Shown here piece after piece: positions 1 through 64,000 of a stretch of 64,000 nt of DNA. The notes under the pieces were generated by a model, which was not told where the DNA came from, ran no database searches, and was given only the letters and a program-made list of their open reading frames with translations. Each line of letters starts with the position of its first letter. Positions within the stretch are counted from its first letter, which is position 1. The translations under genes were made by a program, and so were the position numbers. Origin of the DNA: Montifringilla adamsi (lineage: Eukaryota > Chordata > Aves > Passeriformes > Passeridae); the NCBI GenBank assembly GCA_017590115.1, contig JAGGNK010013114.1:434001-498000 (forward strand), written 5' to 3'.

Positions 1-280
1 GCAACTATATGTTAATACTATATGCAACTATTTTTCAAAATAGTATTTAAGAGAAATAGACAGTAGATAGTAGGTGTAGTAGACAATTGGGCATCTTCAT
101 TTGCATGTGTTCAAATTCAAATGTAGAAGAAGACACCAACAGCAGGGGTAAATTTTAGAAAATTGCAAACTCCATGTTTTCAATTTGATTGTAATGGATT
201 TTGAGGCTAAAAGCTTGTTCATTTCATCAGACTTTTCAGACAAGTGAAAGCATTCTTCATTTTTAAAAACGGAATACTCA

Positions 281-450
281 ATGCTTCCAGTGATGGGGCA
301 GCCAGGGCTGTCTGGGCAACCATTTCCAATGCCCCAACATCCTCACAGGGAAGAATTTCTCCTTAATAACCAATCCAAACCTACTCTCTATCAGTTTAAA
401 ACCATTCTGCCCTGTCCTATCTCTACATGCCCTTGTAAATATTCTCTCTC
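281..450 (-). mobile_element. CR1 LINE 3' fragment
   Basis: The plus strand reads as the reverse complement of the CR1 3' region (..GATGGGGCAGCCAGGGCT.., ..CAGGGAAGAATTTCT..). The terminal TCATAGAATC segment is missing. Confidence 0.75.
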
Positions 451-454
451 AGGT

Positions 455-545
455 GCATATATAAGTATATACAAATATAAGAATATACACATGTATTTAT
501 TTTTATATATATATATATACTTATATATACTTATATGTACACACA
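455..545. repeat. TA-rich microsatellite
   Basis: TATA and TATATAC/TACA alternating purine-pyrimidine tract following the CR1 at 281-450. Confidence 0.85.
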
Positions 546-2881
546 CAATGCTAAACATGCATGCCACCCCAGCCATTATAACCCACTCTTCATTCAGTAT
601 ATGCTAGTCCTGAAACTACTTTTAACTCTCTTGCTGTAAGTGCTGAGAATGTTTTTAGACATAAATCAGTGAACAGGAGAGCAAAACTCCCTTTTACTTC
701 TCGCTTATTCCTTTGCCTCCACACTTATACTCCCTTTCTATCTAGTTTTAGATAAAAATCAAGGCTGTCATGTTCAGGTTTGTTTGCTTACATGTGTATA
801 AAGTTACATGTGTACTAATAACTTTCTAATCCACCTTTCAATTTCAACCAAACCATGTGGTAAAGAGGTCCCAGTCAGCTTCTGGAGGGTTTAATAAAAA
901 CAGACTGCTCCAGAAAGGAAATATACACAATGGGGGAATGCAAAATGGACAATCTACTTGGAAGAAAAAGTTATAAACAATCCACATCTGGAGAAGAAAT
1001 ATCTTCAATTTGCACTTGCAGTTTAAACCTCAAAATCAGGCAACCACAGTGAACCAGCTTGTAGGAAATTAAACATCTTTGATCCCAGTGCTGTAGGATC
1101 ACTTTTTCAGATTAAGACACATGGGAGGTGTGAAAGGTGCTGCCCTGATATTTGTCATGTTTAGGCATTTCACAGCTATACAGCATGTGAACATAAGGCT
1201 ACAAATATGTAATTAGAAAAGTACATACGGGTCTCAATAATATAATTCCATTTGTTGCCTTATACAGCCACTCATAACATATGTTTACTGGGGCATGGAA
1301 TTCCCAGAACAGGTTCAGCAAAGACAGCAGTGGTGGAAGCTTCCTGACATTGTTCCACTGTTGACATCCACTGGTGGAATGAAGGAAAATGCCAGCCTGA
1401 AGCCCTTTAAATCATCCAAGATACGCACCATTGAGAGGCTGACCTCTGGGTTCAGAGGTTGATTAGGATAATTGTGAGTTCAGGTAAATAATTTTGTGCA
1501 TGAACCTGCCATTCTCAAGAAGCAAACAATTTCTAATTTAGCTAGTACCACAGACTTATAGATAAAAAAATTGCATTCAAACAGCAATTTTGTTTTATTC
1601 CAGAAAGTGCAAAAATATACGTGAATGTCTCATTTTCATGAGCTCCAAGCATTCTTCATAAACACGCATAACTGATTCAGGGTTGTGCCAATAACAATAA
1701 TAATGGATTTATATTAGTAGACTCTAAAACCGAAATGATTGAAGGCTACCTTTGGTGTTTATACAACTAAAGTCAAGCACTTAAACAATCATTTAATGTT
1801 TTATATTGCGCTTGGATTTTCAGAGTACACAAACACACATTATTTCCACAGGATTGATTGCTAAATACATATATAAGCAGCTTGTATCAGACAAACAAAT
1901 TTGAAAAATAATTGGTAATTTAAAAAAAATTACTTATCTTCTAATCTCTTTAAAAATACTAATGACTTTTTATTGGCCAAGTTCAATTAATGGTGAATCA
2001 AATGCAAATGCTGCAAATGTGAATCAAATGTAAAATGCATCTTCCCATGACACTGGACATAATCTTTTTTAGCTTTTGTTCCTGTCTGTCAGCCTCTGAG
2101 TGCCACACTGATCCTTCAGTGGAAGGGGGTTTGCAGTGGGAAACTTCAAACAGCTTTGACACTTTAGGCAAAAAGTAACTGTATTATGCCTATAGCCATC
2201 AACCCAGATAAAGACATCTCACTTTCTTACCCTGCATAGTTTGGATTCAGGGAGTTCTTTGACTGTCTTGTAAGACTACAGGATTTCAAGTTTCCCTCTT
2301 GCTTCTGCAGCTGAAGTTTCCCATGGATGCAAACTTGGCTGAACTGCAGGGTCAGCTGGGCAGAGATTTCACTATTCACCTTCTTTCCTTTCTCTGAACT
2401 TCTTTTTCAGGAAATTTCATTTCTTTTTCCTTTTCTCATGGAAAAGGACGGACAGCCACAGAGTGCACTTTGCCATTTAATAGTCAGGCAAAAGATGACA
2501 AGGCTATGAGTACAGGCCATAGACAAGAAAAAAAGCCTCCAGCTTATTCACTTTGGGTATGAACACCTGAAATGCCAATGTATACTGAACCAGTGTACAC
2601 AAAAACAAAGCACCTCACAGAAACAGGTTTACTAGTATTGTCAAGTATTCTAAGCCTAAATGAGAATCCATTTTGTTCTTCATTAAAGCGTGCAATGTTT
2701 ATTGAAAAAACTAAAATTGAAAAGGAACCTACAATAGATGGACTGGATTGTTATGTGAGCTGGAGGCTGTCAGTGAAGCTTTTAAGGGACACCCACAAAG
2801 CTGAACTGTGACAGCCCTTAGTGGCCTCAGCTGATACTGTAGAGCGATGGCCAACTTGTGCTCTACATCAGGCAGAGGCAT

Positions 2882-3230
2882 GAAATCATAGGATCCTAGG
2901 ATGGCTTGTGTTAGAAGGGACCCCCAAGATAATCCAGTTCCAACCCTGTGCCACCAGCAGGGGACACCTTCCACTAGGCCAGGTTGCTCCAAGCCACGTC
3001 CAACCTGACCTTGAACACTTCCAGGGATGGGGCAGCCACAGGTTTTCTGGGCAACCTGTACCAGGGCTTCACCACCCTCAAAGGGAAGAATTTCCTCCCA
3101 ATATTTCATCTATCCCTGTCTTCTGTCAGTTTGAAGCCATTCCCCTTGTCTTGTCACTCCAGGCCCTTATAAATAGTCTCTCTCCATCCTTCTTCCAGGC
3201 TTCCTTCAGATACTGGAAGGCCACAATTAT
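2882..3230 (-). mobile_element. CR1 LINE 3' end
   Basis: The antisense CR1 begins at AAATCATAGGATCC and runs about 350 bp through the characteristic CCAGGTTGCTCCAAGCC and CACAGGTTTTCTGGGCAACC blocks to the ACTGGAAGGCCACAA block. The open frames on both strands here belong to the repeat. Confidence 0.9.
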
Positions 3231-3370
3231 AATTTATGTATAAATAAGTATATACATATATAAGCATATAGGTATAGAAAGTCAGAAAATACAAAGTTAA
3301 ACTTTCATGTTTCAAACAGGGTTTTACAAAGAGAATATAGAACAGTAAATCCTTTAGGAAAGTTACTCAC

Positions 3371-3486
3371 TTTCTTTCTTCCAGCAGAGCAATTTCTTTC
3401 TTGACCTCGTGGTACTCTTCTGCTATTTTGCAGTGCTGTTTATACACCTGCATAGATTCCTTAGAGTCATGACAAGGAGGCAGAGG
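3371..3486 (-). CDS. MAP3K7CL: MAP3K7CL coiled-coil exon
   Basis: The 116-nt exon has acceptor CTTAAAG|CCTCTG and donor GAAAGAAA|GTGAGT. It encodes [19 protein letters not shown] then [19 protein letters not shown] and two bases of a Lys/Asn codon. Human has [19 protein letters not shown] then [19 protein letters not shown]. The heptad-like pattern of I, L and A marks the start of the C-terminal coiled coil shared with TAK1. I scanned 1-3370 on the minus strand for the next exon and did not find it. Confidence 0.92.
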
Positions 3487-6400
3487 CTTTAAGAAAAAAA
3501 AAGAAGAAAAAAACCCCATTGTTTTTTGAATGAAATATTAGTTTAAACCCCACATATTTTGAAAGATACAATATTTATCTGAATTCCTGTTAGAACACCT
3601 AAAGTATTTTTTTCCTTAAATAACTGCAGTATATGGCCAAATATTCCTAGTGATGGCCTTTCAAGGAGGGAAAAAACCCAAAACAGTTCCCTGCATAAGA
3701 ATATGTGCAAAACTTCAAACATATGTGTAAAACTTCAAACATTGTGAGAATTTTCAGAACTCTCCTTGTCAGCTTTGCAAAATATCCCTGAAGATTTTTC
3801 AAAGAAGGATTTCTCCCTTACCTCCCTCTTTTTCAGCTAGAGTGATATGTAAATGCTAAAGCTGATGCATTGATCAGACCTATCACATACATCTTTACAC
3901 TGACAGGAACTGACATCATTGCAACAAGATCATCTTTTTTTCAATGCATACTGAATGTAATAAATATGGCAAATAAAACCAAGCTGTCCTAGGACTCCTT
4001 AAGTAAATTTCATCAAAGGTCTTGAAAATACATTTTGGTTAAATGTAGGTGCTTTTTGCGCCTTAAAAAAGAATGCATCTTAATTCAGGCTTCAGGTTTG
4101 ACTGTCACATTTTGGTTATAACACTTTCAGGAAGTATTTTTAAGTTATTAGCCATGAATCTATTGACTGTAAATGAACTCCAAATAGCATGCTTGAGCCA
4201 CCTGTTTGAAGTAAAAGGAAACACTTGAAATAGTTCATTTACTGTCCATTTAAATAACATCCAATTGCTTTTCACAATATTAGTAGATTGTTTTGCATTT
4301 CTTGCTGTCCTACCTTGACTCTTCTGGGTAGTATAATATTCCCTTAACGACGTTATTAGGAAAAGAAAAGCACAAGTAGTCAGACTTTTCCTATTTATGA
4401 TCTTGTAATATTTTGTTTAATCTAAACTGAAAATTCAAATTTTACTAAACATGTTAAGAAACAAAGATTAAAAGCATTTTTGTTCAGGAGACAGGGTAAG
4501 CTGGCTTCAGACATAACCCAAAGCATAGATATAAGTAATGTATGGAGCTTGCAAGTATTTGTAGTTGGTATGTGATTCCTCACTGAAATTTTGACACTCA
4601 TATTCCATATTCTAAATTTAAAACTGCTGCAGCAGAATTGTTTCACAGCACATTGTTTCATTCTCCCTGATCTTGGAGATTTTGGGAACCCAGGGAAAGG
4701 GCAGCCCAATACTTGATTAATCTAATCCCTAGAAAAGTGCTTTTAATTGCATTTCAGTGTGGATGAGCAAGAGCACCATTGATATAGCCACCCAAATAAT
4801 AAGCATAAATTTAGCAAGACTGAATATAGAAGTCTCAGTGCTCTAATCCAAGAATGCATGGATGAGCCAAAGCAGCATCTCTGCTATCAACCAGAGATCA
4901 GCTACCAACAAGTGTGTCACAATAAAACAATTTTGAACAGTACCAAAGGGAAAGTCCCCAAACAGTGATACTTCAAAAGAAAAACACAACAAAACAAAGC
5001 AGAAAAGACCTTGGATTTGCTTTCAATTTAGTTTCCACTAATCTAGCTGGTTTAAACCAGTTTAAAAATTAAAACAGTGCTCAGTTTCTATATTCCAGCT
5101 TCCCACTCAAAAGATATATATAGAGAGCTAAAAATTATCTAGTCATGCTGAAACTTAGTATCTAAGGCTCACTTAGAACCAGTTGCTGACTTTTAAAACC
5201 CTTCCTATTATTGTTTCCTCTTCAGTGACATTTTATCTTACACTGATATTTTACCACTTAAATTAAACTTAAAACAAATTAAACAATCAGTTTTCTAATT
5301 TCTATTCATAAAATTCTTTTCAATTTGTCTGATGGTAGTAAGCACTATATCAAGACTCTTTTAAATTATTGGTGTATATTTCTTTAAAACATAAATGTTA
5401 CAATGTTTTCAAATGACTAGATAGAATATAATTGAATCATATCATAGAGTGGTTTGGATTGGAAAGGACCTTCAAGAGCATCAAGTTCCAGCCCCTCTGC
5501 TATGGGTAGGGACACCTTCCACCAGGCCAGGTTGCTCCAAGCCCTGTCCAACCTGGCCTTGAACATTTCCTGGGATGGGGCAGCCAGAACTGGAGAATTT
5601 GGTGTGCTCCTCTGTAATTTGGAAACTTCTAAGACAGGCTCCAGAGATATTATCTACAGCATCCATGAGTAGATTCTGGTCAGTAGCATATGAAACTGCA
5701 TATTTAGCAAACACTTTCTACTGCAATAACATGGTAAAAGGAGAGATACAAATCTCCATTCCATGTGGAAGAACTTTTTTAATGGTCTGTGGCCAGGCAA
5801 TGGGATGTACAGCAGATACTGCAGTACAGAATGCCCAATGGCATTCCAGGAAGTCTGTATAACATCTTTTTGTTAAGGGATTGCTAGTTTACCAAGGTGA
5901 CTAATTTCAGAAGGCCTTAATAAAGTTCAATTTACAGTATGCTTTTTTTTCCACTCAGAAGTAAACAGCCATACTTTACTTTCCTCTTAGAACAGCCTGA
6001 GCTTGCTGTACCTTGCCTGTCCATAAATTAATATAAATAAAAGCATACCTGCTAGACAAGCAAAAAACATCCCTGTCACATTTAATTACATTTAATGGCA
6101 ACAGTTTCTACTTTTAATCCTGTTTTTTTCAGGCTTCAGTGTCATCCACCCTCATTTTCCTGTGCTGGCAAAATATGCACGTGCAGCATCTCTGATCTTG
6201 TTCACAAAGCTAGTACAAAAGCTACAGCTGTAAGTCATACTGGTGGTCTGTCCTATTAAGCCTGATTTTCAACAAGGTCTGATTTTTCCGTGTATTTTGT
6301 TGAGTAACTCACTGTAACATTAAGAAATGTTCTACAGAATTCAGCAAGTAGACACTAAGAGTTCCTTTTATAGACCATCCTGTAACTGCACATATATATG

Positions 6401-9400
6401 TAGATCTTTACAAGACATATGTACTGTTTATTCAGACTTTTGTTCAGAATCCAGACATGAAAGATGTTGGAAGACGACATGCAAAAGCAGTTCATGAAGA
6501 AACAGAAAATCACAGAACTTTTGGGTTGGAAGGGACTTTCTTTCCTTGCAGGAGAGGTGCTCCATGCCTTTAATCATCTGGGTAACCTCCTCTCTGCCTG
6601 CTTTTTAAGGCAGGCTGAAGAAGGTCTTCTAAGTAAAATCTTTGGTGGGGTGACACAGAATGAAAATTTTCAGGTTTGGGCTTTTTTTTTTTTTTGCTTC
6701 ACTTATATGACAAGTTCTTTTGCCTTGCCATATGAAAATCAGCATTCCATATCCACAAAAGCTGTATAGTTGACAGTGCCAATCAACTGTCAAAAGCTTT
6801 AAAAACAGTTGATTTTTAAATTCACCATCATTGCACTTATGTGTTTAACTGTGCAAAAATTAAAACTTTCTCCTGAAAAAGTTGAAGTTTCAAGAAAAGA
6901 TTGTATCTGGCAGTTTTTCCAGCTCACATGAACTTATCTAGAAGTCTTCAGCACTGATCTAATTAAAGAGTGGTATCTTGCTTTTTGTAAATTTGGTAAC
7001 TTTCAGATGAACTCTTCTGGAAAAGCGGAAAATCCAATGCTAATATTTTGAATGTGGTCTATGTTCATTATATGGCCTTGTGCACTCTTCTATGATAGAA
7101 AAACCCACATTGTGCCAAGCAAAAATAGCACATTGCAGCTACTTTTTGTTGTGCAAATGGAACTTTCCCACCAGTTTCAGATACCCATCTTAGGATACAT
7201 CTAGTCCAGTCTAGTTTTACTATGAAAGTCAATAGTTCTCTTCCAAACAATTCAGGTCAACTGGATGAGAGCAATTGTGAGTTTTGCTCTCCTTCCTGTG
7301 AGATTTTCCATTCTTTTCTAACCTTAGTATGATGCTCTGACTTGGTGAACATGCATACATATTAACATACATACATAAAATGGCCTTACATAATTTAAGA
7401 CCAAAGTTATCACAGCAGCATTACAGGAGACTTATCAAGTTCATTGGCAATCAGACCTAATTATAGAGCAACACAGTCCTCTAGGAATTCTCTTGGAAAC
7501 CAATACATAGTAAAAAAATTACAGCATCCTCTTTAGAAACAGAGTATGCTTTTAAACTTTCTAAAATTAATTTATGTATCTAACAAAAATCCCGGCATTC
7601 AGTAGAAGCAATTAAAGTTCCAGAGTAAACAAGGTTTCTGCTAAATACTTATATCACACACTGCTCCTTTCATAACATTTGCATTACTTTTATATGAGCA
7701 TTTTCTACTAAAGTGAGAAAAACTATCCTTTGACTTGAGGTTGGATGTTATAAATGGTTGGAGCTTTTTCTTTGTTGCAGCAATTTTATAGTCATGTAAT
7801 GACACAGATTTGTAACACAAAATGTGACATAAATGTCTCTCAAGCTCACAATTTCATGAGACAAGATCACAGAACCATTGAATTGTTTTGTGTTGGAAAG
7901 GACTTTAAAGATCACCTCCTTCCAACCCTCTGCCAGGGACACTTTCCACTAGACTAGGTTGCTCAGAGCCCCATCTATCCTGGTTTTCAAAGATGAAGAA
8001 CTATAGAACACCCTGTGTATGCATATGTGACTTGTGTTCTTCCCTCTTCAGGATCAAGCTCTCATCCGGAATAAAGATTTTGATGGGGAACAGAGAGATG
8101 AACTGAGCAAGTCACAGGAAGTGTTGGAACGGGACAGGCAACGCACAGGGCATAGCAGTGCAGGTATGAACACTAGATACCCTCCTATCCATTCAGTGAC
8201 CTGAACAACAAGGCCTTGGATGCTGATGTATGTTTCTAAATACAGCAGATAACCCGTAGTAAAATTTCTGTCAGAGGGGTCACTGGGCAGCTAATCAAGG
8301 AAGTGCCTTCCAAGGACCCATCCAGACAAAGCAAAGGTTAAAGTTTCCCAGTGACAGAGTGACAGGTGTAACCAGCCCACCCTTGCTGCACTGCCCACCA
8401 CATGGTGCAGACACGGAAGCGGGGAAAACCACCAAAGCTCAAATAAACAGGTACTGCTTGTCAGTGGGAAGAGAATAATTTCCAATACTGCAAACAAAAG
8501 GAATTGAAAACAAGAAGATTATTAATATGAGTTTTGTTTCACTGATAACTTAGCAGGAAGTTATTTTAGTTGTGTGTGTGGTTTTGTTGTTTTTTTTTTT
8601 TTTTTTTTTAATAATAAAGCTGCAAATATAGCTTAAACTGATCTGTTCTCATATGAAGGTCTTTCATGTCTGATTGACCGCAGACCACATATAAATTTTG
8701 ATTTAAAATATTGGAGTTATTTTTTTACAAATTGCTTCTCGGAATGTGTAGAAAACTGTAACATTCAAAAAAGTAATTTGAAAATAAAACATGTTAGTCT
8801 GAAGCTAGCTAGTACATCAGAACACACAGACTGATATTTTTATTCTTCAGAATGAAGCTGCATCTAGAACTTTAGTAAGAGTCCTTACAGAGAATAAGCT
8901 TTTTTGCTAAGTCTCCTAGAAATACCTTCTCTCCAGGCAATTCCACATCCACCTCTGTAGAGCTGGGTGCTTGGACAGCAGGGTTTGTTGCCCTGCCAAG
9001 GGGAGGCTGCACTGAACTTTGCCCTGTCATTTGATACTGCTGCCCAGGGAATAGGTATGGAAGAATTGTGGGAGGAAAAGTGGGACCACTAGGTAATTCT
9101 GCTCAAATAGCCAAGTTGTCTGCCAAGGCCTAACATAGGAGGACGAGAGCTTGAAGCCCAAAACAGAGGTGCAAATTGCTTGGTACTCAGGCTGTGGTCT
9201 GCTGCCTGCATGCATAGAATTCTAAGGCTCTGATTTTCCAAGTGGCTTGCTGAACTTACATAGCTTTCAAGCTGCTTTCAAAATCCAGCTTAAAGATCAG
9301 CTAATTTAGGCTTTTTTTTTTGTTTGTTTGTTTTTAAAACAGGTTTCAAAATTTTCCTTTGTATGCTTGAAATCTGTAAAGTTATTACTTTTTTTTTTTA

Positions 9401-12400
9401 AGGTGCCTATTACTATATAGCCACATAACCTGCATTTACAGTTTGCTTCTTTAAATAAAATTCAAATATTTTTGACTGTATTTATGGCACAGTGATTAAA
9501 ATCTTGTGGCTCTCAGATATGATATTTTTATTATGAACATATGTACCAGCATTCTTACAAATTCAAGCATTTCAGGCTGCTATTGCCACAGTTGATTAAA
9601 AGGTTCATTTACACGACCCTTCATGTGTGTGCTCTGTATTAATGCACTTCAGGACAGAAAAAAACATGGATGGAATGACAAGGGACACCACCATTCACTA
9701 CTTCTGCAGGTCCTGGTGAAGCCCATTTTACCTGTTTCTGTAATGCAGGAGCTACCTGTTTCAAAGTTGGCATGAATTGCAAGCACATGCCATAGAGTTC
9801 TGACAAACCTGCAGCAGTTTGGATTGCAGTGATTGAAAAAAACACAATTAATAAGAAATGTAATAAGGTAAATGATAATTTTGTAACAGCTATTACTTGT
9901 TTGAAATTTTAAAGCAGACTAAAAATACTGTAACGACATTAAATAGTTATCACATGAAACTGTGATCTAATTGACAGATTGACAAAAGCAAGGAAATTCA
10001 AGTTTTTATTGCTAAATTTGATTGCAATGTTATCTCTGCATCAGCTCAGAGCCCTGTATTGACTTCACTGCCCTTGGATGAACATAAAGGCATTGAAATA
10101 TAAACATGCACATAAGCTTGAAAACAAAATTATTAAGTGCTACCACAAATTTTGTACTTTTAAGTGGTTGAGTCAGACAGGTAGCTCTCATAAGTTATCC
10201 TTTCAGCTATCCTGATATTACCAAGGGAGATTATGTAGGATAATAAAAAGAAAATTACATTAACCAAAGCCTTTGATTGTTTATTTGAATTTGTTATCAT
10301 ATTCAATTATTCATATTCATGATTATGAGAGTAAAGGAAGGTTTTCTTGAAAAAAGTGTCAAGTACTTAACAGGCCAGTTGGGTACACTTAGTGGGATTG
10401 TGCTAGAATGTACTTCAAAACTTTTACTGAAGGGCTATTATATATCTGGAATACTTGAATGCTTCCAGAGGAGCATTTTCAGCCTATCATGAAATTCCAT
10501 ATTTAGAGTATATTATAGGTTCCAGAAATGTAAAAGTCATAAAAGTCTTAATAAAAAAATCATCACTTGTCCTGCAAAGTACTTATACGTAATGCTAGTA
10601 ATATTGTTTTTGTGTATCAATAGCAGCAATAATAATCATACTTCAGTCTTTTAGAGCAATCCTTACCTACTGGTCTTAATGCTCTTTAACAAAAAATGTA
10701 AAAAATTATTAACTTAATTTCAGAGATGAACAGAGGCATGAAGCAACTCCTGGATTAAGCAATGTGTCAATGAGAGAGTTGCAAACAAAATGCAGGTTCT
10801 TTACTTTCAATTTAGTGCTCCAGCCATGCAACACAATTGCTTTTCTCAAACTGAATTCTTCTAAAGAAAAAAAAACAAAAACCAACCCTCTTTGTTGCAC
10901 TGGAAGGTTAGTGGAATAAAGAGGTTAGCATACTACCCGGTTCCTTTTGTCCCAAACCTTTAGCTTAATTCCTACTTATGCCTAAAGAACCTGCCCATAT
11001 CCTCAGGATGAGAGAGATAGAGCAAGAAGAGTCTCTGTCATCCTCCATTCCTTTCTCAGTCATCCGTTTGATGAGAGCAGCGGGACAGAAGTGTCACCCT
11101 TGAAGTCAGCAGCCATCCCGTGTTGTCTCACAAGATGATGGGTACAGGAAAGATGACATTATTGGTCAATGAGTGGTCTACTAATGCCCTTCTCAATTTA
11201 CAGTCAGGAAACAACTGCCTTCACAGTGAAATATCAGAGGAAGTTTAAATGCTCCTGGGAAAACAGATAATCTGAAGTAGTCCACAAAAGCCAGCAAACA
11301 CTCCAGAACCACCACAGAGGAAAGGGAAATAATCCCTGGATACAGAACTGGCTTTGTGCCTAGAGAGCCATGGAGCTGCCATCAATTGTTCACTGTCCAG
11401 TATACTGGGGGCCCATCATTCTATGCTGACAAATCAGACTGGTCACCAAAGGATTCTCTTGGAATGTGCCTGAGAAAACTGATGCTATCAGTCATAGCAC
11501 AGCCTGCAGGCATTGGAATGTATAATGTCCCTCTCATTCCTTCTCCCATCAGGTGAACAAGAACTCTCTTCATTGCAGTGCAGCAGCACTACAGGAATTA
11601 GATGGAAAATCTTAAAAGCAGGCAAGATTGTTAAAATAGGAATTTCCCTACGGTTGGACGAAAAATTTTCTGAATATCTTGAAAAAACTGTTTTCTTCTA
11701 TGGATATATATGGTCTTATTAAATGTTAATAGGCTAGAAAAGCACCACTAAAAACTCCCACCATAGTGTAACAACCAGAGGCTTTTTATAACAACAAATA
11801 CAGTGAATGTGAAGTAGAACTGTCATAAGAGAAGTTTACCTGCAGCTGCTGATCTAATTCTGGAAATGCCAAAGAGAAGCTTTCAGGGGAAGCGTCATCT
11901 AAAAGGTAAACACAATGTTAAAAGTTATTGTCTACCAAAGAGGGCATTTCAAGTAATCTGTTTAATGAAGTTCTATATTACATATTTGGACAGTAATATT
12001 TGGATCCTGAAAACACCTCCACATCTTATCTTTTACACTTGAGATGCCTCAGTAGAATCCTTGAAAATACTAGTGGATTGGTAATAAGAAAAGTTTATGT
12101 TCTGGAAATAGAGAAAGTCTATTTTGCATTGCAGTGATTAAGAAACAAAGCAGTTGGTCCAGTAGAACATGTGATAATTTAATAAAACAAATAAATCTAA
12201 ACTGTTTTTCTTCCTGAACTCTCTCCACTACACTGCTAAGTAAAGGACTGTCTTAAAGGACTTTACCTGTCAATTACAATCCTTATGGGCTAGAGTTAGT
12301 TCAATCATGACAACAAACCAAGCTGTGCTTTTATTTATTTGTTTGGGATTTTTTTTTTTTGTTTATTTTTAGAACAGGCTTCCAGCAAAGGTGGGACAGA

Positions 12401-15400
12401 TTGCGCCAGTTATGTCAGGGTTGTGATGTGGACACCTGCCCACTAGTAACTGGACTGAGATCAGAAACATGAATCACACTTGGTAGCGCCAGTGCAATAT
12501 TTCTTTCTCAGTGACTTTCACACTCTCAGTTTTGCATTGGACTATGATGACTGTTTATTCATCTTACTACAGGTTATGGGAGGTGAGGAGAGTGTACTAT
12601 TAGCTTACAGTCAGTTATTTGTAATGTGTCAAAATTAAATAAGGATGGCTCTTCCAGGAGAAAATCGCTAACACAGTTCAGATCCTGCAACCTGCTGTGT
12701 ACTTGCAGACTTGAACACAGCAACAAAACCCCAACAAGATCAAGAGGACCTCATATCAAAGAAGGATTCTAAAAGAACACAGACTGGGATCTAAACTATT
12801 TCTCAGATATCTGATATCTCTTTCTCCTGGCCTCTGTGGTTATAAAGCAAAGGAGGTTGGGGGGAAAAGTAAAATAAGTCACCTTAGCCTATGAAAAATA
12901 AGCATACTGGCTAACAACCTAACTCAATAATATAGCTAGAGCTGGGCAGCCTCTGGGAAGAGATGCACAGAGAAGAAAAAAAGTATAGTGATACAAAACC
13001 AAAAGCTCTTGAATTTCCTCAGGAAATAAAGTGAAGTTCCTGTATTTTCATGGAGCAGTTGTCTTGCTACATTATCAAAAAGTCATGCCCATGTCATGTG
13101 AGTGTCCCCCTTCTTTCTTCATACCATATGTCAAGCATGCCCATTCTGGAAAATACTTAAATTGCTTTAATTGCACAGAATTTTATCATGCTAATATGCA
13201 AGTGTTTAATTTGTATTGCTTTCTTGTACAAGATATAAATAGACTAATATTCTAAAAGAAGAAAGATGAATCATATGGCAAGGCTAAAAGGAAGGACAGA
13301 ATAAGACTCAGTCTGACTAGGGCTACAGCTGCTCTACAGGTATTTGGCTGAATAGCTGTTAAATATTCTGACAGAGATATTGGACCAGAATCATGGATGG
13401 CAGTTAAACTGCTATTTGTTTTGGCAATTCCAGTAGTACAATCTTTGGTACAGTAGCTTTATCGAGGGATCTTGTACATCTTTAAAATTCAGAAAAACAT
13501 AGCAAAAGCAACACTCCAAATGATTAAAAAGAATTTGAAGAAACATCAGAGAGAAATTACATTTTCACAGCATCAGCTATTAATAAGAAAATAAAATCAA
13601 TGCAGTGTCAGAATACTGGAAAATAAATTGGATCATACTCTGAAAGGAACCAGTTAAAAATTTTGGAAGTACTTTATAAAGGATGAAATAGAGAGAGAAA
13701 TTAATGTAGAGGAAATCCTTTCAATAAACAGATGTTCCCTGCTTATTTTTTGAACTCAAGTGACTGAGTCAATGGTACTAAAAATAGAATGCACTGGTAT
13801 CCTAACCATCATGACATACCATAGTACATTTTATAATGGGCTTGCCCTAGCATCTATTGAACAGCTGCTAGGGTTTTTTTTAGTTATACTAGTTTAAGAC
13901 TTGTTTAGATCATCATCTGATGTGCAGAACATCATCGAGAAATGCTACAGATTTCAGTAGTGTTGAAATTTTGAAATTTGTAGTTTTTCAGTTTTGTAGT
14001 TTTTTTCAGTAGTTTTTCAGTTCTGAAATTATCCTGAGTTCCTAATTCTCTTCAGCTCTCCTGAGAATTTCAGCTGAAGTATTTAGTTTACAAAAATTAA
14101 CAGAAATCCTCATAGCTAACTACAGTCTTGTTTTTCACAATAAGAACAACAAACGGCTTTCCCCACAGTTTTCAGTAAAATAAATTATTGCCCCAGATCA
14201 GTATTTCACTGTTGTCAAAGTAACAACCACAACAATAACAATAAAAATCACTTGGTAATAATGAAAACTTAAATTTCACACAAGGGGAAAGCAAATGAAA
14301 GCAGTCATTCACCTCCTAAAACTTTTTTGAGGATGTTTTCAGGATGTCAAGAGGAAAGATAGAAACTCTTGCATTTTTTTCTGAAGAATTGCTATTGCCC
14401 TTGCCAGCAGAATACCAGTCAAAATCACATTGACTTCTAGTCTTAAAAATCTACTGACTCTGAAAATCAGATGCAAAAACGTCTGAAATGCCAAAGAAAT
14501 TGTTCTGAAGCTCAAAACATTCTCAAAACTATCTCCTCATCTGTGTTTGTTATTTTCCACTCTACTTCTTCTTAACTAGAAAACAAAACTCTGAAATACC
14601 TATTTTCCCCCCTTTTCTTAATTAACTATCAATTTTTAATGAATATCTAGATTATTATGAGGAATCACTTATATAATCAAAGACCTCTTTTGAGTTAGAG
14701 TTAGTGCCTTTTCTGTACCACAAATTCCTGAAAATATCTAGGCTGATTCTTCACCAGTTACAAACAGCATCTTATCCCTATAGTCACTATAAAGAAACCA
14801 TAAGGAAAAATGATTTATAATTTAAGGTGAATGTTGAAATCTTATTTTGTTTAAAATAAAGATGTATTTAAAAAGCAGAGACAGCAACTCACTGCACCTG
14901 AAAATGAATCAAGATTTTGGTCAAAAGGAAACAAGAAAGAAGGAAAAAAGTACATGTGCATATTATGGCCATACCAGCAAAGTCAACAGCACTATCCTGT
15001 GATGTGAAAGAATGAGATCAGGGATTTCATTACAGGCACCTAAGTTCATGTATCTGTAACATGATTTCTAAATTAGTAGCACTTCCTGATTTCCCATCGA
15101 TCCCAAATCTAATTTTAAAGTTCTATATTTAAAAGTGCCATAAAGACATATACCCTGATGAAAACCCATGTGTTTTTAACCAAAGACTCAGTTGGTGTGC
15201 ATGAAATAGTGTGATTTTCATGTTTGTTTCACCAGGTTCATATACGTGCTTGGCTTGCTGCTGAAAACTGTCATTTGTAACAAAGCATATCTGAACTCTT
15301 TGAACACTGATTGTCCTTGTACAAAAAGCTCACTATTAGCCCTGAGGCAGCTGATATATGCTGAAGTTGCACATCTGAGAATGAAGCTTGATTTCTGGAA

Positions 15401-18400
15401 AGCTTCACTTATTTAATCATGTTCTGGCCTCCTGGAGATTCCAATATCCCAGACCTCCATCATGTAGTCCAATGAGAGAAATCCTTCACGTGTTACTGTC
15501 TGACTGACACAGTGTCTGGCACAATGAAGTGTTAAACCCAAATCTTTTCCTATATGGCTGTTCCATTTAACTGAACTGTGAGCTAAAGGCAGTAAATCCT
15601 TTAAGAACAACATCTGATTCACTTCCAGTATAATATTGAAAATTGGTTTCTCTGTGATCTTCACTAAGATAGACAGAAATAGAATATAAAAAATTTAAAT
15701 GTGTTGAAAGCACATTAAGGTTGCTAAATCAAGCACTTGAAACTTAGGAAATGCCAATCACAGCTCTGCTTCCTTGAGTAACTGAGTTATGATCCAGTAT
15801 TTAATTATACAGTCAGGCCCTATTTTTTTTTCTCCTACATGTGTGGGCCAATGTATTCAGATTGCTTCCTTCTAAATTAAAGAATTAAATTGGTAACATA
15901 AGTAGGCTGCTATCCTGTAAGTGGATCAGCGCTTGCGCAGGAAAAGTGCTCAAACTGAACTGCAAGCACCACAACTTGCACCAACAACAGTGGCAAAGTG
16001 CCTGTCAGGGTCCAGTCTTGGCCCTGGGAGGGCTGTGAGATCCAGCAGCTCTGGGCCTGGATACTGACAGACAAGCATAGACTCATCAGATTCATCCTGG
16101 AAGGCTCTGTGGCTAAGTGACTGCAACTTGGCACTGCTTTGTGGAGCTCCAGGGTTTCTATTCACAGCCCTGCCTGACACGACCTTATACAACCTCGCAG
16201 TTACCTCACTCGTAAAATAGTGGGGAACGGCCACTGCCCCACCCAGGAATAGGATGTGAGGGCTTGCTCAATAATAAGAGTTGTGGACCTCCCAAAAATA
16301 GAAACAGTCCATAATGGAAGAGGTAAGAGCAAAATCTTTCTACTTCATATACATTCACTCAAACCTAAGCATCCTCAGATGAATGTCCCTTTGAGGTTAT
16401 CTCACCTGATCTCCCATCTTAATTCCCCAAGAACCGAGCCCTGTAGGTTGGGAGTAGATTTAGGAAATTAGCTCTATAAATTTTAGCCATATATTTTAGC
16501 AATCCTTACTGGCTGTCAGTCAATGTGCTGGAAAACCTCTGGAGCCGTCACAAGCAATATGAGGGTGGGATAGCAATTTGAAGGTTGCCTTTGAAGAAGC
16601 AACCACTGCAAAACAGTCTAGCATGATAAACTAGAAAAGCAAAAAATTCCTTGTAGTTACTAGGATAATGAGCATAAAGAAGAGTAAAATAAGTAATTTT
16701 GCTATGCTTGCAAAAATATGACACTGTTCCACTGTCAGGTTCATTAGAAGATGTATGTTTTGCCTTTGTTGTCAGTGATTTTTCTGTAAAGTGCTGTCAG
16801 AGGTATACTAATTTCAAATTAAAGAACTCACTAACAATTTCAGACCAATTATCACCACATATCATAAGCAGAACTATTCAGCTAGATTCAAGCTTTTATT
16901 TGAGGAGACAAGGTGAAGAGAGATGAACCTATAAACCTTCCCTTTGAACTATTACCCAAACAAATCCAGCTGTCTAAATTCCATGAAGTTCATGTATTTT
17001 TAAGATTGATAAAAATTAGGACATACTGAATTTCACCGGTATCATTAAATTGATTCTGACAAACCATAATGAATTTTCAACTTTGGAACACTTATTTGAA
17101 TCTTGGAACACTACATTCAGTTCAAGCTGCATTAGTTTCCAAGTGGTGTAAGGTAGGCTGAAATAGTATGTTTCCAATTCATTACTTTAAAATGGTACCT
17201 TAAGTCAAACTGCTGTGATACAGTGCACAGACACACCCTGGGAAATGTGTGTTAGTGAACTTGAGTGAAAGGGCCAAACATAGACATTTATATATACAGG
17301 AATAGGAGATACACAATAAAACTGTCTTCTTATATAGCATCCTCTGATGGGCTGCTCCTGAGACTTTTAAGGAACTGATTACTCTACTGTCACATTAAAA
17401 ATACCTCACAAAGCTGGCCAGAATTTCAGTCATCAGGTGTTGACTGACAAATAATGTAAGACACATTATTTCTTGTACACTCAGGATAGGCCAGCTCTGG
17501 TTTTGTAGGTCAGTTAACACAAAGTAATTTCTTCTCATAAGCTGAGAGTAGTTTTTCCTTTCACTGCTCCTCACACCCACTGCTTGGTTACAATCCTAGC
17601 CAGTGAGATAATCGCCACCCAGAAGAAACATTCCATTTCCTCTTTTTATATCCAGTTATGCTGTCAGTTCCTCCTAGTAAGCAGTAGCACAGCCCCCGGA
17701 AGGAGAATGCAGCCTTTCTTGGCGAAATGTGTCACTGTGCCTTTCAAGTGAGGTAGAATTTAAGGAAAAGCTTAAGTCAGAGAGATTTCCTCACCACTTA
17801 GCCCTTGCCAAGAACTTACTGTATCCCAGCAGTGCATGAGCTTCAGCTGATGCTTTGCTATCACATATCAGGTAACTCCTGTTTGAACTGAAAACAAATA
17901 TCCTCATCAAGGAGACAAAAAAGGTGAAAAAAATATAAAAGAGTAAGGGGAAAAAAAGCACCTACTACGGAATACCTAAAGGTCAATCTTTTGAATGTTT
18001 TTGTAGATCATCTTAAAAACAACGTGTTAAATACTTGCTTGTACTCTCTTGATTCAATTATGGTTTGCTGGAAATTTTCACACCTATTAAAAGCTTATTT
18101 CCTTTGCCTTGTTGAAATATACCTAACATAAAAGCACTTGAAATTCTTATGGTATGGTAAAACAATAATGTTGGTTTAGACCTCCTGGTAGGCCCCAAAT
18201 GGAAGTGATGCAGAGGGGAACATGGCACTCACTCTAGTGGTTGCTGGGTTTTTTTTTATCAGTACTCATGAAGATTCTGGATTGCATACTGTAGGAACAT
18301 TTGTATATCTACAATAAAGGATTCAACATTTTAATAATTTTAACATTTGGAACAATTTAACAATATGTAGAAGAAGAAGATTACCTTTCTCTAATTGAGT

Positions 18401-21400
18401 TTATTTTTGTAAACGTTAAGAAAGAGGCTGGAATTATTAGCAGGATAAAAAAGTAGAAAATAAAATATGATGCAATGTTAAGGAAGTTACACTTCCTGTC
18501 TTTCATGTCCCCTTCTTGCAAGCTATTCACAACCTTGTCATTTCCTACTGCTGTCTCTTGTCACAAACCACTCTGCTCTCTTTGATTTTCCCATGGTCTC
18601 AGCTTTCCCTGACTTGTTTTCAGTGTCTCACAGTAGCATTCTTTTTTCATAATTCGTAAGAGCACTCTCCTTTCTTTTACATCTTTCTTCAAGCCCTATC
18701 TATGCCATAATTCCTGCAAGAAATTTACTGTATCTTGAGAGATGTGAATGATTCCTTACTGCTCTCTGTAATAAAAATGTAATTACCAGGTTATTTTAAT
18801 TTATTAAAAAGGGCACATAGATTATCACATGTTTCTTTTTATTCCTTGTTCCAATCTTTCTTTGTCACTCATCTTTATGAATTGAAAGTTAGGTTCAATA
18901 ACATATGAAGATGTTTGGTTTTTAATTCCCTTGGCTAGGGGATGAGATTGTATTTCAGTATTGTCGCTGAAAATTAGTAGTATGCAACAATTAGCTAGGA
19001 AAGATAATGCATATTCTAAAATATTTTTAAAACAGAAAATTGCATTCAAGCTGAGATTCTGTTTACACAAACCTCAGGCACCAACCATCACATTGTCCTA
19101 CAATGCAAGGAGTCCCATAAAGCTTATAGGGTTTCAGTTGTCCTTATACCTCATGCCATAAACACATCTCAGCCCTGACTGCAGGCATTCACCTTTAGCA
19201 AAAGCAACAACCAACTTTTTTTGGATGGTTTTAAGCTTCCCCTTTCATTTATTTAACAGCTCTCTGGTCCTTAATAATATTGAAGGTGCAAACCAATAAT
19301 ATTTATCTACTCCAAAGGGTCCATGTGTGTACAGGGTATGTTTGGGGAAATTAATACTCCCTCAGCATGAGCTGATAGGATAAACATCAATGAAATTTCT
19401 GCTGCTGAGAGAACGTGCCATGTGGGGCACCTGTTTCCTGAAACCTTTCACCAAGCTGGGCATGTGTGGCACTTTCCAACCTTCGCCCTATAAAAAGTCT
19501 CTTCCTCCTCTAGGCTCATGCAAATTTGTCCTTTTACTTTTCCTGTTTTACAATTCCACAAAATCAGATATACTGCACATGCAGGTAAATTTGATAGTTA
19601 ATTACAGACCTAATTGCATTCCACAAACCACTGAAAGAAAGTAAAGATAGAAACTGTCAATCTAGAGAATTTAGTCTAATGAAATTTTTAATGGAAACAT
19701 TAAAAGTTATCAGACAGGAAAACTGACCACAAGCTACCACTCATGAAAAAAAATCCATCCATTACACTGGACTACATTTGATATTGTAAACACTGGAAAG
19801 TTAATGTAAAATTTAAAAGCAGTTGTGGTTTAAATTTAAAAGCATTGTGTTTTATTCCATAAATTAAACTGTACCTGGGGAATCATTAAGGCTGAAGGCA
19901 ATTCGTACCGGCTTATCAGCAGGTACCCTGGCGGTGGTGATCATGTGGGCACTTGAGTCAATGCTTTTACTTGTTTGCTCCAGCTGCAATAATACAAAAA
20001 ATAGATTTATTACAGAGCATGTGACATCATTCAACAAATGAGTTATAATGCTTTTCATGCACTCACAGCTGCCTTTCCCATCCTAGCTAGATGCTTAGAA
20101 TCAAAGTCAAGGGAGCGCCATTTCACTTTTCCATTTAACAAGAATTTAAGTGAAATTCAGTGCAGAATCAGACTGCTTTTATTTTTGCTATTTATAGATT
20201 ACAAAGAACGATGGCAAAGGAAGCTGCCTCTCTTCTCACCTGCTTGCTCCCCGCCATTGCCCCTTCAGCAAGCCTTGACTCGTGGCAATACTGCCTGGTT
20301 CTGAAGGTGAAGAAGGAAGAAGGGGTGGGGAGTTGAGAGTAACATGACCCCAAGGCTGCTCTGTGATTGGAACCGTGCACACCACTCCACATGGTGTCAA
20401 TGAGGAGGCACTCATCCTCCTACCTTCCACCCATACTCCCCCAGTCCAACTGTGCCTGCAAGTCACACACTTCATGACCAAAAATTCATGGGGTCTCCAA
20501 ACCTTGATGGTGATTCTTCAGTAGAAGCCTGTGGAGGTGTAGGGGTCTGTCTGCATGGATTTAGCTCCTGGGTTAGGACCTTACTCAGTCCTCTGTTTTT
20601 CTTCTGAGACCATTGATTCCAAAACGTGATTTTACCGTGATGAAACCCTGTCCATTAAGAAAACTCCTAGTTAATTTCAAATATGGCACTAAAGAACTGT
20701 TGAGCAATAAAAGAATGAGCTACTTTTGATCTCTACAGATTAATTAAAACACCTCTGTGCCCTGAGAAGTTGTACTCTGAGCTCTACTATGTACATTTAG
20801 CCTTTTGAATGAACAGTTTTGGTTAAACTCTATTGAGTAGCTGAATACAAATAATCCCCTTGATTATCTAGCACAAAACTGCTAAAATTCAAAGATATTA
20901 ATCTTCTGATTAGCACCATGTGTGGAGAATGTAAAGTCAGTGGGACTTTGTGCATGCAAAGATCTGCCCATAAAGAAATTATTTTAGGACTCTATCCAGC
21001 ACACATTGTATTCATACCAAATATGTGGACAATTATGCTTTCAAATTACCATAAAAACTTCTTAGGGAATTAGAAACCAAATTCGTCAGGAAAATACAAT
21101 GAATTTACTAACTCATTGTCAGCAGACAAAAAAGCTTTTAGCTGGTGAAAACAAGAGCCAGTTTCCTAAGCCAATAGTCTTGCAGTTTTACAGTTAAATA
21201 GCTATTGTACTGCATGAAAATTCTACCAAGTCATTCTAATTCATACTGAATTATTTTGCAGTCTCAAAAAGTCAATAGAACAGAACACTGTTTCAGGAAT
21301 ATAATCCTCCTTGGTGGTATACAAATAAATCAAACACTTCTCTGGCATCAATGCCATGCAATCAGTGGAAGAGGATAAAATTTGCATTGGGTCCATTAAT

Positions 21401-22723
21401 TTCAGCATTTCTTGTTTATTCACTTTGTCTCTCTTTATATTTAGCTCGCAGAGTGATATGGTTACTTGTTATTAGAAGTTCATAATCTTTTCTTACAATA
21501 ACAACAAATAATATAAAATCCTTACTTTGAATAAATTTTATTTGAAGCTGAAAGTGTCTCTTTCTGCTAGTATATGAAGGATATCAGTGGTTGCTCTTAA
21601 TTTCCCATTACTCTTATTCAAGACCCACAAAAATGTATCTGTTATCTGTGGAGCAGAGGTAAAGAAAAGCCAAATAAATTGCAGCCATGTATGTTTTAGA
21701 TTCAGAAAAAGACCCTTGGAGTCAACTGAAATATTTTATTTTGAAGTGCATTGCATCAGAGTAAATAATTTTTACCTTCTGAGCATTCCTGATCTCTTCC
21801 CCACCCTGACTTCATAAGAAACATCTGAGTCATCTCATTGTTTTTAAAATACAAAAGAATTACCAATGCAAAATTCATATTTCCCTTCCTTACTTCCCAA
21901 TACAAAGTAAAGAAAAAAACCTCTCCAAATGAAGAGATTTTAAGTGATAAGCAAATCCTTAAACCAAGGCTTTTCATTGTTCTGTGCTGTTTGCGCACTT
22001 TCTCTGACACTATCTCAAGTAGAGTTTTTTAAATTGCCATAACAATATTGCTACAAGACTGTTTTTTCATCCCAATCACATACTCTGTGGTGTGCAATGT
22101 TTTTAAATTAACTCTTTTAACCATCTACTACTCTGTGAGGGCAGAGGGAGGGCAAAGATCAATACCCTTTCAGTAAGAAATGCTGAATTCTATTCAAACA
22201 CAAAAGAAAGTTTTCATTTTATTCTAATTCAGAAAAAAAAAAAAAATCTCATCCTTATACACAGCATTTACTCTGTTATAAATTTTTTATATTGCATTTA
22301 TCCCTTCTCTCCTTTTTTTGCGAAATCCTCAAGCTCTTCATCACAAAAAGCCATCACAGAGAACAGAGAGGGACGGAAAAAGCCTGTGTGCAAACAGGGT
22401 GATATTATGAAACATGCAGACCAACTACCCCTAATTCCCCACATGCTTTCTCCATGAATGAAGAACAGTGTCTCTATAGACAGAGATGAGAGTGAGTGGG
22501 CAACCTGGAACTTAATCAGATTTAATGAGCAGCTCTCATCTTTCCAACAATTGCCTATAGAGCTGGCTGGCTGCTGTTCCTCTGTAAAAAACCTGCAGCA
22601 GAACTCAGATTAAATGCTGTTACAGCTCTATGGATTTTTTTCACACCTGTTGCCTTACCTCACTTAGCGGAGTGTCTGCACTTGTATAATCCAGGGCCAG
22701 CCACTGCCTTGGCTTGTCGTTGC
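3371..22723 (-). CDS. MAP3K7CL: MAP3K7CL (TAK1-like, C21orf7), 3'-partial, four coding exons visible
   Basis: The minus-strand exon chain is 22659-22723, 19875-19983, 11840-11898 and 3371-3486, all with GT-AG sites and compatible phases. From the conserved Met (complement 19942-19944) the product begins [20 protein letters not shown]. It continues through FPELDQQLQ, then [19 protein letters not shown], and ends here in [16 protein letters not shown]. This follows human MAP3K7CL almost residue for residue. About 60 human residues (the rest of the coiled coil) are missing and must lie left of base 1. The family is a kinase-less paralogue of the C-terminal part of MAP3K7/TAK1, the region that binds TAB2/TAB3; its own cellular role is poorly known. 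Upstream of the Met the reading frame stays open into an extra TAK1-like exon, so a longer N-terminus is likely. The gene is divergent from CCT8. Confidence 0.9.
5432..5586 (-). mobile_element. CR1 LINE 3' fragment
   Basis: This antisense CR1 is a short truncated copy. It starts GAATCATATCATAGAGTGG, keeps GGACACCTTCCACCAGGCCA, and is cut off after GATGGGGCAGCC. Confidence 0.85.
6504..6590 (-). mobile_element. Internally deleted CR1 fragment
   Basis: AAAATCACAGAACTTTTGGG (extreme CR1 3' end, antisense) is joined directly to GAGAGGTGCTCCATGCCTTT, which normally lies about 350 bp further into CR1. This indicates an internal deletion. Confidence 0.6.
7864..7990 (-). mobile_element. CR1 LINE 3' fragment
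   Basis: AGATCACAGAACCATTGAAT followed by GTGTTGGAAAGGACTTTAAA and GACACTTTCCACTAGACTAG marks an antisense CR1. It ends about 60 bp before the unidentified exon at 8052. Confidence 0.8.
8052..8163 (+). CDS. Unidentified coding-like exon (first of a pair)
   Basis: The 112-nt plus-strand segment has acceptor CTTCCCTCTTCAG|GAT and donor GTGCAG|GTATGA. It is open for 37 codons plus one base and is highly charged (starts [20 protein letters not shown], ends [12 protein letters not shown]). The sites and hydrophilic composition look like a real exon, but I do not recognise the family. It lies antisense inside a MAP3K7CL intron, 60 bp after a CR1 piece. Its phase-1 end joins in frame to the segment at 8937. 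It could be a nested gene, a lncRNA exon, or chance. Confidence 0.3.
8937..9034 (+). CDS. Unidentified coding-like terminal exon (second of a pair)
   Basis: After a clean acceptor (CTTCTCTCCAG|GCAATT), the two leading bases complete the Gly codon left open at 8163. The frame then runs 31 codons ([31 protein letters not shown]) to TGA at 9032-9034. A candidate AATAAA lies about 420 bp downstream (near 9457). The matching phase is the main support. No known protein is recognised, and chance cannot be excluded. Confidence 0.25.
11840..11898 (-). CDS. MAP3K7CL: MAP3K7CL exon, FPELDQQLQ segment
   Basis: The 59-nt exon has acceptor CCTTTTAG|ATGACG and donor CTGCAG|GTAAAC. With one base from the previous exon it encodes 20 residues, [20 protein letters not shown]. 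The human counterpart is [21 protein letters not shown], one residue longer. The LDQQLQ end corresponds to LDHQLQ in TAK1. The first half is the more diverged part, as expected for a disordered linker. Confidence 0.9.
11899..19874 (-). other. MAP3K7CL intron, mostly unique AT-rich DNA
   Basis: The intron is 8 kb. I see no CR1 with a clear 3' signature and no convincing exon. A GC-richer patch near 15.9-16.25 kb has a 94-codon open frame on the minus strand (15950-16234) with no recognisable family. Small T-rich imperfect repeats lie near 13960-14030. Confidence 0.5.
19875..19983 (-). CDS. MAP3K7CL: MAP3K7CL exon with conserved start Met
   Basis: The 109-nt exon has acceptor TATTGCAG|CTGGAG and donor CCCCAG|GTACAG. 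It reads [13 protein letters not shown], then [20 protein letters not shown], then DSP and one base of the next codon. The Met at complement 19942-19944 matches the start of the short human isoform ([20 protein letters not shown]). The 13 preceding codons are open and in phase 0 from the exon edge, so this Met may be internal in a longer isoform. SSAHMITT also resembles TAK1 PSVRMITT, which supports descent from the TAK1 C-terminal region. Confidence 0.9.
19984..22658 (-). other. MAP3K7CL intron
   Basis: The 2.7-kb intron lies between the TAK1-like upstream exon and the exon with the conserved Met. It is AT-rich, with no repeats or exons that I can support. Confidence 0.5.
22659..22723 (-). 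CDS. MAP3K7CL: MAP3K7CL upstream coding exon, TAK1-like
   Basis: This 65-nt minus-strand segment has an acceptor (..CCATAAAG|GCAACG) and a good donor (AGTGAG|GTAAGG). It encodes [20 protein letters not shown] plus E, 21 residues after a split Gly codon. The TAK1 segment just before its VSSRSSSPSVRMITT is also 21 residues and starts GNGQPRRRS, so GN..PR, the length and the position all correspond. It ends in phase 0, which matches the phase-0 start of the next exon (19875-19983). The upstream frame also stays open past the acceptor (AAFSFIEALLHK), so the exon could be longer and be a first exon. The human 142-residue isoform lacks this part. The homology is inferred from memory of TAK1. Confidence 0.6.
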
Positions 22724-24180
22724 CTTTATGGAGTAAAGCTTCAATAAAAGAAAAGGCTGCACCTGCTGCATAGCAACAAACTGACAAGGTCTGAGAAGCT
22801 GAGACAGCTGTCAGGGCAACATGCTGCTACCTGCACTTCCCATAGGCTTTGCTGTCCCAAAAGATAACCCTTTTCCACAATTCTGATTTTCCTTCCTCAC
22901 CTTGCCAGGGATGAGGAGTTAGGATGCTGTCACACTTCAGGGACGAAAAAATCCTTCTGTTACAGGCATTATTAAACAGCAAACTGTGGTGAGCCCAAGA
23001 TATTTAATTCATTAGTCCTGGCAAACCTGAAATACAAACAGACTTGCTTCATAGGACAGGAATGTTTTCAGCATGACCCAATCAGTGTCTGTGTCTATTC
23101 CAGCAAACTGGCAAAGATAGCATGACTCCAGTCAGCAAAAATGTCTGCAGCTCCAATCAGCTTGGGCTGACACTGCCAACTTGGACTGGCTACAAGCACA
23201 CTCTCAAATGATAGCAGTGACTATCAAAGCTAACAACAACTGATGGACTTGGCCTCTTAGGCTTCCATTCGTGTTGGCTTTGACTAAGCCAGGTTTAAGA
23301 GAAGCCACTAGCCCTTCTCTTCTGAGGATCTAACAGAAAATCTCAGAATGCTATAAAAAGCAGATATAAAAGCAGATGTATTTATAGACTAGCCGGTGAT
23401 GGCAGTGATAAATGAAGCTGACTCAGAGATTTGACTGAACTCAGAGGATTTCCTAGTGTGATTTCAGATAGCTTTTTTTTTTTTTTTCAAACTACTGGCA
23501 AGAAATTTAAGAGATAAATCTTGAAGTATTACAAGAGATTAATTTCTTTAAAGTTTAAAGTTTTATTTTCTGTTGTCAGAAAATAAAAGTTTAATCCCTG
23601 TCATGCACATGTACTACCTACATGACTTCTTTGATTGAGTGCTACCACTGTCATGGGAACAAGTGGAAAAAAATGAAGAACAATTACAGAATGATTTTAC
23701 AGAATATCTTTATTGTTTTGTGCTTGAAAAGGGGGTCTCCTTCAAAATGTATGTGAAGGTATATTTCATCTTTAAATTCCTAATGGAAAGAGCTTATCTA
23801 ACCCAGATCTATATAGATACATTCCTAGATTCCCTTGGCTGATCTGACATATAGAGAGGTTGCTGGACAAATAAATACATGAAGGGCTAAAGTAAAATTT
23901 TCATCCTTCCTCACTCTCTCACCTTCTGTCCCTAGACCAGGACTGATCTCACCAGGGTAAAACTCTGGAATCTGCCAGTTGTGGCCTCAAAAGACCTTTT
24001 TTATACTTCCAAGTTACTGAACTGCAAAAATATCCTACCCACACTACCTTTACTCCAGGAATGACCTGGGAAGGCATTGGACAGCTACACCATTAGTTAG
24101 GTATCTCTTGAGGCTGTCTTTAACTGCAGTGGGATTTCAGAGCTCTGGCCCACACAGCTGGTGGAAAGGTGGACTGCACC

Positions 24181-24338
24181 TATGACTACACTGACCATTT
24201 TCTATTCTCTCAATGTCTTTCTGAAAAGATTGAGGGCTCCTCCCTACATGTCTCCTTTGTATGACTACACTGACCATTTTCTATTCTCACAATGTCTTTC
24301 TGAAAAGATTGAGGGCTCCTCCCTACATGTCTCCTTTG
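24181..24338. repeat. 79-bp tandem duplication
   Basis: Two adjacent 79-bp units (24181-24259 and 24260-24338) differ at a single base by eye (TCTCTCAATG versus TCTCACAATG). Such low divergence implies a recent duplication or ongoing copy-number change. No gene overlaps it. Confidence 0.95.
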
Positions 24339-24901
24339 GAAGGGGCAGAAGACAGATTTGCCTCTGATCACAACCATTACAGCAAATAACATTCTACAAC
24401 TCAATATTATCAGCTCATTATTATTGATGTCCAGCTGCACATCCAATTACTGTGAAAGTATTGGAAGATACAGAAAATCCTGGCTCTAATGGAGTCACAA
24501 AAAAATATTCTGCATCAGTTTTCATGGAGCCAGAGTTTTCCCCAGATCATAAGATATTGCTTTGTATGGACAAATGGTATTCAGATGGTATTCATACTTT
24601 TGTTACATGCCATTACAGTAAAGACTAAGAAAGGCTCTCTACATGAAATCTTAAGACAGGCAAAACTTCCAGTGACTTCCATGACAGCAAGGGTCTTGGA
24701 CATAAATGATGTCTGAAAAGGGCAGGGTGCTTTTTTCCAGATGGCTCTGACACTCCACATTTCCACACTGACACTTCAGTTGCACTCACTTTAAATAGCA
24801 CGCACACTTGCAAATTAAGTAGATCATCATTTTATGTGTTGTAGCCACTATATCCACGTTTTTTTTGAATTTCACTGTTTCCAGTTAAATCTGTATTATT
24901 C

Positions 24902-25425
24902 ACAGACTCATGGAATCACAGAGCTTTTAGGCTTGGAAGGGACCTCTGGAGATCACCCTGTCCAACCCCTCCTGCCAAGGCAGGGTCACCTGGAGCAGGT
25001 GACACAGGAATGTCTCCAGAGAGGGAAACTTCACAAGACTCCTGGGCTCCCTGTTCCAGTGCTCTGCCTCACTCCATGGAACAATTTCTTCCTCATGTTT
25101 GGGTAAAACTTCTTGTGCAGTTTATGGCCATTGCTCCTTGTCCTGTCACTGGGCACCACTGACAAGAGCCTGGCACCATCTTCTTGTCACCCTCCCTGGA
25201 AATATTGTAGGGATTATTGAGATATCTCATCTCATCTCATCTCATCTCATCTCAGCCTGCTCCAGACTAAACAGGCCCAGCTCCCACAGTCTCTCCTCAT
25301 AAGAGATGCTCCAGAATCCTCATCATCTTTGTGGCTTTTGCTCGACCATCTCCAGAAGCTCCATGTCTTTCTTGTCCTGAGGAGCCCAGAACTGGACGCA
25401 GTTACACTGTGTGACGCTTCTGTGA
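24902..25425 (-). mobile_element. CR1 LINE 3' region of a second subfamily, with internal pentanucleotide expansion
   Basis: The antisense CR1 starts CTCATGGAATCACAGAG. It includes GGACCTCTGGAGATCACC, CTAAACAGGCCCAGCTCCCA and GAGCCCAGAACTGGACGCAG. Wording differs from the other copies, which indicates another CR1 subfamily. A run of TCTCA units at 25223-25254 interrupts it. Confidence 0.85.
25223..25254. repeat. (ATCTC)n microsatellite inside CR1
   Basis: About six perfect copies of the pentanucleotide lie within the CR1 copy. They probably grew from a CR1 ATCTC/CTCAG motif by slippage. Confidence 0.9.
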
Positions 25426-27978
25426 AGTGTTCTGCCTCTGAACTATGGGCTAAGATCCAAAATGGCACAAACCAAAAGGCCCCGATTTGCATTTAAATAT
25501 CAGCTCTGTGCTATACACAATGATTAGTCACCTGAAACTAGTGCTTTATGGGAGGAGGCATATTTTTAAAATGTGAGACTGTTATAGCATTCTGCATACA
25601 GAAGATCAAATCTTAAGCATCAGAATGAATGATTTGACTGTAATTGCTTTATCAACTATCTATTCTTGGGACGATTGTGCTAAAACTCTCAACAACATGG
25701 ACTCAAACAGCATATTTTAAAAAGTTCTTTAAATTACTTTATAAGAGTAAACTAGGGAAGATCTCAATTTTAAACAATGGGGAAATTGAAGTATAGGATG
25801 CTGCACTTTGTTGACTTGCTCAATTTAATTGTCCGAGGCATTTGGGTAGAGATAAATCTCACAATTCTTACTTACTAAGGAGGTGATTAAAATAATTGCA
25901 CCAAAACAAATTACTCTCCAATTTCTTGCAACACAAAAAATACTTCTTCCTGACAGAAGAAGTATTCCTGCACATACACCTTACACTCATCTCTGTGAAA
26001 ATTACAGAATGCTGATAACTCCAGGGTGTTTCTTATGTTGTTTTTTTTTGTTTTTGTGTGTAGGAGCACAGCCTGCCCTGTTCCTTTTTCAGAATACTCT
26101 TAGTAATCAGGTTCCTGGTATCTAACCAAAATTATTTTGGTCCTACATCACATTATGAAAGTGGTGATGTGCTAGAAGAGGATATCACATTTTATTAGTC
26201 AAAAACACCTTAAAGGAATATACCCTAAATTAGGAAAACTGGGACTTACTGATATTCAGTAGTGGAAACATGCAAATTTTGAAAGTTTTAGGATGAAGTA
26301 GCAGTTATCCTACAGATGTTTAAGAAGCCAATATCTGCAATTAATAAAACACCTGTTGCCTTCACTTTTTAGCTGTGCTACTTTCAATTCATCTCGGTGT
26401 CCTAGTATAAGTAGCATTTTAGTAGCATATGACCTCATTCATGCTAAAATGGTATTTTGCATATTGCCAGTCAGTATTTAAAAACACACTTTAAATATTC
26501 TAGCATATGGAAGATGTTCCAAGAAGAAATCAACTAAAAAATATACATATATTGCCTGAAATTACACAAAGAGCAAAATAACTCACAATCCAACATCCCA
26601 TATCCTGACAACTGGAGCAACCAACAGAGTATTTCCTTAGTGTTCTTGGGTATTACCTCTGGTCTCCTTGCCTAGGTAGTGTTTTAACACAGGTAAAATA
26701 ATGTACTTTCACCAAAGTTCTACTCTCATGAATGGCTGACCCCCACTAGATTAAATTAAATCATTAACACCAGCAGGAAAATACATTGTGCACTGACTTA
26801 CAAAAGAGGACAAAAGCAAATTTATAATTAATGACAAACTGATATGCAATAGCTGAATTCATTTACATAGGATCACACAGGTTTAATAAAGGAGATCATT
26901 GCTGAGAAATTAAAGATTGGCTTAATCTAGGTAATGTGCATTTACAGGAGCTGAACCCAGCAATTCAGCAATTTTTACACCTGCCTTAGGATCATCTGCA
27001 AATAACTACATTGTGAATTATTTGAAAAACTGATTGGTGAAAAACTCCATCACTTCCACAGCAAACTCCAGGCAGAAACTGTGAAAAGCTAATTCTGCTG
27101 AAAGAAAACTGAAGCCTTTGAGATATGATGCTGCCAAAGATCCTTGTGAAACTCTGCATAGAAAACAAGATGAAAGTTGAAGTTAGAAATATTACTGGAA
27201 AAGCTTCACTATTGTCAGAAATCAACAGTTGCAAATTTACACACTTTATTCACATCAGCATAGAGATGAAAATAACCTTTAGAAGCTAATTATGGGAAGA
27301 ATGATGGTGGGTCATCTCAGCAGGGAATGCTGAAGGAGGACACAGTTAGACAGTGTGCAGCAATTCACTGGGAGGTCAACAGCTGAATGTTCAAAGCCAG
27401 CATTGGCTAGCACTGGCTAACTGGAAACACCAGCATTTAAACAAAAATATATCCATTTTGCTTACCAATTGTGCAGCTAAATTACATTCAGCTTGGTCCT
27501 AGATGAGAAAGATGGTTCTCCCACATCCATGGATTAAATGGATGAATCACTCCATTGCAACTGGACTTGCTGATCCTGAAGGAAATGCTTAGCTTACCTC
27601 ATTTAGGAGCTCACCTGAAGAGGACACTACAAGATATTACAGCCTCACTTGTTGATGATGGCTGAGGTCATCATACTATCATGGGTACATGCACAAGACT
27701 TTCAAGGCAGCACATGAAGCTTTGCTGCTCTGAGGAAGAAACCAGCATGCAGAAGAATGTGACAAAATCCTGAACAGCAGCTGGTTTGGCAATACTTGAC
27801 CCCTCAGTACTGATTTAGCACTGAAACTGCCTTCCATAATACTGGAAAAACGGGCCAAGGTGGAGATAGGGCAGCACTTTTCCATGAGAAAGAACCACAT
27901 AGAGTGGGGCATTGGGGCAAGAATAGGCATAGACTATGGGGTGGAATTAACACCACCACCAAAGCCCTCCAACCCATT

Positions 27979-28034
27979 TCCTTCCTTCCTTCCTTCCTTC
28001 CTTCCTTCCTTCCTTCCTTCCTTCCTTCCTTCCT
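27979..28034. repeat. (CTTC)n microsatellite
   Basis: About 14 copies of CCTT are followed by a degenerate pyrimidine-rich tail (CCCCTTCC units) to about 28060. It is a strand-asymmetric polypyrimidine tract. Confidence 0.95.
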
Positions 28035-28750
28035 CCCCTTCCTCCCCTTCCTTCCCCTCCCACTTTAATTCCCCTCTTTTGTTTCACCCTACCCCTTTTA
28101 GCAAAACCCCACTTCTGTGTGCTTACATACTAGGTCAGGGACTAACACCAATTTTCATGCCAAGTGTGTAATTCACTAATAAAACTTTCTGACTGCTGAC
28201 CCTCAGACTTTTCTCACTCCATTTGACCAATGAACATTTATGAAAATCAGGTACTTCCTTCCCCTGAATGGTGGGTCATCATACCCACACAATACTGTTT
28301 AAGTGCGGTACTGACATGAAAGACTCAACACCATTGAATTTATTATTCAAGATGACATATTGCTTCTCAAAATGATGATACTGATATTTCTCACAATAAA
28401 GGAATGCTAACTGGCTCTGCTGTCAGTTTTCCACCAAAACCCAAGCAAACAAAACCCCAAATTAACAAAATGTCCACCTTTTTTGTTTGATTTTGAGTAC
28501 TCCACAGGAAAGAATTTTGATGGTTTTATCACTTAAACTGAAATGTGTTTGCTACAGGGTTTTTGACAGATTGGCACTAATACTCTCAAACAGATGAGTT
28601 ACCTTTGAAAACTAATGATTCCAGACAACAGAGAATAAGCTCTAATGTGTTAATCCCTTCCTTACATCTAATCCACAGTATGAGTAGAACTAGCTGTATA
28701 CAGAAACCTGCTCTTCAATGCTGCCCCTCAGAGGGCATATTCTAGAAATT

Positions 28751-29220
28751 CACAGTATCACAGGATGGCCTGGGTTGGAAAAGACCTTAAAGATCCTCTG
28801 GTTCCAAACCAGGCCATAGGAAGGGTCACCTTCCAGTAGACCAGGCTGCTCCAAGCCTGTGCAGCCCAGCCTCGAACATTTCCAGGCATGGGGCAGCCAC
28901 AGCTTCTCTGGACAACCTGTGCCAGGGCCCCACCAACCTCACAGGGAGGAATTTCTTCCTAATATCCAATCTAAACATTGTCAGTGTGAAGCCATTCCCT
29001 CTTGTCAATCACTCCCTTGTCTAAAGTCCCTCTCCATCTTCCCTGTAGATTCCCTTCAGGTATTGAAAGGCTGCAGTTACGTCACCCTGGAACCTTCTGT
29101 TTTTTCAAGCTGAACACTCCCAGCTCTCTCAGCCTTTCCTCACAGCAGAGGTGCTCCATCCCTCTGACCATCTTTGTAGCCTCCTTTGGACTCGCTCCAA
29201 CAGGTTCATGTCCCTCTTGT
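28751..29220 (-). mobile_element. CR1 LINE 3' end, about 470 bp
   Basis: This antisense CR1 runs continuously from CACAGTATCACAGGATGGCC through GCTGCTCCAAGCC, CTCACAGGGAGGAATTTCTT and GCAGAGGTGCTCCATCCCTC to CTCCAACAGGTTCATGTCCC. It is one of the most complete 3' ends in the window. Confidence 0.9.
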
Positions 29221-30821
29221 TCACCAATATGGCACATTAATGTAAAATTCCTTAATCACTTTAAAAAATTGCTTTTGCTACAGCAATTTTTGTCCAAAAA
29301 AGAACCTTGATGCCCCATTCCACATTCATGCTACCCCCTAGTGACAACCTTGTTTTGATTTTATGATTTTCCTGATATTATCATCCATAATAATCTAAAA
29401 GCAAAATGAAATTTTCAAACTAAACTTGTAATAATTTTTTAATAAGCTCTACTGGCAGTACCAGCTAATTATTTTAGCACCATGAAGTAAAGACAGGCTG
29501 CTGTAGCTCCTGTTTGAGGCGTCTAAACCCTGATTCCAAAAAAAAAAAGTGTGCACATACATTTTTTGGGAAAAATGGTATGTTCCAGGTTACAGTTTAG
29601 ATGATCAAATTGTCTGTTACTTGGGAATTTCAAGTCTTCAAACATAATGCAAAATTAGAAAATAACTATTGAACTAGCTAAAAGAGAACTAACTCCCATC
29701 CCATTCACCTAGTTCTTAGAGTTTTACAGCCATAAATAAAATCAAAGTGGTTTAAAATGAACTAAGCCAGCAATTAATGTAGCTCACAATTCTTGAAAAC
29801 TTTTAGAGCGCTCTTTGTGTGCAGAACTGACAGTTTGCATTATCACAGCTTAGCAATTGATGATATTTAATTTTAAAGCATTACTTTCAAAAGTTACAAA
29901 AACTGTGGCAAACAGACATGACAGACTGGTTCTGAATTTTTAATAATTTCAAAAAACAAGTATAATAAAAGAGTTTCAAATATTTTTCCTTCTGCAAATT
30001 TTTTTACAAGTCATAATTTGCCATTAATGATTACAAAAAAGTGAAAATTAAGAAACATTGTCTAATTTCTTGCTGATGAACGCCCTTTCTTTAAAGTTCT
30101 GTATACCCACATATTAGACAGTTTTGCTATTGCTCTTCACACCACCATTGAGAAATTTCACCATAATCTCACTTAAGTTTCCTTAAACCAAGAAATAGAC
30201 ACAAAAAGTTAAAGCAGCAGGTTTCTGTGAGACTGTTAGATGCTGTGTAAAGACTTCTTGTTTTATTCTATTCAGGGAGAAACATCTAAAGCATGTGTCT
30301 GGAATCCTCTGACACAGGCAAGTAGAGATACATGCCCAACTGAAAATAATCTGTTCTTTAGACTACTGAGAAGTCTGCAGAACATTTTCAACCTTTTGGA
30401 ACCATACATCATACAATGGTGTCATACAATGGGTAATCCCACTTGTTCTAAAATCTCCCTTATTTTCACCCTAGGGATGGTTTATTATAACTCCTAAATC
30501 TGACAATAGATTAACTGAATAAGCCACACTGTTGTTAGTAACTTAACCTACATCATCATCAACTTAACCTACATCAACTCACAAGCAAGTAAAATCATAA
30601 AAAATTTTTAGGAGTAAAAATATTGTACATGGCAGTCTTTCATTGTTTCAGCTTGGAGTGTGATTCTAGTATGTAATATCAATTATTAGCCCTCAAATTC
30701 ATAATCCTTTGTAAGTCTCATCAGAACAGAGCATTTTCTTTTGTAGTTTTTTTGTACATGCCAGCAGTAATAGAAATTCAGCACTGAAGACAAATTGCTG
30801 GTTACACTGTATTGTAGAGAA

Positions 30822-31050
30822 TTAGAATCATGGAGGCACAACTTCAGGGAAAAGACAACTTTCTAATATCCAGCGTAAACCTTCCCTGACACAGCTTTAT
30901 GCCATTCCCTCAGGTCGTCTCACCAGTTACCAGAGTCAAGAGACAGATGCTGTTCCTCCACTTCCCCTTGATTTGAAGAACTTGTAGACTGTGATGAGGT
31001 CTGCCCTCAGTCTTCTCCTCAATGCCCACATTTTAGTCAACAGAACTCAG
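30822..31050 (-). mobile_element. Deleted CR1 fragment
   Basis: TTAGAATCATGGAGGCACAA is joined to a block matching TTTCTAATATCCAGCGTAAA and GATGAGGTCTGCCCTCAGTC of antisense CR1. The middle is missing and the copy is old. Confidence 0.65.
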
Positions 31051-31351
31051 AACCTGAGACATAAAGATGCATAATAAACATTTAGACATTCACTTTACTG
31101 TACCATGTTAAAAAAAAAGAAAAAAAAAGAAAGAGGATGCTCAAATACATCATGGATGAAATCTATTTTTGATAACCAATGAACACCTAGACTGCAGAGT
31201 TACTAAGATAAGCAATACTGATGCTGAAAAAGAGTTTGGACAATTATCCTTCAAAAAAAAAAAAAAGTCAGAGATTTCTTTATGGCTCAATTGCTGTTTC
31301 AAGAATCTTAACCCTGATAGACGGTTTGAAATGAAATCTGCCTGATACTAC

Positions 31352-31480
31352 TGAGTCATGGAATCATTAAGGTTAGAAAAGACCTCCAATATCATTGAGT
31401 CCAGCATTTGACTGAACACCACCATGTCACCTTCACCTTGGAACTTCAATGTCTGGTGACATCCTTTAGCTAATATCAGT
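31352..31480 (-). mobile_element. CR1-related fragment (divergent subfamily)
   Basis: GTCATGGAATCATTAAGGTT then AAAAGACCTCCAATATCATT and GAACACCACCATGTCACC fits the CR1 subfamily whose 3' end reads GGTTAGAAAAGACCTC in antisense. Confidence 0.6.
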
Positions 31481-31678
31481 GAGCTTGGGGCTTAACAGCA
31501 GGATGTCACCTTTTTTGTTGTTGCACATATTATGACAGTGGTACATCCACAATGACCTGTTTTGAAGGTATATTAGAAAATGTTCTCTGCTTATTTCTTA
31601 TATGTAAACTGTATTGCACTACTTAAATTATACCTTGGTTAACTGTCCGTAAAGATTTTATTTATGTATGTATGTGTG

Positions 31679-31696
31679 TATATATATATATATATA
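31679..31696. repeat. (TA)n microsatellite
   Basis: A short alternating TA run follows TGTATGTATGTGTG, just upstream of the LTR. Confidence 0.8.
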
Positions 31697-31756
31697 AAAC
31701 TTTATTTTTAAAAATAAATAGTATAGTGTTCAACATAACAGGTATTTTTAGGCAGT

Positions 31757-32113
31757 GTGTTTGACAGCTATAGTGGGTCTATAAGCGGCACAGATAATTT
31801 GGCTTAACAGATACCAGCTCAACTAGCCTAGCTCGAAGTAAACAAGTCCCAGGGCACGATAATGATAGGTCAGATTCAAATCCAAACAGAGGACTCAGCC
31901 CACCCCTTTGCAGAGTGCAGTGATATGGGCGCACAGATGCACCTATATCATTAGCTAGTGAGCTAGGTGGAGTTGAGACCCTTAACCAGTCATGTCTGTA
32001 AGCGAGGGAAATTTGAAAGCCCTATAAAAGTGTCTGCCCCACAATAAACTTAAGCTGTTACTGCATGAACCTTGTGGTATGCCTGTCACTTGCCTGTCTC
32101 CAAAACTGTGACA
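31757..32113 (+). mobile_element. Probable ERV solo LTR, plus orientation
   Basis: About 360 bp has LTR architecture: TATAAAA near 32022, AATAAA at 32043, then a U5-like tail GAACCTTGTGGTATGCCTGT ending ..CTGTGACA. The candidate TGTTTGACAG start and TGTGACA end would give TG..CA termini, but no convincing target-site duplication was found. The edges are therefore approximate. No retroviral gene is adjacent. Confidence 0.55.
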
Positions 32114-32128
32114 GTGTGTATCTACTGT

Positions 32129-32152
32129 TCAAGAAGAAGAAGAAGAAGAAGA
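32129..32152. repeat. (AAG)n microsatellite
   Basis: A run of AAG trinucleotides lies directly after the LTR end. Open frames with poly-Arg or poly-Phe across it are artefacts. Confidence 0.9.
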
Positions 32153-33715
32153 GGGAGGTCACATTTTGGGGATTTAGTGTGCAAGGCTGAGAACAAGTCC
32201 CATGAGATAGTCTCAACTTCTGGTAAGAATCCATTCTGTGGCTTTTGGCCCATACTACGTTATGACATGATTCCCTTATTTGTGCAACATGGTGGAGTAT
32301 CTCCTGCTTTGCATAAGTGCACAGCATTTTATTCATTAACAATTCCTTAAACACCTCAAGAACCATGTAGGAAAGACTATGCATTTTCCATAGTGTGGGC
32401 TATTGTTCTTAGTTACAGCTGCGCAGGCTTTGCAGTGCAGAAATGAGGGCTGCAGGGGTGTCTTTACAGTTATTTCGATTCACAACCAGGCACAGATTCA
32501 GGCCAATTTCTGAGCTGCTGGCAGATACATGCCTGACAGAGTAGCCAGGAAATAATGGGACATGCTGAAGTTCCCCAGGTCATGCTGGTGGGTCACATTC
32601 CATGCTGGCAGCAAGAAGGACAGTGTCCTTGCACACCCTGGGCCAGAAGACTCCCACTGACCTGAGTTCTGGAGAATGAATGAATTTCTCAACAGGTATA
32701 TTCAGATGACACATGATGAACAACCCTAAAATTAATCCTCAAATAATAATGGGGACAATATGAGAAACAAAAATGTTAGTTGCTTGGGGAAGGCCTTTAA
32801 AATTATTTAGGCAGATAAACAAAGTACTAAAAATTGGAAAAGCCTCTGTCTCTATCCTGAAGACCTTATACTGGTTTAGACCATGCTTAGAAAATTCCAA
32901 ATTGGGCAACAAAGTCATAATATGACAAAGTGAAGAAAGAAGACTGCAGATATTAGTGGCTCAGGAACCAGACAGTGTAAATTGTGGTCTTGATCTCAGA
33001 ATCCTGCCTTTTTAGCTACTTATTTTTTTGCTTAGTGTTTTCAGAGCTGAAATAAATGCAAATCAGGTGCGGCAGCAGCTTGTTTCCAGAAGGCTGCAGA
33101 CAGATGTTATTTATTCTACTCTTCATTATTTCATTTGGGTATTGTTTCTGCAGACATCTTCATTTATTCAATGCTGGGTTTGCCCCTCTCTTCCACTGTT
33201 TCCTATCTTTTCCAGTTACAGCCTAAAACTCCCATTTCCTTCACTCCTCAGTTTGGTGTTGTCCAAGTTTCCATCACCATATAGGTCCTGGTAAGTCCTT
33301 CCCACACGACAAGAACAGCTGAACTTTCAGTAGCAGTAGGCATATATTTCCAGGTATTTCCAGGCTTCTGTGCACTCTACTGGATAAGAGTTCCTATATG
33401 ACCAAACTGAGGAAAGGTGTTTTGCCAGCCCTTATCTGATCCTGCAATTCATTTCCTCAAGCAAAACAGAACTCACCATCTAGAGGACACGTCTTTTTTT
33501 CCCAATTACGTTTTTTTCTTATGGCAACAAAACAAGAAGGATCTCAATAATTTTGCCTTCTCTTGGATTGTATTTTGTTGAGTACCGTACCAGTGTCACA
33601 ACACGTGTCCTGACTGTACCTACAATACAAACAGCATTGATTCCTTTCTGAGACTATCATCCTTTCCAATTTGCTTGTTCTGAGGAACTTCTGATTTCTT
33701 GTCACTTGTGCAGGT

Positions 33716-33935
33716 GGAATCACAGAATTGTTTAGGTTTCAAAAGACCTCTAATACCATTATGTCCAACTGTTCCCCCAGCAGTGCCAAACCCACCACTA
33801 AACCATGTCCCTCTGCCTCATCTAAAAGTCTTTTGAACTCTTCCATGCTAAGGCAATACTCCTCTAAAATCCCCAGAAATGCTTTCCTGTGACTCAAGCT
33901 AACTGGATTAGCTACAGCAGAGAGAGCACACACTG
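33716..33935 (-). mobile_element. CR1-related fragment (divergent subfamily)
   Basis: GGAATCACAGAATTGTTTAG, AAAAGACCTCTAATACCATT and CCACCACTAAACCATGTCCC follow the antisense 3' end of the same CR1 subfamily as 31352-31480. Confidence 0.7.
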
Positions 33936-33976
33936 AGGTAAGAATTCCAAATGGTAAGGAAATCTGGCTTCCCTGT

Positions 33977-34935
33977 TGTCACAACCCACTAGTACAAGCA
34001 GGGGTCGTGATGGTTCATTTAATATCAGAGTGCAAAAACAACAGAGAAGGGGATTTCAGTATTAATCAAACCAAATGCATCCTTTATTGAGTGCTCACAG
34101 CAAATGTGATAGAAGGATTAGAAAGGAGATAAAGGATAGAGGAGGTAGAGAAAGGGGGGCAGGGGGGGAATATAGCTACCAAAGGTGAGACAAAATCCTC
34201 GTGGTCTGGCCAATAGATCCGTCTTGTCACGTCGGGAAGAATCTCTAAGCCTTTGTAACTCGGGGGTCTTTAATAGTCCTCTGCTGGGAGGGGAACAGGT
34301 ACAGGACAGTGGAGAATAAGTCCATTGAGAACAAGAACAGACAGTCCCATTTGGAAGTAGGACAAAACCAGTCCCAGCAGTCAGGGCGACCCATTGTTTC
34401 AGGACTGGTTTCTATGGGAAACCAGTCTTGGTCCAGCAACCACACCTGCAGGCAACACTTGGCAGACATCCTGCTTCAGCCAGCCCAGCACCCCTATGTT
34501 AGAATTTTAAGGTATCAGTCTCAGTCCTTGGCGGGGAGGGGGCTTCAATATCCCTTGACGATGGTCGTAAAGCAGATGAGGGATTTTCCATGGGGGATCA
34601 CCAAAGTTACCTCAGAAAATCAGACTTTCTCCAAAGCAGGTGGCATCTGGCCAAGAGGGGGGGAAATTCATGGGCTATTGTGATGAGTGGGGATCTTCCC
34701 TGCTTGAAGCAGTGTACTGTGGTGGCACAGCAAGCACACCTGCAAACAATCACTTGGCAAGCATCCACCTCAACCAGGCCAGAACTCCAGTCAGGCTCTT
34801 CAGGGTCCTAGTCTCTGTCCTTGCAACGGTCGTGAGGCAAATGAGGGAAACTTTGGACTGTCTCTTACACCTGTTTAGCTTGCAATCCTCTGCACAAGTG
34901 AGAGAAGCCCAGGATGAGGGTAGTGTTTAACCCAG
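33977..34935 (-). mobile_element. Probable ERV LTR, antisense, with internal tandem duplication
   Basis: The segment starts TGTCACAACCCACTAGTACA and has TTTATT (antisense AATAAA) near 34083. Its composition is unlike the flanks and it runs close to 1 kb, as long avian LTRs do. Inside, blocks at 34441-34584 and 34735-34849 are diverged copies (ACACCTGCAGGCAACACTTGG versus ACACCTGCAAACAATCACTTGG; GGTCGTAAAGCAGATGAGGG versus GGTCGTGAGGCAAATGAGGG). The right edge and target duplication are not determined. No gag, pol or env is present. Confidence 0.5.
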
Positions 34936-35774
34936 GACCTGTAGAACAATGACCTAAGTAGTACTTAGCTGACTGGACTCTAGTTAATTAGTCTCTTCCT
35001 TCCCATTATATTACAAGTGACATAAGTACAATGTGGGGGAAAGCTAAAGTAACTGCTGCTGCTGTTACTAAGAGGATTATTCTGAATGTTCAGCACTATG
35101 TGGTTCACAATTTTCTTTTTCAGGTTTAAGAATGATTCTCTGCAAACTCAGCACGACCCTTAGCCTTCCCTCAAGATGCCACTCACATTTTTTTCACTGG
35201 CCAGTATTATTAGTGAAACACAATTGTTCTACTCACACTTCAGCAGATGCTTTTCAAACCCTTCTGTTCCATTGCTCAGGTTCCCACAGCTGAATAAGCA
35301 AACAAAAATTATCATTCTGTCCTTCTTATGAACTTTCCAAGACCTTGTTAAAATTTTACCCTCCTAGAATTTGACAAACAAGTGCCTATAGATAAGCCGG
35401 GGATTTCCATGTGCACAATTATAGATTTTGGGTGGGGAAAGTGCAGCCAACGGCCAATAGCCAACCCTCTGACCTTTGCATGGTCCTTTAGCATGTCAAT
35501 GTCTATGCAGAAAATAAATGGTGGAGATGCATAGCTAAAAAAAGATCAAGGCAAGTCAAAGTTGTGATTAGACAGTGAGTCCCAAAGAAATCCTGGTTGT
35601 AACACAAAGAGATGTTTTAGTGTTAATTCAATACAGCTTAATACATAGATATTGTCTATATTAATAGTCACAAGCATACATATATATTATGGTTTTAGTG
35701 GTATTCTGGCTTTAAAAAATGTAGGTAGCACAAGCTTTGATAAAAGCACTGTGCCAAGAGGGAAGTCCAGAAAT

Positions 35775-35860
35775 CATAGCAATGTAGAATATCCTGAGTT
35801 GGGAGGGACCCACAAGGATCACTGAAGTCCAGTGGAGTAAGTGCTGTGGAGGGAGCGGTC
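35775..35860 (-). mobile_element. CR1 3' fragment
   Basis: GAAATCATAGCAATGTAGAA, then GAGTTGGGAGGGACCCACAA and GATCACTGAAGTCC, matches the antisense CR1 terminus. It is short and diverged. Confidence 0.6.
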
Positions 35861-36123
35861 AGATATTGCCTGCTATTGGAGGGTTTCTGTGTGGATTGCT
35901 GATTTCCTCTGTCAGAAGTATTGTTGTTGTTAGTGCTTGTTTTCTAAACTCACTGGTGTTTCCGGTAAATTGTTCTTACCTCAGCCTGTGATCTTTATTT
36001 TTTATGCTGCCTCTTCTCCTCTCTAGCCCACCGTGTGGTGGGGTAGGGTGGGAAGGAAGGACAGTGAGCAGTGCATGGTTTCAATGGAAGTGGAAGCAAT
36101 ACGTTGGGGAGTACCATTCCTAA

Positions 36124-36565
36124 AAGACAACTCCTCTCAGCCACCTCTCCTTCAGGCTGGACAAGCCAAGTGACCGCAGCCACTCCTCGTAGGGCTTCTT
36201 CTCAAGACCCTTCACCACCTTTGTAGCTCTCCTTTGGATGTACCCTAATAGCTTTATACCCTTCTGATATTGGGGTGCCCAGAACTGCCCCCAGCACTTG
36301 AGGTGAGGCTGCTCCAGTGCAGAGCAGAGCAGAGCAGAGCAGGACAATCCTCTCCTTGGCCCAGCTGGCGATGCTGGGCCTGATACCCCTAGGACACAGC
36401 TGGCCCTCTTGTGACTCATATCCAACTTTCTGCAGACCAGAATCCCCAGGTCTCTTTCCCCAGTGCTGCTCTCCAGTGTCTTGCTCCTCAGTCTGTCCAT
36501 ACATGTGGGGCTGCCCCATCCCAGGTGCAGAATCCAGCACTTGTCTTTGTTAAACTCCTTACAGA
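36124..36565 (-). pseudogene. CR1 LINE fragment covering the decayed C-terminus of the reverse-transcriptase ORF
   Basis: The minus strand reads through motifs typical of the end of CR1 ORF2: ERDLGILV, GQFWAPQY, LLGYIQRRATKVVKGLE, YEEWLRSLGLSSLKERWLRG. A gap and a (GCAGA)n tract near 36316-36341 break the frame relationship, so it is not functional. In intact elements this ORF encodes the endonuclease and reverse transcriptase for target-primed retrotransposition. Confidence 0.8.
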
Positions 36566-37504
36566 TACCTGGAGAGAGCAGAAGACAGCAATGGCACAGA
36601 GAGAATGTAGATTATAAGGAGAAAAATTTAGACAAAGATTTGTAGAATTAGGGCAAAGTACAAAGAGTTATTCAAACTGTATGCATCAATTAGCAGACAG
36701 ACTAGCAGACATCCATCAATTTATAGAATCTAAAGTTTTCTGTGATGACTTAGAAGTAAATACCTCCTCTATTCTCCATGGCTAACATTAGATTACAGAA
36801 ATTGCTTTATAAAGTATTTTGACCCTAGAACAAGATGGATATTTCCTTCTTCCCTTGTTGCAGTACGGTGCAAGATACACTGGAAAAAAAGAAGAGAGGG
36901 ATAATTGGGGTTGTTCCCCAGCAAATCTTTTTGGAAATGCCCAAAACTCTTTGGTCATGACAGACATGGCTGAGTAAGATCCCTCTTTTGCTTCAAGTGG
37001 CATCTACCTCCAAATACTTCTGGCAAAACTGCATACAGAATGTTTCAAATTCATTTGTGGGGCAAATTATGTAGTTTCCCTCTATCATTACTCTTTTTAA
37101 TACTTCCAGGCAGTGTACAAAACTGTTAGTCTGTTTTACAGGGTAAAACAATTTAATTTCAAGAATTATGGGACAGTAAAATTAAACTGTGTTCTGAGGT
37201 TACTTAAGCAACACATAGCAAATGATTTAATGAACCTTGCAGGCAGCCTGCTGGAGAGGTGGGGTAACAGTGTCTGTTGGCTTACAGGCTCAGGTACTGC
37301 AATATTATTTCTAAGGCCCCGAACTTCTTGTCTTTAAACACTGTATTTGATTCTGTGTGGCACAAAGTTAATAAAACTTGTCAAAATTAAAGCAGATCAA
37401 CTGTCTCCTGGCAGGACCTCAACTACCTGCGGAGGTGTCAAGGTGGGCCTCCAAACTGCTCTTCCATGTTTGCAGTGAGCATATTATTTGGCATTACCCT
37501 GGGT

Positions 37505-37760
37505 AACAAGCACTTGACTGTACTGCATTCAGCTCTGGGATCTCCAGCACAGGAAGGACAGGGACCTGTTGGAGTGAGTCCAGAGGAGACCATCAGGATG
37601 ATTAAAGGGATGGAGCACCTCTGCTGTGAGGAAAGGCTGAGAGAATTGGGATTCAGCCTGGAAAAGAAAAGGCTTTGGACTGACCTCATTGCAGCCTTCC
37701 AGCACCTGAAGGAAGCCTACATGGAAGGTGGGAAAGAGCTTATTTACAAGGGCATGCAGT
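37505..37760 (+). mobile_element. CR1 LINE, sense, 5' piece of an interrupted copy
   Basis: The sense CR1 reads CTGGGATCTCCAGCACAGGA, GGAGCACCTCTGCTGTGAGG and CCTTCCAGCACCTGAAGGAA to GAGCTTATTTACAAGGGCAT. The sequence that should follow (..AGGACAAGGGGAAATGGC) appears only at 38468. About 0.7 kb therefore seems to be inserted in this copy. Confidence 0.75.
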
Positions 37761-38465
37761 GGCACTTCTTCAAAAAGTGGAATAGATAAAATACTCATAA
37801 GAAAGGATATTCCTTCGTGTTTGGTCTTTGCATACTTTCAAGATGAATCAACAAGAAGGGACATTTAATCCCTGAAACAGATAGCAGCTAACAAGCAAGT
37901 TCTAAGTGGTGTCAGAAAAGCAAATTATTTGTTGTTAGCATTGCCTTGTTAAGGTTTAGGGTTTGACATGCTCTAATGAGCTCAGATTTAGGATAGGGGG
38001 AAGAAGGATACCTCCTGATACTGGACACAAAGAAAGCAGAATTTATGGGCCCGAAGGATATCTGGCAGAAAAAAAACTAATAAAGCCAATTCAGCAGTTC
38101 TGTGGAAATCAGCTCGAACTGGGTGAAAGGTAATCTGGCAGGAGGAGATCATTACCACTGACTCACAGGCTCAAGAAACTCACAGACTCAAAAGACTAAT
38201 TGGCATGAGAAGCAAGAATAATTTTTAAAAAGCAGACAGGATACTAATTAATAAGAGAACTATGTAACTTGCAGCCAATGAACACTAACTCCTTTGTGTG
38301 CTGAAATGTATTTGTAGAAAAAAGTTTTCATAGTTAGCATGAATGATTTGTGGAAGACCATTGAGCACCCAGGCTTGTGCAATTCTGAAATAAATTATCA
38401 ATCTTGAGTGTTTAATTATTGGCATGTTGCACACCAAGTAACAAATCTGATTTTTGTGGACACTA
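37761..38465. mobile_element. About 0.7-kb insertion splitting a CR1, probably LTR-like
   Basis: The segment separates two consecutive parts of one sense CR1. It has an AATAAA near 38391 close to its right end, as an LTR in plus orientation would. I could not define TG..CA ends or a target duplication, so its class is uncertain. Confidence 0.35.
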
Positions 38466-38516
38466 ACAGGACAAGGGGAAATGGCTTCAAGATGAAAGCA
38501 AGGAGATTTAGATTGG
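38466..38516 (+). mobile_element. CR1 LINE, sense, middle piece
   Basis: AGGACAAGGGGAAATGGCTT through GGAGATTTAGATTGG is the CR1 segment that directly precedes the piece at 39123-39346. The two are separated by a solo LTR with a 5-bp duplication. Confidence 0.85.
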
Positions 38517-39122
38517 TGTGAAAAACGCCAATCACTTGTTTTTAAATTTTAAAAGTTTAATAGTAGTAGTATAATCAGAGTAATAAAGTTTGAACAATTG
38601 AGGTTAGGACAATATGAGACAATAAAAAACAAAGGGATACAGACGTCCGGGTACCTTTTTCTGGGCATCACGAGCCCGAAAAAGGACCCCGATTAACAGA
38701 GGATTAACCCTTAAAAACAATCGCCTGTTGCACATTCATACATCTCATACATGATGCATAAATTCCATTCAAACAAAGGATTCTGTCTGGTCAGTGTCAA
38801 CTTCTTCTTCTTAATCCTCATGCCGTCTTCCTGTCTGAGCGAGGTGGGAAGAAGTTAGTTTTCTGCTGATAAGGGAGCAATAAATTCCCTTTCTCTGAAA
38901 GATTTAGGTGTCCTGTGGCGTCTATCTGGTGCAAGTCCTTTCTTAACCAAATATCTTACATAGCATAGTTTCTATTTTAACATTATGTTATAACCTAAAC
39001 CAGTATTTAATAGTTAATTTAATACTTAAGAAAATTAATACAGCATAACTTTCTAACATAACACATACAATATTCATTTTAATACTTGCGAAAAGCCAAT
39101 CATAAAATACACATTTTTCACA
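38517..39122 (-). mobile_element. ERV solo LTR, 606 bp, with perfect target-site duplication
   Basis: On the minus strand the element runs from TGTGAAAAATGTG to GGCGTTTTTCACA, with TG..CA ends and a short terminal inverted repeat (TGTGAAAAA). ATTGG at 38512-38516 is repeated exactly at 39123-39127, a 5-bp target-site duplication. The sequence is of a type I recognise as a frequent passerine LTR. It interrupts a sense CR1, and removing it plus one ATTGG restores the CR1 order. No internal retroviral genes remain, consistent with LTR-LTR recombination. It lies about 0.6 kb upstream of the CCT8 start codon. Confidence 0.95.
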
Positions 39123-39346
39123 ATTGGGTATTGGAAGAAAGCCTTCCCTGTGAGGGTGGTGAGGCCCTGGCACAGGTTGTCCAGAGCAGTTGTGGCTGCC
39201 CTGTCCCTGGAAGTGTTCAAGGCCCGGTTGGATGGGGCTTGGAAGAATCCAGCCTAGGGCAAGGTGTCCCTGCCCATGGCAGGGGGTGAAACTGGATCAG
39301 CTCCAAGGTCCTTCAAGGACCCAAATCACTGTGTGGTTCTATGATA
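39123..39346 (+). mobile_element. CR1 LINE, sense, 3' end
   Basis: GAAGCCTTCCCTGTGAGG-type sequence continues through GTGAGGCCCTGGCACAGGTT and GGAAGTGTTCAAGGCCCGGT to GTGTGGTTCTATGATA, the CR1 3' terminus. It ends roughly 100 bp before the CpG-rich CCT8 promoter region. Confidence 0.9.
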
Positions 39347-39650
39347 CCTAATTTTCCTATCGGTGCATTGTGCTTACATTTGGATTAGTACGTACTAAGT
39401 GAAACGCTTGACACGAGTCGGCTCAGTTTTATGACGTTTATTATCAGTGGCCATGAAAACTCTGCACTGTTCCTGGAACTTCCACCGCAAAACGTACCGA
39501 GGAACGCCCGGGGACGGTCTCCGGAAGGGGACATGGAAAGAAAGAGGGAGCCAACCCACCCGTCCGGCGCTCCTCCGGCGACGAACCCAGGCAAGGCCCG
39601 CGGGGCCTCAGGAGCGCCACAAGCCCGGCGCGGCCGCGGCCCACCCGCCC

Positions 39651-39667
39651 NNNNNNNNNNNNNNNNN
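39651..39667. other. 17-base assembly gap (N)
   Basis: Seventeen Ns lie in the densest GC part of the CpG island, 81 bases upstream of the CCT8 start codon. True length is unknown, and part of the 5' UTR or core promoter may be missing. Confidence 0.99.
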
Positions 39668-39748
39668 CGCGCCTGCGCGGCGCCGCCGCGCTCCCGCCGT
39701 GCCCCGCGCGCTCCCGCCGCCGCAGCCCCGGAGCGGAGCGGAGCGGAG

Positions 39749-39808
39749 ATGGCGCTGCACGTCCCCAAGGCCCCGGGCTTCGCCCAGATGCTCAAGGAGG
39801 GCGCGAAG
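39749..39808 (+). CDS. CCT8: CCT8 exon 1
   Basis: Sixty coding nucleotides, residues 1-20 (MALHVPKAPGFAQMLKEGAK), identical to my recollection of the human N-terminus. The donor is AAG|GTGAGA, phase 0, and the exon lies inside the CpG island. Confidence 0.97.
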
Positions 39809-42800
39809 GTGAGACCGCATTCGGATGGATGCGCGGATAAATGCATGGATGGGTGCGGGAGGAGTCTCAGGGTGGCGGTGCGGGAGAAGCCCCGGAAGGC
39901 CGGCGGGGCCCGGCGGCACCACGTGTCCCGCGGGGCGGGGGCCCGGGGCTTCTCCCCGCTCCCGGCCCGGGGCCCCTCCGCGGCCTTTTCGCTGCGGGGA
40001 TCGGGGCCTGCCCGGCTCTGCGGGGCGGCGCCCGGCGCACGCGGCCTTCCAGAAAGCTCTGCGGGCCGGGATCCCGCTCCCCGCCCCGCCCTCGGGCCGG
40101 GCCCTGCCGCTGCATCCCGCCGCCCCGGGATGCGCCCGGGCCCCACTCGTGCCCGCGCTGTTCCGACCGCTCTCGCAGGGGCTGGGCAGCAACATCAGCC
40201 GGGCCCTGCAGTTAAAGCTGTTCAGAAGTATCCGGGTCGTTCTGCTTGATTTTTTTCTGATACCTTTGTCAGCGATGCAGAACAATGAAATGTTTTCTAT
40301 ATATTTCCTTGCCAGTAAATCCGGCTTCACTGTATTTAACGTTAACATAATTAAGATTTTGGTAGAGTTGAAGGATATGTCTTAATAAAGGAGAAGCTTT
40401 CTTTGAAAAGTGGGCAAAAAGCAAGCAAGTGTGGGGTTTTTTTCTTGTTTGTTAATACAATAATTCGGAGAGTTTGTATTGGAAGGGACCTTAAAGATCA
40501 TTTAGCTCCAAGCCCCATGTGGTCTTGGACATTTGGTTGTGCATCTACAGTTTTTCTGGGAAATCCGTGCCAGAGCCTCACCACCCTCGCAGGGAAGAAT
40601 TTCAGGGCTTCCTAACAATTAATCTAAACCTACTCTCTTTCAATGTGAAGACATTGCCCCTTCTGTCTCTCCAGACCCTTGTCCAAAGTCCCTTTCCCCA
40701 AGAAAGAGGGAAAATAGGAAAGTTTTCAGTTTGCTGTTACTTAATAGAAAGAAGAGTGAAGGTAGCAGCTCTGAAAGCCATTTGTGTTTCTTTTTAGAAT
40801 CCTTCTATCATTTTTGGAGCCAAATTATGGCCTGCGTTCAGGGCAGGGGCAGAACAGGGAAGTAGAGTGGCCTCAGTGTTAGAAAATTCAAGGCCAGAAC
40901 AGCAAGAGTTGTCTTCTGCAAAACAAGGAGGAAGCTAGCAATCTAAGATGGTTATTACTACTTTTCTCCCTTCTCTTACAGGCTGCACAGTCCTTTTTTT
41001 CCTGCTTCTTCTTTCTTAAGGTCCTTTCTGGGAATCCCATCTTGTCTTAAGGTTTCCAGACTGAAGCCAGACTTGATTACCTTCTCAAGCACAGATATTT
41101 TGTTTAATCATTCTGCTTCTGAATTTTCAAACTGAACATGTTTTAAATGTAGAACTGATTTAAATTATTTTTGTATCATACAAAGGTGTGAGAGAGAATG
41201 ATGTACAGAAACCCTTGCCCCTCTCCAGCTGGGTCTTGGTTGTTTTCTGTTTATTTTTGGCATGGTACAAAACTTTTTTGGAAGACTGAGGGAATGCAAA
41301 CTGTATTGCAAGTCAAGTCACTGTTCAGATTTTCTCTTTGGCAGCTTTTTGTGCCTGCTGAGGTGCCTAGTTGAGAAGGTGTACGCAGTAGTTCTTACTG
41401 TCTTTGGGTAAGGTTTGCTGTCTGTTTAAACTGTATGTGAAATACCAAATGTATATTAATAAAAAAACTTTGAGGGACTCAGTAAATTGATGCTGCTTTG
41501 ATGAAAAATTACTAGTTCATCACTTTTTTTTGTTAGCCTAATTCTGATCAGTCGTTGTTCTCTTCAGCATTATTCAGGACTAGAGGAAGCTGTCTATAGA
41601 AACATCCAGGCGTGTAAAGAACTTGCTCAAACTACCCGTACAGCATATGGACCAAACGGTAAATAAATTCTGAAATTATTGCTGCATTTTTGAGACAAAT
41701 GTAATGTTTGGAGGCTGAACATACCTTGACAAAGAAGCAGCTGTTTGTTTCTGGGAGAAACACATTGGATTTTCTCTAAAACTGCAAATGTGTAACTATT
41801 TCTTTGTGACTGTAGAAAACAGATTTTTTGTTTTGACAGCTCTTGAGTTATGCTCAGTGCCTGCTTTTGCCAGGTTTTTGTAGCAGTTACTGTGTTCTCT
41901 CTGAAACACAGTATAAAATACATGAAAAAGCATAAAAATTAAAGGAAACATGATAACCTGATAGGTAGTCATAGCGAACATAATCTTGTTCAGTCAGATA
42001 TATGGAAACAAAATATTCTCCTGTATCAATTAATTATGTGCTGGTATTTCAGAACAGAAAACTGCTCACTCAGAAATTACTGATTTCTCCTTACTGTCCT
42101 ACACTTCAAGTATTATTTCACAAAAATGTTTTGAAGTTCTTAAATTATAAACAGAGCTCACCATTTTAATGTGCAAGATACACCTGAAAGTTAAGAAACA
42201 CTGTTCATGCACAAAATATTGTTTGCATGAGGAATTATTTCTATAAATTGGTTTTTTTCCCCATTTAGGAATGAACAAAATGGTTATCAATCATCTTGAA
42301 AAGCTTTTTGTTACAAATGATGCTGCTACTATCCTGAGAGAGTTAGAGGTAAGTTTTCTTCCTTCAGGTGATGTCAGTTGTGAGCCAGTGTTTCTGCTCA
42401 TGGGCTGTTATGGTTCTTACTGTCACTAAGGAAATGTCACTCTGACAGATTATTTACATATGTCACTTTGGAAGTCATTTACTTTTTTCACTGAATTTGA
42501 GGTCCACAGTAAAGAATATAATTCTTTTGTGAAGCATCATTCATAATTATAGGAAATGCTTAATAATTCCTTACTTTCCCCCAAAACCAGTAGGTTTAAA
42601 AGAGGATATGTCAGAAATGCCGTGGTTTGGAAAAGTCTGCATGACATAGCTGTTGAGTTAATCTCCCAGTGTTGTTGCTTGCCATGTTCTCCTGACTGTT
42701 TAGAATCCATCAATTGAATTTAAGAATCTAAGGCTATAGTAGCATCCTTCTGTGAATACTGTGAAGGCATGAAAAGACTTTCCTCTCCTAATTGTTCCTG

Positions 42801-45800
42801 TGACTTCAAATTTATATTTGTGACATAACGTGAATAATATTTTCCTGAATTTTATGCTGAGTGATAGAGATTATGTGAATATGAAGTATTTACTTATTGA
42901 ATACATTATGTTGGTGTTCAGTATGAGTAGAATAACTGTGGAAGTCTCAGTTCTGTTTTTAAAAAAATATCACCTGCATACTAGTGACCTGATCTGATAC
43001 GTTTTGCATGTTACTTTCTGGTATAAAATGGCAGGTATAAGCATTCAGGAATATTGTATTTTATTGCATTTATATGAAAGAAAAATGAAGCAGTGCAATC
43101 TTTAAGCAGAACCCTCCCCCACTCCCCCCTTTAAAATGAAACTCTTGTTTAGACACATATATTGTATGTTACACATTAATTCAATTTGAAGATCTAAACT
43201 CCAGACTTCTCCTGTTGCAGAACTCAGTTGTGAAGCCACTGCATCCTGTGCAAGTAGCTCAGAACCAGTGTCAAGGATATCTAATGTATGTTGTAGTGGC
43301 AATGTTCAGTTCTCTGATTTTTTTTATATATATTTATGCTTTTTCTTACTAGAGAAGTTAGCCAATTAAGAATATCTGTGCTGCTTTCTTTTCCAATTTT
43401 GTGCATTTTTTATATCTCTAGGTACAATTTGAAATAAGAGAACTTAAAAAGATGCATAGAAAATACCTGAAGCTGCAATCTTAGGTAGTGTGTTAGTCAC
43501 CAAGATCTGTATCTTCTTTTAAAGGTCCAGCATCCTGCTGCGAAAATGCTTGTGATGGCTTCACACATGCAAGAACAAGAGGTTGGAGATGGAACAAATT
43601 TTGTCCTTGTTTTTGCTGGAGTTCTTTTGGAGTTAGCAGAAGACCTTCTGAGGATGGGGTTGTCTGTCTCAGAGGCAAGTTATATTCTCATTACAGTTCA
43701 CAGAGCTTGAATCCAGGTTGCTGCTGATCAGTGTTCTTGGGTCATAATACTGTGAAATCATCTGTTTTCTTCCCACCTAATTTTTTCGATAAAGATGTTT
43801 GAAAGGGAACCATGTGTTCTGTTGCTTGTGATTGCTTGCTTCCCTTGTAAGCTTTTGCATCTGTTAATGTTTTATGGCTATTTAAAAAGCCGTTAAAAGC
43901 AGTATGAATTCTTGTAGTGAATGTTTACTGTTTGCTACACAGGTGATTGAAGGATATGAAAAGGCTTGCAAGAAAGCCCTAGAAATTCTTCCAGATTTGG
44001 TGTGCTGTTCTGCAAAGAACCTTCGAGATGTTGAGGAAGTGGCATCTTTGTTGTACACGTCAGTCATGAGCAAACAGTACGGCAATGAACGGTTCTTGGC
44101 AAAGCTTATTGCTCAGGCCTGTGGTAAGTGGGGCTGGAATAGGTATGGGCACACAGCTAAAAAACTGTGAGAGTTGGTTTGGTTATGGTCCTTACATCTT
44201 CCTATAAGATAGGAAGGATGGTTAGTTTAGCAGGTTGGATTGGATGGAACGCTTTACCTCTGAAGTGAGGGTAATCTTCCTCATGTTGAACTCTGCATTG
44301 GTGTTGTAGCTCAGAAAAGGTTTGCCTTTCCTACTAGGCATTTCTAGAAATAGCTTTCAGGTCATTTTAGTGCAGAAATCCATCTTTCTCCCTCTTTTTA
44401 TGATCATAAGGATGTCATATTATGCTTCACATAAGCTGTTTTTAGTCGCAGCCACAGAACAATGGAAGTAAGACTGTAGTTCTGTTGAGTTGTTATCCCT
44501 TTAGATTTCTGGGATAAAACTTTCATTTTTAATTCCAGTGATTTCTCTTAATACTCTGGATTAGACTTACCTCTTGACTTTACCTGTGTGAGTGCATATT
44601 TGAACTTAATTAACTGAGCAGCCTGAATAAATGCTTCTTTCTGATTATTACTTTGTAAAAACAAAATGTCTCTTTATGCCAGTTATTAGCAGGTTATGAT
44701 TGTCTTGAATTTAGGCAGACATCTCAAACTACTGAAATTAAATAGTTCAGAAAAATTCCAGGCATTATTTATGGTGTCATTGTTCTACTTTATTTGTTAG
44801 GCAAGACATATTCATTATTTTTCTTCTTTTTTTCCCCCAGTTTCTATTCTTCCTGATTCTGGGCATTTCAATGTTGATAATATCAGAGTGTGCAAAATTG
44901 TGGTAAGTTTGAAGTAGCTGGCTTTGCTGTAATTATTAAGGTAAATAGTGTAATGAGGGTTAATCTTTGAATTTCCAGAGTCTTTTCTAGTTTTGTTGTG
45001 GCAGGTATACTAACTTTTGGAAATTAGTCTTGTTTAGTGCCCAGTAGCAGCATTCAGAAACAAAAATCATTAATATTGGAAGTAATCTAAAATGGGAACC
45101 TGTTAGACAATGTTTGTTGTTGCTGAATGAGCTGAAGTCTTATACTTAGGGTGTTACATCCAAATGATTGTAAGGTCTGCTTTTCAGGGAGAGTAGTGCA
45201 GTTTTTGACCATAAATGGTCACTAATACAATGTTCCCCCATTCATAGAATCAAAGAACAGTTTGGTTTGGGCTGGAATGTGTCTTAAAAGATCACCCAGT
45301 TCCAGTTCCAGCCCCTTACCATGGGCAGGGACATCTTTCACTAGACCAGGTTGCTCCAAGCTCTGTCCAACCTGGCCTTGAACACTTCCAGGGATGGGGC
45401 AGCCACAGTTTCTCTGGGCAGCCAGGGCCTCACCACCCTCACAGGGAAGAATTTTTTCCTGATATTTAATCTAAACTTACTTTTTTTCAGTGAAAAACCA
45501 TTCTCCCTTGTCCCATCACTACTTGCCCTTGTAAAAAGTCTCAGATTCTATTTATTTCCTTTCAGGGTGCTGGTATTTCTGCTTCCTCAGTACTGCATGG
45601 CATGGTTTTTAAAAAAGAAACTGAAGGAGATGTTACTTCTGTCAAAGATGCAAAAATAGCTGTGTATTCCTGCCCTTTTGATGGTATGATAACTGAAACT
45701 AAGGTATGTTATAGCTCAAAATAAGTTACATCTCTATTTATGCATGTGCTCTTATTTTTAGACTTAGCTATAAATATTCTTGACACTTGGTGATTGAGAT

Positions 45801-48800
45801 ATTTTGGTGAATATTGATTTTCTTAGTATAGAAAAGTTCTGAACCTTGACTGCTTCACAGGGTTTTTGAGATAGGGGAAATGGTGTTGGTTTTTTTGGGT
45901 TATTTGAGCCAAGCTACACCTTGAATTTCTGAACCCTGAGGTTGTCTAGAATTGCCTGGTGATTTCCTTTTTTTTTTTTTCTCTCTTGTTTTATCCTGTT
46001 GCTTGGGGAGTGTGTCAGTATTACAATACAGGATGACTTAAGGTTTACAGATAGGTTGGGCGACAAAATGGTTTGTCAGAATCTTGTAGGTGTGTGGTTT
46101 AATGCTGAATTTTAACAGTGCATGTGTTTTACTAGGGCACCGTCCTAATAAAGAATGCTGAAGAACTAATGAATTTCAGTAAAGGAGAAGAAAATCTAAT
46201 GGATTTGCAAGTCAAGGCTATTGCTGATAGTGGTGCAAATGTAGTAGTAACAGGTGGCAAAGTGGCAGATATGGCTCTTCATTATGCCAACAAGTACAAT
46301 CTTATGTTAGTAAGGTAAGTAGTGGGAGAGCATGAAAACATTTGGACTACCAGATTTATGAAATGTACTTGCCAAGTTAAGACAATACTTTTGCATGTGT
46401 TAACATTGTTACGGAAACTTCTTTTTAAAGGTTGAACTCCAAGTGGGATCTGAGAAGACTGTGCAAAACTGTTGGTGCAACAGCCCTACCCAGACTGGTA
46501 TGTACTTCCCAAATGAGGTGCAGTAGGATGAGAACTGATGAGCAGGTTCAGTTCTTAACTCATGGTTTTTTTTTTTCTAGACTCCCCCTACTCTTGAAGA
46601 AATGGGTCACTGCAGTAGTGTGTATTTATCAGAGGTTGGGGATACACAGGTTGTGGTGTTTAAGCATGGTATGTATGTTTTGTAGAATTGTTGACACTGC
46701 TGTTCTAAAGTGTGTTTGTGTGTGTTTGGGATATAAGATTAATTAATTAATTCAGTAATGCATGTCTCTGAACAGAAAAGGAGGATGGAGCCATTTCTAC
46801 TATCCTCATTCGTGGATCTACAGACAATCTGATGGATGATATAGAGCGAGCCGTGGATGATGGTGTCAATACTTTCAAAGTACTCACAAGGGTGAGTAAT
46901 GAGAACATTGAGTTATCAAAAGTGAAAGTGGATCATTTTGAGGCAAGTCTTGAGCCTGCTCTATGCTTATTTGCTACCAGAGGCTGTTAGGTGCCTTCTG
47001 GAGCTGGAGAGGTGGCTGTGTAGTACTGAGCTGTGGAGGGCTGTGTAGGGAAGATGGCTGTTGTTGTGAACATGGGCTACATAGAAGGTGGTGTTTAGCA
47101 TGGACTGCACTCAGTTTTCCAGTAATGAGTGAGTGCTTGGAGGTGGATTACCTTTACCACTTTTTAAAGACAGTCAGCTCTTCCGTGACTTACTCCCTAA
47201 ATGTGTTGTAATGTTCCTTGGAAACCAGGCACAGAAGAAAAGCTAGATAGCTTTGTCACTTGGGATCAGGAGAAAGTGATTGGTTGCAGACTCAGTTTCT
47301 AGTTCATTCATGCTTCCTCCACATAATACAGGTAGGTTTTTATGGATGGAGGAACTCGGTTTTACACAGGATTTTTTTTGTGGGAGCAGTTTATATGGTC
47401 TTATTATTTCAATTTTTTTTAATACAAAAATAAATGTTCCTGTATTTACTTGGAAAACAGCATGCAAAAATTGTTAAAACTGTTAGAATCTCAATATCCT
47501 CTACATACCAAGACATGGATATTGATTTTGAGTACAGAAATGCTGTGCATTTATGATTGTCTCCAGGAGTTGTCCTGTTTTAAGGTTTATGATGATTACT
47601 TTGAGGGCTAAGAGACCAGAGTTAATAAGTAAATTCTGGTTTGCCAAAGGATGTACAAAATGCTTAATTTAAAATGCAAGAAAACAAAAGTCCCAACACC
47701 TTGTAATACCTGTTGACATATTAAACTTCGTGTGCAGTAGATTGGTTTCCTGTATGATATTTCCCACCAAAATAGTGGAAAAAATGAAAAAATCTAGGAA
47801 TGCCGTTGCAGTTAACCAGGAGTTGAATTTTTTTTTTTTTTAAGCCAAGACACAAATCCTACTGCATTATTATTTTGGTTTTTACAAAAGAAGCTGTTTT
47901 TCTTGAAAGGCATTGGAATGAATGAGTAAATTCTGGTAGATTTCCCTTAAATGCATGTTTGTTCTGAAGTGGATTCTTAGTAAGTCTGTGTGGAATAAAG
48001 TTCTGTTGCATTCTTGATAGACGAGAAAAATCCTAAAAAAAATAAGAAGTAATGGATGTTTTAAGCATTGTGTTTTGGTGTGGTCTTTCCACAGGATAAA
48101 CGTCTTGTTCCTGGAGGTGGTGCGACAGAGATTGAATTAGCCAAGCAGATCACATCTTATGGAGAGGTATGGCAAACAGGCTTCTCGGCTTTTCATCTTC
48201 ACACACACGTTCTTACAAAAAAATACAAGTATTATGTCATACCAACATACATATTTGTGTAATAACAAGTGTGGGGGGAAATGCCTCCCTATCTTACAGT
48301 TTTTGAAATGCTGACATGGTTTTCATCTTCATTTTAGACTTGTCCTGGGCTTGACCAATATGCCATCAAGAAGTTTGCTGAGGCATTTGAAGCCATTCCT
48401 CGAGCACTGGCAGAAAACTCTGGGGTAAAAGCTAATGAGGTCATCTCCAAGCTTTATGCCATGCATCAGGAAGGAAAGAAGAATGTTGGATTTGATATTG
48501 AGGTAAATAGTCTCTGATGTTACTTGTTGCCCTGCAGTGCAGGGTTATACTTAATAGTACTTCTATCAGTATGAAGTATTTATAGATTATTTTAAATTGT
48601 TGGGAGCTCTGTGTTGCACAGTCTAGAATAATAACTTTTTGTATCTGAAATCCTTAAATGTTCTTTTTATCAGCAAACAGTTCAGTTCAGTATAGTATAA
48701 TGGCCTTATGTCAGAGGTGGAGTGGGATACTGTCACTGAACTAATGTGACAGGCCGTAGGTCTTCGTCTTCCTGCTAATGGAATAGGAATGAAAGTTTTC

Positions 48801-50294
48801 TAAAGGGAGAAGATGAGATTGGAAAAGTGATACCACCTTGCTAGGTGAAAGCCTGAGAAAGTTTTGAATAATGTTTTTTTTCCATCTGACAGGCCGAAGC
48901 TGCTGCAGTGAAGGACATGTTGGAAGCTGGTGTGTTAGACACGTATCTTGGAAAATTCTGGGGTATCAAGCTAGCTACAAATGCAGCAGTAACTGTCCTA
49001 AGGGTTGATCAGGTGAGTTCATGTGCATTTGGGTGCTGAATTAAAACCTGGCAGTACCCTCATGCAAATAAGTGGAATCTCCTGCAAATGCAAGGTGTAA
49101 ACATAATGCTACTTGAGAATGTGGTTTGTTCATTTCTGGAAGCCAGGAAGGCGTTTTTTCAAGAGCTTGTAATCTGGAATGTGGCTGCTTCTATAGCAGT
49201 ACTATTAATGTTTGTTGGGATATTTTTTTTAAAGATTTTGTTGATACTTTGAAGACAGTTTATATTTGTATCCAGAGAGCTACCCCAACTTCTGTAGGAG
49301 CAAGCTTTAGTAGAAGAGACCTTCTCGCATACATTTTTACATGAAAATCCAATTTTTAGGAAAAAGAGAGGTTACAGTCATGAGGATAAAAATCTTAAAT
49401 TATTTTATGAAACTTCAGCAAAAATGAATTTGCATGTAAAATTTTTGTAGATTATTATGGCAAAAACAGCAGGCGGTCCAAAAGCCCCTAAGCAACAAGG
49501 ACATTGGGATAAGGATGACTGGAAAGACGAGCCTGAAAACTAGAGTGCAGTAAGCTCTGTTTCTCTAGCAGAGAGGTATCTGTGAGTGCATGCATGAGTT
49601 CATTGACAAGCACATGGCAGATTGTATGCTCCTTGAGGACACATAACACTGCTGTCTTCTGCTGTGTGCTGATTGCTACATCCTGTATTTGTGCCCTTTG
49701 CAAATGGATTCTGCTCCTGAATCCACATTTTCATGGAAGGGATGATGTGCAAGTGCAAGTTCAGATTTACCTTACTTGTCCGTGTAGTCAGGGCAGAGAA
49801 TGAGCATTAACGTGGTAGGACTGATGGACTTCATGATTTTAAAGTGTGATACTTAGAGACAATAATTGAGAACAGTAGCTTGATAATCCTTTCTGTAATG
49901 TGCACCCTGTAAACTAGTCTGCTGTTGGCGTATTTAAGCACTCACTTTCTGTAGACTAACTGAAATCTTAATTTGCATGTAAAAATCAGGTAAAATACCT
50001 TTTTTTACTGTATCAGGGCTCAGCCTCTATCATTCTCAAGAAAAAAAAGAAAAAGTTGTTAATATCTCAATGAGATAGATATTCACTGGCTTGGGTTCAG
50101 AGTAGGAAAGCTGCATGAATGTAGTGAATGCTAGCAGTCAGCATCGTGCGGCTGTAGAAGAAGGGTACAAGTCTGATTTTAACATTAGCTTTTTCTATTT
50201 CTCTATTCTCTTCAAGATTATTATGGCAAAACCAGCTGGTGGCCCAAAACCTCCATCAGGAAAGAAAGACTGGGATGAAGACCAAAATGATTGA
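39749..50294 (+). CDS. CCT8: T-complex protein 1 subunit theta (CCT-theta), complete, 15 coding exons
   Basis: This is one of eight paralogous subunits of the cytosolic chaperonin TRiC/CCT, which folds actin, tubulin and other proteins using ATP. Exons: 39749-39808, 41568-41658, 42269-42348, 43525-43674, 43943-44123, 44841-44902, 45566-45703, 46136-46314, 46431-46497, 46581-46668, 46776-46891, 48095-48166, 48338-48502, 48893-49012, 50217-50294. The joined frame is open for 548 codons, the human length, and nearly identical to human CCT8. Visible motifs: TAYGPNGMNKMV (44-55), nucleotide-binding GDGTN (98-102), GGGATEIELA (411-420), and ERAVDDG, where Asp394 aligns with the hydrolytic Asp of group II chaperonins. 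The order is equatorial, intermediate, apical, intermediate, equatorial. Intron 4 uses a GC donor. A second homologous last exon (49451-49543) gives a 553-residue alternative. The start is the conserved MALHVPKAPGF in a good context (GGAGATGG). Confidence 0.98.
39809..41567 (+). other. CCT8 intron 1
   Basis: The first 400 bp continue the CpG island; an antisense CR1 follows (40459-40706). The rest is AT-rich, with nothing else supportable. Confidence 0.8.
40459..40706 (-). mobile_element. CR1 LINE 3' fragment in CCT8 intron 1
   Basis: Antisense CR1: GTATTGGAAGGGACCTTAAA, GATCATTTAGCTCCAAGCCC, CCTCACCACCCTCGCAGGGA. There is a small deletion after GCCCCATG. Confidence 0.85.
41568..41658 (+). 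CDS. CCT8: CCT8 exon 2
   Basis: Ninety-one nt, residues 21-50 plus one base. It starts HYSGLEEAVYRN and ends TRTAYGPN. Acceptor CTCTTCAG|CAT, donor ACG|GTAAAT. TAYGPNG is part of the conserved equatorial nucleotide-binding segment. Confidence 0.97.
42269..42348 (+). CDS. CCT8: CCT8 exon 3
   Basis: Eighty nt, residues 51-77: GMNKMVINHLEKLFVTNDAA then TILRELE. Acceptor CCATTTAG|GAA, donor GAG|GTAAGT. Confidence 0.97.
42349..43524 (+). other. CCT8 intron 3
   Basis: A 1.18-kb GT-AG intron of unique AT-rich sequence with no repeat of note. Confidence 0.8.
43525..43674 (+). CDS. CCT8: CCT8 exon 4 (GC donor)
   Basis: One hundred and fifty nt, residues 78-127, from VQHPAAKMLVMASH through the nucleotide-binding QEVGDGTNFVLVF to LLRMGLSVSE. 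Acceptor TTTTAAAG|GTC. The donor reads CAGAG|GCAAGT: the protein frame requires the cut here, so the intron begins GC, in an otherwise consensus context. Confidence 0.96.
43675..43680 (+). promoter_or_regulatory. CCT8: Non-canonical GC 5' splice site of CCT8 intron 4
   Basis: GCAAGT follows ..TCAGAG. Apart from the C at +2 it matches the U1 consensus (AG|GYAAGT), as expected for a U2-type GC-AG intron. The acceptor at 43941-43942 is AG. Confidence 0.92.
43943..44123 (+). CDS. CCT8: CCT8 exon 5
   Basis: The exon is 181 nt, residues 128-187 plus one base, from VIEGYEKACKKALEIL to FLAKLIAQAC. It includes DLVCCSAKNLRDVEEVASLL and the invariant-looking MSKQYGNE. Acceptor GCTACACAG|GTG, donor TGTG|GTAAGT. 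Confidence 0.97.
44124..44840 (+). other. CCT8 intron 5
   Basis: A 0.7-kb GT-AG intron with a pyrimidine-rich end (TTTTTTTCCCCCAG). Nothing else is recognised. Confidence 0.8.
44841..44902 (+). CDS. CCT8: CCT8 exon 6
   Basis: Sixty-two nt, residues 188-208, VSILPDSGHFNVDNIRVCKI then V. Human has F at residue 191 where this has L. Acceptor TTTCCCCCAG|TTT, donor GTG|GTAAGT. Confidence 0.97.
45241..45542 (-). mobile_element. CR1 LINE 3' end in CCT8 intron 6, adjoining the exon 7 acceptor
   Basis: The antisense CR1 starts TCATAGAATCAAAGAACAGT and runs through CCAGGTTGCTCCAAGC and CACAGGGAAGAATTTTTTCC to about 45542. Only some 22 bp remain to the exon 7 acceptor AG (45564-45565). The branch point of intron 6, normally 20-40 nt upstream, would therefore fall at or inside the CR1. 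Confidence 0.9.
45566..45703 (+). CDS. CCT8: CCT8 exon 7
   Basis: The exon is 138 nt, residues 209-254, from GAGISASSVLHGMVFKKETE to CPFDGMITETK, entering the apical domain. Acceptor TTTCCTTTCAG|GGT, donor AAG|GTATGT. The acceptor is directly preceded by a CR1 insertion. Confidence 0.97.
45704..46135 (+). other. CCT8 intron 7
   Basis: A 432-bp GT-AG intron with a 12-15 base T run near 45970. No repeat or RNA gene is seen. Confidence 0.75.
46136..46314 (+). CDS. CCT8: CCT8 exon 8
   Basis: The exon is 179 nt, residues 255-313 plus two bases, from GTVLIKNAEELMNFSKGEEN to ALHYANKYNLMLV. This is the apical (substrate-binding) domain. Acceptor GTTTTACTAG|GGC, donor TAAG|GTAAGT. Confidence 0.97.
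46431..46497 (+). CDS. CCT8: CCT8 exon 9
   Basis: Sixty-seven nt completing Arg314 and encoding LNSKWDLRRLCKTVGATALP then RL (to 336). Acceptor CTTTTTAAAG|GTT, donor CTG|GTATGT. Confidence 0.97.
46581..46668 (+). CDS. CCT8: CCT8 exon 10
   Basis: Eighty-eight nt, residues 337-365 plus one base: TPPTLEEMGHCSSVYLSEVG then DTQVVVFKH. Human has V and D where this has T340 and S348. Acceptor TTTTTTTCTAG|ACT, donor ATG|GTATGT. Confidence 0.97.
46776..46891 (+). CDS. CCT8: CCT8 exon 11
   Basis: The exon is 116 nt, residues 366-404, KEDGAISTILIRGSTDNL then MDDIERAVDDGVNTFKVLTR. The second Asp of VDDG (394) aligns with the catalytic Asp of other CCT subunits (family inference). Acceptor TCTGAACAG|AAA, donor AGG|GTGAGT. 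Confidence 0.97.
46892..48094 (+). other. CCT8 intron 11
   Basis: A 1.2-kb GT-AG intron. A snoRNA was considered, but no paired C/D or H/ACA boxes convinced me. No repeat other than short homopolymers. Confidence 0.7.
48095..48166 (+). CDS. CCT8: CCT8 exon 12
   Basis: Seventy-two nt, residues 405-428, DKRLVPGGGATEIELAKQIT then SYGE. The GGGA loop contacts nucleotide in the equatorial domain. Acceptor CTTTCCACAG|GAT, donor GAG|GTATGG. Confidence 0.97.
48338..48502 (+). CDS. CCT8: CCT8 exon 13
   Basis: The exon is 165 nt, residues 429-483, from TCPGLDQYAIKKFAEAFEAI to HQEGKKNVGFDIE. Acceptor TTCATTTTAG|ACT, donor GAG|GTAAAT. Confidence 0.97.
48893..49012 (+). CDS. CCT8: CCT8 exon 14 (last common exon)
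   Basis: The exon is 120 nt, residues 484-523, AEAAAVKDMLEAGVLDTYLG then KFWGIKLATNAAVTVLRVDQ. Acceptor CATCTGACAG|GCC, donor CAG|GTGAGT. It ends in phase 0 and can join either 49451 or 50217. Confidence 0.97.
49451..49543 (+). CDS. CCT8: CCT8 alternative last coding exon 15a
   Basis: After an acceptor (AAAATTTTTGTAG|ATT) this encodes IIMAKTAGGPKAPKQQGHWD then KDDWKDEPEN and TAG at 49541-49543. Its first 11-13 codons are homologous to exon 15b (IIMAKPAGGPKPP), but the tail is longer, with GHWDKDDW. No AATAAA or ATTAAA lies between it and 15b. A donor-like CA|GTAAGC at 49550 would make it a 99-nt cassette (49451-49549). The stop is then 6 nt before the junction, too near to trigger nonsense-mediated decay by the usual 50-nt rule. 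The product would have 553 residues. Confidence 0.75.
   Translation: MIMAKTAGGPKAPKQQGHWDKDDWKDEPEN
50217..50294 (+). CDS. CCT8: CCT8 last coding exon 15b (canonical C-terminus)
   Basis: Acceptor ATTCTCTTCAAG|ATT. It encodes residues 524-548, IIMAKPAGGPKPPSGKKDWD then EDQND, and TGA at 50292-50294. Human ends PSGKKDWDDDQND, so this is the canonical tail. CCT C-termini project into the folding cavity. Confidence 0.97.
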   Translation: MIMAKPAGGPKPPSGKKDWDEDQND

Positions 50295-50429
50295 ACAATT
50301 TAACTGTATTTCTTAAGTGACATGACTTTGTGAGTTTTTTAATATCCCAGTTGGAGCCTGTCACAGTGTTTTGCTCTTGCCTTTAAATTATGAACAGCGT
50401 TCAATGGAGTGAAGAACTTCAAACACCTC

Positions 50430-50435
50430 AATAAA
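50430..50435 (+). terminator. CCT8: CCT8 polyadenylation signal
   Basis: AATAAA in CCTCAATAAACGTACTC lies 136 nt after the stop. It is the first canonical signal after either stop codon. Cleavage is expected near 50450-50460. Confidence 0.9.
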
Positions 50436-50811
50436 CGTACTCACTGTTAAAATGTGGACTTACTTCATTTGGAGCTGGCATGACCTGTTGTTCCCAATAT
50501 GTGAATGACACTGTGGGTATGATGGGGTGACCCTTGGCTGGCTGCCTGCTGCTCTCTTCCGATGAACAAGGAGGCAGAACTTCTCAGGGGCTGAGTTAAA
50601 GGGGGAGATCACATACCAGTTCCTGTTGCAGGCACAAGGGACTCAATGTGCAGGGAGGCTGACCGTGAGCCTGCTGCAGGGAGCTCATGATCCACGATTG
50701 TTGTGGCTCTTTGTGTTCTTACTTGCACTCCTTGGCCAGTACTGGAGTGTAAATAGTCAAATGAATGTTGAAATAATTAAGTGTTACAGCAGGTCGCCTG
50801 CATTCAGTAGC

Positions 50812-51343
50812 CCCTCTCCTGAGACCCCACTTGGAGCACTGTGTACAGATGTGGTGCCTCAAACATAAGAGAGACAGGGGACTGTTAAAACTAGTCCAGA
50901 CGAGGGTCACCAAGTTGATAAGGGGACTGAGCACCTTCCCTGTGGACAGGGGCAGAGAAAGTCAGGGCTGGTCAGCCTGGAGAAGAGAAGGTTGAGTGGA
51001 AACCTCACAGCATCTTCAAGTGTCTGAAGGGGCTACAGGGAAGTTGGAGAGGAACTCTGCATCAGGGAGTATAGTGACCGGACTAAGGGGAATGCCTTCA
51101 AACTGAAATAGGGAAAATTTAGGGTTGATACACAAGGAGAAATTCTCCCCTGTGAGGTCTTGGCACAGGTTGCCCAGAGACACTGTGGCTGCCCCATGCC
51201 TGGAAGTGTTCAAGGCCAGGCTGGATGGGGCTTGAAGCAGCCTGGTCTAGTGGGAGATGTCCCTGCCCATGGCAGGGGTTTGGAACTGGACGATCTTTAA
51301 GGTCCTTTCCCACACAAACCAATTTATGATTCTATATTTCATT
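50812..51343 (+). mobile_element. CR1 LINE 3' end, about 530 bp, sense
   Basis: The sense CR1 runs from CCCACTTGGAGCACTGTGTA through GGTCAGCCTGGAGAAGAGAA, GAGGTCTTGGCACAGGTTGC and GGCCAGGCTGGATGGGGCTT to the terminal TTTATGATTCTATATTTC. It begins some 360 bp after the CCT8 polyadenylation region. Confidence 0.92.
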
Positions 51344-51892
51344 TTTTTTACTTGCAGCTCTCACCTCACTCTTTTAATTCCCCATGCTCTCAAAAGGGCA
51401 TCCTGACAGCAGTGAACTGCATCACATTCTAATGACCTTAAAAATAAATGCTGAGCAGCACTAGCCAGCATGATGCGGAGGGCTGGAATCTTTCAGCTGA
51501 AGTCCTCTGTTAAGATTAATCTTAGGAAGTAAACAGCTTATGTGTCTCCAAGTAGCTTGAAAGGAGAACTGCACTTGAAATCCTAGCCACTTCAATAATT
51601 AATCCTTTTACTACTCTTGCCAGTGCTACTCTATCTCACAGCCAGAAGGGAGTGGAAGGCTAAATCAAGTCTGGAGCGATCTTATGCCTAAATAAGGCTG
51701 CCATACAACAGCTCTACTAATGTTGGCTTTATAGTCAGTTGTTGGTGAGGCTGAAAAATAAACTCAGCAAGTTTTCAGAAGGATTGGCATACTGCTATAG
51801 TCAGCTGCATGCGGGCCACTGCTGATGGTTCTACGGGTTACAAGAACAAGATGCCCATTTTCTTAGTAAGGCTCTTGTGAAAAATGCACTGA

Positions 51893-52129
51893 ATGCAAGC
51901 AGCTGCTGCTCTAGAGTGGCAGACCCAAGACTTTATTCACATGAAAGCCAACATGAAGCTTGTGGAGGAGAGAACTTCAAAGTTACAAGTCAGTGCAGAA
52001 CTACTGGTCCTTATGCCTGCTCTGCAGAAAAGCTACATGGGACTGCCTGTAGTGAGAGTGAACCAAGCACTCAGCCTTGCTGAGCTTTTGCAGTCAGCAA
52101 AAGAATTCCTGGAGCATTTGCAAACTTGA
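51893..52129 (+). CDS. Unidentified 78-codon open frame, possible gene remnant
   Basis: The frame runs from ATG (immediately preceded by TGA) to TGA. It reads like a helical protein: MQAAAALEWQTQDFIHMKAN, a charged middle, then VNQALSLAELLQSAKEFLEH near the end. Leu/Ala/Glu heptads suggest a coiled coil, and composition is more protein-like than most chance frames here. No family is recognised, and there is no promoter or splice evidence. It lies at the left edge of the diverged repeat block, so it may be a decayed gene fragment. Confidence 0.25.
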   Translation: MQAAAALEWQTQDFIHMKANMKLVEERTSKLQVSAELLVLMPALQKSYMGLPVVRVNQALSLAELLQSAKEFLEHLQT

Positions 52130-53233
52130 GACCTCCTCTATTGGACATAAACCAATAGTGAAAAGAGAGCTGAAGTGCAATTGTTTTGGCTCTTAAGATG
52201 TGTTGGCTTATTATGCTTCAGCTTCTTATGCTTGGAACCCAGGTCTAAAAAATGCATGGGAACAAGATTAACTACAGTTCAAAAGTAGAGCTGATTGCTT
52301 TAAAGCGAGAAACCTGCTGGTCAAGATTTATATCAACACTAGCGATTTGCATGTTCCTTCTCAACTATGTATATATAGCATCAGCACATTCTCTCAAAGT
52401 GGCAGAGACTATTGTTACAGCCAAGCATTTCCAGCTGCAGTTCTGACTGACAGAAGTGCCAGGACAAAAGGCATTTGCCACCCTGCCCTCTTTCCTGTGC
52501 AAACGGACATTCGCAGTGCAAATATTTTCACATTCTTTCATTGTCGCCGTGTCCAAGCAGCTAGAGGTCACGCAGATGAAAGTGTCAAGACAGAAGATGT
52601 TCTCAAAGTATACCTCCTCTTCTTAACAGCTTTTAAACTGTGCACAATGCTCTGTATCTTCTTTCCCAGATAGACCTGCCATCAGTTTTTCACTCTCACA
52701 TCTTTGTTGCAAACGTCCAACAGCTGTTTGCATAGAAAAAGGCTCTAGAAATAAAAGCGAGCCTTGGGCTGCACCTTCCGCCTGCCCCATGTAAGCCACA
52801 TCAAACTCACCAGTGCAGTCTACTCTGTCCTTCCCTTCTCCACTGCATCTACCATTGTGTTCTCTGGATCTCGGAACCTAAAGGTAAGCACAGTTGTTTC
52901 CACAGAGGGGTTGGAAGAGGCACAGGTAGCAGCACAAGTAGCTCTCGCTGAACTTCAATCCTTACGACTGCCACCATAAGTTTGGTTGGTAGGCCAGTAA
53001 CAGGCGCGCTCCTTTTACAGCCGGTACACTGCAGCCACCAGCCCAGTGCTCTGCAGCTTCGTTCTTTGACTCTTGTAACCTGTCCTGCTTTTGCTCTGCT
53101 GGAGGGGAATAGGCATCTATTTCTCACACAGATTGTGGCAGCAGCGAAGGGCTCTAGTGCACTGCTTCTGCCAAAAGACGCTCGGCACTTAGATTCTCAG
53201 CACTACGTAGCCCCGTATTCTGGGTCTTTTGTT

Positions 53234-53720
53234 GTCTGAATCATACCTACCGGAAAGCATTTCACAGAGAGAAAATGTGCCAGAACAACAAGTTTGGCTG
53301 GAGCATTGCCCTGAAACTGGTGGAAATTTGTATTTGCACCACATTCAAGGGGCAGTCCTCCTTCCTATACAACCTACAAAGCGCCGTAAGATTGCAGTTC
53401 TCTCTGCCAGGTCCTTCTTAACTTGAAGTACCAGCGCACACATTGCAACCTCCCAAGGACAAAAGATCTGGAGGGATCTTGCCATGCATTCATGCGGCAC
53501 AGACACTGAAAAGTGGCAAAGCTGAATGCCTTCGCTGAGCTTTAGTTCTGTGCAGATCACAGAATGAAGTGGCAGAGTACTGGGACATTGTGTGCAGTGT
53601 ACCTCATTGCAGAAGTCGAGAAAGAGCTCGTTGACAGAGTCAGGTGAGAATACGCTTGTAGCCATGAGACTTCATCACAAAATGTGGGGATAAGCACTTT
53701 CTTAGACCTTCATTGTGGCA
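53234..53720 (+). repeat. Diverged repeat family, copy A
   Basis: Starts CTGAATCATACCTACCGGAA and includes GAGAAAATGTGCCAGAACAA, CACAGACACTGAAAAGTGGC and ATGCCTTCGCTGAGC. It shares its first part with 56634-56750, its last part with 53970-54215, and its middle in inverted orientation with 54305-54610. Not CR1 and not an LTR I can name. Confidence 0.7.
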
Positions 53721-53969
53721 AAAGCTATGCAGATATAGGTAACTGAAAAGCATGCCTCAATACAAAAGGTCTTCTAATGTCCCCTTCTCGTCAACCAGCT
53801 TGTGGTGTGGTATTGTGCTCTATCTGTTTTGAATAGAGAATGACTAATCCAGCAAAAGTGCTTCTCTTCTGGCTTCTTTCCCTACATGAGAGCAGTTTCG
53901 ATCTGGAAAATGAAAAAGGTTCAACTGCACTTCAAGTTGAGTAAAAACCTTGCATAGTACGTAGTGGTT

Positions 53970-54225
53970 GTGTGCAGTATATGCGCTAAAAAGCGGCAAA
54001 TCTGAATGCCTTCACTGGGCATCACAGCTGTCTGGATTACAGAAGGTGAAGAACGGAGCAGGAGAGCAGAGGGCTTGTGTGAGCAGTGCAGAAGTCCAGC
54101 AACAATTGCACAAGTCCAGCAACAGCTCGTTCACAAGCAGAGTCAGCTGAGAATACGCTTGCAGCTGTGGGACGTCATCACAAAACATGGAGATAAGCTT
54201 TTTACTACAGCTTCACTGCTGCAGA
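53970..54225 (+). repeat. Diverged repeat family, copy B
   Basis: CGGCAAATCTGAATGCCTTC and AGCTGAGAATACGCTTGCAG followed by GACGTCATCACAAAACATGG parallel copy A (GGCAAAGCTGAATGCCTTCG, AGGTGAGAATACGCTTGTAG, GACTTCATCACAAAATGTGG) in the same order. Includes a small internal duplication of AAGTCCAGCAACA. Confidence 0.65.
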
Positions 54226-54304
54226 TTTCTGCTAAACACAAGGTGTCCTTAAAGTCGTCCTTCACCTTTCACTGAAATAGCGCACACCAGAGATGACTCA
54301 GATG

Positions 54305-54610
54305 TGCACATAACTGAAGCTCAGCGAAGGCATTCGGCTTTGCTGCTTTTCAGTGTCTGTGCTACACGTATGCACTGTGACATCTCTCAGGATCTTTTGC
54401 CTTTGTGAGGCTGGAATGTGCCCGCTGGTACTTTGAGCTGAGGAGGAGTGGGCAGAGAGTCCTGTGATCTTACAGCAGTTTGCAGGTTGCCTAGGAAAGA
54501 GGAGTGCCCTTTGAACAGCAAATACAAGTTTCGGGGCAAGCTCTGGGCAAGTGTGCTGTCCTGGCACAGTTTCCCCTTGCGAGACGTAGTGGACACTTCA
54601 CTGTGTATCT
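54305..54610 (-). repeat. Diverged repeat family, inverted copy C
   Basis: The reverse complement of this segment follows copy A closely: GTGCCAGGACAGCACACTTG, GGGCACTCCTCTTTCCTAGG, AAAGTACCAGCGGGCACATT and GCACAGACACTGAAAAGCAG, in order. Copy A and copy C therefore form a widely spaced inverted repeat (spacer about 0.76 kb). Confidence 0.75.
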
Positions 54611-55507
54611 TCATACAAGTCAGTCATGTAGAAGAGAGAAATTAACTTGTGGGAACATTGCATGATTTGAATGCAGAGTTACACTCATCTTTTGTTTCTT
54701 TGCTGTGTGCTTGGCATGGAACATGCTGCTTTGAAGAGGGAGGTGCCTGAGAGACATTCCACTTTACAAACACATATGCTTCCCTATTCTTCTTATACAG
54801 CAGCACAGAGCCCTTATTCATATGGTAGTTTCCTTCCATTAGAAGGGTAACTCGTATAGCCAGGCTTCATCACCCCCTCCATCTGGTGGGGTAGTTCTTG
54901 GAAGAAAATAGATAGCAACTTTTCCATTCCACATGATTAATTTTTCATTCTGTTCCTGATGTACTTCAGGGAACAAGCTATCAATTCCCTACTGTTTCAT
55001 GACCAAGGTATGAAACTATTAACTAAATTCCCATAGATACAATAAGGAATGAAAGTCTTTTATGCCTACAAACATGCCCTTATGTTATGAAAAGTATGGA
55101 TTGTCAAGGATGGAAGAAGATCTGTATGAAAAGGGAGAAAACCCAGAAGCATGCAGGGATTTTCAGGTATGAAAGGAAAAACCATATTTAATTGTCGATG
55201 GAAACAAATTGAGAGGGAGGAGGGAGGAGGAGGAGGAGACACAAGCTGCCTTTGAGGCAGCTGACACAAGGACAGCCGGCCTCATGAGCAAACAAGAAAA
55301 CCAAAAGAAACTTCACAACAATCTCATCAAAAACTTAGTGGACAAATGTGTAAACCCATTTGTTCATTTATTATGTGTATAATATATATATATGTGTGCT
55401 TTATCCTGACAGAATTTTCAGGTAGCAAGCTAGTGTATGGCACCTGGAACCAATGGTGTATTGGAAATGGCCAACATGTGGAACACGCATTATCCTGAAT
55501 GCTACCA

Positions 55508-55603
55508 TAGCAGAATCACAGAATCATAGAATGGCTGGAGTTGAATAAGACCTTAAAGGCCATCTAGTTCCAACTCTCTGACATGGGCAGGGATACCTTT
55601 TAC
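55508..55603 (-). mobile_element. CR1 LINE 3' tip
   Basis: GAATCACAGAATCATAGAAT (the antisense of CR1's terminal 8-bp repeats) followed by GACCTTAAAGGCCATCTAGT and GACATGGGCAGGGATACC. Truncated at about 95 bp. Confidence 0.85.
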
Positions 55604-56094
55604 TTGTTGAGCTATGAGGATCTTTCTCTCTGTAAAACTCCCAGAGCATAGCCAGTATTATATTCCTTTAGAGATCCTCGCTGCCCTAGGGGAGTGGTGG
55701 ATAGTCTACAGCTCCAGTACTTCAGCCAGACCCTCTGCCTTATTTAGTATTGCTACTGCAGCAAGGACATCATCTATACTGGCTTTCTATCCAAAACATA
55801 TGCAAGGCACAACAAAGAATGTACCCAAAACACTGACCACAGCTTATGGCCTTCAAAACAAAAATCTCAGGATGGCCATACTGGATCTTCTGATCCAAAC
55901 CATCAGGAAATATTTCTTTATAGATGAAAAAGGTTTTTGTATTGCACAAAAAATAGTTTTGTAAACCAGAGTTGCATGACCAAATATTTCTATTTAATTG
56001 GAACTATTTTTATCAATATTATTTATACATTTATTTTCAGTGTGTTTGGTAAAAAATGTAAAGTATTGTTTAAAAGAAATTATTGGATGTGTAC

Positions 56095-56330
56095 TAAGTA
56101 CTACGGTTTAGTTGATGTGTTGGTTTTGCATGGCTTGGTTTTTGGTGGAGAGGGAAGAAGCCAGCCACAGAAATGATTTTTTGTGAAAAGCTGCTAGAAG
56201 CTTCCTCCATGCCTGGCAAGGCGAATCCATTCTTGGCTCTAAGAACAGACATGCTGCTAAGCCAATTAGAGAAGTTGCTAGCGCCTCTGTGATATATTTA
56301 AGAAGGAAATCAAAACTGTGGCCAGTTAAC
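56095..56330 (+). mobile_element. Probable ERV LTR fragment
   Basis: The segment GTTTTGCATGGCTTGGTTTT, CAGCCACAGAAATG, GTGAAAAGCTGCTAGAAGCT, TGTGATATATTTAAGAAGGA resembles a widespread bird LTR I recall. The ends are not defined and no target duplication was found. Confidence 0.5.
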
Positions 56331-56337
56331 TTTTAAG

Positions 56338-56635
56338 TTTGCAAATTTTTGGGTTGGCACCCCATTGTCGGCCAGTGCGAGTGGCCGCAAATGGAGGCAA
56401 TTTTTCCCAGGTTCTGGGTATCAGCTCAGAGGTGGCATTTGGGGCTCTAAGGGAATGCTTGGTCCTAGTTGCTGTCAACTTTAGTTTTGGAGAAATCCAG
56501 GAAAGTTTGCAAATGTTTAAGTTGGCACCCCAGTGTTGACCAGTGCGACTGGCTGCAAATGGATGCCATTTTCCATGGGAAGAAGAAGTCATTTCCCCAG
56601 GGTCTGGATATCAGCTCAGAGGTGGCATTTGTCAT
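56338..56635. repeat. Two diverged tandem units, about 175 bp apart
   Basis: Unit 1 (56338-56440) and unit 2 (56513-56632) both carry GCAAAT.TTT, GTTGGCACCCCA, GACCAGTGCGA-like and GATATCAGCTCAGAGGTGGC sequences. On the minus strand the units share one open frame with a repeated motif, PFAA(T/S)RTG..WGAN..ICKL. Confidence 0.8.
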
Positions 56636-56750
56636 CTGAATCATACTGGAAAGGTTTTCAGCTGTGTCTCACACTGAGAAAATGTGCCAGTATAACAAGC
56701 TTGCCTGGAGTGTTCCCCTGAAACTGATGGAGACTTGTACTTGGTCCACG
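56634..56750 (+). repeat. Diverged repeat family, copy D (partial)
   Basis: ATCTGAATCATACTGGAAAG, GAGAAAATGTGCCAGTATAA and CCCCTGAAACTGATGGAGAC match the first 110 bp of copy A. Confidence 0.75.
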
Positions 56751-57133
56751 TTGACCTATATCTATTTGCCTGTTTTTGAAAGAACACAGACCTCTGAAAA
56801 CAGCGGCATAAATTACTACATCACACTTGAAATAATAACACACAGTTGTCTGTAAAATTGTTTAGCCTTTTTCAAAATTCTATGCATTATATAAGTAATG
56901 TGGTCATGCCTAAAGACTAAAAAGATTTTCCATTTTTATTCTATACTTTATTATTATTTAGAATGAATTGATAATGTTATTCAGTGCTGCACATACAAAA
57001 CAGAACATATAGAATATATACTAAGGATCAAAATCACATGACTCTAAATTCAAAATAAACCAATTTTAAATTGTCTCTCTACTATTCTCATGCCTCTATC
57101 AATACAACCAGAGATGATGTCACTCATATCTGC

Positions 57134-58325
57134 AATCACAGAATGGTAGAATGCTTTGGGTTGGAAGGAACCTTTAAAGAATTTCTAGTTCTAAGCATCT
57201 GCCTTGGGCAGAGATACCCGACTCTAGATCTGGTTGCTCAAAACCCCCTCTAACCTGGCCTTGAACATTTCCACTGATGGGGAATCTACAACCTCTCTAG
57301 ACAACCCATTCCAATGTGTCACCATCCTTATTCTAAAAAAGCTCTTCCTTGCAGACAATCTAAACCTTTATTCCCTCAGTTTAAAACCATTGCTCCTTGT
57401 CCTATCACTACAGACCCATGGTAAAATGTCTTTCTCCATCTTTCCTATAGGCTGCATTTACATATATGGAAAGGCCACAAGAAGGTGTCCCCACAGTCTT
57501 TTCCAGGCTGAAAACCACCAACTCTCTCAATTTTCTCTCATAAGAGAGGATCTGATCATTTTCATGGCCCTCCTCTGGGCTCACTCCAACAAGTTCCCTT
57601 CTTTCCTTTTCTGAGGATGCCAGAGTTGGATGCAATACTCAAGGTGTGGTCTCACAACAGCAGATTAGAAGGGGAAAATCACATTCCACAACCTGCTGGC
57701 CAGTTGGCTTTTAGGTCTTCAAGCACATCATGGCAGTTCATGTCCAGTTTTTCATCCAACAGTATCCCCAACTCCTTCTCTCTGTCTGGCTGCTTTTAAT
57801 ACCTTCATCACCCAGTCTGTACTGACACTTTGCCTTGATGAACTTTCGTATATTTACATGGGCTTACTACTCCAGCCTGTCCAGTCTCTGGATGGCATCC
57901 CATCCCTCATATGTCAACCACACTACTCAGCTTGGTGTCACCTGCAAGTCGGCTGAGGGTGCTCTCAATCCCCCTGTCTACATCATCAATAAATACATTA
58001 AATAGTATTGGTTGCAGTGCAGACACCTGAGGGAGACCTCTTGATACTGGTTTCCACTTGTACATTGAACCATTGACTGTAACTCTTTGAACATCCATCC
58101 ATCCATCCATCCATCCATCCACTCATTAATCCATCCTTCCACTCATTAATCCATCCAATTCTTTATTCATCTGAAAGCTCACTCAACAAATCCATACCTC
58201 TCCAATACAGAAGTAAGAACGTTGTGCAGGACCTTATCGAAGGTCTGGGTAGATGACATTTATAGCTTTTCCTCTGTTCACTGGTGCATCATAGGAGGCT
58301 ATTAGTTAGTGAGGCAAACACATTC
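57134..58325 (-). mobile_element. CR1 LINE, about 1.2 kb antisense, longest copy in the window
   Basis: Runs from CAATCACAGAATGGTAGAAT through GGTTGCTCAAAACCCCC, GCTCCTTGTCCTATCACTAC, CTGGGCTCACTCCAACAAGT, GGTGTCACCTGCAAGTCGGC and CATCATCAATAAATACATTA to the GGTCTGGGTAGATGACATTT region of antisense CR1. The coding part has many stops. A (CCAT)n run at 58092-58121 interrupts it. Confidence 0.9.
58092..58121. repeat. (ATCC)n microsatellite inside CR1
   Basis: About seven ATCC units followed by two further ACTCATTAATCCATCC units. Confidence 0.95.
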
Positions 58326-58704
58326 AGTTAGCAGCTGAATAGAAGTGGAATGAGAAATGAGGGCACAGAAAAAAATCAATCAGCACATACACTGTCATTG
58401 CAAACATGCACTCTATTTAATTAACAAGAAGCATGCTTTCAGTCTTTGAAGGATACATGGGTTGTACTGAGTCAGTTCATGTCGAGTCACAGTGGCATGA
58501 GTATGAACAAGTCTCTACAAGTGCCACAAATGTGAGAAAAGATAATTATATCCGCACTGCAGATATTTCCTGCTGACAATCAGATTTTAAAAAAGCCGAT
58601 TGGAAAAAGTTCTCAGCAATTTCAGTTGTTTTTTTATTAAACACCATGTGAAGAGTTTACAATATAGTAAGTAGATTTTGCATTTAAATAAAATGCTGGT
58701 TTTA

Positions 58705-58746
58705 TTTATCCAAAATTAGCAAATTTTGCTAATTTTAGTGGATAAA
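58705..58746. repeat. Imperfect AT-rich palindrome
   Basis: TTTATCCAAAATTAGCAAA faces TTTTGCTAATTTTAGTGGATAAA: a 19/22-bp hairpin with almost no loop and a small bulge. Confidence 0.85.
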
Positions 58747-58960
58747 TTAAAAAAAAATCCAATCACTATGCAACTAACATTTGTGAAATTAAAAAGTGTG
58801 AGATTGATCTTTTCTGTCAAGATCTCATATTCTGTTGTATTTATGTAATGAATATACACTAATATACAAATAGATGAACTCGCCTCTTCTTAAACTGGAA
58901 CAGGAATAAAATTACTTCACTACCACTATATTCTAATAAAAAAAAAGAAAATCTTAAAAA

Positions 58961-58962
<2 letters not shown>

Positions 58963-58994
<32 letters not shown>
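58963..58994. repeat. Poly(T), 32 bases
   Basis: An uninterrupted run of 32 T follows A-rich sequence; the longest homopolymer in the window. No gene-derived sequence that would mark a processed pseudogene is next to it. Confidence 0.95.
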
Positions 58995-58997
<3 letters not shown>

Positions 58998-59167
58998 GGG
59001 ACAGAAAAGCTAAGCTAGGTTTTGACATTCAACATAGTACAGTCGAATAGGCAGAAGTTTCCATATCAAGGCCAGAAACACACTGCTGGCTCTACACCCT
59101 TGCCACAATGCAGTAGCTGACCTGTGCATGTAAGGAAGGTATTAAAACTAAAAGCATGAACTTACCC

Positions 59168-59680
59168 TGTGTGGTTTTTTCCCCCACTCTACTCTGCAGA
59201 TTTTATTAATAAAATCTTCAGGACATTTTTTGAGCCCTTTTATGAGTTTTTTAGGACTGAAAGTGTCCTGGATTAGGGCAAATCTGGCAGAAAACCTCCA
59301 AAGGGGGCCCCCCCAGAAAGCAAACCCACACAGCCCCTTCCCCCCACCGGTTCGGGAAGGATTCCTCGGAGAGAACTGGAAAGACCCTGTTTATTTAACA
59401 AGCAAAACACCCCCAGCACACAAAATGAACAATACCAGATGACAACACTTTCACCAATCTTTGTGCTGTTCAGAATAAAAGGAATGAAAGGAATGGAGAG
59501 CCAGAAATCAAAGGATTGCAGCTGGTAGGCAGTCAGCATTAAACTGTTAAGAAATGTTAGAACTATTTCCATCACCATTTCTAAGATTTTCTTTCCACAT
59601 CCAGAATACACCTGTGGAATACAGGTGCGTTTCCTTGACTCTGGGAGAAGAGGAACAGAAACCCACAGGAAACATCAGAG
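59168..59680 (-). mobile_element. Probable ERV LTR, antisense
   Basis: From TGTGTGGTTTTTTCCCCC, with TTTATT (antisense AATAAA) near 59200, to AACTGGAAAGACCCTGTTTA and GAACAATACCAGATGACAAC, a combination I recall from a common passerine LTR. A C-rich tract GGGGCCCCCCC lies within. The right end is unclear. CTTACCC occurs just left of it and again at 60052, but that spacing does not give CA termini. Confidence 0.5.
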
Positions 59681-59866
59681 TTTCACTTTGTAGCTTTGAA
59701 TATTGTATTGAGTTAACAAACACCACCCTATTTCTTTCTATTTAATTAATTTTATAAATATCTGTTTTATTAACATCAAATATGGGATTATTTCCTATTA
59801 ATTGTATGAGTCATAGGTGATGGATTTGTAAGAAATACAAAAACAATAATATATATTATACAAAAC

Positions 59867-59921
59867 CAATAAACAATAATAATACAACTATAAGGAATAG
59901 TTGTATTATTATTGTTTATTG
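59867..59921. repeat. 25-bp perfect inverted repeat, 5-nt loop
   Basis: Left arm 59867-59891 (CAATAAACAATAATAATACA, then ACTAT), loop AAGGA, right arm 59897-59921 the exact reverse complement. The sequence just outside is also partly complementary (TATAC / GTACATATA). Confidence 0.97.
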
Positions 59922-60269
59922 TGTACATATAAGGATTTTTTCTCAGAACAAATCAGATTTTGACTTCTGATACTAGACGTTTGTTTACCATAAAGAAAGT
60001 AGTAAGAGCAAAAAAAAGGCTGCTGGAATGAATTTATGTTTTTTGAGAAACCTTACCCTTCAGTTGAAGGACTGTTAATCTGAAGCAGGATGAAAGATTT
60101 GAACTGATTTTACCTTTATGGAGAGATAAAACCTAAACCCAAAAATTCTTGCCAAATGTTTTGGGAAACTCCAGTGCAGTATTTGCATTCACAGAAATTA
60201 CTATTCAATGAAATAGATGATGATGTCAGTTCAATACTTTTCCATATCTTGAGAGGCTGGACCTCCAAC

Positions 60270-60628
60270 TGTTACTGACTCTCCGCGTGTAGTGGAGACA
60301 CGAGGCTTGACTCCATTTCAGAAGGCTGATTTATTATGTTAAATATTATATTAAAATGCTACATTAAGACTACTAAAGAACAGAGAGATCAGAAGGCTAC
60401 AACAAGAACAGAACAGAATAGAATAACAAAATCCTATGACTGCTCACAGCCTTGGCACAGGTGGCCAAGGTCATCAATGGAAAACAATCCACATGGACCA
60501 ATCACAGATGCACCTGTTGCATTCCACAGCAGCAGATAGTAATTGTTTACATTTCTCTCCTGAGGCTCCTCAGCTTCTCAGGAGAGGAAAAATCCCAGCA
60601 GAGGATTTTTCATAATATCATGGCTACA
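60270..60628 (-). mobile_element. ERV solo LTR, 359 bp, with 6-bp target-site duplication
   Basis: The minus strand runs from TGTAGCCATGATATTATGAA to GTCAGTAACA. TCCAAC at 60264-60269 is repeated at 60629-60634, a perfect 6-bp duplication. TTATTATG near 60331 gives an antisense AATAA-type signal, and GGCACAGGTGGCCAAGGTCA and GCTTCTCAGGAGAGGAAAAA are typical of a common passerine LTR. No internal genes. The 6-bp duplication contrasts with the 5-bp one at 38517. Confidence 0.93.
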
Positions 60629-61235
60629 TCCAACCATCTACTTTTCTGTAACAAAAAAGAGAAAAATAACTTCTTGTATTTGTTCTATACTGCAGTGAAA
60701 GAGCGGCCTTTGTTCTGAACAGAAATTGTGTAGATAGTGTGGTTTGGACTAAAATGAAGCTTTAAAGATAATAAAAAAAATGTCATTTCACAGGGACAAA
60801 AATGTTCAACCAAATGGCATAGACAAAACCACCGAAACAGCATGGCAACCAAGTCAGAGGCACTTTAAGATGAAAAGCAGAAACTTCATTTTCTCCTTCA
60901 CTATGTTACTTAATATGTCTGAAATTAAGTAACACTTGATACCATATGGTATTATTTCATGACTCATACAGAACATTCTAAATATCAAGAAGGGATGCAT
61001 CCGATTTCAACAAAAGTTTTGAAAAGAACAAGGTTTGGGTCCAGTGTAGATACTGCTCTGTACCTGGCAGCACAGTTTGCCCTACAGATGGAATGAAATG
61101 CTTGACTCTCTGAAATTCGAGGAAATTTATTTCAGTGCAATCTAAGAACTGTGGGAAGTAAGATAACTCTATAGACAAACACATTGATCCATGGTTAAAG
61201 ATACAGCAGTTCTAAAGAACTGAATTTTGATGCAG

Positions 61236-61388
61236 TTACATGTTATTTTCTGCAAGGGACGCTTCCTTGATCTCAGGCTTAGGTGGCAAAGCCTTCTTGT
61301 GTGCTCTTGCTGAAACTCTCTCATCACCACACAGGGTTTGTTCGTCTGTACTGCCTGGGGGGATATGCTGCCCAAGCCTAGATGCTTC
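61236..61388 (-). CDS. Unidentified coding-like terminal exon
   Basis: On the minus strand a strong acceptor (CCAGCTCTTCCCCAG|GAA) opens a 50-codon frame ending in TAA: EASRLGQHIPPGSTDEQTLC, GDERVSARAHKKALPPKPEI, KEASLAENNM. Charged and proline/lysine-rich, like many disordered C-termini. I do not recognise it; it is not the USP16 C-terminus. No upstream exon was located before the window edge. Chance openness over 50 codons is not rare (roughly one in ten), so support is moderate. Confidence 0.3.
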   Translation of the reverse strand, partial: EASRLGQHIPPGSTDEQTLCGDERVSARAHKKALPPKPEIKEASLAENNM

Positions 61389-62291
61389 CTGGGGAAGAGC
61401 TGGCATACAGAAAGCAATGTTGTAGATGGTGCTGCCAATTCAGCATGAATAATGGCAAACCTTCTTCCTGTCCCGGTGCTACTTATACACACAGAAATAG
61501 CCTCAGTGTCTTGCAGACGTTTCTTAATGTCACTGGTGTCAGCATTTTCCTTTACTTAAATATAAGGCACACTTTCAAGACTTTTGTTTTGAATGTTAAG
61601 GTGCAGGGCAAATATGTTCATTAGATGTAAAATTAAATCCTCTTACTTTATAGTCTATACCTGGAAGAAAATAGATTGTATAAAATTAAAATATGTACTT
61701 GGGAACAAAGACTCCTGTGCTCTCTGCTCCAGGCAGGTATTACCTATTTAGCAAGTCACTCAGCTGTTTATGCTTCATAAATCCCATCAACAGAAAAGGC
61801 ATATTCTAGTCATTAACTCTAGAAATATACTAATAACCTACAATTAAAAAAATCCCCAAACAACCAGGGAGGATGGTTAGATAATAGGGATTTTTATGTT
61901 TATTTAAATATCAGTGAACTTTATCTTTGAAGAAATCACAGGTTTTGATTTAAAAAAATAAAAGATAAAGATATGTGTGGGTGAAGAGTCAAAGGAACCT
62001 ATCAAAAAAGGAAAAGATTAGTTCTGTCCAATATATAACCTAACAGGACACAGATGATAATATTATTCCATCTAACTGAAAATCATAACTGCATCTTAAG
62101 ATTAATGGGAAGTATTAATATTTAGCAATATATGCTCCCATCTAATACTCACTAGAGATCAATGAGCATTCAAAGAAGGAGCAAAAACTGCAATTAGAAA
62201 TAATTTGTCATTTGGATGGTGTCATTGATCAACATCAGCTTTCAGCAGTGTATTTGATTTCTATTAAAAATTATTTATTTTCTATTCTTAG

Positions 62292-62407
62292 TAAGTATCC
62301 ACAGAAAGATCCTTCAGCTCTACATTCACACTCTGTGATCACAGACCAGATGGGTTGTCCATTTCTGAGGTCCTTTCTTGACAAAATTCAGAGCATGCTT
62401 GAGAATG
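62292..62407 (+). CDS. Unidentified exon-like segment
   Basis: Acceptor TCTATTCTTAG|T and donor GAGAATG|GTGAGA bracket an open stretch reading KYPQKDPSALHSHSVITDQM then GCPFLRSFLDKIQSMLEN. The frame remains open past the donor to TGA near 62510. No family is recognised and this is weakly supported. Confidence 0.15.
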
Positions 62408-64000
62408 GTGAGAAAACAGTGTATGCTTGGTGTCCTAAAAAAATTGTATCTAAAAGTGCAGCTGCCCAATACTTCCACAACCAACAGAGAATCCCTCCTT
62501 TGTTAATCTGATATGCCAGTTTGTCTCCTTTGATTCTTCTAGGGAGCCTGGTTTGATCATGTTTCCAGATATGCCAGGTGCCTAAAGTGAGATTGAAGGT
62601 TTCTACATGAGGAAACACTGCAGCTACAACAACTAGAAAGATGTTAATGTCACTAATGCTTTTCCACTCTTTTTGGAAGAAGTCAATTTTTATAAGTAAT
62701 AATAATAATGGAAAAAATTATTTCCAGTCCTCAAGGAGTTGGAATTTTTATGCAGATTTTTCATCTTCACATTATTTATGAAGTGATGGAAAATTATGCA
62801 TTGTCTCACTGCATTATCACAAAGCATATTTGTCATCGTTTAGTTTGAATGACAAATTTGACATTTCTTTCTCTGTTATTAAGATTTAAAAAACCACAAA
62901 ACCTAAACCAAAATCAAAATAGAGAGATAAAATAATCTATGTGAAACAAGCAAAGTAGTGTAATTAGATGTACTGTTTAAGGAGACTGTATATTCATTGA
63001 AGCAACCAAGAATTTAAGCCATTAAGCATGGAAGCAATTAAGAAATTATGTTGCCTGAAGAGAATATAAATATTTTCCCATTAACCTGCCATTTCTTTAG
63101 CTGTTATTAACATCCAAAAGGATTTGGCCAAAGAAGCATAGGAGCCGTTTTGAGATCTTCAGTGTCATGGAGGAGTCTTCACAGCTGTACACCAGCAGGG
63201 GATGCCAAAAGAAATTGTAGAAGTCATCTTGTCCCATGAGCACATACCTCAAGGTATTTCATACCTTGGTCTTTGAATTCTGAAGTTAGAAGGCTGAAAA
63301 AAAGAGTATTAGTAGAAAAAAAAAATCACAGAATAATCACTACAATGTAGTGATTAGTAATCAAGATACAGTAAAACTTTGTAATGGAAGAAGCAGACTA
63401 CTTTATTGGTATGCAAGTAGTGCTCTGAAAAATTTGAAGATAATAGGACTATTCCACGTAATAAGTAGTAGGGTTATAAAAAATCCAATATGTATCGCCA
63501 CAGGAAAAATATGCTTTTATTTTTTTCTTTAAGGAAGTATCTAGGTCTGTAATTATGAGTTTAAGCCATCACAAGTATATATTAATTCATTGACATTCTC
63601 TGAGTTTGGCAATTGGTTTATAGATTGCCCTATGATTTATGATTTATCATTTATAGCATATCACTTTTAATGCATTTTTCTAATTGAAGTTCTATTTATA
63701 TACCGTGTGGTAATTAAAACAATGACTTTTATTAAATGACGTACTGGGTTGAAATGTCATTTTGCTTTATGAATTCCTCTTGACTTGTTTGTTGGTTTTA
63801 ACACACTTTTTCTTTGCAGCATTAGCATTCTGTGGTGCAGCGGCATTAAAGTAACAGAGCTAGGCAGGCATTCGACCAAAAGACTTCAGTTATGTGATGC
63901 TCAAAATTGTGAAATGTAACTGCTCAGTTCCAGCAGTAGAATTTACAATGCATTAAATTTGCATAAACCTCTTTGAATGCTGGAGTACTCAACATGGAAA

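Follow-up and report, generated by a model that had tools for sequence, protein, structure and literature searches.

A tandem-duplicated last coding exon of CCT8, conserved across bony vertebrates, with the potential to swap the tail of a TRiC subunit

Here, we provide genomic and comparative evidence that CCT8, which encodes one subunit of TRiC, the principal protein-folding machine of the cell, has two homologous tail exons in the bird Montifringilla adamsi, and that the upstream copy, exon 15a, is a tandem paralogue of the canonical last coding exon, 15b. It is quite likely that 15a is a real, old and coding cassette exon whose regulated inclusion exchanges the tail of CCT8 within TRiC and so tunes the handling of substrates or cochaperones. 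Both tails have persisted in fish as well as in birds and mammals, an indication that vertebrates are able to make two versions of TRiC.

The analysed window, a stretch of 64 kb, holds a full CCT8 exon set. Fourteen upstream exons, with exon-level identities of 78-100% to a CCT8 scaffold, assemble into a core of 523 aa, and the PDB matches to the product are named T-complex protein 1 subunit theta. Constitutive exon 14 (48893..49012, forward strand), placed by tblastn with the scaffold and by its splice edges, ends in ...VLRVDQ with the donor CAG|GTGAGT; its phase-0 end at base 49012 agrees with the first-pass annotation. A whole-genome search with CCT8 reported 20 matches, 14 of them on the window's own contig (C700), and the remaining six, on other contigs, were 32-55% identical, as expected for other CCT subunits. 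The genome has a single CCT8 locus; no second CCT8 gene or retrocopy that could be the origin of 15a was found in it.

Exon 15a is a 99-nt cassette within intron 14 (49451..49549, forward strand), recognized from its sequence and from a tail conserved in at least 104 database rows. Its acceptor, TTTTTGTAG|ATTATT, sets the boundary at 49450/49451, and its coding part (49451-49543, forward strand) reads IIMAKTAGGPKAPKQQGHWDKDDWKDEPEN, 30 codons that stay open, as had been claimed, until a sensible end at TAG (49541-49543). Six nucleotides of 3'UTR follow before the donor GCA|GTAAGC, the final exon base being 49549; this donor, too, had been placed correctly. Exon 15b (50217..50294, forward strand) comprises 25 codons, translated as IIMAKPAGGPKPPSGKKDWDEDQND, and a TGA, and its tail is the same in solved TRiC chains. 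The coding parts of the two exons are separated by the 673 nt given earlier, and each exon has the acceptor ascribed to it, both in phase 0. An AATAAA poly(A) signal common to both mRNA forms lies 3' of 15b (50430..50435, forward strand) and is the sole copy in 49000-50800. The first-pass annotation had described two alternative last coding exons; both exons stand, but the term 'last exon' suits 15a less well than 'cassette exon with an early stop', since an mRNA that contains 15a should continue into 15b and on to the poly(A) site.

The homology of the two exons is apparent at the nucleotide level. Over its first 39 nt, 15b is identical to 15a at 32/39 positions, while the next best ungapped match to this 39-mer on both strands of the 64 kb reaches 23/39 (background mean 9.9, sd 2.7). 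Beyond this common start, which had been noted before, the exons do not plainly diverge as was then supposed; they remain in register through a common Trp19-Asp20, with 14/22 aa and 45/66 nt identical. The proposed tandem duplication of the exon is thus supported by 32/39 nt, 14/22 aa and the same phase 0. Seven differences separate the first 13 codons, five of them at third positions (four synonymous and two replacement codons); this third-position excess (binomial P = 0.045) is too weak alone to be taken as proof of selection. Comparison of the flanks by blastn returned a 35-nt exon core (88.6%) and an exact 15-nt repeat containing TGCATG, with other matches at chance level, and therefore the boundaries of the duplication are no longer visible and a larger duplicated unit is ruled out as a visible feature.

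Protein searches with 15a, 15b and mammalian 15a as queries were evaluated on the best 120 of 329, 1119 and 247 matches, respectively. The 15a tail occurs in at least 104 database rows (100 of the 120 listed and four new ones from the search with mammalian 15a), counted as rows without the members inside clusters, such as the 565 in P0001. At least 102 of them have a species assigned, in all cases a bony vertebrate; teleosts, coelacanth, frogs, a caecilian, lizards, snakes, a turtle, birds and placental mammals are represented among the matches listed. Conservation of the 15a frame beyond this bird had been set beforehand as a test capable of refuting the exon; the frame is kept in birds and as far as teleosts and coelacanth, which also supports its coding status. 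Among the matches listed, the 71 distinct 15a tails share Trp19-Asp20 (71/71), Lys14 (69/71), Trp24 (64/71) and Gly17 (63/71), and the 36 distinct 15b tails (123 rows), kept alongside 15a in bony vertebrates, all have Lys17 (36/36). Both tails were found on identically sized contigs in Pyxicephalus (P0006/P0219), Nanorana (P0008/P0223), Leptodactylus (P0009/P0232) and Sphaerodactylus (P0045/P0216); Hippopotamus (P0095/P0211) was left out of these same-locus pairs, its two rows being on different contigs. Exon 14 is joined to 15a in two contigs, P0091 (1736 nt, encoding 553 aa) and P0051 (1643 nt, encoding 431 aa); as both are too short for CCT8 introns, we read them as spliced 14-15a forms. 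Judging from its relatives, Montifringilla adamsi would likewise include 15a in its mRNA. No 15a row for human, other apes, rodents, marsupials or sharks was among the matches listed, and therefore the exon may have been lost in some lineages. The cartilaginous fishes listed, Callorhinchus and Heterodontus, were represented by 15b only, and no cyclostome or amphioxus row was recognized among the matches listed for the three queries.

The 15a tail looks like the older one, and the canonical 15b tail with its Lys-Lys like the derived one. Tails of the 15a type, resembling KxxGHWD, are also present in some fungi, tunicates and crinoids. Across columns 12-18, 16/21 outgroup rows in register are nearer to 15a and 5/21 nearer to 15b, 7/28 rows having been left out as out of register; the rows on which this polarity argument rests came from searches with 15a as the query. 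Row P0249, which is 15b-like with Lys17 and resembles lungfish row P0247, was left out of this comparison, and its inclusion gives counts of Gly 26, Asn 2 and Lys 1 in 29 rows. The usual vertebrate reference tail of CCT8 is thus probably the derived one.

The splice signals around 15a are those of an exon that could be regulated. Pyrimidine content is 0.56 at the 15a acceptor versus 0.88 at that of 15b, and the 15a acceptor is the weakest of those compared, tied with exons 8 and 11, a few of the exon edges in this comparison being off by 1-2 nt. Five copies of TGCATG (UGCAUG), which we take to be an RBFOX-type motif, lie on the forward strand of the 1204-nt intron 14: one (49431..49436) in the 15-nt repeat AATTTGCATGTAAAA, about 15-20 nt 5' of 15a; two overlapping copies, TGCATGCATG (49587..49596), which start 38 nt past the last base of 15a; one (49974..49979) in the second copy of the repeat AATTTGCATGTAAAA, which begins at 49970; and one 5' of exon 15b (50112..50117). 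Shuffled introns contained 0.74 copies on average and reached five in 3/2000 cases, and TGCATG ranked first among all hexamers for enrichment in intron 14 relative to the remaining window (Poisson P = 3.8e-4, uncorrected), an enrichment that was noticed before it was tested, includes two overlapping sites among the five and fails correction over all hexamers. Three sites are within 250 nt of 15a, and RBFOX cassettes are expected to have UGCAUG no further than about 200 nt away, a comparison made post hoc. RBFOX bound upstream of an exon is generally expected to repress it, and one 15a site is on that side.

Taken together, skipping of 15a would join exon 14 to 15b and give the canonical tail, and inclusion (14 to 15a to 15b) would give the 15a tail. 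As the stop would lie 6 nt before the 15a-15b junction, 15b would then be part of the 3'UTR, and a stable mRNA is expected. Skipping is the likely default, because the 15a acceptor looks weak compared with the pyrimidine-rich acceptor of 15b. RBFOX-type proteins at UGCAUG, chiefly at the pair 38 nt past the donor, would probably raise inclusion, possibly in tissues such as brain and muscle. The CCT8 tail would sit in the cluster of subunit termini, both N and C, that lies between the TRiC rings and touches substrates; the swap would replace Ser-Gly-Lys-Lys by Lys-Gln-Gln-Gly-His and bring in another Trp together with an acidic terminus, and it should therefore tune the hold of TRiC on some substrates or cochaperones. 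We put forward more tentatively, as a possibility short of even chances, that bony vertebrates make two TRiCs by splicing: a housekeeping form with 15b, and a form restricted to certain tissues under RBFOX control, whose ancestral-type 15a tail alters the inter-ring network of tails and the folding of cytoskeletal, muscle or neuronal proteins.

Structural predictions are compatible with a tail acting in the chamber. The CCT8 C-terminal tail is predicted to be flexible and to follow the last equatorial helix; in the 15a protein that helix spans residues 501-520, and residues 523-553 are modelled without structure (pLDDT < 50), in a model that is weak as a whole (mean pLDDT 70, pTM 0.58, five models ranging over 39.5-70.3). 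The aligned theta chains in the PDB carry 15b or end before the tails differ. According to two structural studies, most TRiC subunits extend their C-termini into the chamber, where these contact tubulin (PMC10188570), and the partly disordered termini form a septum at which substrate density was seen (PMC9113939). An effect of the 15a tail on the folding chamber is plausible. It is considerably less likely, and on balance doubtful, that the conserved 15a isoform has its main role outside the chamber, the tail acting on free CCT8 or on a specialized, e.g., anchored, TRiC by changing its stability, localization or partners. The predicted flexibility of the tail would also suit such a role; CCT subunits are able to exist free, as PMC13043943 indicates, and PMC11779644 describes a TRiC tethered to the sperm axoneme with a luminal density lacking assignment and a linker lacking identity, as well as respiratory axonemes in which CCT8 was the only TRiC subunit detected. 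However, no evidence links the 15a tail with a location of this kind, and in the assembled ring the CCT8 tail begins inside the complex.

Very improbable is a mainly regulatory exon, whose inclusion would alter 3'UTR content, translation or decay, with the encoded tail of little weight. A stop just 5' of a junction is what such an exon could use, but 6 nt is too near for ordinary junction-dependent decay, and inclusion of 15a is likely to escape nonsense-mediated decay, as the first-pass annotation had argued. A human CCT8 alternative isoform, its kind not given, is cited as translation-inhibitor-sensitive in PMC3091714. The encoded residues themselves, however, are conserved across bony vertebrates. 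This conservation also weighs against a dead duplicate or gene-prediction artefact that never enters functional mRNA: the weak-looking acceptor, the many predicted database rows and a window known from sequence alone could be read that way, but the reading frame, the two Trp positions and the splice join have persisted in fish, birds and mammals alike, and two short contigs (P0091, P0051) encode the spliced form, which leaves this explanation a negligible chance. That 15a serves as an alternative terminal exon and has a poly(A) site of its own, as the stop codon and the adjacent U/A-rich intron might suggest, is rejected as similarly remote, since a motif scan found neither AATAAA nor ATTAAA between 15a and 15b (49543-50216), as claimed at the outset, and a GTAAGC donor follows the stop.

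We therefore favour the tail-swapping cassette. TRiC is treated as a single machine with eight fixed subunits in somatic cells, extra paralogous genes being mainly a matter of the testis. If the present reading is true, a splice-encoded CCT8 tail defines a second somatic form of TRiC outside the structural work so far, and structures solved to date would show one form only. The function of chaperonin tails would become directly testable, because the natural swap sits within one gene.

The same protein form is present for many vertebrates in RefSeq and UniProt as 'T-complex protein 1 subunit theta isoform X1', the label of most 15a rows, and such entries are mostly automatic predictions; the 15a form is thus already in automatic annotation, as a label only. 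No description of 15a was found in the literature searched on CCT8 splicing, tandem exons, Rbfox and CCT6B/CCT8L2, the texts of which were covered in part. In tandem-duplicated homologous alternative exons, adjacent homologous exons encode one protein stretch in two versions. Exons 15a and 15b resemble these in being adjacent, homologous and of the same frame and phase, yet differ from the usual case in that 15a has its own stop, so that both can be included and 15b turns into 3'UTR. Separate genes, namely CCT6A/CCT6B, CCT8L2 and planarian testis copies of CCT genes, alter TRiC-type rings by cell type according to four studies (PMC13043943, PMC11779644, PMC12701526, PMC2846930). Like them, 15a would change the make-up of TRiC or its relatives; unlike them, it would do so through splicing of one gene, in the tail only, and as far back as bony fish. 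The C-terminal tails of GroEL, as cited in PMC10188570, are flexible, lie in the cavity, touch substrate and affect folding. The CCT8 tail resembles them as a flexible chaperonin tail inside the cavity, whereas GroEL has no splicing switch of its tails, and the eight tails in each TRiC ring all differ from one another.

The CCT8 gene, which encodes the theta subunit of the chaperonin TRiC, extends on the plus strand over more than 10 kb from an ATG at 39749 to a stop at 50294, in a 1.03-Gb genome; the nearest protein matches listed are from birds. Fourteen upstream exons encode a 523-residue core with the C-terminal end VLRVDQ. Two acceptors, each in phase 0, are available to exon 14 (48893-49012). 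The first opens exon 15a (49451-49549, plus strand), which lies 438 nt from exon 14, reads IIMAKTAGGPKAPKQQGHWDKDDWKDEPEN and has its stop at 49541-49543, with a GTAAGC donor 6 nt beyond it. The second opens exon 15b (50217-50294, plus strand), which reads IIMAKPAGGPKPPSGKKDWDEDQND. All exon coordinates of the first-pass annotation, and its placement of the donor, hold on re-inspection. Elsewhere in the gene, intron 4 has an apparent GC donor at 43675 (TCAGAG/GCAAGT, 43669-43680) and would be a GC-AG intron, and a 17-N gap at 39651-39667, immediately upstream of exon 1, leaves the promoter sequence incomplete.

Over its first 39 nt, 15b agrees with 15a at 32 positions, and the runner-up site in the 64 kb reaches only 23; this resemblance is not due to chance. 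The two exons had been described as sharing their start and then diverging. The shared start stands, but the register is kept without a gap over 22 codons up to a common Trp-Asp (14/22 residues, 45/66 nt), so that the exons are homologous nearly to their ends; beyond these 22 codons, 15a has eight further residues and 15b three. Five of the seven differences in the first 13 codons fall at third positions (P = 0.045), a codon pattern that by itself is only suggestive. The sole common sequence in the flanks is a 15-nt repeat, as expected of an old duplication.

When the final 40 residues of the 15a protein served as query, the first 100 of the best 120 of 329 matches carried the 15a tail, and a macaque 15a query added at least four rows (armadillo, raccoon dog, red fox, dog). 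Among the matches listed, at least 104 rows thus carry this tail, and the 102 of 104 with a named organism are all from bony vertebrates: teleosts including eels and Arapaima, coelacanth, frogs, a caecilian, geckos, an agamid, anoles, lacertids, a monitor, snakes, green turtle, passerines, peafowl, and placental mammals (carnivores, cetaceans, ruminants, hippo, rabbit, tree shrew, shrew, lemur, loris, macaque, armadillo). Conservation of the 15a frame in other birds, on which the first-pass annotation had in part made its reading depend, is therefore found and extends well beyond birds. No 15a row from human, other apes, rodents, marsupials, monotremes, sharks or cyclostomes is among the matches listed, which are clustered best matches in which a missing lineage is no proof of absence. 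In 71 distinct 15a tails from these matches, numbered from the first exon residue, Trp19-Asp20 is invariant and Lys14 (69/71), Trp24 (64/71) and Gly17 (63/71) are nearly so, while all 36 distinct 15b tails (123 rows listed) have Lys17. Two tail types, distinguishable at positions 14, 17 and 24, have thus, as judged from the listed tails, been kept separate at least as far back as the common ancestor of tetrapods and ray-finned fish, which lived over 400 million years ago. Both types occur on same-length contigs in four species, where they very probably belong to one gene. In placental mammals (P0073-P0097, P0240-P0243 in the protein listings) the 15a tail shows a concerted change (Leu6, Asn18, end ...DE-x-H-I in most), which suggests altered constraint in that lineage. 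In the eel Anguilla rostrata, 15a tails lie at two loci on different contigs (P0012, P0069), so that CCT8 seems to be duplicated there with the exon retained in each copy.

The 15a protein form is already in databases as isoform X1, and the numerous entries of this name, which are automatic annotations, suggest RNA support. All 553 residues of the form are encoded on a 1736-nt contig (P0091) and 431 residues on a 1643-nt contig (P0051); given, in this bird, a gene of more than 10 kb and 438 nt between exons 14 and 15a, their source must be spliced RNA or a retrocopy of such RNA. That 15a is a real coding exon with a conserved alternative tail is close to certain.

The first-pass annotation took 15b as the standard tail, a view that we reverse. 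Gly often precedes the residue before Trp-Asp in non-vertebrate tails, and K-x-x-G-(H/D/N)-W-D occurs in many of them, including the fungi Absidia and Linderina and the tunicates Clavelina and Phallusia; the crinoids Anneissia and Antedon have Gln in place of Lys. The second position before Trp-Asp is Gly in 26 of 29 non-vertebrate-type rows, Asn in two and Lys in one that probably comes from a vertebrate. Of 21 in-register rows compared over columns 12-18, 16 are closer to 15a and five to 15b, in a sample drawn entirely from 15a-based searches and hence biased towards 15a. Even so, the Lys-Lys of 15b resembles an innovation of vertebrates, and 15a would be the conservative copy; 'canonical' 15b is probably derived.

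As first noted, 15a lacks its own poly(A) signal; the AATAAA follows 15b, at 50430. Inclusion would therefore yield a 14-15a-15b mRNA with 15b as 3'UTR. Nonsense-mediated decay needs a stop more than 50-55 nt before the last junction; that of 15a lies 6 nt before it, so the transcript should escape decay, as was predicted. Pyrimidines make up 56% of positions -20 to -5 at the 15a acceptor, the joint lowest value with exons 8 and 11 among the 15 CCT8 acceptors (tabulated with some exon edges 1-2 nt off), vs 88% at 15b. Five copies of TGCATG, which we take to be the RBFOX motif, occur in intron 14, against 0.74 in shuffles (3/2000 reach five); this is the intron's top-enriched hexamer relative to the remaining window (Poisson P = 3.8e-4, failing correction over all hexamers). 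Two overlapping copies lie 38 nt past the 15a donor and another immediately upstream of its acceptor; RBFOX usually promotes inclusion from downstream of a donor and represses from upstream of an acceptor. The low-pyrimidine acceptor and surrounding motifs lead us to expect, tentatively, regulated and tissue-biased inclusion; control by RBFOX itself is possible at a similarly guarded level. The 15-nt repeat, AATTTGCATGTAAAA, stands just upstream of 15a (49427-49441) and between the exons (49970-49984), with a TGCATG in each copy.

In an AlphaFold2 model of a bird 15a protein, P0001 (24 sequences), weak as a whole, the last helix ends at residue 520, and 523-553 have pLDDT < 50. In the solved theta chains inspected, the aligned ends carry the 15b tail or stop short of the 15a/15b difference. 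The accessible portions of cryo-EM reports describe unstructured TRiC C-termini between the rings as a net holding tubulin (PMC10188570), and an inter-ring terminal mass, named septum, with substrate density (PMC9113939). From 15b to 15a, SGKKDW is replaced by KQQGHW and W-x-D-E-P is added, altering the aromatic and charge pattern at an equal net charge of -1. We consider it likely that 15a is a functional switch acting via this tail mass.

A full-text literature search on CCT8 splicing and tails found no paper describing the 15a form. The portion of PMC3091714 available mentions a human CCT8 alternative isoform, not specified there, that is sensitive to a translation inhibitor and could be something other than 15a. 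Known TRiC variation, as far as the accessible parts of the sources go, comes from distinct genes, CCT6B and CCT8L2 among them, whereas 15a and 15b are exons of one gene. They belong to a known class, homologous tandem exons, found here in a chaperonin gene and with the first copy carrying a stop.
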